Below the pieces are notes generated by a model. It ran no database searches, had not been told where the DNA came from, and saw nothing but the letters and a program-made list of their open reading frames with translations. Both the position numbers and the translations under genes were made by a program. 64,000 nucleotides of DNA. It comes from Dyella lutea (GTDB taxonomy: Bacteria > Pseudomonadota > Gammaproteobacteria > Xanthomonadales > Rhodanobacteraceae). Positions 1 to 64,000 of the stretch are shown here, piece by piece (the first letter of the stretch is position 1; each line of letters opens with the position of its first letter). Location of the stretch: contig NZ_JAMZEK010000001.1 in NCBI RefSeq assembly GCF_024158035.1, positions 910,001 to 974,000 on the forward strand, read 5' to 3'.

Positions 1-2046
<2,046 letters not shown>

Positions 2047-2163
2047 ATAACCCCAAGACGCTTCGCTTCTCTTCAGCGAAACATCTCGTAAGGTTCCAAA
2101 TCGCTTGTCACTCGTTTACCCCTTTAGCCGGTCCGGCGCTCCTGAGCGCTGACCGCACCCCTT

Positions 2164-2278
2164 CCCTGGCGGCTATAGCGCTGTGGCCCCACCCGATCCC
2201 ATCCCGAACTCGGAAGTGAAACGCAGCCGCGCCGATGGTAGTGTGCATCCGCATGCAAGAGTAGGTCACTGCCAGGGA
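2164..2278 (+). rRNA. 5S ribosomal RNA
   Basis: It begins CCCTGGCGGCTATAGCG and ends GTCACTGCCAGGGA, so the ends pair as the 5S helix I. Inside is the universal segment CCCGATCCCATCCCGAACTC. It lies about 120 bases after the 23S end, as usual for the last gene of an rRNA operon. The exact ends are uncertain by a base or two. Confidence 0.96.
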
Positions 2279-2288
2279 CCTTTTTTTG

Positions 2289-2320
2289 AAAAGCCCCCTC
2301 CAACAGGAGGGGGCTTTTTA
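2289..2320 (+). terminator. rRNA operon terminator
   Basis: Perfect hairpin AAAGCCCCCTCC / GGAGGGGGCTTT with a short AACA loop, preceded by a T run and followed by TTTATTT, ten bases after the 5S gene. Confidence 0.93.
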
Positions 2321-2438
2321 TTTGATCGCTTTCGTGCGAATCAGCGACTATTAGCCCCTCTTTCGCGAACTACCACGCGCCATTCAACGCCTTGGGTGAA
2401 CCAGCTCGTGGGTGACATCTCACCAGTAGTTCGGGCAC

Positions 2439-2460
2439 AAAAAAGCGGGGAAGTCCCCGC
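2439..2460 (-). terminator. Terminator of the PfkB kinase gene
   Basis: Read on the minus strand, a GCGGGG/CCCCGC stem with a four-base loop is followed by TTTTTT. It sits about 30 bases beyond the kinase stop codon, so it closes that gene. Confidence 0.85.
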
Positions 2461-2489
2461 CTCTCGCGTTGATCGAATGGCTGACGCGC

Positions 2490-3425
2490 TCAATCCAACG
2501 TATAGCCGAACTGCTCGTGGAATTCGGAGTGGAACTGCTCGTAGTTGAAGCGCTGGTTCTGCGTGCCGGGGTGCTCCACCTTCAGTGCACCCATTAGCGA
2601 GGCCATGCGGCCGATCGTCGGCCAATCACGGCCTTGCATGATGCCGAAGATCAGGCCGGCCCGGTAGGCATCGCCGCAGCCAGTCGGGTCGACTATGCGG
2701 CGTTCCCGTGCCGCCGGAATGACGTGTGTCGTCCCATCGGCGTGGATGACGGAGCCTCGAGGCCCCTGCGTCACGATATAGGCGCCGACCCGAGCAGCGA
2801 TCTCTCCCGCTGACCAGCCGGTGCGCGTCTGCAGTAGTTGTGACTCGTAATCGTTGACGATCACGTAGGTCGCCTTCTCGATCATCGAACGAAACTCGGC
2901 GCCATCGAACAATGGCATGGCCTGACCGGGATCGAAAATGAACGGCACGCCCCGCGCAGCAAACTCATCGACATGCTGCAGCATCGCCTCGCGGCTGTCA
3001 GGCGCGACGATCGCAAAGCTGATTCCCGGAATGTCCTTCACATGGTTCTCGTGGGCACTGGACATCGCGCCGGGGTGGAACGCCGTAATCTGGTTGTTGT
3101 CCAGATCGGTCGTGATGAAACACTGCGGCGTGAACTGATCGCTGTACTCGCGGACGTGGTCCAACCGGATGCCGCACTCCACCAGATGCTGCCGGTACGG
3201 CGCGAAGTCCTGGCCGACGGCCGCGACCGGCAGCGGATCGGCGCCGAGCAGCTTGAGGTTGTAAGCGATGTTGCCGGCGCAACCGCCGAACTCGCGCCGC
3301 ATCCGGGGCACCAGGAACGAGACGTTCAGGATGTGCACCTGGTCCGGCAGGATGTGGTTCTTGAACTGGTCCTGGAACACCATGATGGTGTCGTAGGCCA
3401 ACGATCCGCAGATGACGGCTGACAT
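2490..3425 (-). CDS. PfkB-family carbohydrate/nucleoside kinase
   Basis: A 311-residue cytosolic kinase of the PfkB (ribokinase) superfamily, which phosphorylates a sugar or nucleoside hydroxyl with ATP. The N-terminal GGxxxN-type signature is at about residues 47-52 (GGCAGN). The C-terminal PfkB signature DPTGCGDAYRAG starts at D246, with D252 as the expected catalytic base and GCGD as the anion hole. I start at 3425, not at the longer open frame to 3578, because the protein fold begins there (MSAVICGSLAYD) and a GAGG lies about 12 bases upstream. It is divergent from mreB and has its own terminator. Substrate is not readable from sequence; adenosine-kinase-like proteins of this shape are common in xanthomonads. 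Confidence 0.88.
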   Translation of the reverse strand: MSAVICGSLAYDTIMVFQDQFKNHILPDQVHILNVSFLVPRMRREFGGCAGNIAYNLKLLGADPLPVAAVGQDFAPYRQHLVECGIRLDHVREYSDQFTPQCFITTDLDNNQITAFHPGAMSSAHENHVKDIPGISFAIVAPDSREAMLQHVDEFAARGVPFIFDPGQAMPLFDGAEFRSMIEKATYVIVNDYESQLLQTRTGWSAGEIAARVGAYIVTQGPRGSVIHADGTTHVIPAARERRIVDPTGCGDAYRAGLIFGIMQGRDWPTIGRMASLMGALKVEHPGTQNQRFNYEQFHSEFHEQFGYTLD

Positions 3426-3629
3426 GATGCTTGGGTGCCTCGGCAAGATGTTCGGACCGCCCAGTTGGCGGCCACGCAGACTGCCGCGACCGAAGGCCCC
3501 GGCAAAGTTGCGAATCGTACCTCGAACGCCCCTGCTTGGCGACTTTCTGCCCTCCGGTGATGCTGCGTGGGCACTCAAGAAACTGTCGATATCATCCCGT
3601 CCTACAAGGATTTCTTAACGTTACAGTCC

Positions 3630-3658
3630 TTGCGCCCCATGGCAGCGCTGACTAGACT
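3630..3658 (+). promoter_or_regulatory. Candidate promoter for the mreB operon
   Basis: TTGCGC (3630-3635) and TAGACT (3653-3658) are separated by 17 bases, a sigma-70-like arrangement, and lie about 40 bases before the mreB start. The match is only partial (3 of 6 and 4 of 6), so this is a suggestion. Confidence 0.3.
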
Positions 3659-3676
3659 GGCGCGCTTACTTTTTAG

Positions 3677-4747
<1,071 letters not shown>

Positions 4748-4871
4748 GCCGTGCCGGGCCGCGCGTCCGGTCGTCGTTGAATTCCGACAAACACCGTGCG
4801 GGCCGGTGCGAGGCAGCCCGAGGAGTCCTGTCGTTGAAACAGCGCAGCAGCATCCATGACGGAAGGGCGCC

Positions 4872-5825
4872 ATGCCGCTGACCCGTGAGGAACCCTCACC
4901 GCTGTTCGCCGGCACGGTCGCCGGCACGCTGCGTCTGCTCACCTACCTCGCTCTGGCGATGGTGCTGATGGTGCTGGACCACCGTAATGGCTGGACGTGG
5001 CGGGTACGCTACGCCGCTGCCGTTGTCGTCGAGCCGCTCTACCGGCTCGCCGGTGCACCCAGTGCCGGATTCCACTCGCTTGCCGTCGCGTTCGCGGAGC
5101 GCAAGACCCTCACCGAGGAAAACCAGCGCCTGCGTGAGGATCTGCTGCTGGCCAATGCCAAGCTCAACCGCATGGCTGCAGTGGCCGAACAGAACCAGCG
5201 CCTGAAGGAACTGCTCGATACCCAGCGCAGCCTCGAACTCAATGTGCAGCTCGCGCGGGTCATCGGCGTCGATCTCGGCCCGGGAGAAGACCGCATCATG
5301 CTCGGCGTGGGTGCCAACAGCGGCATTCATGTGGGCCAGCCGGTAATCGATGCCCGGGGAGTGATGGGCCAGGTGGTGCATGTGCTGCCCAGCACCTCGG
5401 TGGTGATGCTGGTGACCGACCCGGCACACGCCATTCCGGTGACGGTGGAGCGCACGGGGCTGCGCACGATCGCCTATGGCACCCGCGACGGCAACGGACT
5501 GCTCCTGCCGGACATCCCGATGGCGGCCGACGTCCGTGCCGGCGATCGTCTGCTCACCTCTGGCATTGGCGGGCGGTTCCCGCCGGGGTTCCCGGTGGGC
5601 ACGGTCGACAAGGTGCAGCCGGCACCCACCGGCATGTTTCTGCAGGCCAGCGCGAAGCCGGCCGCCGACCTGGACCGCAGCGAGGACGTGTTGCTCCTCC
5701 ACGATTTGGCCGAGCCTGCCGGCCCGCCGGCACCGGCGACGTCGGTGGGGCCGCCGGAAGACCTGGCGATGCCGGCATCGGCAACCTCCTCGACATCCAC
5801 GGCGAATACGGGCGTGAAGCGATGA
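4872..5825 (+). CDS. mreC: Rod shape-determining protein MreC
   Basis: A 317-residue bitopic inner-membrane protein of the elongasome that links MreB to the periplasmic wall enzymes PBP2/RodA. It has a short cytoplasmic N-terminus, one membrane segment at about residues 18-37, a periplasmic coiled coil at about 75-115 rich in Glu, Asn, Gln and Leu, and the two-lobed beta domain to about 275. The tail is Ala/Pro/Thr-rich and low in complexity. It overlaps mreD by four bases (ATGA), indicating translational coupling. Confidence 0.96.
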   Translation: MPLTREEPSPLFAGTVAGTLRLLTYLALAMVLMVLDHRNGWTWRVRYAAAVVVEPLYRLAGAPSAGFHSLAVAFAERKTLTEENQRLREDLLLANAKLNRMAAVAEQNQRLKELLDTQRSLELNVQLARVIGVDLGPGEDRIMLGVGANSGIHVGQPVIDARGVMGQVVHVLPSTSVVMLVTDPAHAIPVTVERTGLRTIAYGTRDGNGLLLPDIPMAADVRAGDRLLTSGIGGRFPPGFPVGTVDKVQPAPTGMFLQASAKPAADLDRSEDVLLLHDLAEPAGPPAPATSVGPPEDLAMPASATSSTSTANTGVKR

Positions 5826-6307
5826 ACCGCCAGCGTGTCGCCCTGTTCTGGTTCAGCGCGACCGTCGCGGTCTCGCTGATCGCCATGCTGGTGCCGCTGC
5901 CGGCGGTACTGCAGCCGTTCAAACCGTACTGGCCGGCGCTGGTCCTGCTCTACTGGGCGCTGGAGTCCGGCGATCGGGTGAGCCTGGGACTGGCCTTTGC
6001 GGTGGGCCTGTTCGCCGACCTGCTCGATGGCGTTTTGCTGGGTGAGCAGGCGTTGCGACTGACTGCGTTGATGTTCATCGCGCTGCGCTTCCGCTCGCGG
6101 CTGCGCTTCTTCCCGATGTGGCAACAGACCCTGGCCGTGCTTGCGCTGCTGCTCAATGACCGCATCCTCCTGCTGATCGTGCGCACCTTCGCTGGCGAAG
6201 CCTCGCCCACGTTGAGTTGGTGGTTCTCGCCGTTCGTCGGCGCCGCGCTCTGGCCGTTCCTGTTCCTGCTGCTGGATGACCTTCGCATCCGGCTGCGTAT
6301 CGCCTGA
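5822..6307 (+). CDS. mreD: Rod shape-determining protein MreD
   Basis: A 161-residue integral membrane protein with about five or six hydrophobic helices and few charged residues outside loops, as expected for MreD, the third subunit of the MreBCD complex. The start ATG lies inside the mreC stop (ATGA at 5822-5825). The family is poorly conserved in sequence, so identification rests on hydropathy, length and its fixed place between mreC and mrdA. Confidence 0.95.
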   Translation: MNRQRVALFWFSATVAVSLIAMLVPLPAVLQPFKPYWPALVLLYWALESGDRVSLGLAFAVGLFADLLDGVLLGEQALRLTALMFIALRFRSRLRFFPMWQQTLAVLALLLNDRILLLIVRTFAGEASPTLSWWFSPFVGAALWPFLFLLLDDLRIRLRIA

Positions 6308-6318
6308 TCGGTGCGCCG

Positions 6319-8292
6319 GTGAGCAAGCGCCGCATCCATCGTCCGCGCCGCGCCATCAAGGACCCGCGGGGTGAAAGTGCACTGTTCCGCGGTCGCGCCG
6401 TGGCGGGTTTTGCACTGATTCTGCTCGGCCTGCTGGCCCTGGTCGGTCGCTATGCCTTCCTGCAGGTGCTGCACCACGACGAGTTCGCCACCCGCTCGGA
6501 TGCGAACCGGATCAAGCCACGCGCGTTGCAGCCGGCGCGCGGACTGATCTATGACCGCAACGGCGTGCTTCTGGCCGACAACGTTCCTGCCTTCCGGCTC
6601 GAGGTGGTGCCCGAGCAGGTGCCTGACATGAAGGCGATGCTGGCGCGGATCGGCTCGGTGGTGCCGCTTGGCGACGACGACATCGATGCGTTCAGGAAGC
6701 AGCTGGCCCAGAGCCGTCGTTTCGACAGCATCCCGTTGAAGATGCACCTGTCCGAGGACGACATCGCCCGGTTCTCGGTCAATCGCTGGCGCTTTCCCGG
6801 CGTGGACGTGGTGCCCTACCTGACCCGGCGCTACACCTTCGGCGCCCGCTTCGCGCACGTGATCGGCTACGTCAACCGGATCGACGACAACGATCTGAAG
6901 CGGCTCGACCCGGCCAGGTACAAGGGGGCCACGCACGTCGGGCGCAGCGGCATCGAGCGCTCCTACGAGGATCTGCTGCACGGAACGCCGGGCTACGAGC
7001 TGGTGGAGGTGAACGCCGACGGGCGTACCCAGCGCGTGCTGGAAACCCATCCGCCGGTCCCCGGCAAGAACCTTTACCTGAGCATCGATGCCCGCATCCA
7101 GAAGGCGGCCGAGGATGCATTCGCCGGACGTCCTGGCGCGGCAGTCGCGATCGATCCGCGCAACGGCCAGGTGCTGGCCATGGTCAGCGTGCCAAGTTTC
7201 GATCCCAACCTGTTCGTCAACGGCATCAGCTCGGCCGACTACAAGGCGCTGACCACCGACCCGGAGAAGCCCCTTTACAACCGTGCCCTGCGCGGGGTGT
7301 ATCCGCCCGGCTCCACGGTCAAGCCGTTGATTGGTCTTGCCGGCCTGGAATCCGGCCTGCGTACGCCGGACGACACGGTCGTCTCCACCGGCCAGTACTG
7401 CATCCCCGGCACCACTTTCTGCCGGCGCGACGACCAGCGCGGCGGCGCCGGGCGCGTCGATCTGGCCGAAGCCATCGAGCAGTCGGTCAATACCTATTTC
7501 TACAAGCTCGCGCTCGACCTGGGGATCGACCGCCTGAGCCACTACATGAGCCAGTTCGGCTTCGGCCACGCGACCGGCATCGACCTGGTCGGCGAATCGG
7601 ACGGCGTCCTGCCCTCACGCGAGTGGAAGGCGGCGCATTCGAAGATGCCGTGGTTCCCGGGCGAGACGATGATCGCCGGCATCGGCCAGGGCTACTGGGC
7701 GGTCACGCCACTGCAGCTCGCCCATGCCATTGCCACCTTCGCCGGCGGCGGGGTGCCCTACAAGCCACGCCTGGTGATGGCCACCCAGGATGGCGTGGAT
7801 GCGAAGGCCGTGCCGTTGCCGAACCCGCCGGAAGGCCCTTCGCTGATCAGCTCGAAGACGAACTGGGAGGCGATCGACAAGGGCATGGAGATGGTGATGT
7901 ACGGCGACAAGGGCACCGGCAGGAGCCTGACCGTCGGTTTCCCGTACCGCATTGCCGGCAAGAGCGGTACGGCCCAGCGCTACTCGCGCACGGGCAACAG
8001 CTACGACGACCGCAGCAACCTGGCCTATCTCGCCAGCCGCAACCGCGCATGGTTCGAGATGTATGCGCCCGCCGACGATCCCCAGATCGCCGTGGCCGTG
8101 GTTCTTGAAGCCGGTGCCTGGGGTTCGTCCTCGGCCGGTCCGATCGCGCGGCACATCCTCGACGCCTGGCTGGCGACGAAGGGCAGCAAGGCACCACCGT
8201 TCACACCCTACAGCGATCCTTCGCTTGGCGACGTGCCGCCGCTGCCAGCGGAGGACCTGCCGGTCGCTCCCCCGGACGGAGACACACCATGA
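6319..8292 (+). CDS. mrdA: Penicillin-binding protein 2 (peptidoglycan D,D-transpeptidase)
   Basis: A 657-residue class B PBP that cross-links peptidoglycan during elongation with RodA. It has a basic cytoplasmic N-terminus, one membrane anchor at about residues 28-50, a pedestal/dimerisation domain and a C-terminal transpeptidase. The three active-site motifs are present: S332-TV-K335, S389-V-N391 and K548-SGT. The start is GTG at 6319, 11 bases after the mreD stop. It overlaps rodA by four bases (ATGA). The C-terminus is Pro-rich. It would be the target of mecillinam-type beta-lactams (family knowledge). Confidence 0.98.
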   Translation: MSKRRIHRPRRAIKDPRGESALFRGRAVAGFALILLGLLALVGRYAFLQVLHHDEFATRSDANRIKPRALQPARGLIYDRNGVLLADNVPAFRLEVVPEQVPDMKAMLARIGSVVPLGDDDIDAFRKQLAQSRRFDSIPLKMHLSEDDIARFSVNRWRFPGVDVVPYLTRRYTFGARFAHVIGYVNRIDDNDLKRLDPARYKGATHVGRSGIERSYEDLLHGTPGYELVEVNADGRTQRVLETHPPVPGKNLYLSIDARIQKAAEDAFAGRPGAAVAIDPRNGQVLAMVSVPSFDPNLFVNGISSADYKALTTDPEKPLYNRALRGVYPPGSTVKPLIGLAGLESGLRTPDDTVVSTGQYCIPGTTFCRRDDQRGGAGRVDLAEAIEQSVNTYFYKLALDLGIDRLSHYMSQFGFGHATGIDLVGESDGVLPSREWKAAHSKMPWFPGETMIAGIGQGYWAVTPLQLAHAIATFAGGGVPYKPRLVMATQDGVDAKAVPLPNPPEGPSLISSKTNWEAIDKGMEMVMYGDKGTGRSLTVGFPYRIAGKSGTAQRYSRTGNSYDDRSNLAYLASRNRAWFEMYAPADDPQIAVAVVLEAGAWGSSSAGPIARHILDAWLATKGSKAPPFTPYSDPSLGDVPPLPAEDLPVAPPDGDTP

Positions 8293-9404
8293 TCCGTCCC
8301 TACTACACGCGCCTGCGCCGCTTCGTCCGGCGTCTGATGACCCGGCCGCGGATCGACCTGCCGCTGGCCTTCGGCTTGTTCGTGCTTGGCTGCGTGGGCC
8401 TGATGACGCTCTACAGCGCGGGTGATCGCAGCCTTTCGCTGGTGGGCGGACAGGCGGCCCGTTTCGTGCTCGGCGGCGTACTGCTGTTGCTGGTATCGCG
8501 CATACCGCCATCGACCCTGCGCACATGGACGCCGTGGCTCTACGCGGGAAGTACCGCGCTATTGGTCGTGGTGGCGGCGTTGGGCGAGGGGCGTGGTGCG
8601 TACCGCTGGCTCGACCTCGGCGTGATGCGCTTCCAGCCATCGGAGCTGCTGAAGCTCACGATGCCGATGATGGTGGCGTGGTACCTGCATCCGCGCCAGC
8701 TGCCACCGAGCTGGAAGGACATTGCCGTGGTCGGCCTGCTGATCGTCCTCCCTGCCGGCCTGATCGCCGAGCAGCCGGACCTCGGTACCGCGCTGCTCGT
8801 GGCCGCCGCCGGCGCATTCGCACTGTTTCTCTCCGGCATGGCGTGGTGGCGCATCGGCATGCTGCTGGCCGGCGCGGCCGCCATGGTGCCGGTGGGCTGG
8901 CACTTCATGCACCAGTACCAGCGCGATCGCGTGATGACCCTGCTGAACCCCGAGTCGGATCCGCTCGGCAATGGCTGGCACATCATCCAGTCGCAGATTG
9001 CCGTGGGTTCCGGCGGCGTCTTCGGCAAGGGCTGGCTGCACAGTACCCAGTCGCGGCTGGATTTCCTGCCCGAACACACCACCGACTTCATCTTCGCGGT
9101 GTTCTCCGAAGAGTTCGGCTTGGTCGGCGTCGTCGGCATCCTACTGCTGTATGCCTTCATCATCGGCCGCTGCCTGTGGATCGCGATGGAGGCGCGCGAC
9201 ACCTACTCGCGACTGCTCGCCGGCGCAATCGGCATGAGCTTCTTCGTCTACGTGCTGGTCAACGGCGGCATGGTCGCCGGCATGCTGCCGGTGGTCGGTG
9301 TGCCGATGCCGCTGGTCAGCTACGGCGGTACCTCGGCGGTGTCGCTGCTGACCGGTTTCGGCGTGCTGATGTCGATCCACGCCAACCGCAAGATGCACCA
9401 GTGA
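8289..9404 (+). CDS. rodA: Peptidoglycan glycosyltransferase RodA (SEDS family)
   Basis: A 371-residue polytopic membrane enzyme that polymerises lipid II into glycan strands for side-wall growth, in complex with PBP2. About ten hydrophobic helices are visible. The long periplasmic loop near residues 215-275 contains the conserved SQIAVGSGG and DFLPEHTTDFIFAV blocks, and the C-terminal half has the SEDS block MPLVSYGGTS. It is translationally coupled to mrdA, matching the obligate PBP2-RodA pairing. Confidence 0.97.
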   Translation: MIRPYYTRLRRFVRRLMTRPRIDLPLAFGLFVLGCVGLMTLYSAGDRSLSLVGGQAARFVLGGVLLLLVSRIPPSTLRTWTPWLYAGSTALLVVVAALGEGRGAYRWLDLGVMRFQPSELLKLTMPMMVAWYLHPRQLPPSWKDIAVVGLLIVLPAGLIAEQPDLGTALLVAAAGAFALFLSGMAWWRIGMLLAGAAAMVPVGWHFMHQYQRDRVMTLLNPESDPLGNGWHIIQSQIAVGSGGVFGKGWLHSTQSRLDFLPEHTTDFIFAVFSEEFGLVGVVGILLLYAFIIGRCLWIAMEARDTYSRLLAGAIGMSFFVYVLVNGGMVAGMLPVVGVPMPLVSYGGTSAVSLLTGFGVLMSIHANRKMHQ

Positions 9405-9494
9405 CCGCCCCGCGCGCATGCGCTGCAGGCCCCGGGCGGGTCGCGGCACGCGTGCTAGGCTCTCCGCGCCCACCACAAAGCGAGCTTTGTTCCG

Positions 9495-10505
9495 ATGACT
9501 GTCCGCAACGCGACCCGTGTCCTCCGCCTGGTCATCGCGTGGGGTCTGCTGGTCGCCCCGGCACTCATCCCGCTGCATGCCGAAACCCATCCGGGCCAGG
9601 CCGCGCTGGTACGCGAGGTGGCACGCGATACCGGCAAGGATCCGGTCGCGCTGAACCGCCTGCTGGATGGCGCCATCCGGCAACAGAGCATCCTCGATGC
9701 GATCAGTCGCCCGGCCGAAGCCAAGCCGTGGCGGGACTACCGGCCGATCTTCCTGACCCCGCAGCGCATCGCTGATGGCGTGGCGTTCTACCGCGATCAC
9801 CGCGCGTTGCTCGAACAGGTGGGTCAGCAGTACGGCGTCGCACCGGAATACATCGTGGCGATCCTCGGGGTGGAGACCAACTACGGGCGGCTCACCGGCA
9901 AGTACAAGGTGCTCGACGCGCTGGTCACGCTGGGCCTGTACTACCCGCCACGTGCGAAATTCTTCCGCGAGCAGCTCAAGGTGCTGCTGGAGCTGCCGGA
10001 CAACCACCTGGCCGGTCCGCTCGACACCCTGATGGGCTCGTATGCCGGAGCGCAGGGCTGGGGCCAGTTCATGCCATCGAGCATCCGCGACTTCGCGGTG
10101 GACGCCGATGACGACGGCCATATCAATCTGGTCGATTCGCTGCCGGACATCGTGGCCAGCGTCGCCAACTACTTTGCCCGGCACGGCTGGGTCCGCGGTG
10201 GTCCGGTCGCGATGCGCGCCCAGCCGGATGCGGCGGCGAAAGTCATCACGGCCGACGACACCAGGCCGCATTGGTCGCTGGAGCAGCTGGAGGCCTGGGG
10301 CTACGCCCCGTTGCAGCGCGCCAATCCGGGGGAACTGACCGGCCTGCAGACGCTGGAGGGGGCGAATGGCCCGGAGTACTGGTTCACTTTCCAGAATTTC
10401 TACGTGATCACCACCTACAACCGCAGTCCGCTATACGCCATGGCCGTCTATCAGCTGGCGCAGGCGATCGATGCAGGCGTGCAGGCGGCGGACCGCCAGC
10501 CGTGA
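9495..10505 (+). CDS. mltB: Lytic murein transglycosylase B
   Basis: A 336-residue exported peptidoglycan lyase that cleaves the MurNAc-GlcNAc bond and forms 1,6-anhydroMurNAc ends. The N-terminal hydrophobic segment (about residues 9-29) is a signal peptide ending near LHA; no lipobox Cys is seen, unlike E. coli MltB. The catalytic Glu is E127 in GVETNYG, and the family block GSYAGAQGWGQFMPSS follows at about 180-195. Its stop overlaps the GTG start of rlpA, a common pairing in gammaproteobacteria. Confidence 0.96.
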   Translation: MTVRNATRVLRLVIAWGLLVAPALIPLHAETHPGQAALVREVARDTGKDPVALNRLLDGAIRQQSILDAISRPAEAKPWRDYRPIFLTPQRIADGVAFYRDHRALLEQVGQQYGVAPEYIVAILGVETNYGRLTGKYKVLDALVTLGLYYPPRAKFFREQLKVLLELPDNHLAGPLDTLMGSYAGAQGWGQFMPSSIRDFAVDADDDGHINLVDSLPDIVASVANYFARHGWVRGGPVAMRAQPDAAAKVITADDTRPHWSLEQLEAWGYAPLQRANPGELTGLQTLEGANGPEYWFTFQNFYVITTYNRSPLYAMAVYQLAQAIDAGVQAADRQP

Positions 10506-11503
10506 GTCGGATCGGAGCACTGCTGGCGGTCGTCACGGCCCTGCTGCTGGCCGGCTGTGCGGGCCACCGCACCCGGCCGGCGACGCATCATGGATCGCGC
10601 GGGGCGGCAACAACCGGGCAGGAGGCGGGTGCTTCGCCGGGTGTGCCCGCCGACGGCGATCGGTTCCACGACGACATCAGCCGGAATCAGGCGGACCGCT
10701 ACAGCGAGCAGGCGGACAGCGTGCCGTCGGGCCCGCCGCCGGACGTGGACAAGCTGCCCGAACCGGTGCCGCACTGGGAGCCTCGTTCGACCTACGGCAA
10801 CCGGTCGCCGTACACGGTGCTTGGCCACACCTACCGCGTGCTGCCGAGCGCAAAGGGTTACGACGAGCGCGGCATCGCTTCGTTCTACGGCAACAAGTTT
10901 CACGGCTACAAGACGTCCAACCTCGAGAACTACGACATGTACAAGTTCTCGGCGGCGCACAAGACATTGCCCCTGCCGAGCTACGCGCGGGTCACCAACC
11001 TGGCCAACGGCAAGAGCGTGATCGTGCGGATCAATGATCGCGGCCCGTTCCACGACAACCGCCTGATCGACCTTTCCTATGCGGCGGCGGTGAAGATCGG
11101 CATCTGGCCGAAGGGCACGGGGCTGGTGGAAGTACGCGCGATCGACCCGGCCCATCCGGAGCAGACGCCGCCACCGGTCGCCGTGGTCAACGGCCAGATC
11201 AAGCCCGCCGCAGCTGCCGCTGGCAGGGAACCTGCGTCCGCTGCGTCGGTCCCTGTGCTCGGCAGCAAGCCGGCGATCTATCTGCAGGTGGGAGCTTTCT
11301 CAGATGCGTCGAATGCAGAGCGCCTGGCCCAGCGCCTGCGCGCGGCGAACCTCGGTGACGTACGGGTGATCGAGGCGCAGAGTGGTGGACGGACTGTTCG
11401 CCGCGTGCGCGTCGGACCTGTGCCAGACGCTGAACAGGCCGACGCCATCGCTCGCCGGATCGAGGCCATGGGCCTGCCGCATCCTCAGGTCGCGGTAGAC
11501 TGA
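10502..11503 (+). CDS. rlpA: RlpA-like septal lytic transglycosylase, lipoprotein with SPOR domain
   Basis: A 333-residue lipoprotein expected to cleave denuded glycan strands. I start at the GTG at 10502, which overlaps the mltB stop (GTGA), because it gives a lipoprotein signal with lipobox LAGC and Cys19; the longer open frame from 10271 lies inside mltB. The double-psi beta-barrel is in the middle (from GIASFYGNKFHG). The loop usually read as TANGE is TSNLEN here, yet the spacing E-x2-D-x7-H of the Pseudomonas aeruginosa catalytic residues is kept in ENYDMYKFSAAH. The last ~75 residues form a SPOR domain that binds denuded septal glycan. Confidence 0.94.
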   Translation: MSRIGALLAVVTALLLAGCAGHRTRPATHHGSRGAATTGQEAGASPGVPADGDRFHDDISRNQADRYSEQADSVPSGPPPDVDKLPEPVPHWEPRSTYGNRSPYTVLGHTYRVLPSAKGYDERGIASFYGNKFHGYKTSNLENYDMYKFSAAHKTLPLPSYARVTNLANGKSVIVRINDRGPFHDNRLIDLSYAAAVKIGIWPKGTGLVEVRAIDPAHPEQTPPPVAVVNGQIKPAAAAAGREPASAASVPVLGSKPAIYLQVGAFSDASNAERLAQRLRAANLGDVRVIEAQSGGRTVRRVRVGPVPDAEQADAIARRIEAMGLPHPQVAVD

Positions 11504-11567
11504 ACGGTATTTCTCATGCGACGGCGCCATGTCTGCCGTCCCCAGCCAGACGGGATTGAACACAACG

Positions 11568-12806
11568 ATGAGCTTTTTCCGCCGTACCCTGGTTTCGCTC
11601 GCAGCCACCGCCCTCATGGTCGGGGCCGCCATGGCCCAGCAGGCTCCACCGCACCCCACCGCCGTGCCGCGGCCGGTCGCGCCTGCAGTGCCCGTGCCGC
11701 CGCCGCCGGACGTGGATGCCCAGAGCTGGGTGCTGATGGATTACGCCACCGGGCAGATCCTCGCCTCGAAGAATCCCGACGAGCGCCGCGCCCCGGCTTC
11801 GCTGACCAAGGTGATGACCGACTACGTGATCTCCGCCGAGATCGGCGCCGGCCGCATCCATCCCGACGACACGGTGACCATCAGCGAGCACGCCTGGCGT
11901 GCCGGCGGCGGCGGCACCGACGGTTCCACCAGCTTCCTCAAGCTGGGCAGCCAGGTGAAGCTGGAGGACCTGCTCAAGGGTATGATCGTGCAGTCCGGCA
12001 ACGACGCGGCGATCGCGCTGGCCGAGCATGCGGCCGGCTCCGAGGACGCGTTCGCCAACCTGATGAACGCGTATGCCAAGCAACTGGGCATGGTCAACAC
12101 GCATTACTCCAATGCCTCCGGTTACCCGGTGGACGATCACTACTCCACCGCGCGCGACATCGCGATCCTCTCTCGCGCGCTGATCCACAACTTCCCCGAG
12201 GACTACGCGATCTCCAAGATCAAGGAGTTCGAGTGGAACGGCATCAAGCAGCAGAACCGCAACGCCCTGTTGTGGCGTGATCCCGCGGTGGACGGCATCA
12301 AGACTGGCCATACCGCCGCCGCCGGCTTCTGCCTGGATGCTTCGGCGGTGCACGGCGACGAGCGCATGATCGCGGTGGTGATGGGGTCGAGCACCGACAA
12401 GGGGCGCGCCGACGCGGCCATGGCCCTGCTCAACTACGGCTTCCGTTTTTACGAGACGCACAAGCTGTACGAGGCCGGCAAGGCGCTCGCCACGCCGCGG
12501 TTGTGGAAGGGTGCGGCAGACCAGTTGCCGATCGGCGTGTCCGACGACGTACTGGTGACGGTCAAGACCGGCCAGTACGACAAGCTGAAGGCCACCATGG
12601 ACATCCCGGCCACCCTGATCGCCCCGTTCAAGAAGGGGCAGCAGATCGGCCTGCTGCGCATCGCGCTGGACGGCCAGCCGGTGCAGAGCGTGCCGCTGGT
12701 GGCGCTGGCCGACGCGCCGCAGGGCGGGTTCTTCTCGCGGCTTTGGGATTCGATCCTGCTGTGGTTCCATGGCAGCGGCAAGAAGGCCGACGCGGACGCG
12801 AAGTGA
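11568..12806 (+). CDS. dacA: D-alanyl-D-alanine carboxypeptidase (PBP5/6 type)
   Basis: A 412-residue low-molecular-weight PBP that removes the terminal D-Ala from peptidoglycan stem peptides. I chose ATG 11568, not 11529, because it gives a standard signal peptide (about 25 residues, ending AMAQ). Active-site motifs are S78-LT-K81, S143-G-N145 and K245-TG. The C-terminal PBP5 domain is followed by a probable amphipathic membrane anchor (FFSRLWDSILLWFHG) and a basic tail. A Pro/Ala-rich linker follows the signal peptide. The stop overlaps the ybeD start (TGATG). Confidence 0.96.
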   Translation: MSFFRRTLVSLAATALMVGAAMAQQAPPHPTAVPRPVAPAVPVPPPPDVDAQSWVLMDYATGQILASKNPDERRAPASLTKVMTDYVISAEIGAGRIHPDDTVTISEHAWRAGGGGTDGSTSFLKLGSQVKLEDLLKGMIVQSGNDAAIALAEHAAGSEDAFANLMNAYAKQLGMVNTHYSNASGYPVDDHYSTARDIAILSRALIHNFPEDYAISKIKEFEWNGIKQQNRNALLWRDPAVDGIKTGHTAAAGFCLDASAVHGDERMIAVVMGSSTDKGRADAAMALLNYGFRFYETHKLYEAGKALATPRLWKGAADQLPIGVSDDVLVTVKTGQYDKLKATMDIPATLIAPFKKGQQIGLLRIALDGQPVQSVPLVALADAPQGGFFSRLWDSILLWFHGSGKKADADAK

Positions 12807-13096
12807 TGCAAGAGATCGATTTCACCCAGGCGAAGAAGGACGGCAAAGGCTTCCAGTTTCCCGGCGAGTTCGAGATCACCGCCATGGGCAACGCTGGCGC
12901 CGACCTGCCGGTACACGTGCCGCGGCTGCTTGAGGGCGCCGGCCTGCACGTGTTGCACGAGACGGTGCGCTACAAGCACTCGGCCGGCGGCAACTACGTC
13001 TCGGTGACGGTCAGCTTCCGCGCCCAGACGCGGGAGCAGTACGACTCGGCCCATACGGTGCTGCGGGCCGATCCGGACGTGCGTTATACGCTGTGA
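12806..13096 (+). CDS. ybeD: YbeD/DUF493 family protein
   Basis: A 96-residue cytosolic protein of the DUF493 family, with an ACT-like ferredoxin fold and unknown molecular role. The conserved core [11 protein letters not shown] and the C-terminal RAQTREQYD match the family. Gene order dacA-ybeD-lipB-lipA is the same as in E. coli, which supports the call. It starts at the ATG overlapping the dacA stop, so it is translationally coupled, and a strong hairpin follows it. Confidence 0.93.
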
Positions 13097-13120
13097 GCGG
13101 CAGTGGCTGAGCCAGTCACC

Positions 13121-13149
13121 ACGGGGAACGCGCCAGGCGCGTTCCCCGT
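13121..13149 (+). terminator. Rho-independent terminator after ybeD
   Basis: Twelve-base-pair perfect stem ACGGGGAACGCG / CGCGTTCCCCGT with a CCAGG loop, followed by TTGTTTT. It probably separates the mreB-ybeD block from lipB, so lipB-lipA-prc may have their own promoter or depend on readthrough. Confidence 0.85.
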
Positions 13150-13235
13150 TTGTTTTGGTGGCCGGTGCCCTTGAATCGTCCGGACGCCCCCCTGATCTCA
13201 ACGGCATTTCCTCCGATCCACCCAGGCTTCACCCC

Positions 13236-13904
13236 ATGTCCCTGCCACTGAAAGTCCGCCGCCTTGGCCGCCAGCCCTACGAGGCGACCTGGAAGGCGAT
13301 GAGCGAGTTCACCGACCGTCGCACCGCCGATACGCCGGACGAGCTGTGGCTGCTCGAGCACGACCCGGTGTTCACCCAGGGCCAGGCCGGCAAGGCCGAG
13401 CACGTGCTGGCGCCGGGCAATATCCCGGTGGTGCAGGTGGACCGGGGCGGTCAGGTGACCTACCACGGCCCGGGCCAGATCGTCGGCTACCCCCTGATCG
13501 ACCTGCGCCGGGTGGGCGTGGGCGTGCGCGAGCTGGTGCACCGGATCGAGCAGTCCATCATCGATACCCTGGGCCATTGGGACATCGGCGCCGAACGGCT
13601 GGAAGGCGCCCCCGGCGTCTACGTGGCCGGGGCCAAGGTGGCGGCCCTGGGCCTGCGCGTGCGGCGCGGCTGCAGCTTCCATGGACTGGCCTTCAACGTG
13701 GCCATGGACCTGGAGCCCTACCAGCGCATCAATCCTTGCGGCTACAAGGGTTTGGCGGTGACGCAGGTGCTAGACTTGGGCGGTCCGTCGCGCCTGGCGG
13801 ACGTCGAAGACGTGCTGATCGGCGAGTTCTGTCGCCAGTTCGGCTTCGACGCCGAGCCGGCCGCCCCCCAACTCCCCGAACTCCCCGCGCGCGCCGCGGT
13901 CTAG
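13236..13904 (+). CDS. lipB: Octanoyltransferase LipB
   Basis: A 222-residue cytosolic enzyme that moves octanoyl from acyl carrier protein to lipoyl domains, the first step of de novo lipoate synthesis. The signature [18 protein letters not shown] is present, as are the conserved Lys in GAKVAALG and the catalytic Cys in INPCGYKG. I start at 13236 ([11 protein letters not shown]) and not at 13155, because the extra 27 residues overlap the terminator tail and are not conserved-looking. lipA follows ten bases after the stop. Confidence 0.96.
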
Positions 13905-13914
13905 GCCCGAGCAC

Positions 13915-14922
13915 ATGAGCGAATCCTCCGCCACTCCCACCAAGACCATCCCGATCCAGACATTGTCTGTACCGGTGGTCGAAAAACAGCTCGGCAACGA
14001 CAAGATCGCGCGCAACCGCGCCGGCTTCGACACCGAGACGCCAACCCTGCGAAAGCCGAGTTGGATCCGCGTGCGCCTGCCGCAGGGCAACGCCGTGCAG
14101 GACCTGAAGTCGCGCCTGCGCCAGAACGCGCTGGTGACGGTGTGCGAGGAGGCGTCCTGCCCGAACATCCACGAGTGCTTCTCCAAGGGCACCGCCACCT
14201 TCATGATCCTCGGCGAGGTCTGCACCCGCCGTTGCTCGTTCTGCGACGTGGCCCACGGCCGCCCGGCGCCGCCCGACCCGCTGGAGCCGGCGCGCCTGGC
14301 CGAGACCATCGCCGACATGCGCCTGAAGTACGTGGTGATCACCTCGGTCGACCGCGACGACCTGCGCGACGGCGGCGCCGAGCACTTCGCCAGCTGCATC
14401 CGGGCGGTGCGCCATGCCAGTCCGCAGATCAAGATCGAGATCCTCACCCCCGACTTCCGCGGCAAGGGCCGGATGGAGCGCGCACTCGAGGTGCTGAAGG
14501 ATTTCCCGCCGGACGTGTTCAACCACAACCTGGAAACCGTGCCGCACCTGTACCGCGAAGTGCGTCCGGGTGCGGACTATCAGTGGTCGCTTGACCTGCT
14601 CAAGCGCTTCAAGGCGCAGCATCCGGACGTGCCGACCAAGTCCGGCATCATGCTGGGCCTGGGCGAGACGTACGAGCAGGTGATCGAGACGCTGCGCGAT
14701 CTACGTAATCACGACGTGGAGATGATCACCATCGGCCAGTACCTGCAGCCCACGCCGCACCACCACCCGGTGGTGCGCTACTGGACGCCGGACGAATTCG
14801 ACGCGCTGCGTCGGCAAGGCGAGGCGATGGGTTTCCATCACGTCGCGTCCGGCCCGCTGGTGCGCTCCTCCTACCACGCCGACCTGCAGGCACATGCCGC
14901 GGGCGTCACCGAACTTGCCTAA
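13915..14922 (+). CDS. lipA: Lipoyl synthase LipA (radical SAM)
   Basis: A 335-residue radical-SAM enzyme that inserts two sulfurs into protein-bound octanoyl groups. Both clusters are present: the auxiliary 4Fe-4S motif [12 protein letters not shown] and the radical-SAM CxxxCxxC motif in CTRRCSFC. The downstream TSVDRDD and GLGE blocks are typical. The N-terminal ~40 residues are longer and more variable than in E. coli, which is usual for xanthomonads. It forms a unit with lipB, and prc starts ten bases after its stop. Confidence 0.97.
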
Positions 14923-14932
14923 AGGGACCTGC

Positions 14933-17194
14933 ATGACCCTCCGCCCCGCGCTTGCCCTGCTGATTGCCTTCACTCTCGCCGGCAGCGCGCCGGGTGCGCT
15001 GGCCGGGGATGCCACCGCACCGGCCGCCGCATCCACCGCGGCGCCGAAGTACGCGACGCTGCCGCTGGAGCCCACCGCCACCGAGGCGGACGCGGCGCAG
15101 CTCTCCGCGCGCTTCCTCACCCGCTTCCACTACGACGCGCAGCCGCTCGACGACGCGATGTCGGCGCGCATCTACAAGAAGTACCTCGACCAGCTCGACG
15201 GCGAGAAGGTGTTCTTCACCCAGGAGGACCTGGCGAAGTTCGCGCCGCTGAAGACCCGGCTGGACGATGCGATCTGGAACAAGGATCTCACCGGTCCGTT
15301 CGCGATCTTCAACCGCTACGTGCAGCGCGCCAAGGAGCGCATGCACTTCGCGCTGGGCCTGCTGCCCAAGGGCTTCGACTTCACCAAGGACGAAAGTTAT
15401 ATCGTCGACCGCGAGAAGGCCGACTGGCCGAAGAACCAGGCCGAGCTGGACAACCTGTGGCGCGAGCGGGTGAAGAACGACTGGCTGCGCCTGAAGCTGG
15501 CCGGCAAGGACGACGCGGACATCCGCAAGACCCTCACCAAGCGTTACAACACGCTGCTGGACCGCATCAAGCAGCTTGACGGCGAGGACGCGTTCCAGAG
15601 CTTCATGACCGCCTACGCGGAAACCACCGACCCGCACACCGACTACCTCGGTCCGCGCCTGGCGGAGAACTTCGACATCTCGATGAAGCTCTCGCTGGAG
15701 GGCATCGGTGCAGTGCTGCAGGCGCGCGACGAGTACACCCAGATCCGCGAGGTGGTGCCCGGCGGCCCGGCGGCCAAGTCCGGCAAGCTGCATGTGGGCG
15801 ACCGCATCGTGGCGATCGGCCAGGACAACGGCCCGATGGTCGATGTGATCGGCTGGCGCCTGGATGACGTGGTCGCCAAGATCCGCGGCAAGAAGGACAC
15901 CACCGTACGGCTGGAGATCCTGCCCGCCGATGCCGGCCCCGACGGCAAGCACGAGCTGATTACGCTGGTACGCAAGAAGGTCGTGGTGGAGGAGCAGGCG
16001 GCCAAGTCCAAGGTCATCGACGTGAAGGACGGCGACGTCAGCCGCAAGATCGGCGTGATCGAGCTGCCCACCTTCTATGCCGACTTCGCCGCCCGCGCCA
16101 AGGGCGACCCGAACTACAAGAGCGCCACCCGCGACGTCGCCAAGCTGCTGACCAAGCTCAAGGCCGATGGCGTGCAGGGCGTGATCGTGGACCTGCGCAA
16201 CAACGGCGGCGGTTCGCTGGACGAGGCCAATGAGCTCACCGGCCTGTTCATCGACAAGGGCCCGGTGGTGCAGGTGCGCAAGGCCGACGGTGATGTCGAA
16301 GTCGAGGGCGACGACCAGCCGGGTCTGGCCTGGAGCGGTCCGATGGCCGTACTGGTCAACCGCGGCACCGCCTCGGCCTCGGAGATCTTCTCCGCGGCGA
16401 TCCAGGACTATGGTCGCGGCCTGGTGATCGGCGAGCCGACCTTCGGCAAGGGCACCGTGCAGAACCTGGTCGACCTCGACCGCTTCGCCCAGACCGCCGG
16501 CGAGAAACCGCAGATGGGCGAGCTGAAGATGACCATCGCCGAGTTCTTCCGCATCAACGGCGGCTCCACCCAGCTCAAGGGCGTCACGCCGGACATCCAG
16601 TACCCGAAGAACGGCGACGAGAAGGATTTCGGCGAGTCCACCTACGACAACGCGCTGCCCTGGACCCAGATCCCGCCGGCCGACTACAAGCCGGTGGCCG
16701 ACCTGAAGGCCTACCTGCCGCAGCTCATGCAGATGCACGACGCGCGCGTGGCCAAGTCGCCGGCGTGGAAGCTGATGCTCGACCAGCTCGCGCAGTACAA
16801 GAAGATGCGCGACCAGACCACCATCTCGCTCAACTACGACAAGCGTCTGGCCGAGCGCAAGGAGCTGGACAAGATCCAGGCCGATTTCCTGGCCCGTCGC
16901 AAGGCGATCGACGGCGATGCGGTACCGTCCAACCCGGACAGCACGCTGGACGATGGCCTCAACGCCAACGAGCGCAGCCTGAAGTCCGAGCTGAAGGCCG
17001 AGAAGGAGGCGAAGGAAGCCAAGGACGTGGAGCTGGACGAGACCGCGCACATCCTGTTCGACGCGATTGGCCTGATCCAGTCCAACCCGAAGCTGGCCGC
17101 CGAGGTGCTGCCCTACGGCGGCAAGTTCTCCGAAGCGGTGGCCGCGGCCCCCGCAAAGGGTACCGCAGGGGCTTCGCCGGGCACCAAGCAGTAG
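14933..17194 (+). CDS. prc: Carboxy-terminal (tail-specific) protease Prc/Tsp, S41 family
   Basis: A 753-residue periplasmic serine protease that degrades proteins from their nonpolar C-termini; in E. coli it controls the endopeptidase MepS (family knowledge). It has a signal peptide (about residues 1-23, cleavage near ALAG), an N-terminal domain, a PDZ domain at about 260-350 and the S41 catalytic domain. The Ser-Lys dyad is S481 in GTASASE and K506 in FGKGT, 25 residues apart as in E. coli Prc. A charged helical C-terminal domain (DUF3340-like) follows. The start at 14933 has an AAGGGA upstream; the longer frame from 14894 overlaps lipA. Confidence 0.96.
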   Translation: MTLRPALALLIAFTLAGSAPGALAGDATAPAAASTAAPKYATLPLEPTATEADAAQLSARFLTRFHYDAQPLDDAMSARIYKKYLDQLDGEKVFFTQEDLAKFAPLKTRLDDAIWNKDLTGPFAIFNRYVQRAKERMHFALGLLPKGFDFTKDESYIVDREKADWPKNQAELDNLWRERVKNDWLRLKLAGKDDADIRKTLTKRYNTLLDRIKQLDGEDAFQSFMTAYAETTDPHTDYLGPRLAENFDISMKLSLEGIGAVLQARDEYTQIREVVPGGPAAKSGKLHVGDRIVAIGQDNGPMVDVIGWRLDDVVAKIRGKKDTTVRLEILPADAGPDGKHELITLVRKKVVVEEQAAKSKVIDVKDGDVSRKIGVIELPTFYADFAARAKGDPNYKSATRDVAKLLTKLKADGVQGVIVDLRNNGGGSLDEANELTGLFIDKGPVVQVRKADGDVEVEGDDQPGLAWSGPMAVLVNRGTASASEIFSAAIQDYGRGLVIGEPTFGKGTVQNLVDLDRFAQTAGEKPQMGELKMTIAEFFRINGGSTQLKGVTPDIQYPKNGDEKDFGESTYDNALPWTQIPPADYKPVADLKAYLPQLMQMHDARVAKSPAWKLMLDQLAQYKKMRDQTTISLNYDKRLAERKELDKIQADFLARRKAIDGDAVPSNPDSTLDDGLNANERSLKSELKAEKEAKEAKDVELDETAHILFDAIGLIQSNPKLAAEVLPYGGKFSEAVAAAPAKGTAGASPGTKQ

Positions 17195-17207
17195 GGCAGG
17201 GCCTCGC

Positions 17208-17243
17208 AACGAAAAAGCCGGCGCATGCGCCGGCTTTTTCGTT
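17208..17243 (+). terminator. Bidirectional terminator between prc and the M1 peptidase gene
   Basis: Near-perfect palindrome AACGAAAAAGCCGGCGC / GCGCCGGCTTTTTCGTT. It has A and T runs on both sides, so it can stop transcription from either direction. It lies between two convergent genes, 14 bases after the prc stop. Confidence 0.9.
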
Positions 17244-17249
17244 GGCCCT

Positions 17250-17333
17250 TGTAGGAGTCCGCTCGCGGGCGATGCTCTTCTGCCTCGATGTTGGTCAGGA
17301 GCAGGAGCATCGCCCGCAAGCGGTATCTACCAA
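17250..17333. repeat. REP-like pair (TGTAGGAG...GATGCTC type)
   Basis: TGTAGGAGTCCGCTCGCGGG followed by CGATGCTCTT, and after a ~25-base centre the complementary arm GGAGCATCGCCCGCAAGCGG. This is the arrangement of two head-to-head REP units (BIME). TGTAGGAG-type REPs are widespread in xanthomonads and pseudomonads. It sits in the gap between convergent genes, directly after the shared terminator. Confidence 0.7.
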
Positions 17334-17345
17334 GAGGGCATCGCA

Positions 17346-19097
17346 TCAGGATTTGGTGCTGGCCCTCCCGCGGGCCTGCTTCTGCTGCTCCAGCCACTGC
17401 CGGAACGCTTCGACGTGCGGCATCTCGCGTAGCACCTTCGAGTGCGGGTCGGCGATCACCAGCGTGCCCGGTGCGGCGTGCACCTCGCCATGGCCGTCGG
17501 TCATCGGCAGCGTCTGCACCGTGTGGCCGACCTGCACGTCCAGCGGCATCGGGAATGGCTCGCCGTGCTCGGTCTGCCAGTGGAACGCCAGCGTGTCGCC
17601 GCGGCGCTCTTGGACCAGCTTTGGCAGCTTGGCATCGTACAGGTACGCCTTGAAGAACCAGCCGTAGTCCTTGCCGGTGATCTTGTCGACGATGTCGATG
17701 TAGTCCTTCGTGGTGGCGTAGCGCGGCTGGAAATTGCCGGGCTTCGGGTCGGGGCGGCCGTAGACCAGCTCGCGGATGGAGGCGAAGAACGCGTCGTCGC
17801 CGATCAGCTGGCGCAGGGTGTGCAGCACCAACGCCCCCTTGTTGTAGATGTCCTGGCCGGGGCCGGTCGCGGGGTTGTAGACGTCGTCCTCGGTACGCGG
17901 CCGGCCGGAGACGATCGGCTTCCGGTCGCGCACCATCAGCCGCAACTGGTGCAGCCAGTCGAAGTAGTCCATGTCGCCGTACAGGTACTGGCTGTAGAGC
18001 GGCTGCATGTAGGTGCCGAAACCCTCGTGCAGCCACATGTCGTCCCAGTTCGTGTTGGTGACCTGGTTGCCGAACCACTCGTGCGCGAATTCGTGCTGCA
18101 GCAGCCGGTCGAAGCCGAAGCCGTCCTTCACGTAGTGGTTGCCGTAGGCATTGATGGTCTGGTGCTCCATGCCCTTGTGCGGGGTCTCCACCACGCCCAT
18201 CTTCTCGTCGCCGAACGGGTACGGGCCGATCTCCTGCTCGAAGAAGTCCAGCATTGGCTTGAAGCCGGCGAACAGCTCCTTCGCCTGTGCCTGGTGCTCG
18301 GGCAGGTACCAGAACTCCATCGGGATGGTGTTGCCGTAGCGGCTGGCGTAGTTGCCCTTGAGCTCCTTGAACGGGCCCACGTTCAAGGTGATCGCATAGG
18401 TGTCCGGGTGCTTGATGCGCCAGTGCCACGTGCGTGTGGCGCCATGGTCTTCGATGCCGATCAGCACGCCATTGCCGGGCGCCGCGAGTTCCTTCGGCAC
18501 GTTCACCCAGGTGTCGACCAGGTCGGGCTTGCCGATGGGCTGGTCGATGCACGGCCAGAACAGATCGCAGCCTTCGCCCTCCACCGCGGTGGCGACCCAC
18601 GGCTTGCCGTCGGGCGCGGTGGCCCAGACGAAGCCGCCGTCCCATGGGGCATTCTTCGCCACGTGGGGCACGCCGGCGTAGCGCACGCCCACGGTGACCT
18701 TGTCGCCCTTGGCCAGCGCGCGCGGCAGGGCGATGCGCAGGCGGCCTTCCGGATTGCTCCAGGCGCTGGCCGGCATCGGCTTGCCGTCGACCGTGACCTG
18801 CGAGATCGGCAGGTTGCGATCCAGGTCGAGCACGATCGCGTCGGTGGCGGCGGTGGCGGTGAAGGTCAGCCGCGCGTCGCCGGCCAGCCGCTTGTGCGGG
18901 ATGTCGAGCGTGAAGTGCAGGTCGGCGTGGTCGAAGTGCACCCGCGTCTGCTCCACCGGCATCGGGCCGCCGGAGGCAAGCGTCTGCGCGGTCAGTTCGG
19001 GTTGCCGGGACGTGGACGGTTCGGCGGCAGTCGCACTGGCGCAGGCGGCGAGACCGATTGCTGCGCCAAGCGCCAGCGCGGACAGGCGTGAATGCAT
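17346..19097 (-). CDS. M1-family zinc aminopeptidase, putative lipoprotein
   Basis: A 583-residue metallopeptidase of the M1 (aminopeptidase N / LTA4 hydrolase) family. Zinc ligands are H335 and H339 in HEFAHEWFGNQ and E358 in LHEGFGTY. The substrate-recognition block expected before it (GxMEN) is KGMEHQT here, so Asn is replaced by His. I start at 19097 because it gives a signal with a lipobox-like GLAAC within the first 20 residues; the frame runs open to 19169 but without that signal at the N-terminus. It probably acts in the periplasm on peptides. It is convergent with prc. Confidence 0.9.
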   Translation of the reverse strand: MHSRLSALALGAAIGLAACASATAAEPSTSRQPELTAQTLASGGPMPVEQTRVHFDHADLHFTLDIPHKRLAGDARLTFTATAATDAIVLDLDRNLPISQVTVDGKPMPASAWSNPEGRLRIALPRALAKGDKVTVGVRYAGVPHVAKNAPWDGGFVWATAPDGKPWVATAVEGEGCDLFWPCIDQPIGKPDLVDTWVNVPKELAAPGNGVLIGIEDHGATRTWHWRIKHPDTYAITLNVGPFKELKGNYASRYGNTIPMEFWYLPEHQAQAKELFAGFKPMLDFFEQEIGPYPFGDEKMGVVETPHKGMEHQTINAYGNHYVKDGFGFDRLLQHEFAHEWFGNQVTNTNWDDMWLHEGFGTYMQPLYSQYLYGDMDYFDWLHQLRLMVRDRKPIVSGRPRTEDDVYNPATGPGQDIYNKGALVLHTLRQLIGDDAFFASIRELVYGRPDPKPGNFQPRYATTKDYIDIVDKITGKDYGWFFKAYLYDAKLPKLVQERRGDTLAFHWQTEHGEPFPMPLDVQVGHTVQTLPMTDGHGEVHAAPGTLVIADPHSKVLREMPHVEAFRQWLEQQKQARGRASTKS

Positions 19098-19197
19098 GGG
19101 GAGGCTCCTAGGCTTTCCGATCCAGGAGCATGCCCCGTGCACGCTCGGCGCGACTAGGCCGGAAGTCACGTCGGTCCTGCAGGGTTGGATCGATCGC

Positions 19198-21048
19198 TCA
19201 TCGGCTGTAGCCGAGGCGGTCGATCATCGGTTGCAGCAGCGGGAGTACCGGCTCGAACTGCTCGCGATAGCCCTGCCAGCGGTTGACTGCCCCTGGATGG
19301 ATGCCCTGGGTGACCTGGGCGTAGCTTGGGGTGCTGATGAAGCGCTTGGTCCGGGCATGGTCCGCAAAGCGGGCCATGGGCGACGCATCGGCGACTTCCA
19401 GAAATGCAGCCAACTCGGCCAGCTGCCCGTCCAGGTTTTCCACGACCGATTCATAGCGCCACTCGAGCACCCGTGGCGCGAACACCTCCATTTGCCGGAA
19501 CCACTGTTCGAAGGCGGCGACATACCCCCGCGCGAGCCGTTGCAGGGACGAGCACAGCACCATGAAGGCCGGCGAGCGGAACGACTGCATGGTGCAGCTG
19601 AGCAGCACGTCGCAGGGGTGGCGCAGACACAGGACGATGCGCGCCTGCGGGAACAGCCGCATGATCATCGGCAGGCAAAGCATGTTGAGTGGATTCTTGT
19701 CGACCAGCCGGCGTTGCCCAAGATCCGGCAACACGCGCCCGACCATCCGGAAGTAGGTTTCCCGCAACTGCGCGACCTCGGTCCCGCTCAGGTTCGCCAG
19801 GTCGGCGGGGTAGTGCTGGCCGACCTGCTCCATGCGCTCCGTCAATTCATGAATGAAGGCTCGCTCGTCCATCGAGCGGAAGTCCGGATGGGCATCCAGC
19901 ATCTGCTCCAGCAGCGTGGTGCCCGAGCGAGGGAAACCAACCACGAAGACCGGACTCTGCCGGCTGGCAGGGGCGGCCATTGGCCTCCAGCGGGCATACG
20001 CGACGCGATCGACTTCCGCCATCTGCAGCGGCTGGCTGTCTTGCGCCAGAAGTTCCGGCACCACCTCGCGTGCGATCTCCAGTTGCGCGGCATGGGCGGC
20101 GTGCGAGGCCTGCCAGGCGTCGGCGTGTTGTCCTTGACGATCGCACGCCGAGGCCAGGCCGAAGCCGGCGCTGGCACGTGCCTCGGCATCCACCCCGAGC
20201 GCGAGAACGCGCCGGTACAGCGCCGCGGCCTCGCCCCAGGCGCCAGCGCGCATTGCCAGCGCAGCGTGCGCGCGCCAGCCTTCGGCCCGTAGCTGGCTTG
20301 CATCCGCCGGTAGCGCGTCGAGTGCGGCCGGCGGCACCTGCTCCAGTTCCCGCCGTGACAGTTCCACTTCGTTGCTTCGCTCGTAGAGCAGGGCGCGCTG
20401 GGCGGCGATGCGCAGCCGCAGCTGCTCATCTGCGGGCGGGTCAGGCAACTTCGCGCGTGCCAGCGTGCGCAGGGCCGCCTCCAGGTCTCCCTGGGTCGAC
20501 AGCATCGCAGCCAGGATCAATGCCTGCTCCGCCGGTTGGGCGGACCAGTCGCCGGCCCCGGCCAGCATCGCTTCCTGACCGGTGTTGTCCGCGCAGACGT
20601 AACAGGCGTACGCGGCCTGCAAGCGGGCCTCGACAAACTCCGGCGAGCGGTCCACCGCGTCGAGCAGGATTTCCCGCGCCAGTGGCCAGCGGCGCTGCTG
20701 GATATAGAGCAGGCCCAGGTTGTAGAGCACGTCGGCGTCGTCTGGCGCGAGCGACCTGGCCTTCGCCAGGGCCTGCTCGGCAGCACCCATGTCACCCATC
20801 AACCGGCAGGCGACGCCCAGGTTGTTCCAGTAGGCGGAGACCTCCGGCCATTGATGAGCCAGCTGGCGAAAGGTTGTCGCGGCGCGGTCGTAGCGGCCGG
20901 TGGCCTGCTCGGCCAGCCCGCGCAGTATCCGGACGCCCTCGTCGACCTCCTCGACGGCCTGCGCGGCCAGCGTGATCACACGCTCCATGTCGCCGGCCTT
21001 ATAGGCGTCGGCCATGGCGCTGGCGAGGTGGGCGGCGGGATCCGGCAT
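19198..21048 (-). CDS. TPR-repeat sulfotransferase
   Basis: About 616 residues in two parts. The N-terminal ~350 residues are tetratricopeptide repeats (for example WNNLGVACRLMGDMGAAEQ). The C-terminal ~270 residues are a PAPS-dependent sulfotransferase, with the 5'-phosphosulfate-binding loop VVGFPRSGTTLLEQM and the 3'-phosphate-binding segment LRHPCDVLLSC. TPR-sulfotransferases of this kind resemble protein tyrosine sulfotransferases (family knowledge); the substrate is unknown. The start at 21048 follows GAGAGACGC; 21078 is an alternative. It lies 3' of a TonB-dependent receptor and a TPR-hydroxylase on the same strand. Confidence 0.88.
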   Translation of the reverse strand: MPDPAAHLASAMADAYKAGDMERVITLAAQAVEEVDEGVRILRGLAEQATGRYDRAATTFRQLAHQWPEVSAYWNNLGVACRLMGDMGAAEQALAKARSLAPDDADVLYNLGLLYIQQRRWPLAREILLDAVDRSPEFVEARLQAAYACYVCADNTGQEAMLAGAGDWSAQPAEQALILAAMLSTQGDLEAALRTLARAKLPDPPADEQLRLRIAAQRALLYERSNEVELSRRELEQVPPAALDALPADASQLRAEGWRAHAALAMRAGAWGEAAALYRRVLALGVDAEARASAGFGLASACDRQGQHADAWQASHAAHAAQLEIAREVVPELLAQDSQPLQMAEVDRVAYARWRPMAAPASRQSPVFVVGFPRSGTTLLEQMLDAHPDFRSMDERAFIHELTERMEQVGQHYPADLANLSGTEVAQLRETYFRMVGRVLPDLGQRRLVDKNPLNMLCLPMIMRLFPQARIVLCLRHPCDVLLSCTMQSFRSPAFMVLCSSLQRLARGYVAAFEQWFRQMEVFAPRVLEWRYESVVENLDGQLAELAAFLEVADASPMARFADHARTKRFISTPSYAQVTQGIHPGAVNRWQGYREQFEPVLPLLQPMIDRLGYSR

Positions 21049-21084
21049 GCGTCTCTCACTCGAAGTCGGCACCCGCATTATGCA

Positions 21085-21116
21085 AGAGGGGCCGCGGTGT
21101 GACCCACGGCCCCTCT
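21085..21116 (-). terminator. Hairpin after the TonB-dependent receptor
   Basis: Ten-base-pair stem AGAGGGGCCG / CGGCCCCTCT lies downstream of the receptor stop (minus strand) and before the sulfotransferase start. The following T run is short (TTGCAT), so it may be a weak terminator or an attenuator between the two genes. Confidence 0.4.
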
Positions 21117-21160
21117 GGATGCCATCAAGGCCCTGCGGCCTTTGCCGGCGTGCTACGCCA

Positions 21161-24040
21161 TCAGAACTTCACCGTCGCGCGGGCCCAGTAGTAGCGTCCG
21201 AGCACGTCGTAGGTGGCGGTGTCCACGTTGTAGTTCGAACCGTTCTGGTACAGCAGCGGCGGTTGCTTGTCGAAAATATTGTCCACGCCGATGTCGAAGC
21301 GGGTGTGGATCGACGGCACCGCATAGCCCAGCTGGAACGAGTGGTAGATCACCGAGGCCACCGGGATGTTCACGCCGGAAATGGCGGCATCGGCATTGAG
21401 GGCGGTCAGGTGGTTGATGTAGCGCGACTGCCACTGGGCGTTCCAGTTGCCCTTGTCCCAGTTGAGCGTGACCGTGCCGCGCCAGCGCGCGATGTTGCCG
21501 AACTGCGGGGTGAACGTGCCGGCGTAGTTGATGGTCTTGGCTCCCGGCTGCCCGGGGGTGGCATTGACGTTGTACGTGGAGGTGTAGCTGGTATTCAGCG
21601 CCGCCCGGAAGTTGCCCGGGTCGATGCTGCCCACATTGAAGTGCGGCAGCTTGTAGCGCAGCGTGTAGTCGATGCCGCTGGTGCTGAGGTTGCCCAGGTT
21701 GACCACCGGGGTGTTGATCAGGAACACCTGGCCGGGCTGCCGGCTGGTGTTGTCCTCGCGATGGATGAACGAGCAGTACGGGCTGGCGCTGTTGTTGAAG
21801 CACGAGCTGACGACCGTATCGGCCTGGATGGCCGTGAGGGTGTCGGACAGGTAGATATGCCAGAAGTCGAGGCTGGTGGACAGGCCCGGCAACCAGTCGG
21901 GGTCATAGACCAGGCCCACGTCGATGGACTTGCCCTTTTCCGGCTTCAGCTTGGCCCCCACCGTGGCCGCACCGGAATAGAACGTGTTGACCTGCGCCGG
22001 CGAGTTGCCTGCCCAGTTCACCGGTACGTACTGGCAGGCCGCGGGATGCGCCGCCAGTTCGGCCGCGCTCAGCCCGACGCAAGGGTCGTTGAGGTTCGGC
22101 TGGACCAGCGTGCGGCCATCGTAGAGCTCGTTGAGATTAGGCGCGCGGAACACCTGGGAGACCGTGCCGCGCACCAGCAGGTCGTCGGTCGGACGCCATT
22201 CGATCGCGAGCTTGCCGTTGGTGGTGGTGCCGGTGGTGCTGTAGTTGGAGCTGCGCACGCCCAGGTCGATGTTCAGCGAACGGGCCCAGGGCTTGTCCGA
22301 AAGCAGCGGGATCAGCGTCTCGGCGAAGATTTCCTTCACGTCAAAGCTGCCGCGCCCGGGCGAACCGCAGGCTTCCTGCAGGATCTGGCAAGTGGTCGTG
22401 ACCGGATTGAGCACCGCGAAGTCGCTCACGGTGTAGTTCATGAACTGCTTTCGATACAGCGCGCCCACGGACAGCTGCATCGCGCCGGCCGGCAGGTCCC
22501 ACAGCTCGCCGCTGGCGTCGACCTGGGCCTGCTTGGTCGACTGGGTGAATACGTAGATCGGCGTCTTCACGCCCGCGCTCAACAGCGAGCCGACGGACGG
22601 ATCGGCCTGGTTGAAGATGTTCGCGCCGCCGTCGACGGCGGCCTGCAGCGCCGGGATATCGATCTCGTTGGTGTCGCGCTGGTCGCGCTTGGTGTGGCTG
22701 TAGTTGACCGAGGCGTCCCAGATCCAGCTGCTGGTCTGGCCGAAGTTGCCGCGCAACCCCGCGTTCACCTGTCCGGTATTGGTGGTGTAGCTGTGCACGC
22801 GCGTGCCGGCACCGGTCAGGCGGGTCTGGAAGTTGTAGCCGCTGTTCGGGTCGCCGGCGACCGGGTTCTGGCTGAAGGTGATGCCGAACGGATTGATCGG
22901 GTTGCTGGAGGAGATGATCAGGCCATCACCGGTGCCCACCGGCGAGGGCGCATCCTGTCCGCTCGACACCGTGTGGTTGTAGAACGCATCGACGAACGCG
23001 GTGACGTTGTCGGTGATGTTGAAGCTGCCCAGCACGAAGCCATTGGTGCGCTTCTGTGCGGTCTGGATGTAGTTGAGCGCCGCGTAGTTGTAGGTGTCCG
23101 AGGCCAGCCGGCAACGGTAGTCGCCGAGCGCCGAGCCATCGCCCGACGCCAGGGTCACGTTGGCGGTGCCCGACGAATTGATGTCGCAACCGTACTGGCT
23201 GGCGATCGACGCCGGCACCTGGATGCGGCCGGTCGGGATCGAGCTGGAGCCGGCCGCCACCACGGCACCGCTGGACAGGTACAACTGCTGCCGGGAGAAC
23301 CTGCGCCGCGCGGCCAGCGTCGCGTCGTACTTGTTGTAGTCCAGACCGGCGGCAATGCTGTACCGGTCGCCCGTGGTGCCTGCAGTCAGGTTGAACCCGT
23401 GCCGCTTGGCGTCGCCGTGGCTGGAAATGCCGTCATTGAGGCTGAACTGCGCGCCCTTGTAGTTCTTGCGCAGGATGAAATTGACGACGCCGCCGATCGC
23501 GTCGGAGCCGTAGACAGTGGACGCACCCTCGGCCAGCACGTCGACCCGCTCGATCATGTCCGGCGGAATCAGGTTGATGTCCGGGTTGGACATGCGCTGA
23601 CCGTCCACCAGCACCAGCGTGCGATTGATCCCCAAGCCGCGCAGCGAGACGCGTGAGGCTCCGTCGCCGGCCTCGAGCAGAGGGCTGGCCACGCCGCCGC
23701 CGTTGCTGTTGTTCTGTGGGTTGGTGGCGTTGCCCGAAATGCTCGGCAACTGCTGCAGCACGTCGCCAAGCACGGGCTTGCCCGAATTGGTGAGGGTCGA
23801 TCGATCCAGCGTCACGACCGGACTGGCCGTTTCCACGTCGACGCGCTTGATCAGCGAGCCGGTCACCACCACCGACTGCAGGGTTTTCGCGTCCTTCTTG
23901 GACGGTGGTGCCGTCTGGTCGGTCGACTGCGGATTGTCCGGCGTGGTGGCTTGCGCCTGCGCCGCTCCTGCCACCGAGAAAATCCCCGCGCACAACGCGA
24001 GGCGCACTGCCGAAGACAAGCGATTCAAGTCGTATTTCAT
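21161..24040 (-). CDS. TonB-dependent outer-membrane receptor
   Basis: A 959-residue TonB-dependent receptor. It has a signal peptide (about residues 1-29, AQAQA), a TonB-box-like segment followed by the plug (SVVVTGSLIKR to about 230; conserved RGLGINRTLVLVDGQR and EGASTVYGSDAIGGVVN), then a long 22-strand-type barrel ending in aromatic ...RATVKF. No N-terminal STN signalling domain is seen. The plug type with 'VVVTGSRI' is typical of xanthomonad and sphingomonad receptors that import oligomeric nutrients. GGGGAGA precedes the ATG. Neighbours are a sulfotransferase and an Asp/Asn hydroxylase. Confidence 0.95.
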   Translation of the reverse strand: MKYDLNRLSSAVRLALCAGIFSVAGAAQAQATTPDNPQSTDQTAPPSKKDAKTLQSVVVTGSLIKRVDVETASPVVTLDRSTLTNSGKPVLGDVLQQLPSISGNATNPQNNSNGGGVASPLLEAGDGASRVSLRGLGINRTLVLVDGQRMSNPDINLIPPDMIERVDVLAEGASTVYGSDAIGGVVNFILRKNYKGAQFSLNDGISSHGDAKRHGFNLTAGTTGDRYSIAAGLDYNKYDATLAARRRFSRQQLYLSSGAVVAAGSSSIPTGRIQVPASIASQYGCDINSSGTANVTLASGDGSALGDYRCRLASDTYNYAALNYIQTAQKRTNGFVLGSFNITDNVTAFVDAFYNHTVSSGQDAPSPVGTGDGLIISSSNPINPFGITFSQNPVAGDPNSGYNFQTRLTGAGTRVHSYTTNTGQVNAGLRGNFGQTSSWIWDASVNYSHTKRDQRDTNEIDIPALQAAVDGGANIFNQADPSVGSLLSAGVKTPIYVFTQSTKQAQVDASGELWDLPAGAMQLSVGALYRKQFMNYTVSDFAVLNPVTTTCQILQEACGSPGRGSFDVKEIFAETLIPLLSDKPWARSLNIDLGVRSSNYSTTGTTTNGKLAIEWRPTDDLLVRGTVSQVFRAPNLNELYDGRTLVQPNLNDPCVGLSAAELAAHPAACQYVPVNWAGNSPAQVNTFYSGAATVGAKLKPEKGKSIDVGLVYDPDWLPGLSTSLDFWHIYLSDTLTAIQADTVVSSCFNNSASPYCSFIHREDNTSRQPGQVFLINTPVVNLGNLSTSGIDYTLRYKLPHFNVGSIDPGNFRAALNTSYTSTYNVNATPGQPGAKTINYAGTFTPQFGNIARWRGTVTLNWDKGNWNAQWQSRYINHLTALNADAAISGVNIPVASVIYHSFQLGYAVPSIHTRFDIGVDNIFDKQPPLLYQNGSNYNVDTATYDVLGRYYWARATVKF

Positions 24041-24236
24041 GTGTTCTCCCCGGTGATGTAGTCCCTGTCATTCCCCTGCTTTTTCAAGCGTCCCGAGTAT
24101 GCCAGCAAGGACTGTTCGCCCAACAAGTGCCTGGCGCCTGTTCCGGCGTAGGGAGGCGGAGCATTCAGGTGTCCGCTGCGCAAGAACATGAGAGCGGTAT
24201 GGAGCCGGCTGTCGGCGCGCCAGGCGGGCGGCCGGG

Positions 24237-25565
24237 TCAGGGTGCAGGCGCGGGCCGGTTGAAATCCCCGATGGCCGCGACCAGGTCGGTCACCGCCAGC
24301 CGCTCCGCTTCGGTCAGGTCGGGGTTCCAGCTGTCCATGATCAGCACCACGCGGGTCTGTCCGCTGCGGTTCCACGCCTCGTGCTCATAGGTGTCGTCGA
24401 AGGTGACGCAGCGACCCTCTTCCCACACGTGGGTCTGGCCGCCCACGCGCAATGCGCAGTCCGGTGGCACGGTGAGCGGAAGGTGCGTGACCAGGCGGGT
24501 GTTGGTCACGCCCCGATGCGGCAGGATGTGGGTGCCGGGGCGCAGCACCGAATAGAGGGTCTCCGGGGCGTGGTCGCGAATCCGCACCAGCGGCAGGGTA
24601 TCCAGCAATGCGCTGGTGCGCGGGCAGCGCGCGCAGTTGTCGTCATAGCGTTCGCCGTGCCGGTAGAAGAAGAACGCATCCCAGCCAGCTTCCTGCGCGC
24701 CGGTGGACTCGAGCAGTCGCGCCGCTTCTGCCTCGGCGGGGGGCGCGCCGAGGAATGGCTCGAGCGGGTCGTCGGCGTCTGCCAGCACGGTGCGCAGCTC
24801 CCCGCGGATGGCCTCGACTGCCGCCTCCAGCCGGGCGTGTTCGGGAAAGCGCTCGTGCGGATAGAACGGCTGGCTGGGTACGCCGGGGAAATACAGGAAC
24901 AACGGACGCTGCCGAGGATCGGGCAAAGGAGGGGGCAGTTCGTGCAGATAGATGGCCAGGCACTGGTCGACCCGGGCCAGCTCCGCGCGTCCGTAGCGCT
25001 GGCGCAACGGTTCGATGACCGCGTCGAACAACTCGCGGCGTCCTGCGGCGACATACCTGGCGGCGTGCTTCACGGCATCGCGCAGGCCCGGGGCCGTGGT
25101 CTCGTCGCTGAGCCAGCGCCCCTGTGCCTGCGCGGCGTTGATTGCACCGAGGTAGGTGCGGATGGCCTCGTGCCGCAGCCCCTGTTGCTCGAACACGACA
25201 CCCAGCCGCAGTCGCGCGACGAACATGCCCGGCGCCAGTTCCAGCGCCTCACGCAGGCTGGCTTCGGCACCGCGCCAGTCGCCGCTCTGCACCTGTGCGG
25301 CCCCCAGCTGGTGCAGGACGGCCGGATCGCGGGGGTGGGCGCGCCGGGCCGCGCCCAGTCGCTCGATCGCGCCGGCCGAGTGGCCCCGTTCAAGCTCGCG
25401 CGAGGCCAGGAACAACAGCGCCTCGGCATCGTCGGGCAGCTGTTCGATCAGGCGTGCGAAGGCCTGCTCGGCCGACGCCGCATCGCCGCGCTGCCATGCC
25501 TCCAGTGCCTGCGCGCGGCAGCGTGCGGCGTGGTCGTGCGGATTCCGGTCGGTCGGTGCGTTCAT
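24237..25565 (-). CDS. TPR protein with aspartyl/asparaginyl beta-hydroxylase domain
   Basis: A 442-residue protein. The first ~190 residues are TPR-like helices (AEQAFARLIEQLPDDAEALLF and repeats). The rest is a Fe(II)/2-oxoglutarate-dependent AspH-type dioxygenase. The first iron His is in ILPHRGVTNTRLVTHLPLTV and the second in FDDTYEHEAWN, with the R/D block after it (TRVVLIMDSW). AspH-type enzymes use two His and no Asp ligand (family knowledge), as here. The start is the ATG at 25565; the open frame to 26357 is only the shadow of the M17 gene. It ends about 200 bases before the receptor gene on the same strand. Confidence 0.88.
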   Translation of the reverse strand: MNAPTDRNPHDHAARCRAQALEAWQRGDAASAEQAFARLIEQLPDDAEALLFLASRELERGHSAGAIERLGAARRAHPRDPAVLHQLGAAQVQSGDWRGAEASLREALELAPGMFVARLRLGVVFEQQGLRHEAIRTYLGAINAAQAQGRWLSDETTAPGLRDAVKHAARYVAAGRRELFDAVIEPLRQRYGRAELARVDQCLAIYLHELPPPLPDPRQRPLFLYFPGVPSQPFYPHERFPEHARLEAAVEAIRGELRTVLADADDPLEPFLGAPPAEAEAARLLESTGAQEAGWDAFFFYRHGERYDDNCARCPRTSALLDTLPLVRIRDHAPETLYSVLRPGTHILPHRGVTNTRLVTHLPLTVPPDCALRVGGQTHVWEEGRCVTFDDTYEHEAWNRSGQTRVVLIMDSWNPDLTEAERLAVTDLVAAIGDFNRPAPAP

Positions 25566-25612
25566 GGGCGCAGCGTAGCGGACGGCAGGCCGGCGCGGCT
25601 GCACCGTCCGCA

Positions 25613-26992
25613 TCAACGCGGGTAGCGCTCCTGCAGCCAGGCGAACACGGCGCGCAGGCCCATGGCCTCGCCGCCGCGCGGGCGACCCGGACGGTCGCCA
25701 TCGTTCCAGGCGTAGGTGTCCAGGTGCATCCACGCCTGCGATCCGGGCACGAAACGCTCCAGGTACAGCGCGGCGGTGATGGCGCCGGCGTGACGCGAGG
25801 CGCCGGCGTTGGCCATGTCGGCCAGGTAGGAATCGAGCATCTTGCGGTACGGCCGCCACAGCGGCAGTTGCCACAACGGATCGGCGGTGCGCTTGCCGGC
25901 GGCGAGCACCGCCTCGGCCAGCTCGTCGCGGTTGGCGAACAGGGCCGGCAGGTCCGGGCCCAGCGCCACGCGGGCGGCACCGGTGAGCGTGGCGAAGTCG
26001 ACGATCAGGTCCGGCTTCTGCTCGCTGGCATAGGCCAGCGCATCGCACAGGATCAGCCGGCCCTCGGCGTCGGTGTTGTCCACTTCCACGGTGATGCCGG
26101 CGCGGGTGGTGATCACCTCGCCCGGACGCATCGCATTGCCGCTGACCGCGTTCTCCACCGCCGGCACCAGCAGGGTCAGGCGCACCGGCAGCTTCGCGTC
26201 CATCACCAGGCCGGCTAGCGCGATGGCATGCGCCGCACCGCCCATGTCCTTTTTCATCCAGCGCATCCCGTCGCTGCCCTTGAGGTCCAGGCCGCCGGTG
26301 TCGAAGCACACGCCCTTGCCGACGATCACCAGCTTCGGATGGCTCTGCTTGCCCCACGTCAGCTCGACCAGCCGTGGCTCGCGATGGCTGGCGCGGCCCA
26401 CCGCGTGGATGGTGGGGAAGTTGTGCTTGAGCAGCTCCTGACCGACCCAGTCGCGCACCTTGGCCTTATGGGCCTTGCCGAGCTTGTGCACGGCGTCCCC
26501 CAGTTGCTCCGGCCCCATGTCCTCGGTCGGCGTGTTGACCAGATCGCGCACCAGCACGGTGGCTTCCACCAGCGGCGCCAGCGCTTCCAGATCCTCGGCC
26601 GGCACGGCCAGCGTCGCCGGTGCGCGGCGCGGCTTGCGGTAGCGGGTGAACTGGTAGGCGCCCAGGGCCCAGCCCAGCGCGGCCTGCCGTGCATCCAGCG
26701 CCACGCCCTCGTCGGCCAGGTGGTAATGGCCGGGCGGCAGCGACATCGGCAGGCCGGCCAGTGCGCCGAGCGGATCGGCCGGGTCCACGCCCACCAGCAC
26801 CCGCGCCAGCTTGCCGCCGGCATCGGCCAGCAGCACCTGCGCACCGGGGGCGGCTTCGAACGCCCACTCGTCCAGCCAGCGCTTCTGCGCGGCGCTCAAA
26901 CGCTTGCGCGCGGCGGCCAGGGTGGCGGGCGTGACGGCTTCGATGGGGAGGCTGCGGCGGTCGCTGCGCTTGCGTTCGATCAGGACGGACAT
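25613..26992 (-). CDS. Leucyl aminopeptidase family protein (M17)
   Basis: A 459-residue cytosolic dizinc aminopeptidase. The M17 signature NTDAEGRL is present, with the metal-binding KGVCFDTGGLDLK block and the expected Lys/Arg active-site residues. Length fits the shorter M17 proteins common in xanthomonads rather than PepA. The start at 26992 is fixed by AGGAG seven bases upstream; the longer frame to 27097 lacks one. Its stop is 47 bases before the AspH gene start, so the two could be co-transcribed. Confidence 0.93.
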   Translation of the reverse strand: MSVLIERKRSDRRSLPIEAVTPATLAAARKRLSAAQKRWLDEWAFEAAPGAQVLLADAGGKLARVLVGVDPADPLGALAGLPMSLPPGHYHLADEGVALDARQAALGWALGAYQFTRYRKPRRAPATLAVPAEDLEALAPLVEATVLVRDLVNTPTEDMGPEQLGDAVHKLGKAHKAKVRDWVGQELLKHNFPTIHAVGRASHREPRLVELTWGKQSHPKLVIVGKGVCFDTGGLDLKGSDGMRWMKKDMGGAAHAIALAGLVMDAKLPVRLTLLVPAVENAVSGNAMRPGEVITTRAGITVEVDNTDAEGRLILCDALAYASEQKPDLIVDFATLTGAARVALGPDLPALFANRDELAEAVLAAGKRTADPLWQLPLWRPYRKMLDSYLADMANAGASRHAGAITAALYLERFVPGSQAWMHLDTYAWNDGDRPGRPRGGEAMGLRAVFAWLQERYPR

Positions 26993-27122
26993 GGTGGCTC
27001 CTTGGCGTCGCGCCGCAAGGGCGCGCTGACGGAAACGGTGTCCCGGCAGATCGGGGGGCGCGCCGGCGATGCCGGCACGTGCGGGACAGCGCGACATGAT
27101 GCGCGCTTCGCACCCGCGCTGG

Positions 27123-27815
27123 CTACGCGTGGGCGTCCAGCCAGTCGGCCAGCGCGGTCATGTCCGGCAGGTCCAGTTCGGGCGGATCGCCGAGTTCGGC
27201 CGGCCAGGGTTCGCCGCGGCGGTTGATCCACGCCGTGCGCAGGCCGGCGGCACGGGCGCCGGCCACGTCCAGCGCCGGGTCGTCGCCGACGTGCAGCACT
27301 TCGTGCGGGGCCGCACCCAGCCGCTCCAGCGCGGCGCGGAAGATCGCCGGATCCGGCTTCGGCGCGCCGATCTCCCGCGCGCTCACGTGATGCCGGAAAT
27401 GCGCGGCAATGCCCACGCGCTCCAGGTCGGCATTGCCGTTGGTGAGCGCGGCCACCGGCAGGCGTTCGGCGATGCGGCGCAAAGCCGGCAGGCTGTCGTC
27501 GTAAAGCTCCACTGCGTTGCGGGCGGCGAAGTAGACCTCCCACAGCGCCTCCACCGGCGCCTCGTCGATGCCGCAGGCGGCGAACGCGTAGCGCATGGTG
27601 AGGTTGCGCTGGGTGGTGAAGTCGTGGGCCAGGTCGGTGCGTTCGGCGGCGATGCGGGCGCGCAGCTCGCGCATCGCCGGGATCGGCCAGGCCTCGGCCA
27701 CGGCCGGATGATGCGTGCGCAGCCACGCGTGCACGTCCTGGTCGGCGCGTTCCAGCGCCGGCCACACCGGCCACAGGGTGTCGTCCAGATCCAGCGTCAG
27801 TGCGCGGATCGTCAC
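27123..27815 (-). CDS. HAD-superfamily hydrolase
   Basis: A 230-residue phosphatase-like protein of the haloacid dehalogenase superfamily. Motif I LDLDDTLWP has the nucleophile Asp, motif II Thr/Ser lies in VAALTNGN, motif III Lys in GAPKPDP, and motif IV HVGDDPALD. A helical cap sits between motifs I and II. I start at GTG 27815; the very long frame upstream of it belongs to another gene's shadow. It is preceded closely by the LysM protein gene. The substrate is unknown; YigB-like pyrimidine/flavin phosphatases have this layout. Confidence 0.88.
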   Translation of the reverse strand: MTIRALTLDLDDTLWPVWPALERADQDVHAWLRTHHPAVAEAWPIPAMRELRARIAAERTDLAHDFTTQRNLTMRYAFAACGIDEAPVEALWEVYFAARNAVELYDDSLPALRRIAERLPVAALTNGNADLERVGIAAHFRHHVSAREIGAPKPDPAIFRAALERLGAAPHEVLHVGDDPALDVAGARAAGLRTAWINRRGEPWPAELGDPPELDLPDMTALADWLDAHA

Positions 27816-27826
27816 GCCCGGCACGC

Positions 27827-29167
27827 TCAGCGCGGGCTGACCACCAGCATCTGGCCCGGCTTCACGCTGTCGCTGCGCAGGTGGTTCCAGCGGCGCAGCT
27901 CGGCCACCGTCACCGAGTGCTTGTGGGCGATCGAGGAGAGCGTGTCGCCACGCCCCACCTTGTACGACTTGCCCTTGAGCTGCGGCTGCGAAGCGCTCGC
28001 GTCGACCCTGGCGAAGCGCTGGTCGGACGAGGACTCCACCGTGGTCGCCTGGCCGTCCACGCCGGCCAGGCTGGCGCGACCGGCTTCGTCGGCCTTCTCC
28101 TGGGCGTCGCGGGCGCGGCGCTCCTCCAGCGCCTGGCGAGCGGCGAGCGTGCGCTCGGACGTCGGCGCGCGGGCGGCGCCGGCGGCGTAGGTCGCGCCCG
28201 GTGCGGCGATCGGCGTGGCCGCTGGCTGCGCCACCGCGCGCGCGCCCACCTCGGCGAGGATCTTGCCGCGGCGCGAGGCATCCATCGAGGCGAGCATGGC
28301 GCCCTCCTGGTACGGCACCAGGTCGTGGCGACGGATCACCTCGGCGCCCGCGGGAGAGTTGGTGAAGTCGACGAAGGCCTGCGCCTGCGCCGCCTTCGGA
28401 CCGGACGAACGGGTGATCAGGTAGAGCGGGGTGTACAGCGGATAGCTGCCGTTGGCGACCGTGGCGCGGGTCGGCGCGACGCCGTCGATGCGCAGCATCT
28501 TCAGCTTCGGGTTGCCAACGACGTTGGACAGCGTGGTCGCGCCCAGACCCTTGGTGTCCAGCGCGATGCCCTGCTGCAGCGAGGTGGTGTTGAGGTACTG
28601 GCGGGGCGCGGCCACCGGCTGGTTGCCGCGACCGAACAGCAGGGTGCGCAGGCTGTATTCCACGCCGTCGGCCGGGCTGGCCACCGCGTTCACGTCGATC
28701 GGCTCGTCGCGGCCGCCGACCTGCGACCAATTGGTGATCTTGCCGTAGTAGATGTCGTGCACCTGCTTGAGCGTGAGGCTGCTGACCGGGTTGGCCGAGT
28801 TGGTGATCATCACCAGGCCGTCCCACGCCACCGGCGTGAAGGTCAGGCCGGCCTCGTTCGGATCCATGCTGGCGCCGCGCGCGGCACCGGCGATGTCGGC
28901 CGTGCCCAGGCGCACCGCGTCCAGGCCCGAGGCGGTGTTGAACGGTTCCACCGTCACGCTGCCGTGGCCGGCGCGCTGCCAGGCCTTGGCCATGTCGTCC
29001 ACCACGCCGTGCGCCACGGTGACGTCGCCGCGCCAGATCAGCGCCGGGCCGGCAGCGTGCCCCGCGCCATGGTGGCTGGAGGCGTGCTTCGTCTTGGCGG
29101 TGACGGAGGTGGCGAGGCAGAGGCCGACAAGGGCGACCGGCAGCAGGCGGACGGGACGGAAGGACAT
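27827..29167 (-). CDS. PstS-like substrate-binding protein with C-terminal LysM domain
   Basis: A 446-residue exported protein. After a signal peptide (MSFRPVRLLPVALVGLCLAT, cleavage near VTAK) comes a periplasmic binding fold of the phosphate-binding PstS type (blocks GLTFTPVAWDGLVMITNS and YYGKITNWSQVGG). A ~100-residue Ala/Arg/Glu-rich linker follows, then a LysM domain at about 400-446 (YKVGRGDTLSSIAHKH) that binds peptidoglycan. I chose the start at 29167 for the signal peptide. No pst transporter genes are nearby, so it may be a wall-anchored phosphate or anion scavenger or sensor (inference). The HAD gene starts 12 bases after its stop. Confidence 0.88.
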   Translation of the reverse strand: MSFRPVRLLPVALVGLCLATSVTAKTKHASSHHGAGHAAGPALIWRGDVTVAHGVVDDMAKAWQRAGHGSVTVEPFNTASGLDAVRLGTADIAGAARGASMDPNEAGLTFTPVAWDGLVMITNSANPVSSLTLKQVHDIYYGKITNWSQVGGRDEPIDVNAVASPADGVEYSLRTLLFGRGNQPVAAPRQYLNTTSLQQGIALDTKGLGATTLSNVVGNPKLKMLRIDGVAPTRATVANGSYPLYTPLYLITRSSGPKAAQAQAFVDFTNSPAGAEVIRRHDLVPYQEGAMLASMDASRRGKILAEVGARAVAQPAATPIAAPGATYAAGAARAPTSERTLAARQALEERRARDAQEKADEAGRASLAGVDGQATTVESSSDQRFARVDASASQPQLKGKSYKVGRGDTLSSIAHKHSVTVAELRRWNHLRSDSVKPGQMLVVSPR

Positions 29168-29366
29168 GGCGATGGACAACCTCGAGGACGTGCTTTGGGA
29201 AGGCGTCGTGGCACGACGCGGCGACATGCGGTCCGTCGCATGGCGGCAAGGAGGCTATTTCATCGGTCCACCCGGCAAACATCAAGCGCATGCCGGGGCT
29301 GCGGTTAAGGAAGCGATGCGGCTGTGCGCCGCTTCACTGTGCGTTTGTGCGCCGATCGTTACGGCC

Positions 29367-29395
29367 GGGGCCGCGCGACAGCATCGCGCGGCCCC
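29367..29395 (-). terminator. Hairpin after the Deg-type protease gene
   Basis: Twelve-base-pair perfect GC-rich stem GGGGCCGCGCGA / TCGCGCGGCCCC with a five-base loop, seven bases beyond the protease stop. There is no T run after it, so termination may need help. Confidence 0.5.
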
Positions 29396-29401
29396 GTGCA
29401 G

Positions 29402-30781
29402 TCACTCGATCACCACGTAGTGCATGCCGTCGTCGTCGGCCACCGCCAGCGCGAGCTGGCGCGGGTGCACGCCGGCCAGTCCCTGCAGCCCGCGCACGCT
29501 GGTGATGCGGCGGTTGCCCACACCGATCACCACGTCGCCCTTCTGCAGGCCGCTGCGCGCGGCGAGGCTGCCAGGCCGCACTTCGGTCACGCGCACCCCG
29601 GCCAGTCCCTGCGAACGATCGCTCTGGCCGAGATCGCTGAAGTCCACGCCCACCAGCCGAGGGTCCAGCCGCGCCCCGGACAGGGTCGCCAGTTTTTCCG
29701 CGGCCAGCGTGGCGCCCACTTCGCGCGCCTTGCCGTTGCGCATCAGTTCCAGCGTCACCCGGCTGCCGAGCGGCAGCAGGCCCTCGCTGTTGCGCAGCTC
29801 GTTGCTGTCGTGCAGCGGCTTGCCGTTGAGTGCGGTGATCACGTCGCCGGGCTGGATGCCGGCCGCATCGGCGGTGGACCCTTCGGCCACGCGCGTCACC
29901 ACCGCGCCCTCGGTGCCGGACACGCCGAGCAGGCGGGCGATGCGCGGGGTGATGTCCTGCGTCTGGAGCCCCAGCGTGCCGCGCTGCACCCGGCCGTGCG
30001 CGATCAGCTGCTTCATCACCTCGCCGGAGAGGTTGGTCGGGATGGCGAAGCCGATGCCGGCGCTGGCGCCGGACGGCGAGAAGATCATCGAATTGATGCC
30101 CACCAGCTCGCCGCGCAGGTTGACCAGCGCGCCGCCGGAGTTGCCCGGGTTGATCGAGGCGTCGGTCTGGATGAAGTTCTGGTAGTTGGTGCCGCCCAGG
30201 CCCGAGCGGCCCAGCGCCGAGACGATGCCCGAGGTCACCGTCTGGCCCAGTCCGAACGGGTCGCCCACCGCCACCACGAAGTCGCCCACCTGCAGCTTCG
30301 CCGAGTCGGCCATCGGCAGCGCCTGCAGGCCACTGGCGTGGATCTGCACCACCGCGATGTCGGTGTCCGGATCGGTGCCGATCAGCGTGCCCTTGAAGTT
30401 GCGACCGTCCTGCAGCGTCACGGTGATGTCGTCGGCGCCGCCGACCACGTGGTTGTTGGTGAGGATGTAGCCCTTGTCCGCATCCACGATCACGCCCGAG
30501 CCCAGGCTCTGCTCGGTGCGCTCGCGCGGCACGTCGGGCAGGCCAAAGAACTGGCGGAACAGCGGATCGCTGAAATACGGGTCGCTCACCTGCACGCGGG
30601 TCTTGGTGGAGATGTTCACCACCGCCGGGGTCACCTTCTTCAGCATCGGCGCCAGCGACGGCAGCGGCTGGCCGTCGACCGCCGGGGGCAGGGTGGCACG
30701 ACTGGCCAGCGGCAGCGCACCCAGCAGCAGGGTGCAGCACAGGACCAGCGCGCGCCCGAGGCGACGATTCGGGAGCTTCAT
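29402..30781 (-). CDS. Deg/HtrA-family periplasmic serine protease
   Basis: A 459-residue trypsin-like protease of the DegP/DegQ type that degrades misfolded envelope proteins. It has a signal peptide to about residue 29 and the catalytic His in LTNNHVVGG, Asp in DPDTDIAVV and S215 in GNSGGAL. Two PDZ domains follow (about 255-345 and 365-450). AAGGAGG directly before the ATG at 30781 fixes the start; the frame open to 31036 is ignored. It is divergent from the ribonucleotide reductase gene. DegP-like and MucD-like are both possible. Confidence 0.93.
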   Translation of the reverse strand: MKLPNRRLGRALVLCCTLLLGALPLASRATLPPAVDGQPLPSLAPMLKKVTPAVVNISTKTRVQVSDPYFSDPLFRQFFGLPDVPRERTEQSLGSGVIVDADKGYILTNNHVVGGADDITVTLQDGRNFKGTLIGTDPDTDIAVVQIHASGLQALPMADSAKLQVGDFVVAVGDPFGLGQTVTSGIVSALGRSGLGGTNYQNFIQTDASINPGNSGGALVNLRGELVGINSMIFSPSGASAGIGFAIPTNLSGEVMKQLIAHGRVQRGTLGLQTQDITPRIARLLGVSGTEGAVVTRVAEGSTADAAGIQPGDVITALNGKPLHDSNELRNSEGLLPLGSRVTLELMRNGKAREVGATLAAEKLATLSGARLDPRLVGVDFSDLGQSDRSQGLAGVRVTEVRPGSLAARSGLQKGDVVIGVGNRRITSVRGLQGLAGVHPRQLALAVADDDGMHYVVIE

Positions 30782-31265
30782 GCATTCCTCCTTCGTGAAG
30801 TGGTTCGAGGGGAGGCGACGCGCATCGCGCGTCGCGAACCGGGGTTCGACTGCCGACGGCGCCGAGGGTTCCGGACCACGCATGTCGTGGACCGAGCGCG
30901 ATTTCCAGCCGGGCCGCGCAACCGCGCGGGCTGGGCCCGGATGCCTGTCGCGACATGCTGCGCTGCGCCGTCGGCGACGCGCGGAAAAGCGCAAAAAATT
31001 CTTTACTTCCCGCGCGCTCGGCAGTACGGTCTCCATCCGTTCGCAACCACAACATCTTGTGTGCGCGTCCTGGGGTCTTACCCCAAAGCTGGTGTGGTAA
31101 TGGTTGTCTCTCGAGGGGGCGGCCGTTGCAACGAGCGATGCCGCCAGGCGAGTTGCCAGGGGCCCCGTGGCGGGCCCGATGCAGCACCGGCGAGTCGTTG
31201 CGAACGGTCGAGTCGATAAGCAACTACATGCCGTCGTGAGGCGGCATCCGGAGGTCAGTAAACCG
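30782..31265. other. Divergent intergenic region, Deg protease / nrdJ
   Basis: 484 bases without a credible gene. It contains an A/T-rich patch at about 30990-31015 (a possible promoter zone), the NrdR box at 31047-31062, and a long untranslated leader before nrdJ. The hairpin TACATGCCG...CGGCAT near 31225-31250 lies just before the nrdJ ribosome-binding region. I found no B12-box-like sequence, so no cobalamin riboswitch is claimed. Confidence 0.6.
31047..31062 (+). promoter_or_regulatory. NrdR box upstream of the ribonucleotide reductase gene
   Basis: CCACAACATCTTGTGT matches the NrdR consensus ACACWATATATWGTGT at 13 of 16 positions and is itself nearly palindromic. A weaker second match (10 of 16, ACCCCAAAGCTGGTGT) is at 31080-31095, 33 bases from the first, about three helical turns, as expected for tandem NrdR boxes. 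NrdR represses ribonucleotide reductase genes when dATP is high (family knowledge). Confidence 0.72.
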
Positions 31266-33413
31266 ATGAGTACCGCTCGCGCGCCAGCAGTGGGTCGCGA
31301 TGCCGTGCAGATTCCTCTGCAGCCGGCGTCCTACGACATCTGGGACAAGAAGTACCGTTTGAAGAACAAGGCCGGCGAACCGGTCGACGACAGCGTGGAC
31401 GGCACCTACCGCCGCGTGGCGCGCGCGCTCGCCGAAGTGGAAGCCACGCCGGAACTGCGCGAGCACTGGTACGAGCGTTTCGTCTGGGCGCTGCGCCGTG
31501 GCGCGATCCCGGCCGGCCGCATCACCTCCAACGCCGGTGCGCTGGAGCACAAGCCCGCCACCAGCACCATCAACTGCACCGTCTCGGGCACCATCCGCGA
31601 CTCCATGGACGACATCCTGGAGAAGGTGCACGAGGCCGGCCTCACGCTGAAGGCCGGCTGCGGCATCGGCTACGAGTTCTCCACGCTGCGTCCGCGCGGC
31701 GCGTACGTGTCCGGCGCCGGCGCCTACACCTCCGGTCCGCTGTCCTTCATGGATATCTACGACAAGATGTGCTTCACCGTGTCCTCGGCCGGTGGCCGTC
31801 GTGGCGCGCAGATGGGCACGTTCGACGTCAGCCATCCGGACGTGAAGGAGTTCATCCGCGCCAAGCGCGAGGACGGACGCCTGCGCCAGTTCAACCTGTC
31901 GCTGCTGGTCACCGGCGGCTTCATGGAGGCGGTCGAGCACGATGAGGACTGGCCGCTGGTGTTCCCGATCCACGTCAAGGAGCAGGGCGACATCGACCTC
32001 AACGACCCGGCCAAGGTCGTGTGGCGCGAGTGGCCCACCCACGACAACTACGTGGAGCGCGAGGACGGCCTGGTCGCCTGCAAGATCTACGGCTCCATCC
32101 GTGCGCGCCACCTGTGGGACATGATCATGGTCTCCACGTACGACTACGCGGAGCCCGGGTTCATCCTGATCGACAAGGTCAACGAGATGAACAACAACTG
32201 GTGGTGCGAGCACATCCGCGCCACCAACCCGTGCGGCGAGCAGCCGCTGCCGCCGTACGGCTCGTGCCTGCTCGGCTCGGTCAACCTCACCACCTTCGTG
32301 CGCGACCCGTTCGGCCCCAAGGCCCGCTTCGACTGGGACGAATACCGCGAAGTGGTGAAGGTATTCACCCGCATGCTCGACAACGTGGTGGAGATCAACG
32401 GCCTGCCGCTGCAGCAGCAGCGCGACGAGATCATGGGCAAGCGCCGCCACGGCATGGGCTTCCTGGGCCTGGGCAGCACGCTGACCATGCTCAAGATGCG
32501 CTACGGCTCGGACGACGCGGTGAGCTTCACCGAGGACGTCTCGCGCGAGATGGCCGTGGCCGGCTGGGAAGTGGCGCTGGAGCTGGCGAAGGAAAAGGGC
32601 CCGGCCCCGATCCTGGCCCGCGAGTTCACCGTCACCGGCGACATGCTGCGCAAGCGTCCGGAAATGGCGGCCGACGGCTACAAGGTCGGCGACACCATCC
32701 CCGGCCGGGTGCTGCACGCCAAATACAGCCGCTACATGCAGCGGGTGGCCAGCGTGGCCCCCAACCTGGTGAAGGGGCTGGCCGAGGTCGGCGCCCGCTT
32801 CACCCACCACTCCTCGATCGCGCCCACCGGCACGATCTCGCTGTCGCTGGCCAACAATGCCTCCAACGGCATCGAGCCCAGCTTTGCCCACCACTACTCG
32901 CGCAACGTGATCCGTGAGGGCAAGAAGTCCAAGGAAAAGGTGGAGGTGTACAGCTACGAGCTGCTCGCCTACCGCGAGCTGATCAACGGCAAGGCCATGC
33001 CCTACAGCACCGATGCCGACGCCAAGCTGCCGGACTACTTCGTGGCCGCCGACGACATCAGCCCGAAGGAGCACGTGGACATCCAGGCCGCCTCGCAGAA
33101 ATGGATCGACTCGTCCATTTCCAAGACCGCCAACGTGCCCACCGACTACCCGTACGAAGACTTCAAGGACATCTACTTCTACGCGTACAAACAGGGCCTC
33201 AAGGGCTGCACCACGTTCCGCTTCAACCCCGCCGCTTTCCAGGGCGTGCTGGTGAAGGAAGCCGACCTTGAGAACACCCTCTACCGCTTCGAATTGGAAG
33301 ACGGTAGCGTTGTCGAACTGAAAGGCAATGAGCAGGTGGAGTACGACGGTGAAATGCACACCGCGGCAAACCTCTTCGATGCCTTGAAGGAAGGCTATTA
33401 CGGCAAGTTCTGA
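31266..33413 (+). CDS. nrdJ: Adenosylcobalamin-dependent (class II) ribonucleoside-diphosphate reductase, catalytic subunit
   Basis: A 715-residue class II ribonucleotide reductase that makes deoxyribonucleotides with a B12 radical and so works with or without oxygen. Landmarks: the redox Cys in TSTINCTVSGT, the glycine-rich LKAGCGIGYEFS, the finger-loop NPCGEQPLPPYGSCLLGSVN carrying the thiyl-radical Cys, and the substrate-phosphate loop APTGTISL. The usual C-terminal zinc/TSCPD part is absent from this chain and found in the gene at 34339, so the enzyme is split. I start at ATG 31266 (MSTARAP); the frame open to 31104 crosses regulatory sequence. Confidence 0.95.
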   Translation: MSTARAPAVGRDAVQIPLQPASYDIWDKKYRLKNKAGEPVDDSVDGTYRRVARALAEVEATPELREHWYERFVWALRRGAIPAGRITSNAGALEHKPATSTINCTVSGTIRDSMDDILEKVHEAGLTLKAGCGIGYEFSTLRPRGAYVSGAGAYTSGPLSFMDIYDKMCFTVSSAGGRRGAQMGTFDVSHPDVKEFIRAKREDGRLRQFNLSLLVTGGFMEAVEHDEDWPLVFPIHVKEQGDIDLNDPAKVVWREWPTHDNYVEREDGLVACKIYGSIRARHLWDMIMVSTYDYAEPGFILIDKVNEMNNNWWCEHIRATNPCGEQPLPPYGSCLLGSVNLTTFVRDPFGPKARFDWDEYREVVKVFTRMLDNVVEINGLPLQQQRDEIMGKRRHGMGFLGLGSTLTMLKMRYGSDDAVSFTEDVSREMAVAGWEVALELAKEKGPAPILAREFTVTGDMLRKRPEMAADGYKVGDTIPGRVLHAKYSRYMQRVASVAPNLVKGLAEVGARFTHHSSIAPTGTISLSLANNASNGIEPSFAHHYSRNVIREGKKSKEKVEVYSYELLAYRELINGKAMPYSTDADAKLPDYFVAADDISPKEHVDIQAASQKWIDSSISKTANVPTDYPYEDFKDIYFYAYKQGLKGCTTFRFNPAAFQGVLVKEADLENTLYRFELEDGSVVELKGNEQVEYDGEMHTAANLFDALKEGYYGKF

Positions 33414-33515
33414 GTGCTCGGACCAGGCTCGGCGCACCGGTTGTAGTCTTGTCCGTGGCGACTTCCGCCACGGACGCACGGCAAGCACCAATAACAGTCG
33501 GAGGGGAACCCCAGC

Positions 33516-34094
33516 ATGTCCATCGATACCGAAGTGAAAGACGTACCTGCCGCCGACGCGGCTCCCGCAGCCGAAGCCCCCGCTCCGGTGGTGACTGCGG
33601 CACCGAAGAAGGCTCCGGCCAAGAAGAAGCCCGCCAAGAAGGCCGCGGCCAAGAAGGCGGCTCCGAAGAAGGCTGCCAAGAAGGCCGCCGCCAAGAAGGC
33701 AGCTCCGAAGAAGGCCGCAGCCAAGAAGACCGCTGCCAAGAAGACCGCCAAGAAGGCGGTGAAGAAGGCCGCTCCGAAGAAGGCTGCCGCCAAGAAAGCT
33801 GCCAAGAAGGCAGTGAAGAAGGCCGCCCCGAAGAAGGCCGCCCCGAAGAAGGCCGCAGCCAAGAAGACCGCCAAGAAGGCCGCCGCCAAGAAGGCAGCGC
33901 CGAAGAAGGCTGCAAAGAAGGTCAGCAGCAAGAAAGCGGTGAAGAAAGCCGCACCGAAGAAGACGGCCAAGAAGGCCGCCGTGAAAAAGGCCGCCCCCAA
34001 GGCAGCCAAGAGGTCCACTGCCAGCAAGAAGGCGAGCGTGAAGGTGGCGAAGGCGAAGAAGCCCGCCGCCAAGAAGGCCGCCCGCAAGAAGTAA
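33516..34094 (+). CDS. Histone H1-like Lys/Ala/Pro-repeat protein
   Basis: A 192-residue protein, acidic for the first ~30 residues and then almost wholly built of PKKAAAKK / KKTAKKAV-type repeats. This composition resembles eukaryotic histone H1 tails and bacterial AlgP/HctB-like proteins that bind DNA non-specifically (family knowledge). Repeats are imperfect and in frame. A GGAGGGGA stands about 11 bases before the ATG. It lies between the two halves of the class II reductase on the same strand, with its own terminator after it. Such repeats often vary in number between strains. Confidence 0.88.
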   Translation: MSIDTEVKDVPAADAAPAAEAPAPVVTAAPKKAPAKKKPAKKAAAKKAAPKKAAKKAAAKKAAPKKAAAKKTAAKKTAKKAVKKAAPKKAAAKKAAKKAVKKAAPKKAAPKKAAAKKTAKKAAAKKAAPKKAAKKVSSKKAVKKAAPKKTAKKAAVKKAAPKAAKRSTASKKASVKVAKAKKPAAKKAARKK

Positions 34095-34105
34095 GTCGTG
34101 AACGC

Positions 34106-34131
34106 AGCCGGCCCGGTCCGCCGGGCCGGCT
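34106..34131 (+). terminator. Terminator after the H1-like gene
   Basis: Eleven-base-pair stem AGCCGGCCCGG / CCGGGCCGGCT with a TCCG loop, followed by GTCTTTTCT, twelve bases after the stop codon. Confidence 0.85.
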
Positions 34132-34215
34132 GTCTTTTCTCCAGGCGCACGCTTCGTGATGCGCGCAGACGCCGAGGCCCCGCCTCCCGCCGCCGTCACC
34201 GGCCTCGCCCCACGC

Positions 34216-34292
34216 CGTCATTCCCGCGAATGCGGGAATCCATTTCGCCCCCGGGCGATGCCAAGTGGATTCCCGCATTCGCAGGCAAAACG
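34216..34292. repeat. REP-like inverted pair (CGTCATTCCCGCGAATGCGGGAATCCA)
   Basis: One arm reads CGTCATTCCCGCGAATGCGGG then AATCCA. The other, 40 bases on, reads TGGATTCCCGCATTCGCAGG then CAAAACG, so the arms are inverted and nearly complementary, and each arm is itself a small palindrome. This ATTCCCGC motif is a common dispersed REP in proteobacteria. It lies between the H1-like terminator and the TSCPD gene. Confidence 0.75.
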
Positions 34293-34338
34293 ATCCACCC
34301 GGCCGCCTCCGACGCGCCCCAGACAAGCGAGACACACC

Positions 34339-35091
34339 ATGGCGATGAAGATCGAAAAGAAAATCAAGGGCTACGCCGTCGTCAAGCCCGAAGACAAGGC
34401 CGCGCCGGCCGCTGCCTCCGCTCCCGCCGCGCCCGAGAAGAAAGAGGCGCCCAAGGCGGAAGTCATCCAGATGCACGAGAGCGTCGAGCGCCCCGAGCAG
34501 CTCGTCGGCGAAACCTACAAGATCAAGTCGCCGCTGTTCGAGCACGCGCTGTACGTCACCATCAACGACATCGTGCTCAACGCCGGCACGCCGCACGAGC
34601 AGCGCCGCCCCTTCGAGATCTTCATCAACTCGAAGAACATGGACCACTTCCAGTGGATCGTGGCGCTCACCCGCATCATCTCCGCCGTGTTCCGCAAGGG
34701 CGGCGACGTCACCTTCCTGGCCGAGGAGATGAAGGCCGTGTTCGACCCGCGCGGCGGCTACTTCAAGGCCGGCGGCGTCTACATGCCCTCCATCGTCGCC
34801 GAGATCGGCGCGGTGATCGAGCAGCACATGAAGCACATCGGCCTGATCCAGGATCCGGAGATGGACGAGGCCACCAAGCGGCTGATCGCCGAGAAGCGCG
34901 CCGCCTACGAGCAGGCCAGCACCCCCGTAGGAGCGGCTTCAGCCGCGACCGCTTCCAGCGGCAACGCCGAACCCACCGCCTCCGGCTTCCCGCCCGGCGC
35001 CACGATGTGCGCCAAGTGCAATACCCAGGCGCTGGTGCTGATGGACGGGTGCCAGACTTGTTTGAATTGTGGGTATAGCAAGTGTGGGTGA
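34339..35091 (+). CDS. Class II ribonucleotide reductase partner with TSCPD domain and zinc ribbon (NrdJb-like)
   Basis: A 250-residue protein corresponding to the C-terminal part that longer NrdJ proteins carry on the same chain. After an Ala/Pro/Lys-rich N-terminus comes a TSCPD domain at about 45-180 (PFEIFINSKNMDHFQWIVAL). It ends in a four-Cys zinc ribbon CAKCN...CQTCLNCGYSKCG, whose last Cys residues likely re-reduce the active site. This matches the split NrdJa/NrdJb arrangement known from Pseudomonas. I start at 34339 (MAMKIEKKIKGY); the frame from 34156 runs through the REP. A REP copy lies inside its linker. Confidence 0.85.
   Translation: MAMKIEKKIKGYAVVKPEDKAAPAAASAPAAPEKKEAPKAEVIQMHESVERPEQLVGETYKIKSPLFEHALYVTINDIVLNAGTPHEQRRPFEIFINSKNMDHFQWIVALTRIISAVFRKGGDVTFLAEEMKAVFDPRGGYFKAGGVYMPSIVAEIGAVIEQHMKHIGLIQDPEMDEATKRLIAEKRAAYEQASTPVGAASAATASSGNAEPTASGFPPGATMCAKCNTQALVLMDGCQTCLNCGYSKCG
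34927..34948 (+). repeat. GTAGGAGCGGCTTCAGCCGC REP element inside the NrdJb-like gene
   Basis: GTAGGAGCGGCTTCAGCCGC plus GA is a perfect copy of a REP unit widespread in pseudomonads and xanthomonads (six-base-pair GCGGCT/AGCCGC hairpin). It is read in frame as V197-G-A-A-S-A-A, part of the linker between the TSCPD domain and the zinc ribbon. Confidence 0.75.
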
Positions 35092-35164
35092 ACGCCTGCA
35101 TCTAAAGATATTGCTTAGCTGGACGAACTGCTCACTAGTAGTATGAGAAACGGAGTTTTCGGCA

Positions 35165-36067
35165 GTGGCTCAGCCATCGCGATTCTATTTGGGGCGGGTG
35201 ATCAAGCTAGGATCTATGACCGCGGATCTCTTGATTCGTACGATTTTTGATCCGGCAACGATCAGCGCTCGTGGCGCCCGATACACCTTTATATCAGCTC
35301 AGGTCGTTAGGGCTGATGATGGTCGAGATGCGGTCTATGCCATGCTCGCAAAGTACCGTCCAGACGGCGAAGTCGCAGTGGTCGATCCGTCGGAGCATTC
35401 CCTGAAGCAGACATCCGTACAAGACCTGCTGCGGGCATCAAGTTCGTTTGTGTACATTCCTTCGTTGAGCGGCATAGCATACCGCCACATATCGGGCGCG
35501 CTTCCGTACGACCTCTTTGAACGAATGTTCTATGAGCTCGTTTCCCAAAGCGCGTATGGGCTTCTGGGCAGCGCGGAGATCAATCCAATCTCGGATATCC
35601 GCACCTTTGTATCTAAGCTTGCACGGATGGAGTCGGTTACCGAGATTTCGGCGACAGTGCAGCCGCCAAATCCCCTATTCGGACCGTTATGGGAGTCTTT
35701 GCTTGAGTACGTGAAGAAGCGTGGACTCGATCAGCTTTCGGTAAATGAGCAATCGAACGGAGGGATTAATACGGATCTACCTAAGATTGCGGCTTCGATG
35801 GGGCCAGAGAGCATCGTGAGCAGTAGCGCGTTGTCTCTCATGGAAGCCCAAGTCGGCGCGAGTGGTGATGCCGCTGTTTTGATGGCAGCTGACGGTTATG
35901 GTAAGGCGACTGTGCGTGGGCGCCATGATGGGGAATGGGTCACCTATAGCTCGACGAACGACCAACGCACGTTTTTGATAGACGGCGACCCGTCACCCGA
36001 ACGGCTGGCAAATGAAGCTGTCAGTCAGTTGCTTCGCGTAAACGGCGAAAGCGGGCTGGCGCATTGA
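35165..36067 (+). CDS. Unrecognised soluble protein, first gene of an AT-rich pair
   Basis: A 300-residue protein I do not recognise. It starts at GTG 35165, with GGAG nine bases upstream. No signal peptide or membrane segment is visible; a beta-rich N-terminal half (about 20-110, e.g. ARYTFISAQVVRADDGRD) and a more helical C-terminal half are suggested. Base composition is clearly lower in GC than the neighbours (about half GC by eye) and codon use is mixed, which points to horizontal transfer. Its stop overlaps the TTG start of the next gene (TTGA), so the two are translationally coupled. A defence or toxin role is possible from the layout, but nothing in the sequence proves it. Confidence 0.75.
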   Translation: MAQPSRFYLGRVIKLGSMTADLLIRTIFDPATISARGARYTFISAQVVRADDGRDAVYAMLAKYRPDGEVAVVDPSEHSLKQTSVQDLLRASSSFVYIPSLSGIAYRHISGALPYDLFERMFYELVSQSAYGLLGSAEINPISDIRTFVSKLARMESVTEISATVQPPNPLFGPLWESLLEYVKKRGLDQLSVNEQSNGGINTDLPKIAASMGPESIVSSSALSLMEAQVGASGDAAVLMAADGYGKATVRGRHDGEWVTYSSTNDQRTFLIDGDPSPERLANEAVSQLLRVNGESGLAH

Positions 36068-36519
36068 ATCGGCGAGCTGCTTTCCTTCTCGTTGCGATCT
36101 CTCCCGAGGTCGTTGCGTATGTTGTTGTAGTGTGCGTTTGCGCTTTTTTTCCTAATATAGTTTTTAATGCATTTGATTTCGTCGCTGAGGATATCAAATG
36201 GCTCTGGGGGGCGGTTCTTGTTCCGGTGGGCATCGCCGCTGCGTCTATCTCGAAAATCGACGGCCTTCTAAGTCCTAAAGGTAAAAGGGCCCTGTTGTTA
36301 AGCTGGCCTGACTATCGCTTGTTTAAGGATCTGGCTATCGCAGTCCTTGGTCTCTACGGCTTCGGCTTGGTGGTTGCGGCGATTGGATTTTATGTCGTAG
36401 CAATAACCAAGCACCCCTATGGCCTTGTTCTTATTTTTGCGGCGCTGGTACAGGTGCTTTTTACCTTTGCAACTCTTCTCCTGGCCTGTTGGAAAAGTAG
36501 AGAAATTCTGGGTGAGTGA
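36064..36519 (+). CDS. Small membrane protein coupled to the 35165 gene
   Basis: A 151-residue protein with about four hydrophobic segments (roughly residues 6-30, 45-62, 88-112 and 120-143) and a short basic loop in the middle. It begins with TTG at 36064 inside the previous stop codon; no in-frame ATG gives a better start. The family is unknown to me. Its AT-rich composition matches its partner and not the surrounding genome. A cytosolic protein plus a small membrane protein in one coupled unit is a layout seen in several abortive-infection systems (inference only). Confidence 0.68.
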   Translation: MNRRAAFLLVAISPEVVAYVVVVCVCAFFPNIVFNAFDFVAEDIKWLWGAVLVPVGIAAASISKIDGLLSPKGKRALLLSWPDYRLFKDLAIAVLGLYGFGLVVAAIGFYVVAITKHPYGLVLIFAALVQVLFTFATLLLACWKSREILGE

Positions 36520-36550
36520 TTTTCTGAATTAAAGGAATTAACAAGAATTA

Positions 36551-36605
36551 AAGGGGACGTGAGAATAAAAGGGGACGTGGCTAATTAAATTTGGTCGTCG
36601 TCCGG
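36551..36605 (+). repeat. GGGGACGTGGCTAATTAA element, two head-to-tail copies
   Basis: A short copy AAGGGGACGTGAG at 36551 is followed by a full copy AAAAGGGGACGTGGCTAATT from 36567 that continues AAATTTGGTCGTCGTCCGG. The same full unit recurs at 40.4 and 50.1 kb and in variant form at 37.7 and 42.3 kb. Confidence 0.75.
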
Positions 36606-36702
36606 CGGTGTTCTTACCCGAATGGCTTGATTTTCCGTATCTTCTTTTCCGCGCTTGCCTTGACTCCCCTCCACTTCAGTAGCAGACTCGAACACAAGGA
36701 GC

Positions 36703-36862
36703 CTAGAAACTCCGCAGAGAGCGGTACCCACCTCCGTCAAACCGGTGGGTTTTTTGTGCCTGCACGGTTGCGGGCACAAGCCGACGTGATACCTGCGTCG
36801 GGAGGGCGGCTAATACAACACCCGCAAGGGGAATACGCCCGCCGGCTCTCTGCGGTTTCTAG
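36703..36862 (+). ncRNA. Structured leader RNA, C4-antisense-RNA-like, before the XAC0095 gene
   Basis: A 160-base region closed by a long outer stem: CTAGAAAC(TC)CGCAGAGAGC at 36703-36722 pairs with GCTCTCTGCGGTTTCTAG at 36845-36862. Inside are at least four hairpins: ACCCACC/GGTGGGT followed by TTTTTT (terminator-like, 36726-36756), GTGCCTGCA/TGCGGGCAC (36757-36778), CCGACG/CGTCGG (36781-36801), and a GGGCGG arm pairing with CCGCC around a CCC-GCAA-GGG tetraloop. The ACCTCCGTCAAACCGGTGGG hairpin with its T run, and the later segment CTAATACAACACCCG, resemble the phage P1/P7 C4 RNA class and the leaders of P4-like ash/icd genes (from memory). The XAC0095 gene starts 61 bases after it. Confidence 0.65.
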
Positions 36863-36922
36863 CCTCCCGACTTCCCGTCGCCATCCAGGCGTGCGGGTAC
36901 TTCATGGAACGAGGAGGCGAGC

Positions 36923-37609
36923 ATGTCGACCATCGATACGGACGATCTGGGAGTAACCGGCTATTTCCTGCCGGAGGACAGCCAGCTACGGCTGAAGCAA
37001 CTGCGCGAGTACGTGGGTTTCCTCACCAACCTGGCCCGACCTCGTCGGCCGGACGAAGACAGCGAGTGCTACAGCGAGATTCGCCCGGGCGAAGTGGCGA
37101 TCTGCATGGAGTTGATCGAAGAGCAGATAGGGCAGGTGCTGGAGGAACTCTCCTACCCGGCCGAGCGTGGCGAAAGTGCGGGGGCACCCAAGGCGGCTGC
37201 GGGTACGGCAGCAGAAGCAGAGGCCGCAGACACGGACGCCGAGGAACCGTGCGTCGCCAAACCGGCGAGTGAGGAGGCGGGCCACCGCTGGATAGCCGGC
37301 GTCAGTCTGAGCCAGATCGACGAGATCCACCTGCTGCTCGACAGCCTCCGCGCCCACGGCAACGTCGTCGCCTCCAGCGACGAGGCGAAGTTGAAAGACG
37401 TCACGCTGTCGGTCATGGGCGATGCTATCTGCCACGACGCCCAGAAGCTGCGCGACATCGTCGACGCGATCTACGACGAGCAGCGACTGCAGCCGCGCGG
37501 CAGCAAACCCGGTGTGCGCGAAGAGGAAGCCACCTACCTCGCGTTTTCGCCGCCCATGACCTCGGGTGCTCGATCGCCCATCCACCGGCCGCATCCCACC
37601 TACCAGTAG
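36923..37609 (+). CDS. XAC0095-family protein, two-repeat form
   Basis: A 228-residue protein. The first ~80 residues match the xanthomonad XAC0095 family (GYFLPEDSQLRLKQLREYV, RPRRPDED, GEVAICMELIEEQ). After an Ala/Glu-rich linker, a second segment at about 130-200 (VSLSQIDEIHLLLDSLRAH, GDAI) looks like a diverged copy of the same fold. The ordinary family members I remember are a single copy of about 70-100 residues. GAGGAGG lies seven bases before the ATG. Function is unknown. The structured RNA directly upstream suggests post-transcriptional control. Confidence 0.78.
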   Translation: MSTIDTDDLGVTGYFLPEDSQLRLKQLREYVGFLTNLARPRRPDEDSECYSEIRPGEVAICMELIEEQIGQVLEELSYPAERGESAGAPKAAAGTAAEAEAADTDAEEPCVAKPASEEAGHRWIAGVSLSQIDEIHLLLDSLRAHGNVVASSDEAKLKDVTLSVMGDAICHDAQKLRDIVDAIYDEQRLQPRGSKPGVREEEATYLAFSPPMTSGARSPIHRPHPTYQ

Positions 37610-37668
37610 CAGCGCGACTCAGCGCCAGCGAGCCCGTGGCGCTCGCTGGCGCGCACCTTGTCACAGAC

Positions 37669-37749
37669 TAAAGGGGACGTGGCTTTGAATTCAGCCGTCG
37701 TCCGGCAGGTCGGGCTTTGGCTTGGCTTAATTTGCCACGTCCCCTTTTC
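37669..37749. repeat. Inverted pair of the GGGGACGTGG element between convergent genes
   Basis: TAAAGGGGACGTGGC at 37669 and its inverted copy GCCACGTCCCCTTTTC at 37734 enclose a core with GTCGTCCGGC. The RNA of either strand could fold into a long hairpin ending in a T run, so it may double as a terminator for the convergent XAC0095 and FG-GAP genes. Confidence 0.72.
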
Positions 37750-37878
37750 TCGCTTTTCTCGCACACCGTTCTCATAGGCCCAACGGTCCATCACTGAACC
37801 GCCCCAGGATTCGTGGAGGTTCCCACTCTTCCTCAGCGCAACTTCGGCCCTCGTCCGCACTTCATGTAGCCGAACCGG

Positions 37879-40227
37879 TCAATGCCACGGCAGGGGGATG
37901 GCCCGGCTGCCTGGCGCACCTACCGGATACCAGCCGCCCGGATAAGCCCATTCGGTGGTCATCGTTCGTGGCGCGGCGCCGGAAGTTTCCGCGTCACCGG
38001 TGAAGAGGCCGCCGGTCTGGATGGACAGGCGATTGGGATCCAGGGCATACAGCGCAGACGCAGGCGACTGTCCTCCGGTGACGAGATAGCTGGCAGCTTG
38101 CGGGTTGTCCACCCACAGTCCTCCATACCACGCTTGGGTGCTTTCGAAGCCGGTCTGGTTTCCGGAGGCATCAAATGTGCGGTTGAGGATGAGTGCACCG
38201 CCAGCGCCGTCGCCGTTCCACTCCAGGCCGATTCCCTTGCCCGCGGTTCCGCCCCCCAGCGCCCATGCCTGGGACAGATCGAATCCTGCATAACCGTGGC
38301 TGTTCAACTCTGTACCCAGGTCATACGACCGGAACGCGGAGCCGAGCGAGTCCCAGATGTAAAGATCCTTTGCAGCACTGCTCCAGAGCACGCTGATCCG
38401 GTTGGTCGGAGTGAAATAGCCCACCGCCATGGGGTAATAGCCGCAGGCAATCTGGAGGGTCCGTGCGCCCTTTCGCACGCTCCCGTTCATCAACCAGTAG
38501 CCGAACTGGCATTCGGACGGATTCAGCCAGAGCAGATCGTCCTTGCCGTCACCATCGACATCGCCGGCACCGACCAGTTGCCACCCCGCCGGATAATTAT
38601 ACGAGCGCACTGACCGCCAACCGCCATTGCGATTGTTGGTCCAAAGCCAGAGATCGTGATTGCTGCTGGTGAACATCAGGTCGGTATAGCCATCTCCGTC
38701 GAAGTCTCCCATGGCGCCCACGAAATAGCCCGGCGAGATGTTGAAGGTTCGTGCACCCGTGCGTCGTACCGAAGGGTCGGCCAGTGATGCCGCGCTGGCT
38801 GGTTGCATGGTCCAGTAACCGAGCTGGCTCGTCCCGGGGTTGAACCAGAGCAGGTCCGAGACGCCGTCGCCATTGAAGTCGCCCGGAACGCGTGTGGTCC
38901 CCGGAACAGCATTGGTCGCATGGAGCACCGGAAGCGTGTCGAATGAGACGAGCGGAACGTAGGCACTGGGGTCGGCAGTCACGTTGACGGTCACGGTGCC
39001 GTCGGCCCAAGCCTGCCCATAATGGACACGGTAGACGAAGCTGTCCTGGCCGTCGAAGCCGGGTGCCGGAACGTAGGTGGCGACGTCGCCTTTGACGAAG
39101 ACCTCGCCGTGCCCCGGCTGGGTGCGGATGTCATAGGTCAGCGGGCCATTGTTGCCAATGTGACCCTGCAGGGTGATGTCCACCCGCTGTCCGGCCGTGC
39201 TTGAACTTACATCGTCCGCACCGAGACCTGCGAAGAGGCGCAAGTAGCGCACTCCGTCGGAGAAGCGCGCAAGCAGCATCGAGCCATCGCGGGAGATACG
39301 CAGCGGTTGCCTCGCATCGACCGACCAGACCGGATGTGCGAATTGGACGCCGAAATCGTAGGTGGTCAGCATTGAGTAGTTCGTCAGGTCATAAACGCCG
39401 AGCAGGCTTGAGCCGTCGAAAGCAAAGTAGCCAACCGGGAGGACGGGATCATCCACCGACGCAGTGGGATAAAGGGTGCCGTCGTGGATCGAAATTATCC
39501 CCCGACTGTTCTGATCGTAGATGCCGTACCCATTCAGGGTGAAGCGGCTCCCGTCTGCATTCGTGGCGATCGACGTGTTGTAGGTCGAGGTTCCGAAAAG
39601 GTAGCTGCTCTGCGTGCCAGTGCGCGCGTTGTAAAACCTCCACGGTCCGCCCGAGTCGTCGCCCTCGGCAATGCCGACGATTCGACCGTCTCCGCTGGTG
39701 GACAATGCAGCCGGCGCAAACGGGTCGAAGCCGGGTGCGGTGAGCCGGGTGAACGAGCCGGTCTGCCCGTCGAGCTTCCTCAATGGCATTGGGCCCGAGC
39801 CCGAAATGGACGTGGTGACCAGCAGGTTGCCATCACGCGTATATGCCAACTGGTATACGCCGGCCTCCAAAGGTTCGGCGGTATCCGAGCTCACGGTATC
39901 GACAAGGGTGTCCAGGTCGATCAGATGCACCTTGACCGCGATGGCGTCGCCATCCCCTGCGGCGAGGGTGTGCCCGTCGGGCGACAGGTCGATACCCGTC
40001 AGGGGGCCGCCCGTGATGGTGATTGGGGTCTGGAACGAGCTCGACGCCAGGTCATAGCGCAGGACGCTGTTACCGTCCGCCATGTAGATCATGTTGCGAT
40101 GCGCATCGTAGGCGATGTCGCTGACCAGATGATCAATGGGGATCAATGTCGCGTCAGCCGCAAAAACCGCCACAGGAACAAATACCGTCAAGAGCGCCAC
40201 GAGCGCCCGCATCCAATGCCTGCCCAT
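37879..40227 (-). CDS. Secreted FG-GAP/VCBS-repeat protein with N-terminal beta-propeller-like region
   Basis: A 782-residue exported protein. After a signal peptide (MGRHWMRALVALLTVFVPVA, cleavage near VFA-AD), about 350 residues look like a WD/YVTN-type propeller (DIAYDAHRNMIYMADG, LSPDGHTLAAGDG). A cadherin-like segment follows (VDITLQGHIGNNGPLTYDI), then FG-GAP repeats with calcium-loop motifs: DFNGDGVSDLLW, DFDGDGYTDLMF and DVDGDGKDDLLW. The last ~350 residues are paralogous to the whole mature protein at 53285. I start at 40227 (GGGGA eight bases upstream). The role is unknown; adhesion or surface binding is typical for FG-GAP proteins. Confidence 0.85.
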   Translation of the reverse strand: MGRHWMRALVALLTVFVPVAVFAADATLIPIDHLVSDIAYDAHRNMIYMADGNSVLRYDLASSSFQTPITITGGPLTGIDLSPDGHTLAAGDGDAIAVKVHLIDLDTLVDTVSSDTAEPLEAGVYQLAYTRDGNLLVTTSISGSGPMPLRKLDGQTGSFTRLTAPGFDPFAPAALSTSGDGRIVGIAEGDDSGGPWRFYNARTGTQSSYLFGTSTYNTSIATNADGSRFTLNGYGIYDQNSRGIISIHDGTLYPTASVDDPVLPVGYFAFDGSSLLGVYDLTNYSMLTTYDFGVQFAHPVWSVDARQPLRISRDGSMLLARFSDGVRYLRLFAGLGADDVSSSTAGQRVDITLQGHIGNNGPLTYDIRTQPGHGEVFVKGDVATYVPAPGFDGQDSFVYRVHYGQAWADGTVTVNVTADPSAYVPLVSFDTLPVLHATNAVPGTTRVPGDFNGDGVSDLLWFNPGTSQLGYWTMQPASAASLADPSVRRTGARTFNISPGYFVGAMGDFDGDGYTDLMFTSSNHDLWLWTNNRNGGWRSVRSYNYPAGWQLVGAGDVDGDGKDDLLWLNPSECQFGYWLMNGSVRKGARTLQIACGYYPMAVGYFTPTNRISVLWSSAAKDLYIWDSLGSAFRSYDLGTELNSHGYAGFDLSQAWALGGGTAGKGIGLEWNGDGAGGALILNRTFDASGNQTGFESTQAWYGGLWVDNPQAASYLVTGGQSPASALYALDPNRLSIQTGGLFTGDAETSGAAPRTMTTEWAYPGGWYPVGAPGSRAIPLPWH

Positions 40228-40685
40228 TCCTTTCCCCTGAAGCCCACCGCCGAGGTGGGTGTGTGCACGGATTAAACAACGCCGGCATTCTCGCACGAGG
40301 CCGCGCCAGCGTGACAAGACGTCCATGTAGGGCATTCCGGAGAACTACCCGAGGCAAAGAAAGCAGGGGGCAGAGTCTGAGGTTTCCCTCAAAAAGGGGA
40401 CGTGGCTAATTAACTCCGGTCGACTAAAGGGGACGTGGCTAATTAAATCCGGATAACGGGGCGTGGCTCGCTGAGGCGGGTCAAGGCTCCCCGCTCCACA
40501 CAATGGAGGAGACCCCGGGCTCTGCCCTCTCTTTCGATTTGATGGAACGTGGCCCCCCACTCTCGTCGTCAGCGCGTCGGCCTGGACGCTGGAGCTGCGG
40601 CGAGCGGGATGTCCGAGCTGCCGGCGTGGTGGCGCACAAGCTACGATGGCGTGTCGATGGTGACATCCAGGGAGAGGGAGCAGTC
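40228..40685. other. Intergenic region with repeats between FG-GAP and DUF5671 genes
   Basis: About 460 bases with no supportable gene. It holds the divergent promoter zones and the repeat cluster at 40358-40468. The stretch 40490-40685 has an open frame continuous with the DUF5671 gene but no signal of coding before the ATG at 40686. Confidence 0.6.
40391..40468 (+). repeat. GGGGACGTGGCTAATTAA element, two full copies and a partial third
   Basis: Head-to-tail copies start at 40391 (AAAAAGGGGACGTGGCTAAT) and 40425 (TAAAGGGGACGTGGCTAATT), each followed by AA(C/A)TCCGG. A degenerate third, AACGGGGCGTGGCT, is at about 40455. Just before them, at 40358, lies AGAAAGCAGGGGGCAGAGTC, a unit of the second repeat type also seen at 44.25 kb. 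Confidence 0.75.
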
Positions 40686-41324
40686 ATGGCAGCAGGTGCA
40701 AGGGATCTTGAGTCGTTTGTGCGGGATGCGCTGACGCGGGGCTGCACCCGCGAGCAGACCGCGGTGGCCTTGGCGCAGGCAGGGTGGGCGCCCGAGCAGG
40801 TCAAGGATGCCTTGTCGGCATTCGCCGAGGTCGACTTCCCGGTGCCGGTGCCGCGACCCAGGCCTTACCTGTCGGCCCGCGAGGCGTTTCTCTACCTGGT
40901 GCTTTTCACCACGCTCTACCTCAGCGCGTACCACCTCGGGTCGCTGCTGTTCGACCTCGTCAATCGGGCCTTCCCGGATCCGGCCATGCTCTATCTCTCG
41001 CGGCAGGGGGACAGCATGCGCTGGTCGGTGGCGACCATCGTCATCGCGTTTCCGGTGTTCCTGTGGCTATCCGTGCGCATCGGCCGCGAGTTGGCCGATC
41101 AGCCGGTGAAGCGGCAATCCGCGGTGCGCCGCTGGCTCACCTACCTGACCTTGTTCGTGTCCGCGGTGACGCTGATCATCGACCTCATCACCCTGGTCGA
41201 CAGCATGCTCGGCGGCGAGTTGACCGTGCGGTTCATACTGAAGGTGGTGATCGTTGCGCTCATCGCGGGCACGGCCTTTGGCTACTACCTGCGCGACTTG
41301 CGGCAGGATGAGGTGGCGGCATGA
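40686..41324 (+). CDS. DUF5671-domain membrane protein
   Basis: A 212-residue protein. The first ~50 residues form a small helical domain (FVRDALTRGCTREQTAVAL, QAGW), and the rest is a DUF5671-type membrane region with about four helices (EAFLYLVLFTTLYLSAYHLG and following). Function is unknown. I start at ATG 40686 because GGGAG lies seven bases before it; the open frame to 40503 crosses repeats. Its stop overlaps the next gene (ATGA), and the same two-gene pair occurs in other xanthomonads as far as I recall. Confidence 0.82.
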   Translation: MAAGARDLESFVRDALTRGCTREQTAVALAQAGWAPEQVKDALSAFAEVDFPVPVPRPRPYLSAREAFLYLVLFTTLYLSAYHLGSLLFDLVNRAFPDPAMLYLSRQGDSMRWSVATIVIAFPVFLWLSVRIGRELADQPVKRQSAVRRWLTYLTLFVSAVTLIIDLITLVDSMLGGELTVRFILKVVIVALIAGTAFGYYLRDLRQDEVAA

Positions 41325-41719
41325 TCGGGCACCGCGCGTCACGCACCCTGGCCATCGCGGCATCCATCGCGATGGCGGCCGCGGTGATCGCCGGCCTCGT
41401 CGTGCTCGGTTCCCCGACCCACCAGCGCCACCTGCGGCTGGACAGGAAGCGCGTGAAGGATCTGGGCATGCTCAACACGATGATTTCCACGTACTGGCAG
41501 CAGCACCAGACGCTGCCGCCGGACCTGAAGGCGGTCGACCCGGCCAGCTACTTTGGCGATCCGGTCAGTGGCGAGCCCTTTGGCTATGTCGTTACCGGCA
41601 AGCGCAGCTATCGCCTGTGCGCCCGCTTCGACCTGCCATCCGACCCCGAAGACACCGGCGTTTTCTCGACGCATCCGTCCGGACAGCATTGCATCGATCG
41701 GACGGTAGGGGTGCATTGA
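41321..41719 (+). CDS. Small membrane-anchored protein paired with DUF5671
   Basis: A 132-residue protein with one N-terminal membrane segment (about residues 10-31) and a ~100-residue exported part that resembles type II pseudopilin-like or DUF5671-partner proteins: a helix (KRVKDLGMLNTMISTYWQQH), LPPDL, and DPVSGEPFGYVVTG followed by YRLCARF. It starts in the previous stop (ATGA), so it is translationally coupled. Function is unknown. The two Cys (in LCARF and GQHC) could form a disulfide. Confidence 0.78.
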   Translation: MIGHRASRTLAIAASIAMAAAVIAGLVVLGSPTHQRHLRLDRKRVKDLGMLNTMISTYWQQHQTLPPDLKAVDPASYFGDPVSGEPFGYVVTGKRSYRLCARFDLPSDPEDTGVFSTHPSGQHCIDRTVGVH

Positions 41720-41795
41720 GGGAGACGGATCCATTTCCCGGAGATCGGGCCTTGGATCCGCTGCCCGTTTCCATCGAAATCGACAGGGGGTAGGA

Positions 41796-42239
41796 ATGTC
41801 CAGGCCATTCGTCATCTGGGTGAGCGTGGTGGTATCCGGGGTGTACGCACTCTTTGCCGCATGGGGATTGCTCGGCGACTTTCTCATGCTTCCGCGCTGG
41901 CTGCAGACCGTCGGCATGGCCCGCGCCGGCGTCGTGATCGTCCTCCAGATGGTGGTTACCGCTTTCCTGGTGGTCGTCGTCCATGCCGGCCTTGCGCGTC
42001 CGCGCTGGGGGCATGTCGTGTGCAGCCTGTTCGCCGTGCTGTTTGTCTGCCTGCTTGCCTACAAGGCGTTGCAGCCCGACCCGCATCCACTGTTCGCGAT
42101 CAAGCCGGGCGCGGAAGAGGCCGGTGCTTTCGCGGGCCGGTGGACCGTGGTGGTGCTGTTCCTCGTCCACGCCTATCACATGGTGTTTGGGGCAAAGGCG
42201 CGGGACTATTTCGCCCTGAAGACTCACACAAGCCGTTGA
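41796..42239 (+). CDS. Small integral membrane protein, function unknown
   Basis: A 147-residue protein with four predicted membrane helices (about residues 6-27, 41-65, 72-92 and 115-132). The ATG is preceded by GGGGGTAGGA. I do not recognise the family. It is 76 bases downstream of the DUF5671 pair on the same strand and probably belongs to the same unit. A repeat element follows its end. Confidence 0.7.
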   Translation: MSRPFVIWVSVVVSGVYALFAAWGLLGDFLMLPRWLQTVGMARAGVVIVLQMVVTAFLVVVVHAGLARPRWGHVVCSLFAVLFVCLLAYKALQPDPHPLFAIKPGAEEAGAFAGRWTVVVLFLVHAYHMVFGAKARDYFALKTHTSR

Positions 42240-42278
42240 CGCGTGGTTCGTCCGGCAAGTTCGCGCGCTGAGAACATC

Positions 42279-42342
42279 AAAAAGGGGACGTGCCTAATTA
42301 ACTCCGGTTGTTGCGCGGCACCATTGCCACGCCCCCTTTTCG
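42279..42342. repeat. Inverted pair of the GGGGACGTG element between convergent genes
   Basis: AAAAAGGGGACGTGCCTAAT at 42281 is followed 25 bases on by the inverted arm TTGCCACGCCCCCTTTTCGG. It again sits between two genes that point at each other (the membrane protein and the TetR regulator), as at 37.7 kb. Confidence 0.72.
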
Positions 42343-42471
42343 GCCACGCGTGCCCGCTGCTGCCGGCGCGGCCGGGGCACCGCAGGCTTTCCTCCTCGCA
42401 TGCGCGCTTTCGGAGGCTGCGGTCAGGTGCCGGATGGGCAGGCGCAGTAGGCGAGCTGCAACACCTGACGA

Positions 42472-43059
42472 CTAGTCCGCTTTCAACAATGCCAGCGCCT
42501 GATGCCGCGCCGAAGCCCGCAGCGATTTGCGCAGGTCAGGATCGTTGGTGGTGCGCGCCAGCACCATGCCGCCCACGCACAGCGCCACGATCGTCTCTGC
42601 ACGGCGGCTGGCATCGCGCACGCCCTTGAGCGCGCTGCGGTAGATGTGGCCCATGCCGCGGATGAGATCGGTGTAGGCCTCCTGCGGCTCCAGCCCCGCG
42701 CGCGCCACGTCGGCGGGCAGGGCGTAGAGCGGGCAGTGCAGGTCGATGTTCTCCAGCACCTCGTCGCTCAGGTACAGCTCCACCAGCATGCGCGCGAGCC
42801 GGCGCGGGTCGCGCAGCTGCTCGGCCGCTTCGGCCGTCTGGATGGCGAACGGATTGCAGGTGATGAAGCTGGCCACGGCGGCGGCGTACAGCTCGTTCTT
42901 GCTCTGGAAGTGGTGATAGAACGCGCCGCGGGTGAGCCCGGCCGCGGCCATGATCTGGTCGATGGTGACCTGCTCGAAGCCGTGGCGATTGAACAGGCGG
43001 CGCGCCGATTCGACGATGCGCCCGCGCGTCTGCACGGCGTGTTCGGGACTGTAGGGCAT
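42472..43059 (-). CDS. TetR/AcrR-family transcriptional regulator
   Basis: A 195-residue one-domain repressor. The N-terminal TetR DNA-binding domain is clear (RIVESARRLFNRHGFEQVTI, then MAAAGLTRGAFYHHFQSK with the recognition helix). The C-terminal ligand-binding part is helical. I start at 43059 because GGAGG lies eight bases upstream; the longer frame to 43143 crosses the operator. It is divergent from a glutathione S-transferase gene and should control it and itself through the palindrome between them. Confidence 0.93.
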   Translation of the reverse strand: MPYSPEHAVQTRGRIVESARRLFNRHGFEQVTIDQIMAAAGLTRGAFYHHFQSKNELYAAAVASFITCNPFAIQTAEAAEQLRDPRRLARMLVELYLSDEVLENIDLHCPLYALPADVARAGLEPQEAYTDLIRGMGHIYRSALKGVRDASRRAETIVALCVGGMVLARTTNDPDLRKSLRASARHQALALLKAD

Positions 43060-43101
43060 GGGCTTGGACCTCCGATGGCGAGGTATAGCAGGCCGGCAAA
43101 T

Positions 43102-43117
43102 TATGTTCTTTAACATA
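43102..43117. promoter_or_regulatory. TetR-type operator between regulator and GST genes
   Basis: Perfect inverted repeat TATGTT-CTTT-AACATA in an AT-rich patch of an otherwise GC-rich 110-base intergenic region. It is placed 42 bases before the regulator start and 53 before the GST start, so it is the best candidate for the regulator's binding site. Confidence 0.7.
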
Positions 43118-43169
43118 TTCTGCCGCCGCGTAAGCTGCGTCACCGGTCACCCCATCCACCGGAGAAACC

Positions 43170-43817
43170 ATGAAGATCTACTGGATCAAGGCGCAGGCGC
43201 CGCGCCGCGTGCTGGCGCTGGTCAAGCACCTGGGCATCGATGCCGAGTGCATCGAGGTCGATATCAAGGCGGGCGGCCTGAAGGCGCCGTCGTATCGCGC
43301 GCTCAATCCCAACGGTAAGGCGCCCACCCTGGTCGATGGCGAGGTCACGCTATGGGAGTCGTCGGCGATCATGGCCTACCTGTGCAACAAGGCCGGCTCG
43401 GACATGTGGCCGGCGCAGCAACCGGCCGAGCAGGTCGAAGTGCTGCGCTGGCTATCGTGGAGCAACAGCCAGTGGTCGTCCGCGGTCGCGCCGTTCTACT
43501 TCGAGCACGTGATCAAGCCGGCCTTCCACCTGGGCGACACCGATCACGCCGCACTCGCCACCGCCTTGCCGGAACTGCACCGGCTGGCTGCGATTCTCGA
43601 CGCCCACCTCGCCTCGCACGAGCACGTCGCCTGCCACCGGCTGACCATCGCCGACTTCCACATGGCATCGATGGCCTGCGAATGGCGCCACACGGAGATG
43701 CCGTTTGCCGACTACCCCAACATCGCGCGCTGGCTCGACCGGCTGATGACGATTCCTGCCTGGGCCGATCCGTGGCCCGTAAAGCACGGCGCCACGCCGA
43801 CTCCGGCGCTGGCCTGA
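43170..43817 (+). CDS. Glutathione S-transferase family protein
   Basis: A 215-residue cytosolic protein with an N-terminal thioredoxin-like domain (MKIYWIKAQAPRRVLALVKH to about 80, including the GSH-site NPNGKAPTLVDG and the WESSAI segment) and an all-helical C-terminal domain. It would conjugate glutathione to electrophiles or reduce peroxides. GGAGA precedes the ATG. Divergent from a TetR regulator, suggesting induction by a toxic compound. Confidence 0.92.
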   Translation: MKIYWIKAQAPRRVLALVKHLGIDAECIEVDIKAGGLKAPSYRALNPNGKAPTLVDGEVTLWESSAIMAYLCNKAGSDMWPAQQPAEQVEVLRWLSWSNSQWSSAVAPFYFEHVIKPAFHLGDTDHAALATALPELHRLAAILDAHLASHEHVACHRLTIADFHMASMACEWRHTEMPFADYPNIARWLDRLMTIPAWADPWPVKHGATPTPALA

Positions 43818-43869
43818 CTCCACCGCCGACTCCGGCTTGCCGGGGCGGCCCCAACCTCGAGGACGAGCG

Positions 43870-44223
43870 ATGAAGCATTTTCTGGCGGTGTACACCGGTT
43901 CGCCGGCCGCGCGCGAAGCGAGCGGCTGGGATGCCCTGAATGAAACCGAGCGACAGGCACGGCAGCAGCAAGGCGTGGAAGCGTGGGGCCAGTGGGTGGC
44001 TGCGCATCGCAGCGCGATCGTCGATACGGGTGCCCCGCTGGGCAGCACCTTGCGCGTGGACGCGCGCGGTATCGAAAGCATTCACAACGCGATGGCCGCT
44101 TTCACCGTCGTGCAGGCCGAGTCGCATCAGGCCGCTGCGGCGATGTTCGAAGGGCATCCGCACTTCACGATCTTTCCGGGCGAGGCGGTGGAAATCATGG
44201 AGTGCCTGCCGCTACCGGGATGA
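43870..44223 (+). CDS. YCII-domain protein
   Basis: A 117-residue protein of the YCII-related (dimeric alpha-beta barrel) family. It begins MKHFLAVYTGS, and the helix EAWGQWVAAHRSAIVDTGAP and FEGHPHF segment near the end are typical. The molecular role of this family is mostly unknown. I start at 43870 rather than 43837. It lies 52 bases after the GST gene and probably shares its transcript. Confidence 0.82.
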   Translation: MKHFLAVYTGSPAAREASGWDALNETERQARQQQGVEAWGQWVAAHRSAIVDTGAPLGSTLRVDARGIESIHNAMAAFTVVQAESHQAAAAMFEGHPHFTIFPGEAVEIMECLPLPG

Positions 44224-44250
44224 CGGTGCGGGCCGCGCGTGAGCCGAAAG

Positions 44251-44286
44251 AAAGCAGGGTTCAGAGTGCACTTTCTAGAAAGCGCG
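44251..44286 (+). repeat. Second dispersed repeat type (GAAAGCAGGGTTCAGAGTGCAC)
   Basis: AAAGCAGGGTTCAGAGTGCA followed by CTTTCTAGAAAG, with a small TTTCTAGAAA palindrome at its end. Related versions are at 40358, 44874 and more loosely 46190, 48775 and 50270. It is of the GGGTCAGAGTGCACTTT type often found near RAYT genes. The rest of 44224-44467 holds no gene I can support. Confidence 0.5.
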
Positions 44287-44467
44287 GCTCTGATATCCGG
44301 TCTCCTTGGTGGGGGTGTCGTAGGTGCCGCCACGTGCCGCAGACGGCCAAAGAGAAGGGCCAGATTCGCTCAATTGGCAACTGGCGACTATCGTGGGCAG
44401 GGTCGTCTTCCTTCGTCGACGCGAGCGTAGGGCGGCACACGAGCGGCATCGCAACCTGGAGTAGGCC

Positions 44468-44842
44468 ATGGCTCATTACTCTCGACTCTGCGCAGTCCTG
44501 ATCGACTGCCATACGGACGACGTGGATCGGGCGGCGACATTCTGGGCGGGGGCGCTCGGTCGCCCCGTCGATCCCGGCACCCGCGGCAACTACCGCATGC
44601 TCGAAACGCCACCCGATGAGCCCATCGCCCAGATCCAGCGCGTGGACCACGAAAGTCGCGTACACCTGGACATCGAGACGGACGACATCCCTGCCGAGGT
44701 CGCGCGCCTGGAGGCATTGGGCGCTACCGTGGTTCAGCGCCTCGAGCGCTGGGTGGTCATGCAGGCCCCTACGGGGCAGCGGTTCTGCGTCGTCCGGGTC
44801 CAGCGGCCGGGCTACCCGAAGAATGCCAATCGGTGGGATTGA
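44468..44842 (+). CDS. VOC-family (glyoxalase/bleomycin-resistance-like) protein
   Basis: A 124-residue protein with one vicinal-oxygen-chelate fold: the first strand LCAVLIDC, helix DDVDRAATFWAGALGRPV, then VHLDIETDDI with the metal-region His and the C-terminal FCVVRVQRP. It may act as a dimer that binds a divalent metal. The substrate is unknown. GGAG is about seven bases before the ATG. Not evidently tied to its neighbours. Confidence 0.88.
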   Translation: MAHYSRLCAVLIDCHTDDVDRAATFWAGALGRPVDPGTRGNYRMLETPPDEPIAQIQRVDHESRVHLDIETDDIPAEVARLEALGATVVQRLERWVVMQAPTGQRFCVVRVQRPGYPKNANRWD

Positions 44843-45081
44843 ACCCACCGAGACGGAATCAGGGTGGCTGACGAAAGAAAAAGCAGCGCTCAGGGCCACT
44901 CTCTCGTGATTTCGATCCGGTCCAGCGATGCAAGGGCAACTTCCCCACCAGGTGACTCGGCGGTGCGAACACGGGCCGCCCGGTGAACGCACGCGCTCAT
45001 GGCCAGCCGATCCGGGCGCCTACGAAAGGACTAGACTGGCCTCGGTAAACGTTCCCGCCGCTCGGCGTGGAGGGTTTGGGC

Positions 45082-46167
45082 ATGGTGACCTGGGCGTACG
45101 CCGCCATCCTGGCATGGTCTGTTGCCGTGCCCGCGCCCGCCGTGTCGGCTGCACCGGTTCCGTCGGCCACGCCGGTCACGCCGCTCATGTTGCCGATGCC
45201 GCGCCCGGAGCAGGTTTTGGCGGTACCGCCGGAGTTGCATATCCTGCTGCAGCAACAGGTCATTGCCGCCGGTGGTTCCGGAAGGTCGCGGCTGGACCGG
45301 TTGACGGCTTTCCTGTCCGGCGGGCCGCCGGGTCTGGGCATCGTGTACTCCGCCGACGCCACCCTGACCGTCGAACAGGCCTTCCGTCTGCGCAAGGCCA
45401 ACTGCCTGACCTTCACCTTGCTGATCGTGGCGCTGGCGCGCGAGTCCGGCTTGCAGGCCTACGGGCAGGAGCTCGACGACGTGGTGACCTGGGGCGGGGG
45501 CAACGACATCGCCTACCGGTTCAATCACGTCAACGCCGGAATCACCATCGGCCGCTCCCGCCTCACCGTGGATCTGGCGGCCGCCCAGCTGCCGGGGCAC
45601 CACCCGCCCAGCGCGATTTCCGATCGGCGTCTGCTGGCGCTGTACTACAACAACCGCGCCGCCGAGCTGGTGGCCGGAGCCGCGTCCGCGGCGGCGGTCC
45701 CGTACGTGGCCATGGCGCTGCAGCTGGCTCCGCGCTACGCCAACGGCTGGGTCAATACCGGTGTGGTCCAGCTGCTCCAGGGCGATCCGCTGGCGGCCGA
45801 ACGCGATTACCTGAAGGCGTTGACGCTCGACCCGGACAACGAGGCGGCGCTTCTGAACCTGGTGGCGCTGTACCGGAAGACCGGCGACGAGGCACGCCAC
45901 GCCATCTTTGCGCGGCGCCTCGAGAAGGTGCAGGTGAAAGACCCCTACTTCCACTTCCTGAAGGCCGAGGACTCCGAGAAGCGGGGCGACTACGCCGGGG
46001 CGGTGCAGCACCTTCTGCGGGCCATCCGCCTTTATGACGGCGATCCGCGCTTCTACCTGGGACTGGCCCACGCGTATCGGCAACTGGGTAAGGCACGCCA
46101 CGCGCAGCGAGCCATGACTCGTGCCCGTGCGCTCGATCCGCAGGCGCAGGGGGACGGGAGCGAATGA
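45082..46167 (+). CDS. Exported TPR protein with transglutaminase-like N-terminal domain
   Basis: A 361-residue protein with a signal peptide (about 1-22). A transglutaminase-like domain occupies about 55-175: the Cys in RKANCLTFTLLIVALARESG, the His in FNHVNAG and the Asp in TVDLAAA fit a Cys-His-Asp triad. TPR repeats follow from about 190 to the end (NGWVNTGVVQLLQGDPLAAE and others). The combination occurs in xanthomonads as a secreted or periplasmic protein of unknown role; whether it is an active enzyme is not known. GGAGGG lies seven bases before the ATG at 45082, which decides the start over the GTG at 45067. Confidence 0.78.
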   Translation: MVTWAYAAILAWSVAVPAPAVSAAPVPSATPVTPLMLPMPRPEQVLAVPPELHILLQQQVIAAGGSGRSRLDRLTAFLSGGPPGLGIVYSADATLTVEQAFRLRKANCLTFTLLIVALARESGLQAYGQELDDVVTWGGGNDIAYRFNHVNAGITIGRSRLTVDLAAAQLPGHHPPSAISDRRLLALYYNNRAAELVAGAASAAAVPYVAMALQLAPRYANGWVNTGVVQLLQGDPLAAERDYLKALTLDPDNEAALLNLVALYRKTGDEARHAIFARRLEKVQVKDPYFHFLKAEDSEKRGDYAGAVQHLLRAIRLYDGDPRFYLGLAHAYRQLGKARHAQRAMTRARALDPQAQGDGSE

Positions 46168-46307
46168 GTCGGTCGGCCGGATCGGCAGCGGAATCAGGGG
46201 TCAGCCGAATCATGGGTCGGAGTGGCCTTTCTCATCTGGCTTACTCACACAAATGACCCTGCCCTCGTTTTGCAGACCCTGCCTTGACGCTGTTGCGGGC
46301 CGCCCCG

Positions 46308-47084
46308 CTACTCCGCTGATTTCCCGCCGCGTGTCGAAACCAGGCGCAGGAAGGTTTCGTGCTGGTAGCGGCTCATGCGCAGTTTCTGCCCGGTATCCAT
46401 CGTCACGACGTGGTAGCCGTTGAACCAGGGATGGATCGCCTGGACCCGGCGCACGTTGATGATGGCCGAGCGGTGGACACGCGCGAAATGCCGAGGATCG
46501 AGCCGCGCGGCGAGTGCGCTCATGGTTTCGCGCATTTCATGCACGCGGTCGGCCAGGTGGATCTGCACCGTGTTGCCACTGGCCTTGATCCACACGATGT
46601 CGTCGACATCGATGAAGCCGATGTGCTCGTCGATGCGGACGGGAATGCGTTGCATGTGCTCGTCGCGCTGCCGCAATGCCTGCAGCGCCTGCAGGATTTG
46701 CGCGGACGAGCCTTCGCCGGCGGACAGCCGCGTCTTCACGCGCCGCAGTGTGGCGGCAAAGCGCTCGCGGCTGAAGGGCTTCACCAGGTAATCCACCGCG
46801 TTTGCCTCGAACGCCCGCACGGCATACTGCTCGAAGGCCGTGACGAATACGGTCGCCGGCATGCGCTCCGCGCCGATGGTTGCGGCTACCTCCATGCCGC
46901 TCATCGCTGGCATCTGGATGTCGAGAAACACCAGCGTGGGTGACTGGTGGCCAATCGCCTCGACCGCCGACGCGCCATCGCCACACTCGCCCAGCAGTTC
47001 GATATCGGGATCGTCACGCAGCAGGCGGACGATGGCGCGACGCGCAATCGGCTCGTCGTCCACAACGAGGGTGCCGATCTTCAC
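46308..47084 (-). CDS. LytTR-family response regulator
   Basis: A 258-residue regulator with a receiver domain at 1-120 (acidic pocket DDE at 9-11, phospho-acceptor D55 in FLDIQMP, Lys in LVKPFSRE) and a LytTR DNA-binding domain at about 145-245 (block DDIVWIKASGNTVQIHL, then HFARVHRSAIINV). It belongs to the AlgR/LytR/YehT group. It overlaps the histidine kinase gene by four bases, so the two form a two-component system. The target genes are not visible in the window. Confidence 0.94.
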   Translation of the reverse strand: MKIGTLVVDDEPIARRAIVRLLRDDPDIELLGECGDGASAVEAIGHQSPTLVFLDIQMPAMSGMEVAATIGAERMPATVFVTAFEQYAVRAFEANAVDYLVKPFSRERFAATLRRVKTRLSAGEGSSAQILQALQALRQRDEHMQRIPVRIDEHIGFIDVDDIVWIKASGNTVQIHLADRVHEMRETMSALAARLDPRHFARVHRSAIINVRRVQAIHPWFNGYHVVTMDTGQKLRMSRYQHETFLRLVSTRGGKSAE

Positions 47085-48202
47085 CGGGACGCGACCTCGG
47101 GCGCATCGTCAAGCTGTTCGATCTGGCGGAAAGGCAGGCGAAGACGGCAGACCACGCCTTCGGGCCAGACCATCTCCAGACTGACCTGCGCGACCTGGCC
47201 ATACAGTTCGCGCAGGCGCAGCCTGGTATTGGAAAGGCCGATTCCATGTCCCGTGGTGGATGCGGATCCGGCCTCCAGCTTGCTGTTGCGGTTGCGCACA
47301 TCGATACATAGCGCATTACCTTCGCGCCGGGCTTCGACCTCGATGCAGTCCGCGCCGACCCGCTTGCTGATCCCATGCGAAATGGCGTTCTCCACGATCG
47401 GCTGCAGAATCAGGCTGGGCACCGCGCAGTCCAGCGTGTCGGGAGCAACGTAGATACGGGTGGTGAGGCGATCCTTGAAACGTATGCGCTGTATGCCGAG
47501 GTAAAGATCCAGCAGCACCAGCTCCTGCCGCAGGCTGACTTCCTGGCCGTCATAGTCCTCCAGGAACGCGCGCAGCAATTCGCTCAGGCGCAGCAGCATG
47601 TCCTCGGCAGACAGCGTGTCCTCATCCAGCAAGGTCGCGATGGCATGCAGCGTGTTGAACAGGAAATGCGGCTGCAGCTGTGACTTCAGTGCGCGCAGGC
47701 GCGATTGCGCGAGCTCCGTCGCCATCTGGCTGGCCTCGATCTCGCGGCGCGTCTTCTCGGCGTGGAACTGCATGGCCTGTTGAATCGCGAACAGCGACCA
47801 ATAGGTCAGTAGGCCGGTGGCGAAATGCTGACCGAGAAACTGCCTGACTTGCTCATCGAACGAACTGGGTTCGAATGGCGTCGACACGAATGCACCGATG
47901 AGCATCGCGAGCAACGTCACACCTACGCTTGCCGGCACTTGCATGCCCAGTCCGCGCAGATGCACCGGCGACTGGATCGGATACTTCGCCGAAAGCCGGA
48001 ACACCAGCGGCGCCAGTGCGGCCCACGTGTACCACTGAATAACCGACCAGCGCAGATCATCGAAGACCGTCCAGTCTCTTCCGTACAACGCGTCCTGCAT
48101 GGATCGCTGGATCGTAAACACGGCCACGACCACCGCCCAAAGCCCGAGATAGTGGAACAGGCCGATCCTCGTGTTGCCCAGGCGAACCATCATCAGCGGC
48201 AT
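47081..48202 (-). CDS. Sensor histidine kinase, LytS/YehU type
   Basis: A 373-residue membrane kinase. About four membrane helices fill residues 15-150 with only short loops, so the sensor is intramembrane. The His-kinase block is LKSQLQPHFLFNTLHAIATL with the phospho-acceptor H179. The ATPase part has the N-box QPIVENAISHGI and G-box GHGIGLSNTR. This is the cognate partner of the LytTR regulator: its stop overlaps that gene's start (ATGA, minus strand). Confidence 0.94.
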   Translation of the reverse strand: MPLMMVRLGNTRIGLFHYLGLWAVVVAVFTIQRSMQDALYGRDWTVFDDLRWSVIQWYTWAALAPLVFRLSAKYPIQSPVHLRGLGMQVPASVGVTLLAMLIGAFVSTPFEPSSFDEQVRQFLGQHFATGLLTYWSLFAIQQAMQFHAEKTRREIEASQMATELAQSRLRALKSQLQPHFLFNTLHAIATLLDEDTLSAEDMLLRLSELLRAFLEDYDGQEVSLRQELVLLDLYLGIQRIRFKDRLTTRIYVAPDTLDCAVPSLILQPIVENAISHGISKRVGADCIEVEARREGNALCIDVRNRNSKLEAGSASTTGHGIGLSNTRLRLRELYGQVAQVSLEMVWPEGVVCRLRLPFRQIEQLDDAPEVASR

Positions 48203-48401
48203 GTTCCGGGGGGTGGAGCGGCCATCCTAGGCGCTCCCCACGGCACCGGAAAGCACTTCGTGACGCCGCTACGATTCGCCATCGCGTCACGACGATTCAC
48301 CCCGAATTGCTTTCGCCGCGGATCTCCATCCGGCCATATCGCAGTGCCTGCCGTGCGCATACAAGCCCACGGCGGCGCCCTGTTTCGGCCGGAGCCCCCG
48401 C

Positions 48402-48773
48402 ATGAATTCGATCCGCATCATCTTCCCCGCCGCCCTGCTTTTCGCCGTGCTTGGCAGCCTGCTCGTCGCTTCATCGTCAGCCTGCATCGCCGCAACTCGG
48501 ATACCCCAGCGGCAGTTCGATCTGGTGAACGCCACCTACGACAGCATCACCGCGCTAGCCATCGCGCCCGCCGGTCGGGATGCCTTCCGCGACATCGCGC
48601 TCGGACGGCCGCTGCAGGGCGGCACGAATGCCATGACCTTCGATATTCCGGCGGGCGGGTGTCTGCGCGACCTGCGCGTCACCTTCCACGGTGGGCGCAC
48701 CAGGATCTTTTCGCGCATCGATGTCTGTCGGAGCACCGGACTGCGCCTGACGTCTGGAGGCGGGGGAAAGTGA
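48402..48773 (+). CDS. Small exported protein, function unknown
   Basis: A 123-residue protein with a clear signal peptide (about 1-30, ending ACIAA). The mature part of ~90 residues has two Cys (in GGCLRDL and DVCRST) that could form a disulfide, and a short beta-rich core (LRVTFHGGRTRIF). I do not recognise the family. It stands alone between the sensor kinase (divergent) and a lipoprotein. Real coding is supported by the signal peptide and the codon pattern, not by homology. Confidence 0.65.
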   Translation: MNSIRIIFPAALLFAVLGSLLVASSSACIAATRIPQRQFDLVNATYDSITALAIAPAGRDAFRDIALGRPLQGGTNAMTFDIPAGGCLRDLRVTFHGGRTRIFSRIDVCRSTGLRLTSGGGGK

Positions 48774-48857
48774 AAAGGCGAAGAGGGTGTCAGGGACAAT
48801 TTCAAGAATGAGGGGGATTTGCCCAATTGAATCCGCGCCAAGTTGACCTCGGTCGCC

Positions 48858-48884
48858 GCCGCGCAGGGACGGTCCCTGCGCGGC
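48858..48884. repeat. Hairpin element before the 48980 lipoprotein gene
   Basis: Twelve-base-pair perfect stem GCCGCGCAGGGA / TCCCTGCGCGGC with a CGG loop, flanked by CCCAATTGAATC and TTAATTGGCC, which are themselves inverted. It looks like another dispersed repeat variant rather than a terminator. Confidence 0.55.
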
Positions 48885-48979
48885 TTAATTGGCCACCGAT
48901 CCTGGCGCTAGAATCGTCGCGCCAGGCCGCGGCCCGCCATGGGGGCAGACCGGTGATGCTGGCAATCGGGGGAAAATCA

Positions 48980-50074
48980 GTGAGAGAGTTCAATCGCTTC
49001 GCGGCAATAGCCGCAGTGGCCTCGGGCCTGTGTGCCTGTGCCGCTGCGCCACAGCGTCCCGCGCATCTTTCCGCGCAGCAGCTGACCCAGGTGCTGCCGT
49101 TGACGGTGTCCGAGGTCGTACCCCAGAAGGAGCTGTTGGCGCAGAGTACCTACACTCTTCGGGACGTCCAGGTGATTCCGGGCGGGGGCGTGCCGATTCT
49201 CCCGGCGGCACTCGGCGGTGCCCTGGGCAGTTACATTGGCAATGCCATCGACAAGGCTGCGGCAGAGCGGTTCGCGAATGCTCACGTGCAGCCGGTACGA
49301 TCTGCGCTCGCCGGCTACGACGCCACAGGAGGCGTGCGCCGTTCGGTCGACGAGGCGTTCGCAGCCGATCATTCCGTCTTCGCAGCGGTAACGCCCGTCG
49401 ATGAGATCCCCCGGGCCGTATCGGATGCTCCTCACGCCGTGGCCGTGACCTCGTACGCGCTGACACCCGACTTTTCCGCTGTGCAGGTCACCCTTGCGCT
49501 GCAGATCTTCGACGGCGGGAGCAAGCCGACGTACACGAACCGCTATGTATTCCAGTCTGCGCGCATGACGCTGGCGTCCAAGACCGCTGAGGACATTCGC
49601 CAGGCCGTCGAGGAGGAGGAGCATCGTTACGCTGCTCTGCATGTGAACGATCAGATAGTGCGGGCGAACGCGCTCGGGCGCAGTACGGAAGGAGCTCGTC
49701 TCCGCAGGGAGATCCTGGCCGAGCAGAACGAGCATCGACTGCGCATGGCGAGTGCCCGCAGGTCGGACTGGGATGCCGATGCTTCAGCCAACCGCTTCGC
49801 CGCGATGTGGGCGAAGGACGGAGGCGCGGCGGTCAAGCGTGCTTTGGATGAGAGTGGTCCGGTACTGGAACACCTGGTCGCCATGGACCTGATGGCGCCC
49901 TCCCTTGGCGGGGACATCCCCCCCAAGGGCAGGGAGATTGCCAGCGCTGCCGGCCGTAGGGTACTGATGCGCCAGGACGGCAGCCTGATCTCGCTCGCAG
50001 GAAAGGACGACTATGCCGACGGTACCCCCAAGGCCGGGCCGACGACCGCGGTGACTGTCTCGGCGCCGCGCTGA
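48980..50074 (+). CDS. Putative lipoprotein, function unknown
   Basis: A 364-residue protein. I start at GTG 48980, with GGGGGA eight bases upstream, because it gives a 20-residue lipoprotein signal ending LCAC; ATG 48956 is the alternative. A Gly/Ala-rich stretch GGALGSYIGNAIDKAAAE at about 80-97 resembles a glycine zipper, which can pack in or on membranes. The rest is mixed alpha/beta with a charged coiled region near 195-260 (EDIRQAVEEEEHRYAAL). The family is not known to me. A repeat element follows the gene. Confidence 0.68.
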   Translation: MREFNRFAAIAAVASGLCACAAAPQRPAHLSAQQLTQVLPLTVSEVVPQKELLAQSTYTLRDVQVIPGGGVPILPAALGGALGSYIGNAIDKAAAERFANAHVQPVRSALAGYDATGGVRRSVDEAFAADHSVFAAVTPVDEIPRAVSDAPHAVAVTSYALTPDFSAVQVTLALQIFDGGSKPTYTNRYVFQSARMTLASKTAEDIRQAVEEEEHRYAALHVNDQIVRANALGRSTEGARLRREILAEQNEHRLRMASARRSDWDADASANRFAAMWAKDGGAAVKRALDESGPVLEHLVAMDLMAPSLGGDIPPKGREIASAAGRRVLMRQDGSLISLAGKDDYADGTPKAGPTTAVTVSAPR

Positions 50075-50438
50075 TCCTTGTTCTTGGAGGCTCGCTTGTG
50101 GTTTCCGGCAGGTGAGCCTCGCGCTACCGTGCGACGAAAAAGGGGACGTGGCTAATTAAATTCGGTCGTCGTCTGGCAGGGCGAGCCCCTGCCTGGCGTC
50201 ATGGGGCACGGGCCTTTTCACAGCACAAAGCGACTCGCCGGCCAGGTGTTGAAGGCCGGGGCCCGGAGGTAAAACGGGGCGGGGTCAGGGTTCTCACACC
50301 AGGAGTCGGCCTGCTTTTTCTGAGGGATCGATCACTGCTACAGTGCCGCCCTCTCATCGGCGCCGTGCTTCCCATGTGCGGGTTGGTGGAGAGCGAAAAG
50401 TCGCCACAGTCGGCAAATACCCGGGACAGGGAGTCCAC
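50075..50438. other. Intergenic region with repeats before the 50439 gene
   Basis: About 360 bases without a gene. It contains the GGGGACGTGG element at 50136-50177 and, near 50270, a GGCGGGGTCAGGGTTCTCAC motif of the second repeat type. Confidence 0.6.
50136..50194 (+). repeat. GGGGACGTGGCTAATTAA element, single full copy
   Basis: AAAAAGGGGACGTGGCTAAT is followed by TAAATTCGGTCGTCGTCTGG, almost the same as the copy at 36567. Its distal part CTGGCAGGGCGAGCCCCTGC forms a small hairpin. Confidence 0.74.
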
Positions 50439-51539
50439 ATGATGAATCCGGCAAGGACGCAGCGCGTATGGCTGCTTTCGGCATTTCTTCTGCTGTTGTC
50501 GGTACCTGGCATGGTGTTCGCCAGGGCGACGTGCGTGTCCGGCCTCGATCAGATGACGACCCATGACGGCGCTCGACTGTTCATGGCCTCATCCAGCTAC
50601 GACGGGCTTGCCGCAAACCAGGCTCTGGATGCGGTGCAACGCATCGCGCAGGCGGACGGCTACGTCATCGCGACGAAGCCCAGTTACGACACCGCAACGC
50701 CGAGTCTGGGCCTTGGAAAGCCGCCTTCGCCGACGGCGACGCTGGTTCAGATCCAGCCACCTTCCCGGATCTCTTTCACAAGCATTGTGCCGGCGGGCGC
50801 GCAGGTCGATCCCCAGGAGGTGCGTACACGCTTGTGCGCGCTGGTCGCTGGGTTCGATGCGGGGCGGCCTGCGTCGAGCGGGCAATCGTCCGGCGGCAAG
50901 ACGGCCGTGGAGCGGTTGGAGGAGTCGCGCACGACCATCCCGGAGACCAGGCCCAGCGTGAATCTGCTCAAGCCGGGCGTTCCGTTCGACCTTGCTTCGG
51001 CCAAGGCTGCGCTTGAGCCGGGGCACTCGATCATCCGCGGACAAGTGTGTGGCGCCTGGCGAGGCAACCTCGTGCTGGGGACCCAGCCGGTGGCTTTGTA
51101 TCCCGCCACGACATATCTGGAGCAGCTCGTCGCGCTCGCCAAGAAGGCGAAGCCCGGCAGGGACCGGGTGTTGATGGACCCGGAGATGGCCTCGGTCCGC
51201 ATGGTGGCCAAGCCCAATGACAACGGCGAATTCCAGTTCTCCCAGATGAAGCCGGGCAAGTACTACCTGGTGACCAGCATTTCTGCGTTGCTCGGTGGGT
51301 CACGCGACGTCTATGCAGGTACGGTCACCACCGGCTACGGCTCGGCGGACGTGTACACGAGCCAGGACTTCAGTTACGGATCGGAGGGTCAGATCGAGCG
51401 GTTTGTGAAAGTGCGCAAGGACGGCGCCGAGGTGAAGGTGACGATGCAGCCTCCGATCAGCCCGTTCTCCCATGCGGGACTGGGCGGCTCCATTCTGGGC
51501 TGCAGCAAGTTCGGCATGAAAGTCTCCCACGGGCTCTGA
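50439..51539 (+). CDS. Exported protein with carboxypeptidase-regulatory-like domain, function unknown
   Basis: A 366-residue protein with a signal peptide (about 1-30: RVWLLSAFLLLLSVPGMVF). The N-terminal mature half is not recognised. From about 215 the pattern RGQVCGAWRG ... GEFQFSQMKPGKYYLVTSI resembles a transthyretin-like carboxypeptidase regulatory domain, a beta-sandwich common in secreted proteins. GGGAG lies about eight bases before the first of two adjacent ATGs. Cys pairs (CVSGLD, RLCAL, GQVCG, GCSKF) suggest disulfides. It begins a run of three exported proteins on the same strand. Confidence 0.68.
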   Translation: MMNPARTQRVWLLSAFLLLLSVPGMVFARATCVSGLDQMTTHDGARLFMASSSYDGLAANQALDAVQRIAQADGYVIATKPSYDTATPSLGLGKPPSPTATLVQIQPPSRISFTSIVPAGAQVDPQEVRTRLCALVAGFDAGRPASSGQSSGGKTAVERLEESRTTIPETRPSVNLLKPGVPFDLASAKAALEPGHSIIRGQVCGAWRGNLVLGTQPVALYPATTYLEQLVALAKKAKPGRDRVLMDPEMASVRMVAKPNDNGEFQFSQMKPGKYYLVTSISALLGGSRDVYAGTVTTGYGSADVYTSQDFSYGSEGQIERFVKVRKDGAEVKVTMQPPISPFSHAGLGGSILGCSKFGMKVSHGL

Positions 51540-51710
51540 GGGACTGGCGCTCGCCTTCGTCGATGTGAAGTCGGGTGGCAAACACGGAAGCGGTTCGACC
51601 TTTCCGGGCGACCCGGCGCTCGCGGCGCCGCGTGAAAGCAGGAAGGAAGGGGTAAATGCCGCGGAAGTTGGCGTTGCCCCGCGTGTGCTGGAGGGGGGCT
51701 TCGTTGATGG

Positions 51711-52202
51711 ATGGAGATGCATGTGAGGGCGATACGGATACTTGCGTGCCTGGCGGTGGTGTCTGCGGTCCCACGGGCGGCTGCGGCGGCCGATCGGTCC
51801 CTGGCGAGGCTGCTCGTGAGCAACCTGAGCTCGCACTACCAGTCGCCTGCCAGGGTCGGGGCTTCGGTGCGATTCGCCTGCGCTGGCGTGCACGGGCGCT
51901 ACATGTGGGAACAGTCGAGCGATGCGGCAACGGGCGATTTCCGCGTCAGGCTCACTCGCGTCGAGGCGAACGGGGGTTCCCTGCCTGCCTCCGCGCTGGC
52001 CAGGATCAATGGCGTGCTGGCGGGACCGGCCATGTTGCGATCCAGTTCTGTGAGCTGCAGCGGGCAGTACGTAAACCTCCAGATCGACCTGCATCGGATG
52101 GCATCGAAACCGACGGCGTTTATAAGGGCCGCCCAGGCCTCATACGTGGTCGAGATGAAGGGTGACGACCTTCTCGACGTCAGGACGCTCACCGGCATCT
52201 GA
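51711..52202 (+). CDS. Small exported protein, function unknown
   Basis: A 163-residue protein. A signal peptide is visible (about 5-26, ending AAAAA), and two Cys stand in RFACAG and VSCSG. The start could also be the ATG at 51717 or the GTG at 51723; the mature protein is the same. The remainder looks like a mixed beta protein (RYMWEQSSDAATGDFRVRL). No family recognised. It follows the 50439 gene at 171 bases on the same strand. Confidence 0.58.
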   Translation: MEMHVRAIRILACLAVVSAVPRAAAAADRSLARLLVSNLSSHYQSPARVGASVRFACAGVHGRYMWEQSSDAATGDFRVRLTRVEANGGSLPASALARINGVLAGPAMLRSSSVSCSGQYVNLQIDLHRMASKPTAFIRAAQASYVVEMKGDDLLDVRTLTGI

Positions 52203-52334
52203 ACGTGGGCGGCTCGTCCATCTAGGAGGGTGCGCGTCGCTGAAAGGCGGACGTCGCCCTCGATCTTCCACCGCCGAACCCGAAGCGCCCCGAGTAGCGG
52301 CACCGTCGGATCCGACTCTTCTTGAGATCCTCCT

Positions 52335-52823
52335 GTGCCCGCCACGACTCCCAGCATCCCCGGGTTCGTTCGTCCATGGTCCCCTTTCCCGGCGTGTTCC
52401 CTGGCCTTGCTGCTCTCTGCGCAATCGGCTCTTGGCGCGGGGGCGGGGCAGAGCGCGCCGCCCTCGGCCGCATCCGTCGCGGAGGTGGCCAGGGCGCTCG
52501 ACGCTTTCATGAGGCTGCCTGCGGATCTGCGCGAGGATTGCATGGCATCCGGCTTCGGGCTGATCACCCCCACCCTGGATTACTCGGGGATCGTCGACGC
52601 CAGCACGCTCGAAGATTCGGCCCGGGCGATCCTCGATGCAGGCCAGAAGGTGCACGCCAAACGCCTGCAGAACGACTTCCAGACCACTGCCGCCGAGGTG
52701 AGCCATCACGGCGGCGATGCGTTGAAGGACGACGCCACCATGACTGCCGCGCTGGCCGATGTGGGCGCGTGGCAACGGGCCACCTGTCCGCGCCCGCCCA
52801 GGCGGCAGGGCGGTCAGAAATAG
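52335..52823 (+). CDS. Small exported protein, function unknown
   Basis: A 162-residue protein starting at GTG 52335, with a hydrophobic segment at about 19-36 (CSLALLLSAQSALGAGAG) that looks like a signal peptide with an unusually long, Pro-rich N-region. The mature part is helical (VAEVARALDAFMRLPADL, then REDC) and ends in a basic tail. No family recognised. A GC-rich stretch on both strands gives long shadow frames here, so the exact frame is less certain than for its neighbours. Confidence 0.5.
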   Translation: MPATTPSIPGFVRPWSPFPACSLALLLSAQSALGAGAGQSAPPSAASVAEVARALDAFMRLPADLREDCMASGFGLITPTLDYSGIVDASTLEDSARAILDAGQKVHAKRLQNDFQTTAAEVSHHGGDALKDDATMTAALADVGAWQRATCPRPPRRQGGQK

Positions 52824-53284
52824 CGGGACGGGCCACACGGAGGGGCGGGTTCGAGTTTCCGGGAAGCCGGACGCGCGAGCGGTCGGGAGGCAAGCCTGCC
52901 CCCTGTCCTGGCCTGCCCTCATCGCGCCTTGCAGCCAATCCCCTCGAAACGCGCGTTGACGATGTGCCGGTCGCGCGAGAGTTCGGAAGAGGTGGTGTAA
53001 TCGTTCATTACGTAGACGCCGTCGTGTGTGGTGGCCGTCAATGTAAGGATGTTGATTCGGCCTGGCGGTTTCGTGCGCTGTGGAGAATCAGAGCGCATTT
53101 TTTACAGTCAACAACCACGTCCCACTCGATTCCCGCGCCCGTTATTCCAGTGACGGGTCTGCAACGAGTGCGCTTCTTGCTAATATTACCGACCGAATCC
53201 GGCTCGCGGGGTGCCGGTTGATGGATGGTCCGTATTCCGTCGATATATTCGTCGTGCGGTAGTGGATCCCAAAGGGAGGGGGGC
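52824..53284. other. Intergenic region before the 53285 FG-GAP gene
   Basis: About 460 bases with no gene I can support. The last 250 bases are more AT-rich (GCATTTTTTACAGTCAACAA near 53093-53112) and probably hold the promoter of the FG-GAP gene. The small open frames on both strands lack start signals. Confidence 0.55.
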
Positions 53285-54436
53285 ATGCATTGGCATCGTT
53301 TTGTTGGTCGGGGCTGCGGAATTTTCGTTCTCGTCGCACTGGCATCGGTATTCGGGGGAGTTGGGGTGGCGGCTGCAGCCAGCAGCTATTCCCCCGTGGT
53401 TTCGTTCCAGCACCTTCCCGCGCTGCAGGTGGCGACCCCGGTCCCCGGAAGCTCGCGGATCACGGGTGACATGAACGGAGACGGCGAGTCCGATCTGCTC
53501 TGGTTCAATCCCGGCACGAGCCAGTTCGCCTACTGGCTGATGAAATCCACCCCGAGCACCACCAATCTGTCCCATGTGGTGACCCGAATAGGATCACGCA
53601 CGTTCAACGTCACACCGGGTTACTTCGTTGCGGCCGTCGGTGATTTCGACGGCGACGGTTACACCGACCTGGTCTTCACCAGCGCCAGGCGCGACCTGTG
53701 GTTGTGGAGAAACAATCACAGTGGTGGATTCTCCTCCGTCTACATGGGTACCTATCCCAGTCAGTGGCAACTGGTGGGCGCAGGTGACGTAAACGGGGAT
53801 AACCGCGACGATCTTCTCTGGATGGACCCGGGTGACTGCGAATTCGCGCAGTGGATGATGAATGGCGCCGTCCGGATCGGCTCCCGCCTCCAGCACGTCG
53901 CCTGTGGCTATTATCCGATCGGGGTCGGCTACTACGGCCCGAGCAACCGGTTGAGCGTCCTGTGGACGAGTGCTGCTAACGATCTCTACATATGGGACAG
54001 CCAATCGAGTGGCTGGCAGTCGTACAAGGTCGCCATCGACATGAGCCATGTCTGGGCGTTCGGTGGCGGCTATATGGGCCAGGAAATCGGCGATGAGGAT
54101 TACCTGCGCGACAGCAACGGGCAGTACTCACTTGCCGCCGGCGGTGACTATTACCGCTCTTTTGACAGCCAGGGGCGGCAGACGAGCATCACCACTGGCG
54201 GCGGCTGGGATGGGGGCTCCATCGGCACTCCGGGGTCTGCCGGTTACTTCATCGAGGGGAACGGCATCAATGCGACCGGCCTGTACGTATTCGATCCCAC
54301 TTACGGGACGCTCGCCATCGCAGGCTTGCACCAGAACTCGCCGACCTATCCCTCTTACTGCAAATGGCAGATCCCTGCCGGCTGGTACGTGATCGGCGCA
54401 CCTGCAAACCATACGGCAGCGCTTCCCTGGCAGTAG
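53285..54436 (+). CDS. Secreted FG-GAP/VCBS-repeat protein (short paralogue)
   Basis: A 383-residue exported protein: signal peptide (about 1-32, ending AAAAS), then FG-GAP repeats with Ca-loop motifs DMNGDGESDLLW, DFDGDGYTDLVF and DVNGDNRDDLLW. It is closely similar to the last ~350 residues of the minus-strand protein at 37879-40227 from VSFQHLPAL to the end, including the terminal LPWQ/LPWH, so one is a domain-gain or domain-loss copy of the other. AGGGAGGGGGG lies just before the ATG. Function is unknown. Confidence 0.85.
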   Translation: MHWHRFVGRGCGIFVLVALASVFGGVGVAAAASSYSPVVSFQHLPALQVATPVPGSSRITGDMNGDGESDLLWFNPGTSQFAYWLMKSTPSTTNLSHVVTRIGSRTFNVTPGYFVAAVGDFDGDGYTDLVFTSARRDLWLWRNNHSGGFSSVYMGTYPSQWQLVGAGDVNGDNRDDLLWMDPGDCEFAQWMMNGAVRIGSRLQHVACGYYPIGVGYYGPSNRLSVLWTSAANDLYIWDSQSSGWQSYKVAIDMSHVWAFGGGYMGQEIGDEDYLRDSNGQYSLAAGGDYYRSFDSQGRQTSITTGGGWDGGSIGTPGSAGYFIEGNGINATGLYVFDPTYGTLAIAGLHQNSPTYPSYCKWQIPAGWYVIGAPANHTAALPWQ

Positions 54437-54574
54437 CATTGCGGGTGGACGCAAGGCGAGGGGCGGAACGCACTTCCTCGTCCTGGCGCCACTGGCCTAT
54501 ATTTCACCACCGTCGCCGTCTTCACCAGGCTGCGGCGTCACCTCCTCGACTCCCCTCGGAGCGGGTTGTCTGCC

Positions 54575-55117
54575 ATGGGTATTTCGAGCATCTACGGCAC
54601 CCAGCGGCCCTCTCCGGGAGGCTTGGCCGCGCTTCGGCGCGCGCAGCCCGGGAATGCGTCCGGCACCTCGACTTCTGCCCCCGCGACGGCCATTTCGCGC
54701 CTCCCGGCCGCGGACGCGGGCCAGTGGACGGCCGCGATCGGGGCGGCCATGGCGCAACTGGGGCTGGCCGTTTCGCCGGGCCAGGCGCCGGCCGCCGCCA
54801 CGGGCACTGCATGGGCGCAGGGCGACGCATCGACGGCCAGCCGGCGCGGTGCGCAGCAGGTGCAGCAGTACCGGAGCATCGCCTCGACCTCCTCGCGCCT
54901 GGTGCAGGCGCTGCAGGCCAGCGCATCCGGTGCTTCGGCCGGGCTGACCACGGCCTTGCAGGGTCTGTGGACGTCGCTGGGCGCGCGTCCGGAAGGCGCC
55001 GGCCCTGCCCATCCGGCTGTCCCGCACCTGCCGACGTTCCTGCAATCGCTGGCGAGCCACGTCGGCGAGAGTGGCATATCGGGTTTGCGCGGGGTGTTTG
55101 TCGACGCGGTGGCCTGA
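54575..55117 (+). CDS. Ala/Ser-rich protein, function unknown
   Basis: A 180-residue low-complexity protein, rich in Ala, Ser, Gly and Gln, with no signal peptide. It begins MGISSIYG and ends LPTFLQSLASHVGESG ... FVDAVA. Short proteins opening with 'SISS' and closing with an LxxFLxxL...V(D/N)xxA pattern recur in proteobacteria, as far as I recall, without a known function. The start could be the TTG at 54566 instead of the ATG at 54575. Alone on the plus strand before a convergent CPBP protease gene. Confidence 0.55.
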   Translation: MGISSIYGTQRPSPGGLAALRRAQPGNASGTSTSAPATAISRLPAADAGQWTAAIGAAMAQLGLAVSPGQAPAAATGTAWAQGDASTASRRGAQQVQQYRSIASTSSRLVQALQASASGASAGLTTALQGLWTSLGARPEGAGPAHPAVPHLPTFLQSLASHVGESGISGLRGVFVDAVA

Positions 55118-55169
55118 GCGACGGGCCCGTCGGCGTGCGCTGTGCCCCGGGGCGGCGCATGACCCGCAG

Positions 55170-55841
55170 CTAGAGATAGCCGAGCCGGATCAGCGTGAAG
55201 GCACCCATGTCGGCGCAGGCGTGGAAGCCGATCAGGTACCAGAGGTTGTCCGGCCAGCGCTGCCGCAGCGCAGCGGCGATCAGCGCGAAGACCAGCGCGT
55301 TGGCGACGCCGAACGCACCGAGCTGCAGGTGATAGAGCGCGAACAGCAGCGCGGTGAGTGCCGCCGCCACGACCATGCGCCTGCGATGCACCGGCAGATG
55401 CCGCAGCAGCATGGTCTGCAGGAAACCGCGGAACACCAGTTCCTCGTAGAAGCCACCGATCACCCACGCCAGCAGCAGCGCCAGCAGATAGCCGCCGAGG
55501 CTGTGACGGACGAAGTCGAAGTCGCTCAGGTCCGGGTACTCACCGAGCAGGCGCGCCAACAGCGGACCGATGACGCTGTAGTTGAGCGCCGCATACGCCA
55601 CGCCGAGCAGGCCACCGAGCAGCAGCGGCAGCGCTTTGCGCGCGCGCCAGCGAAAGCCGAGTGCGGAAAAGTCCAGCCGCTGCCAGCGCAGCATGGCCCA
55701 GCACAGTCCGAGTCCGAACACGGGGTAGAGCAGCATCGGCACGCCGAGGTGCGGCGCCAGCAGCACGGCTGCCGTGCCCAGGGTCAGAAGGGCGGCCTGC
55801 CGGTGTCGGGGGGACGGCAGCGTCGGAGTCGTCGCTCGCAT
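55170..55841 (-). CDS. CPBP-family intramembrane metalloprotease
   Basis: A 223-residue protein with about seven or eight membrane helices and the three motifs of the CAAX-protease/bacteriocin-processing (Abi) family: EExxxR in FYEELVFRGFLQ, the His in ALYHLQLG and the His in IGFHACAD. Members cleave inside the membrane or process small peptides (family knowledge); some protect against bacteriocins. No partner peptide gene is evident. It overlaps no neighbour and is convergent with the Ala/Ser-rich gene. Confidence 0.88.
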   Translation of the reverse strand: MRATTPTLPSPRHRQAALLTLGTAAVLLAPHLGVPMLLYPVFGLGLCWAMLRWQRLDFSALGFRWRARKALPLLLGGLLGVAYAALNYSVIGPLLARLLGEYPDLSDFDFVRHSLGGYLLALLLAWVIGGFYEELVFRGFLQTMLLRHLPVHRRRMVVAAALTALLFALYHLQLGAFGVANALVFALIAAALRQRWPDNLWYLIGFHACADMGAFTLIRLGYL

Positions 55842-56416
55842 CGGTAATTAATGCCAGCGCCCGTCGGAAATGGCCAGGTCCCGCCGATGGCGCGGGTCCG
55901 AAGCAGGTGCCTTGTTCGCGGGCTCCCTCATGCACTCCGGTCGCCGCATCCTGGGGGCTCAGGTTCTGCCTCCGCGTGTCGACAAGGGGAGGCAGGCCTC
56001 TTCACTGGGCAGGTTGCCACGGCTCGAGGGGGATGTCTGCCACAAGAATCGGTCGTCTGACGGTCGCTGCGGTCACCCCGTGCCGGTTCCGCGCATCGCG
56101 TCAAACACGGCCTGTTCGTGTCCGCGTCCCCGCCAGTGCGAGGGTTTGGCATGCCCGGTCAGGCGCTCGAATGGCGGTCGTGGGAGGGTATCCGGGGGAA
56201 TCCATGCTTGAATCCGCTCCGGCAAGGCTGTATCCATCATGCGTCGACAGCGGCCTGGTCCGGTGCTCGACAAGCTATGACAGGCATCATGCAAGCAAGT
56301 ACACAGGGGATCAATGTTCCGCGAGCATGCCGCTCAAGGCGTGGGTCCCCTTTTGCTCAAGTTCGAGGGCTTCGGCGCGTACCGCTGGAACCTCACGTTT
56401 AGGGAAGAACCCATTC
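55842..56416. other. Intergenic region before the HEYAE/FG-GAP gene
   Basis: About 575 bases with no gene I can support. A plus-strand frame runs through it in phase with the next gene but contains no plausible signal peptide or ribosome site until 56417. A divergent promoter pair is expected here. Confidence 0.55.
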
Positions 56417-58447
56417 ATGCGTCGGAAGTTCACCAAAGTCATTACGGCTACGGCCACTCTCATGCTCCTGGCGGGCGCTGCCCGATCGGCCGATGCGGCC
56501 GTTACCCAGGTCACCACCAACCCCTACTCGCCGGCATACAACCATCCGTATCGCCACGGCGTCATGCCCACGCTCGAGACCGCACAGGCCGTACGGAGCT
56601 ATGACGCCGCGCGGGCGGCCGCGCCGGCGATCGGAATGGCCGCGACGAGCGCCAACACCCTGAGTTACGGCGGCGGCTACTACGGCTACGGCGTGCTCAG
56701 CGGACATCCGAAGGTCTACCTGGTGGTGTACGGCAGCCAGTGGGGAACTGCCGGCACCGACGGCGATGGCAACATGACCTTGTCCAACGATCCGGTCAGC
56801 GCCGTGCCGTATCTCCAGCGCATGTTCCAGGGCCTGGGTACCGCCGGTGAATTGTGGTCCGGCGTGCTCACCCAGTATTGCGATGGAGCCGCCGTATCGA
56901 ACGCGGCGACGTCCTGTCCCGACAATGCGAACTTCATCGCGTACCCCACTGGCGGCGGCGTGTTCGCCGGCATCTGGTACGACAACGCGTCGCCCTCGCC
57001 GGCCAGCGCCACCCAGTCCCAGCTGAGCGCGGAGGCCGTGAAGGCCGCCCAGCACTTTGGCAACACCACCGCGGCCTCCAACCGCTACGCGCAGTACGTG
57101 ATCCTGTCGCCGACCGGCACCACGCCGGATGGATTCAATACGTCGAGCGGCAACTTCTGCGCCTGGCACAGCGCGGGGGGCTTTACCGACCCGTCGACCT
57201 CCAGCTATGTGCCGGTGCCGTACACCAACATGCCGTATGTGTACGACGCGGGTTACAGCTGCGGGCAGAACTACGTCAACGGTGGCACGCCGGGTTACCT
57301 GGACGGCTTCTCCATCGTCGAGGGGCATGAGTACGCCGAGACCCTGACCGACGCGCTCCCGGGCTATGGCTGGGTGAACTCCAGCTCCGGCGACGAGAAC
57401 GCGGACGAGTGCGCATGGATCCATTCGGGGCAGGGCGCATCCGCCAATGTCACGATGTCGACCGGCAGCTTCGCCATGCAGAGCACGTGGTCCAACGACA
57501 CGGACAGGTGCGAGATCGAGCATGCCATCAGCGGGGGGCTCCCCATTCCCGACGATCTGACCGGCCAGGGGATGTCGTCCCTGATCATGGCTGGCCCGGG
57601 GGCGCTGAATGTCGGGACGATCGCCGACGCTGGCTCCACCACGGCGATCGCCAGTGGCTACTATCCGGCAGCAACCGCGGACCTCAACGGCGACAGTTTC
57701 GCCGACATCATCTGGACCAGCGGCAATAACGATCTCTACGTGTGGCTGGGCGGCCCCAGCGGCTTCACGCCCAGGGCCATCGGCAGCTACCCGGCCGGAT
57801 GGGTGCTCGAGGGTGCTGGAGACGTCAACGGCGACGGCAAGGGCGACCTCATCTGGTTGAACGACCAGACCCATCAGTTCGCCTACTGGCTCATGGATGG
57901 CTCCAAGCGAATCGGTTCCAGCGTCATCAATGTCGCCCCCGGCTACTACCCGGTCACCATGGGCGATTTCGACGGCAACGGGAAGCTGGATATCGTATGG
58001 ACCAGCGCCAACCGCGATCTCTATATGTGGCTGGGCAACGGAAAGGGCTTTGCCTCGTCCTATGTCACGACCTATCCGGCAGGCTGGCGCATCGTGGGTA
58101 GCGGAATCCTGAGCTCCAGCGGAAACGATGACCTGATCTGGGAGAGCACTGACGGCAGTCAGTGGGGCTATTGGCTGATGAACGGCGCCAAAGTCGCAAA
58201 GGTCGCTGCGTTCAGCGTGCCGGGGGGGCTGAGCGGATACTCCGTCGCCGCCAATGGCGATTACGACGGCAACGGCCTGGCGGACATCATCTGGTCGAAC
58301 GGTTCCAGCGTGGTGCCGTGGCTCAACGACGGGGTGTGCTCCACCACGGTCAGCTGCACCTTCACGTCGCAGTCGGCTCTGGCGTTGCCGTCGAACGAGA
58401 GCGTCTACAACAGCTCGCTGCCGAGTACGCTGCAGGTCACTCCGTAA
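56417..58447 (+). CDS. Secreted protein with HEYAE-motif domain and FG-GAP repeats
   Basis: A 676-residue exported protein. I start at ATG 56417: it gives a signal peptide (about 1-27, ending ADAAV), whereas the frame to 55661 has none. Residues ~90-370 form a domain with GHPKVYLVVYGSQWG and the motif GHEYAETLTDALPG, followed by DENADECAW. His-Glu ... Glu-x2-Asp is arranged as in exordium/PHI-1-like and some zincin-like proteins, so a metal site or peptidase activity is possible but unproven. FG-GAP repeats (DLNGDSFADIIW, DVNGDGKGDLIW, DFDGNGKLDIVW) fill the C-terminal half and are paralogous to the other two FG-GAP proteins. Confidence 0.8.
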   Translation: MRRKFTKVITATATLMLLAGAARSADAAVTQVTTNPYSPAYNHPYRHGVMPTLETAQAVRSYDAARAAAPAIGMAATSANTLSYGGGYYGYGVLSGHPKVYLVVYGSQWGTAGTDGDGNMTLSNDPVSAVPYLQRMFQGLGTAGELWSGVLTQYCDGAAVSNAATSCPDNANFIAYPTGGGVFAGIWYDNASPSPASATQSQLSAEAVKAAQHFGNTTAASNRYAQYVILSPTGTTPDGFNTSSGNFCAWHSAGGFTDPSTSSYVPVPYTNMPYVYDAGYSCGQNYVNGGTPGYLDGFSIVEGHEYAETLTDALPGYGWVNSSSGDENADECAWIHSGQGASANVTMSTGSFAMQSTWSNDTDRCEIEHAISGGLPIPDDLTGQGMSSLIMAGPGALNVGTIADAGSTTAIASGYYPAATADLNGDSFADIIWTSGNNDLYVWLGGPSGFTPRAIGSYPAGWVLEGAGDVNGDGKGDLIWLNDQTHQFAYWLMDGSKRIGSSVINVAPGYYPVTMGDFDGNGKLDIVWTSANRDLYMWLGNGKGFASSYVTTYPAGWRIVGSGILSSSGNDDLIWESTDGSQWGYWLMNGAKVAKVAAFSVPGGLSGYSVAANGDYDGNGLADIIWSNGSSVVPWLNDGVCSTTVSCTFTSQSALALPSNESVYNSSLPSTLQVTP

Positions 58448-58465
58448 GGCGTGCTTCATGAGAAG

Positions 58466-58503
58466 GGGCCAGGCTCGTGGCGCGGAAGCCACGAGCCTGG
58501 CCC
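58466..58503 (+). terminator. Strong hairpin after the HEYAE/FG-GAP gene
   Basis: Sixteen-base-pair perfect stem GGGCCAGGCTCGTGGC / GCCACGAGCCTGGCCC with a six-base loop, about 20 bases after the stop. No T run follows, so it may block readthrough from either side or protect RNA 3' ends rather than act as a classic terminator. Confidence 0.55.
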
Positions 58504-58649
58504 TGGTTCTTGCCTGGGTGGTGAGAAGGGATACAGGCCTGCGGATCGCATTCGTGGCCTGGCGTGCGGGTACTGTCCGGGCCTGTAGGCGCGGTCGATC
58601 CGCAGGGCCCGGGGCATGGCAGTTTCGCGCCGGAAAGGTCTTTCCCGAC

Positions 58650-59471
58650 TTACGTGCCCTCCCGCAGCCGCGCCGCGATGCGTTCGACGTCGGCGGGATT
58701 CACCGGGTTGTAGAGCACCAGGCTCAGGTCCGGACGGCCGTCCACGGCGAAGGCGGAGTACTCGAAGCTCAGCGGCCCCAGTTCCGGGTGGCGGATGTGC
58801 TTGATGCCCTCGCCGTGGCTTCCCACGTCGTGCTCGTGCCACAGCGTGTTGAACTCGGGGCTGGCGCGGCACAACTCGTCCACCAGCGCCTCGACCGCCT
58901 TGCCGGCGCCGGCGCGGGCGGCATCGAGGCGGAACGCGCCCACCACGTAGCGCGCCACGCTGAGCCAGTCGTACTGCACGTCCCTGGCACGGGCGTCGAG
59001 GAAGAGATAACGCAGGATGTTCCGTCGCTCGGGCGGCAGCGAGCCGTAGTCGATCAGCATCACGGTCGCGGCGCGATTCCACGCCACCACATCCCAGGTA
59101 GCCGTGCGCATGATCGCGGGGCAGGGCTCCAGTGCGTCGAGTACGCGCTGCAGTCGAGGCGTGATGCCGGCGGGCTCGCGGTAGCGCGCTTCCGGCGGCC
59201 GGCCCAGCCCGAGCAGGAACAGATGCTCTCGTTCCGCGTCGGTCAGCATCAGGGCGTGCGCGATCCGTTCGAGCACGTCGCCGGAGGGCGCGCCGCCGCG
59301 TCCCTGCTCGAGCCAGGTGTACCAGGTGGTGCTGATGTGGGCGCGCTGGGCGACCTCCTCGCGGCGCAGCCCGGGCGTGCGTCGGCGCGCGCCGGTCAGG
59401 CCGAGGGCGGCCGGGTCGACGCGCTCGCGGCGGTCCCGTAGGTAGGTTCCCAGACGATGTTCCTGCGGCAC
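58650..59471 (-). CDS. XRE-type regulator with MmyB-like ligand-binding domain
   Basis: A 273-residue regulator. The N-terminal helix-turn-helix (about 10-70) begins YLRDRRERV and contains TPGLRREEVAQRAHIS and TWLEQGRGG, the standard start of the MmyB group. The C-terminal ~180 residues are the MmyB-like ligand-binding fold (WDVVAWNRAATVMLIDY, RNILRYLFLD). It is divergent from the SDR gene by 105 bases; in this family the regulator usually controls the divergent oxidoreductase or SDR gene. Confidence 0.92.
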   Translation of the reverse strand: MPQEHRLGTYLRDRRERVDPAALGLTGARRRTPGLRREEVAQRAHISTTWYTWLEQGRGGAPSGDVLERIAHALMLTDAEREHLFLLGLGRPPEARYREPAGITPRLQRVLDALEPCPAIMRTATWDVVAWNRAATVMLIDYGSLPPERRNILRYLFLDARARDVQYDWLSVARYVVGAFRLDAARAGAGKAVEALVDELCRASPEFNTLWHEHDVGSHGEGIKHIRHPELGPLSFEYSAFAVDGRPDLSLVLYNPVNPADVERIAARLREGT

Positions 59472-59504
59472 GCGTGCACCATCCTGTTAGAGGATATACC
59501 ACGA

Positions 59505-59520
59505 TAAAGACACGACTTTA
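59505..59520. promoter_or_regulatory. Candidate operator between MmyB-type regulator and SDR gene
   Basis: TAAAG-ACACGA-CTTTA is an inverted repeat in the AT-rich part of the divergent intergenic region. Around it GGATATACC and GGATATTACC repeat directly. Only a candidate; the regulator's site is not known to me. Confidence 0.3.
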
Positions 59521-59576
59521 CCCGGATATTACCCGGCCGGGATAGTGATCGCCGTCCCTTCCAAGGAGAGCGATCC

Positions 59577-60476
59577 ATGCGAGTTTTCGTCACCGGCGCC
59601 ACCGGATTCATCGGCACCCGCGTCGTCAGAGAGTTGCTGGCGCACGGTCATGAGGTGACCGGCCTGTGCCGGTCGGAAGATAAGGCGCGGTCGCTTGCCG
59701 CCCTCGGTGCGGCCGCGTATCGCGGGTCGCTGGAACAACCCGACAGCCTGCGCGCCGGTGCGGCGCAGGCCGATGCGGTCATCCACACCGCGTTCGATCA
59801 CGACTTCGCCCATTTCGCTGCCAACTGCGAGAAGGACTACCGCGCGATCCACGCGCTCGGTTCGGCGTTGGCCGGTTCCGACCGCCCGCTGCTGATCACC
59901 TCGGGCACCGGCATGGGCAGCCCGGGTGCGGGGCTGCCGGCGCGCGAGGACGTGCTCAACCTGGACCATCCCAACCCGCGCCTGGCGTCCGAGCGGGCCG
60001 GCCAGGAGCTGCTGGATGCGGGTGTGGCGGTGTCGGTCGTGCGCCTGCCGCAGGTGCATGACACGACGCGGCAGGGGCTGGTGTCGCCATGGATCCAGAT
60101 GGCGCGCGCCAGGGGCGTGTGCGCCTATGTCGGCGACGGCCGCAATCGCTGGCCTGCGGCGCACGTGCAGGACGTGGCCCGGCTTTATCGCCTGGCGCTG
60201 GAACACCGCATGCCGGGGGCTCGCTACCACGCCGTCGCCGAGCAGGGGATCGCCGCATGCGACATCGCCCGGGTGCTCGGCGAGCGGCTGGATCTGCCGG
60301 TGATCTCCATTGCGGCCGCCGACGCTCCCGACTATTTCGGCTGGCTTGCCGCCTTTGTCGCCATGGATCTGCCGGCATCGAGCGAGTGGACCCGGCGGAC
60401 GCTCGGCTGGGATACGAGCGGACCCGGGCTGCTCGACGACCTCGAGCGGCTGGAGCTTCAGGCGGACGCGGCCTGA
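59577..60476 (+). CDS. SDR-family NAD(P)-dependent oxidoreductase (atypical/extended)
   Basis: A 299-residue protein with an N-terminal Rossmann motif GATGFIGTRVV and the epimerase/dehydratase fold. The usual catalytic YxxxK is not obvious: around the expected position there is SERAGQELLDAG, so catalysis may be altered or absent. AGGAG stands seven bases before the ATG. Divergent from an MmyB-type regulator, which probably controls it. The substrate is unknown. Confidence 0.88.
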   Translation: MRVFVTGATGFIGTRVVRELLAHGHEVTGLCRSEDKARSLAALGAAAYRGSLEQPDSLRAGAAQADAVIHTAFDHDFAHFAANCEKDYRAIHALGSALAGSDRPLLITSGTGMGSPGAGLPAREDVLNLDHPNPRLASERAGQELLDAGVAVSVVRLPQVHDTTRQGLVSPWIQMARARGVCAYVGDGRNRWPAAHVQDVARLYRLALEHRMPGARYHAVAEQGIAACDIARVLGERLDLPVISIAAADAPDYFGWLAAFVAMDLPASSEWTRRTLGWDTSGPGLLDDLERLELQADAA

Positions 60477-60549
60477 GCCGGGCAGCCGGGGCGGCTCACG
60501 GCGCCCCAGTTGCGAGCCGGGCGACGGGCGTGAGGCATGCGCCGCGCTT

Positions 60550-60780
60550 TCAAGGCGGGGATGCGGTCGTGGTGCCGGTCTGCTGCTGGAGGTGGCGAGC
60601 CAGGCCCTCGGCCGCGCCGAGCGCCTGGTCCTCGGTGTCGAAGGTGTCGTCGTCATCGTGCTCGATACGATGCTCGCAGACCTGGACGGAAACCGTGTAC
60701 TCACCCTCGTTGAGCTGGCGGACCCATGCGACGTACGGGCCAAGCTCGGTGTAGCGATCGAATCTGCGGATGGTGGCCAT
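60550..60780 (-). CDS. Small cytosolic protein, function unknown
   Basis: A 76-residue protein, acidic in the middle (EHDDDDTFDTEDQAL), beginning MATIRRFDRYTE and ending in a Gln/Thr-rich tail. I start at 60780; the frame to 60852 includes non-conserved-looking residues. A GGGG lies about 14 bases upstream. No family recognised, but the sequence is not low-complexity and similar short ORFs occur in xanthomonads, as far as I recall. Confidence 0.55.
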   Translation of the reverse strand: MATIRRFDRYTELGPYVAWVRQLNEGEYTVSVQVCEHRIEHDDDDTFDTEDQALGAAEGLARHLQQQTGTTTASPP

Positions 60781-60989
60781 GGTGCGATCACCCCATGCTG
60801 TTCGGTCCGTTGATGGTGCGCGTCCCTTTCCGGGGCTGCAAGCCGATGGCATGAACGGCGTGTGGCTGCATCGATGCGTCGCATCGCGTTAGCATGCGGA
60901 GCGGCGCCGCCCCCATCGCATGCCGCCATCCCCCATCCCAGCAGGAACGCCATGAGCACGCACTGCGCAACTCGGCGGGGTATCCGCCG

Positions 60990-61945
<956 letters not shown>

Positions 61946-61946
<1 letters not shown>

Positions 61947-62707
61947 TGAACTGGCACGCGATCCGCGCCATCTACCGTTTCGAGATGTCCCGCACCCGCC
62001 GCACGCTGATGCAGTCGATCGCCTCGCCGGTGCTGTCCACCTCGCTGTACTTCGTGGTGTTCGGCTCGGCCATCGGCTCGCGCATCACCTCGGTGGAAGG
62101 GGTGAGCTACGGCGCTTTCATCATTCCCGGGCTGATCATGCTCTCGCTGCTGATGCAGAGCGTGTCCAACGCCTCGTTCGGCATCTACTTTCCCAAGTTC
62201 ACCGGCACCATCTACGAGATCCATTCCGCGCCGATCTCCTTCGTGGAGATTGTCTGTGGCTACGTGGGGGCGGCGGCGACCAAGTCGGTGATCGTGGGCG
62301 TGATCATCCTGGCCACCGCGCGATTGTTCGTGGACTACCACATTGCCCACCCGCTGCTGATGGTGAGCTTCCTGCTGCTGACCGCGATCACCTTCAGCCT
62401 GTTCGGCTTCATCATCGGCATCTGGGCGGACAACTTCGAGAAGCTGCAGGTGATCCCGCTGCTGGTGATCACGCCGCTGACCTTCCTCGGCGGCAGCTTC
62501 TATTCCATCCACATGCTGCCGCCGCTGTGGCAGAAGATCACCCTGCTCAACCCGGTGGTGTACCTGGTGAGCGGCTTCCGCTGGAGCTTCTACGACCTGG
62601 CCGACGTCAGCGTCGGCATCAGCCTGGCGGCGATCGCCGGTTTCCTCGTCGCCTGCCTGCTGGCGATCGGCTGGATCTTCCGCACCGGGTACAAGCTCAG
62701 GAGTTGA
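61946..62707 (+). CDS. ABC-2-type transporter permease
   Basis: A 253-residue membrane protein with about six helices of the ABC-2 (YadH-like) family. The conserved block [20 protein letters not shown] lies before the last helices, and [19 protein letters not shown] follows. It starts inside the ATPase stop, so the pair forms a complete exporter. No periplasmic partner gene is next to it. Confidence 0.94.
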
Positions 62708-62791
62708 GCGATCCGCCGGCGCCGACCCTTGGCGTGGTCCGGGCGGAGCTAACATGCACCACCGCCCGAACCGCATCCCTGGAACCCACCC

Positions 62792-63310
62792 ATGACCGAC
62801 GAGATGAAGCGCTGCCCGGCCTGTGCCGAGCTGATCCAGGCGGCGGCGCGCAAATGCCGCTATTGCGGCACCGACATCGAGGCGTACGAGGCGGCGCATG
62901 CGCCCAGCGTGGAGCAGACACTGTTCACCGGTCATCCAAAGGTGATCTACACCTTCGGCCAGTATGTGCTGGTGGTATGCACGCTGGGGCTGGCGTGGCT
63001 GGTGTACTGGCTGCGCAGCCTGAGCCTGACCTTCACCATCACCACCCAGCGGGTGCGGGTGGAGCGCGGGTTGTTGTCCAAGGCGCAGGACAATGTCGAA
63101 CTCTTCCGCGTCGACCACTTCGACATTCTCAAGCCGCTGGGCATGCGCCTGCTCGGCCTGTGCCGGGTCACCCTGCATTCGTCCGACGACGAGATGCCGG
63201 TGGTCGACCTCTACGGCATCCCCGGCCTGGAAGCGCTGGCGGACACCCTGCGCGAATGCTCGCTGCGCGAGCGCGCCCGTCGGCGGGTGCTGCCGATGGA
63301 GCAGATGTAG
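62792..63310 (+). CDS. PH-domain membrane protein with N-terminal zinc ribbon
   Basis: A 172-residue protein. The N-terminus has a zinc ribbon (CPACAELIQAAARKCRYCG), then one or two membrane segments at about 48-75, then a bacterial PH domain (bPH_2, YdbT/YdbS-like): FTITTQRVRVERGLLSK, FRVDHFDILKPL and GRVTL-type strands. Function is unknown. It is on the plus strand 84 bases after the ABC permease and convergent with the XVIPCD protein. Confidence 0.85.
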   Translation: MTDEMKRCPACAELIQAAARKCRYCGTDIEAYEAAHAPSVEQTLFTGHPKVIYTFGQYVLVVCTLGLAWLVYWLRSLSLTFTITTQRVRVERGLLSKAQDNVELFRVDHFDILKPLGMRLLGLCRVTLHSSDDEMPVVDLYGIPGLEALADTLRECSLRERARRRVLPMEQM

Positions 63311-63371
63311 CGCCCGGTTCCGGACCGGTCGGTGCGCGTGGCCCGCACGCAGCGGAAGTCGACGATCGGTG

Positions 63372-64000
63372 TCAGGCGATGTGTGGCGTCTCCGCGGCCG
63401 GGATGTCGCGCTGCCGTGCCATGGTCTGCGTCGGCAGGGACGGTGCGGCGGTCGTTGCGGACAGCTTCGCCGCGCTCTGCGCCATCGGCGTGTGCACGGC
63501 CTGGGCGGTGGGGACGTCGGCGTAGCGTTTGATGCCGGCGTCGTTCTGCACGGCGAAGGTGCGCGAGCCGTCCTCGCTGATCGCCACCGCGTCGATGCGG
63601 GTGAGGCCCTGTGTCCTCGCCTCGGCGGCCAGTGCGGTGGCCAAGTTGCGGCTGAGCTGGTCCGAGCGCCGTCCCATGTCGGCGTCGATCTTCTGCACCC
63701 CGGCCAGCGCCTGGCGGTAGAGCGGGTTGTCGGGTTCGGTCGGGCCGGCTGTCGTCGCCTGCGGTCGGCGCGCTGTCAGCGCCTGCTCGAGCGCGGCGCG
63801 GGTCTGCGCGCCGGCGATGCCGTCGACGGCGAGGTGGTGGTCACGCTGGAAGGCCTCGGTCGCCGCGCGCGTGGCCTGGCCCGGCACGCCGTCGACGGCC
63901 AGCGGCTGACCCTGCGCGTCGGGATAGCCCAGGGTGACCAGGGCCTGCTGCAGCGTGCGCACCTCGTGCGCTTGCTCTGCCTGACCGAGGGCCGCCTGGG
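63372..64000 (-). CDS. Peptidoglycan-binding protein with XVIPCD tail, candidate X-T4SS effector (5' end outside window)
   Basis: The last ~210 residues of a longer protein; the reading frame is open to the window end at 64000, so the start is outside. A PG_binding_1 domain comes first (LQQALVTLGYPDAQGQPLAV, DGVPGQATRAATEAF, AGAQTRAALEQAL). The C-terminal ~110 residues match the XVIPCD domain that docks effectors on VirD4 of the Xanthomonadales type IV secretion system: NPLYRQALAGVQKIDADMGR, GLTRIDAVAIS, RTFAVQN, DVPTAQAV and a Gln/Pro-rich end. Such effectors kill neighbouring bacteria, usually by attacking their wall (family knowledge). No catalytic domain or immunity gene is visible within the window. 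Confidence 0.85.
   Translation of the reverse strand, partial: QAALGQAEQAHEVRTLQQALVTLGYPDAQGQPLAVDGVPGQATRAATEAFQRDHHLAVDGIAGAQTRAALEQALTARRPQATTAGPTEPDNPLYRQALAGVQKIDADMGRRSDQLSRNLATALAAEARTQGLTRIDAVAISEDGSRTFAVQNDAGIKRYADVPTAQAVHTPMAQSAAKLSATTAAPSLPTQTMARQRDIPAAETPHIA

Follow-up and report, generated by a model that had tools for sequence, protein, structure and literature searches.

TonB-dependent receptors (TBDRs) are usually viewed as unmodified barrels. The described systems closest to the locus considered here pair a TBDR with an adjacent cytoplasmic Fe(II)/2-oxoglutarate (2OG) oxygenase, an arrangement found in CciT-CciO, Fiu-YbiX and PiuA-PiuC and kept across Proteobacteria, according to the accessible portions of two papers (PMC12004947, PMC12004943). 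In those portions, the Caulobacter receptor CciT is said to depend on the cytoplasmic oxygenase CciO for function and to be produced still in its absence (PMC12004947), while Cherry et al. describe reduced CciT protein and unchanged mRNA without CciO (PMC12004943). The models offered for CciO are ligand synthesis, inhibitor removal or substrate oxidation (PMC12004947); within the same portions the mechanism is left open, and the models concern the supply of ligand or iron, not the receptor protein (PMC12004947, PMC12004943). Protein tyrosine sulfation in bacteria is known from RaxST-RaxX of Xanthomonas, as the available part of one report describes (PMC6637879).

The locus that we analysed in Dyella lutea likewise places a TBDR beside the gene for an Fe(II)/2OG oxygenase. 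It differs from CciT-CciO in that the oxygenase is of the AspH type (PF05118) and carries TPRs, and in that a TPR-sulfotransferase (ST) accompanies the receptor more regularly than any other partner. The genes are transcribed in the order AspH, TBDR, ST (Table 1). A sequence-only reading of the window (the whole stretch of 64,000 nucleotides analysed here) had described three adjoining minus-strand genes bounded by 19198..25565, and Pfam and gene calls show this to be right.

Table 1. Features of the receptor locus (window coordinates)
Feature	Position	Strand	Remarks
AspH (P0004), TPR + AspH-type Fe(II)/2-oxoglutarate hydroxylase	24237..25565	minus	442 aa; Pfam PF05118, 158 bits (cut-off 22.6), + TPRs
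TBDR (P0002), TonB-dependent receptor	21161..24040	minus	959 aa; Plug + TonB_dep_Rec_b-barrel; signal-peptide-like N-terminus
Hairpin, 13-bp, between TBDR and ST	21085..21116	minus	terminator- or processing-like; without clear U-run
ST (P0001), TPR + sulfotransferase	19198..21078	minus	626 aa; PF13469, 118 bits, + TPRs

Gaps of 196 bases (AspH to TBDR) and 82 bases (TBDR to ST) separate the genes. AspH starts 47 bases past the stop of an M17 aminopeptidase gene; the upstream genes further include those for a HAD phosphatase, a PBP-like/LysM protein and a DegQ-type protease, and downstream of ST lie an M1-type peptidase and then, encoded in the opposite direction, a tail-specific protease. The region 21075-21165 around the hairpin has an RNA fold z of -4.25, and its inverted repeat is kept, by eye, in the close relatives L152, L113 and L153. 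A terminator scan did not list the hairpin, which may lower expression of ST relative to the receptor, and a simple promoter scan returned nothing. Elsewhere in the window, a minus-strand reading frame at 37879-40335, combining FG-GAP repeats with a bacterial Ig domain, likely encodes a surface protein, and positions 36797-36879 match the small RNA family sRNA-Xcc1 (RF02221, 78 bits).

ST consists of N-terminal TPRs followed by a catalytic domain (approximately residues 369-626) resembling tyrosylprotein sulfotransferases (TPST1/2): its predicted structure has the TPST fold with the 5'-phosphosulfate loop and the catalytic Glu. Our gene calls yield a protein of 616 aa both in the window and in three close relatives, so that the true start is probably 21048. 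No signal peptide is evident. Sequence and predicted fold support a protein-modifying type of enzyme, one that probably acts on protein Tyr, a shared fold in itself showing no function.

In AspH, H350, H361, H395 and R405, which we take to be iron and 2OG ligands, are invariant in an alignment of 22 sequences, as is R357, and the solved structures closest to the catalytic part are those of AspH. The protein matches PF05118, and PF13640 is not among its listed Pfam matches. It shares with animal AspH the PF05118 catalytic domain, a TPR part, a two-His iron site with Gly and one conserved substrate-side Arg; it differs in having no evident membrane anchor, in a partner without an EGF domain, and in a Val at the position of a second substrate-side Arg. 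Position 357 is Arg in all 15 TPR-type AspH proteins compared and in a solved AspH entry, as against Val, Ile or Met in at least 14 of the 15 lipid-type rows (L172 lies outside this set). R357, W413 and L417 are as in the solved AspH entries, unlike the lipid-type relatives, and the pocket is, to judge from these residues, of the protein type rather than the lipid type. Since no signal peptide is evident, AspH is probably cytosolic; it probably hydroxylates Asp or Asn. The earlier description of two enzymes with N-terminal TPRs, both of protein-modifying type, is thus borne out by sequence and, for ST, by the predicted fold.

We consider it likely that the substrate is a polypeptide. That the enzymes instead modify an envelope lipid or glycan supporting the receptor seems very unlikely: many sulfotransferases act on glycans, and among NCBIfam models OlsC and LpxO score highest for AspH, but at 104 bits (cut-off 450) and 75 bits (cut-off 500) both fall far short, and the three pocket residues match AspH entries, not lipid-type relatives. 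Moreover, short, lipid-type relatives of AspH had a TBDR nearby in none of 15 control loci; in the 13 of these that were scanned, OlsC or LpxO was the best NCBIfam model for all 14 proteins (73-418 bits, below cut-off).

A profile search of the D. lutea genome returned 15 ST, 3 AspH and 34 Plug matches. In a rotation test that included the window's own genes, 8 of the 11 best ST matches lay within 8 kb of a Plug domain, where 1.3 would be expected (p = 0.001), and 5 of them lay as close as 5 kb (p = 0.01); with all 15 ST matches, 8 lay within 8 kb against 1.8 expected (p = 0.003). AspH was within 5 kb of ST in two of three cases (p = 0.004). For AspH and Plug, proximity in one of three cases within 8 kb (p = 0.31) and two of three within 10 kb (p = 0.07) rests on too few genes. 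A second cassette in this genome (L016) has the order receptor, ST, ST, ST, AspH, its AspH being 60% identical to that of the window, and two further receptors lie beside one ST (L013) and three (L014).

Across genomes, a receptor search of 60 genomes, D. lutea included, gave a set of 30 loci, the best one from each of 30 genomes. ST lay within 1.5 kb of the receptor in 16 of these 30 and AspH in four, a count that leaves out a TPR-only match of 110 aa in L068. The sequence-only reading had made it a test whether the three genes stay together from genome to genome. This held for receptor and ST, which adjoin in all nine receptor orthologues (63-100% identity), but AspH accompanies only four of them, the other five having no AspH within 20 kb. 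Partial ST matches were present in 47 plasmid records, always over less than 80% of the query.

Starting from AspH, we used 39 TPR-type loci from the order (151 genomes, of which 48 matched at E 1e-20, counting short relatives), 19 loci from the phylum (299 genomes, 17 at E 1e-30) and the best 80 of 560 loci from named GTDB genomes. These 138 loci, less three exact duplicates, give 135 distinct, non-independent loci, the window's own genome not among them. 'TPR-type' here denotes a long match or reading frame, the TPRs being Pfam-confirmed only in the AspH proteins of the window and L016. Families were called on stop-to-stop frames with HMMs built from this genome's copies (for TBDR also from relatives); our own gene caller failed in some loci (L119, L124, L137 and L139).

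Within 6 kb of these 135 AspH genes, which include the best 80 of 560 GTDB loci, we found a TBDR, the arrangement typical of CciT-CciO, in 66 loci, ST in 58, both in 48, and a TBDR with at least one other enzyme in 54; the remaining 69 had no TBDR within this distance, some in clearly different contexts. The expected frequency of a TBDR within 6 kb is 12%, a density taken from the window's genome only and possibly higher in sphingomonads. Among the best 80 of 560 GTDB loci, a TBDR was near AspH in 27 of 45 gammaproteobacterial, 4 of 5 betaproteobacterial and 8 of 21 alphaproteobacterial loci, in 2 of 8 without class and in the single Terriglobia locus not at all. In four Brevundimonas loci (L291, L292, L299, L300) the TPR-type AspH gene occupies the same place near ribosomal-protein and SecE genes, with no TBDR in the stretch examined, and in some other families of the order (L143, L147-L151) it follows a gene for an FHA-domain protein (Pfam on L149 only), perhaps in a different role.

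Because the grouping of receptor and enzymes recurs in many bacteria, it is probably a working unit. Similar neighbourhoods had been suggested earlier for Caulobacter and Xanthomonas; we find them in sphingomonads and other alphaproteobacteria, but the Caulobacter vibrioides control genome has no PF05118 match. Xanthomonas loci presumably carry SapC, cupin and halogenase genes beside TBDRs, an association for which our literature search found no description. The same search, thin on subscription papers and bioRxiv, listed no paper describing a TBDR with a TPR-sulfotransferase and AspH.

The receptor co-diverges with the two enzymes to different degrees. Over 34 cassettes, pairwise identities of the receptor correlate at 0.96 with those of the adjacent ST and at 0.66 with those of AspH (bootstrap range of the difference, 0.21-0.41); for distant pairs only, the values are 0.74 and 0.42. 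Where a cassette has three STs (12 cases), the one next to the receptor tracks it best, at 0.99, as against 0.85 and 0.90 for the other two and 0.87 for AspH. On a tree of 64 receptors, the presence of AspH requires at least nine changes. Since the receptor tracks ST more closely and AspH comes and goes this often, ST looks dedicated to its own receptor and AspH shared, although linkage alone makes receptor and enzyme trees agree and can produce part of this pattern. Frequent gain and loss of AspH, together with the several different enzyme sets found among receptors, would also suit mere hitch-hiking, a shared neighbourhood without shared function. We regard this as extremely improbable in view of the recurrence in three classes, the second cassette in the same genome, the empty lipid-type control and the rotation result for the 11 best ST matches.

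A different client is conceivable: the enzymes may act on a small peptide that is secreted, or on some other protein whose gene lies elsewhere, and the receptor would import, export or sense the modified product in the manner of RaxX. TPST-like and AspH-like enzymes with TPRs suit peptide clients, and RaxST-RaxX, so far as the available part of the report describes it, provides a precedent for bacterial tyrosine sulfation (PMC6637879). Unlike that system, the window locus shows no precursor peptide and no RaxAB-type exporter, and the partner is a receptor: no peptidase-containing ABC exporter was found among the six annotated genes around the three. A conserved short reading frame, which the sequence-only reading had proposed to look for, is absent from the intergenic spaces of six orthologous loci, and clustering of neighbours across 169 loci, some overlapping, returned no cassette-specific small ORF among the recurrent neighbours (at least 50 aa; at least 40 aa in L232-L311). 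Four of the five small families recovered were DUF2093, L7/L12, L17 and SecE; the fifth (~100 aa) occurs in five related loci and has no Pfam match. Two uncharacterised envelope families beside cassettes, in 11 and 7 of the 169 loci, speak for a secreted client, but neither is among the window's neighbours, and we judge this alternative unlikely, if worth keeping in mind.

The first of these families, ~175 aa and probably secreted, lies near AspH or TBDR (for example L311:11151-11678, L310:2069-2593, L214:10608-11141 and L141:8824-9249); in most members another Cys is followed, after a few residues, by the motif RLxC[YF]D, and Pfam finds them only weakly VasI-like. The second, ~350 aa and also probably secreted (for example L186:5153-6193, L178:11759-12892, L184:14945-16015 and L132:10831-11862), has no Pfam match in the two members scanned, ends in PY[VI]xYxQDL in all seven, and adjoins the receptor in five of its seven loci, as a possible partner or client.

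Further enzymes accompany the cassettes. A ~196-aa prolyl-4-hydroxylase-like oxygenase occurs in 20 of the 169 loci (PF13640 for L116, a family to which we take PiuC and YbiX to belong too) and a TPR protein with a 2OG-FeII_Oxy_5 domain in 14 (PF13759 for L141, L220, L276 and L288); a ~344-aa family in five has a sub-threshold sulfotransferase match only, and the cassettes of L128, L131 and L144 also encode methyltransferases. Peptidase genes also lie close by, namely M17 and M1 in the window, M20 in L013, M16 in L014 and S15 in L131. They would fit cytoplasmic enzymes that make, detoxify or degrade the receptor's ligand, whether a small molecule or a peptide that has been imported, a role like the one suggested for CciO, PiuC and YbiX; in the accessible portion of the paper, the CciO authors' models likewise concern a ligand, inhibitor or substrate (PMC12004947). 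We find this explanation rather unlikely: ST, AspH and the Oxy_5 oxygenase all carry TPRs, ST is predicted to fold like TPST, and the pocket of AspH is of the AspH type, not the lipid type, all of which points to polypeptides. As a sign of peptide import the peptidase neighbours were set aside, since the M17-HAD-DegQ block also stands beside the receptor orthologue L155, which lacks AspH, and is therefore probably just the chromosomal site.

We looked for an acceptor site on the receptor itself. Scans of alignment columns (Tyr against ST, Asp/Asn against AspH, Pro against the prolyl-4-hydroxylase-like enzyme) gave seven columns for analysis on the tree, none significant among the results listed. 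The scans drew attention to a [DN][YF]xC motif at residues 307-310, which in the predicted model falls within a long loop (239-328) between two barrel strands, taken as extracellular because of the usual alternation of loops. The motif loop is present in 36 of 37 AspH-linked receptors and 17 of 27 others. As a proven AspH site it was rejected, given that 10 of the 11 receptors without Asp or Asn there form one clade and independent pairs lend no support; in other AspH-adjacent receptor subfamilies the site was found in one of 30 anchored rows (of 35), a comparison whose control failed, only 5 of its 30 rows being anchored. A ten-residue Cys ring, C[FY]x[ND]xxSP[YFL]C, resembling the EGF target of AspH, was likewise rejected, being kept in receptors without AspH; the C(x8)C spacing is altered in many AspH-linked receptors, and the ring is independent of AspH. 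Column scans, tree and subfamily comparison thus found no acceptor site on the receptor, the site scans being negative or inconclusive.

The reading that we tentatively prefer, on the grounds of linkage, enzyme type and exclusion, nevertheless has the receptor as the substrate of ST and AspH. Against it stand the lack of an acceptor site, the presence of AspH beside only four of nine orthologues, the lack of a TBDR within 6 kb in 69 of the 135 AspH loci (a set of 135 that includes the best 80 of 560 from GTDB), and the production of CciT without CciO described in the available part of that paper (PMC12004947). Of the two options raised by the sequence-only reading, modification of the receptor seems to us the likelier, ahead of modification of a small peptide; of its 'peptide-modifying import or export system', a modifying unit around the receptor is likely, while the peptide, for which no precursor ORF was found, was not seen.

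Taken as a whole, a receptor-centred modification unit is a possible explanation, though one we hold with some doubt; its basis is gene linkage, the enzyme families, conserved catalytic residues, co-divergence and the predicted TPST-like fold of ST. Two cytosolic enzymes, the PAPS-dependent ST and the Fe/2OG-dependent AspH, would grip an unfolded polypeptide through their TPR domains, ST adding sulfate, probably on Tyr, and AspH hydroxylating what is probably Asp or Asn. As client, the receptor precursor would be likeliest: modified prior to Sec export, it would mature into a receptor with altered residues at its surface, which ligand binding or assembly would require. In this view ST is dedicated to its own receptor, and AspH would be a looser partner of several receptor types.

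It is a somewhat unlikely but broader prospect that these cassettes form a bacterial counterpart of the animal secretory-pathway modifiers, in which TPST-like sulfation, AspH-like Asp/Asn hydroxylation and prolyl-hydroxylase-like oxygenation would be carried out in the cytosol by enzymes that their TPRs guide to outer-membrane receptors awaiting export, every receptor having a sulfotransferase to itself, across gamma-, beta- and alphaproteobacteria. The cassettes with sulfotransferase and AspH widen the puzzle of receptor and oxygenase posed by CciT-CciO. If the receptor, or a peptide that it handles, is indeed sulfated and hydroxylated by dedicated cytosolic enzymes, this would offer a possible answer to why TonB receptors sit beside cytoplasmic oxygenases such as CciO, PiuC and YbiX, and would add an unexpected layer of control to the uptake of nutrients, the binding of phages and colicins, and recognition at the surface.
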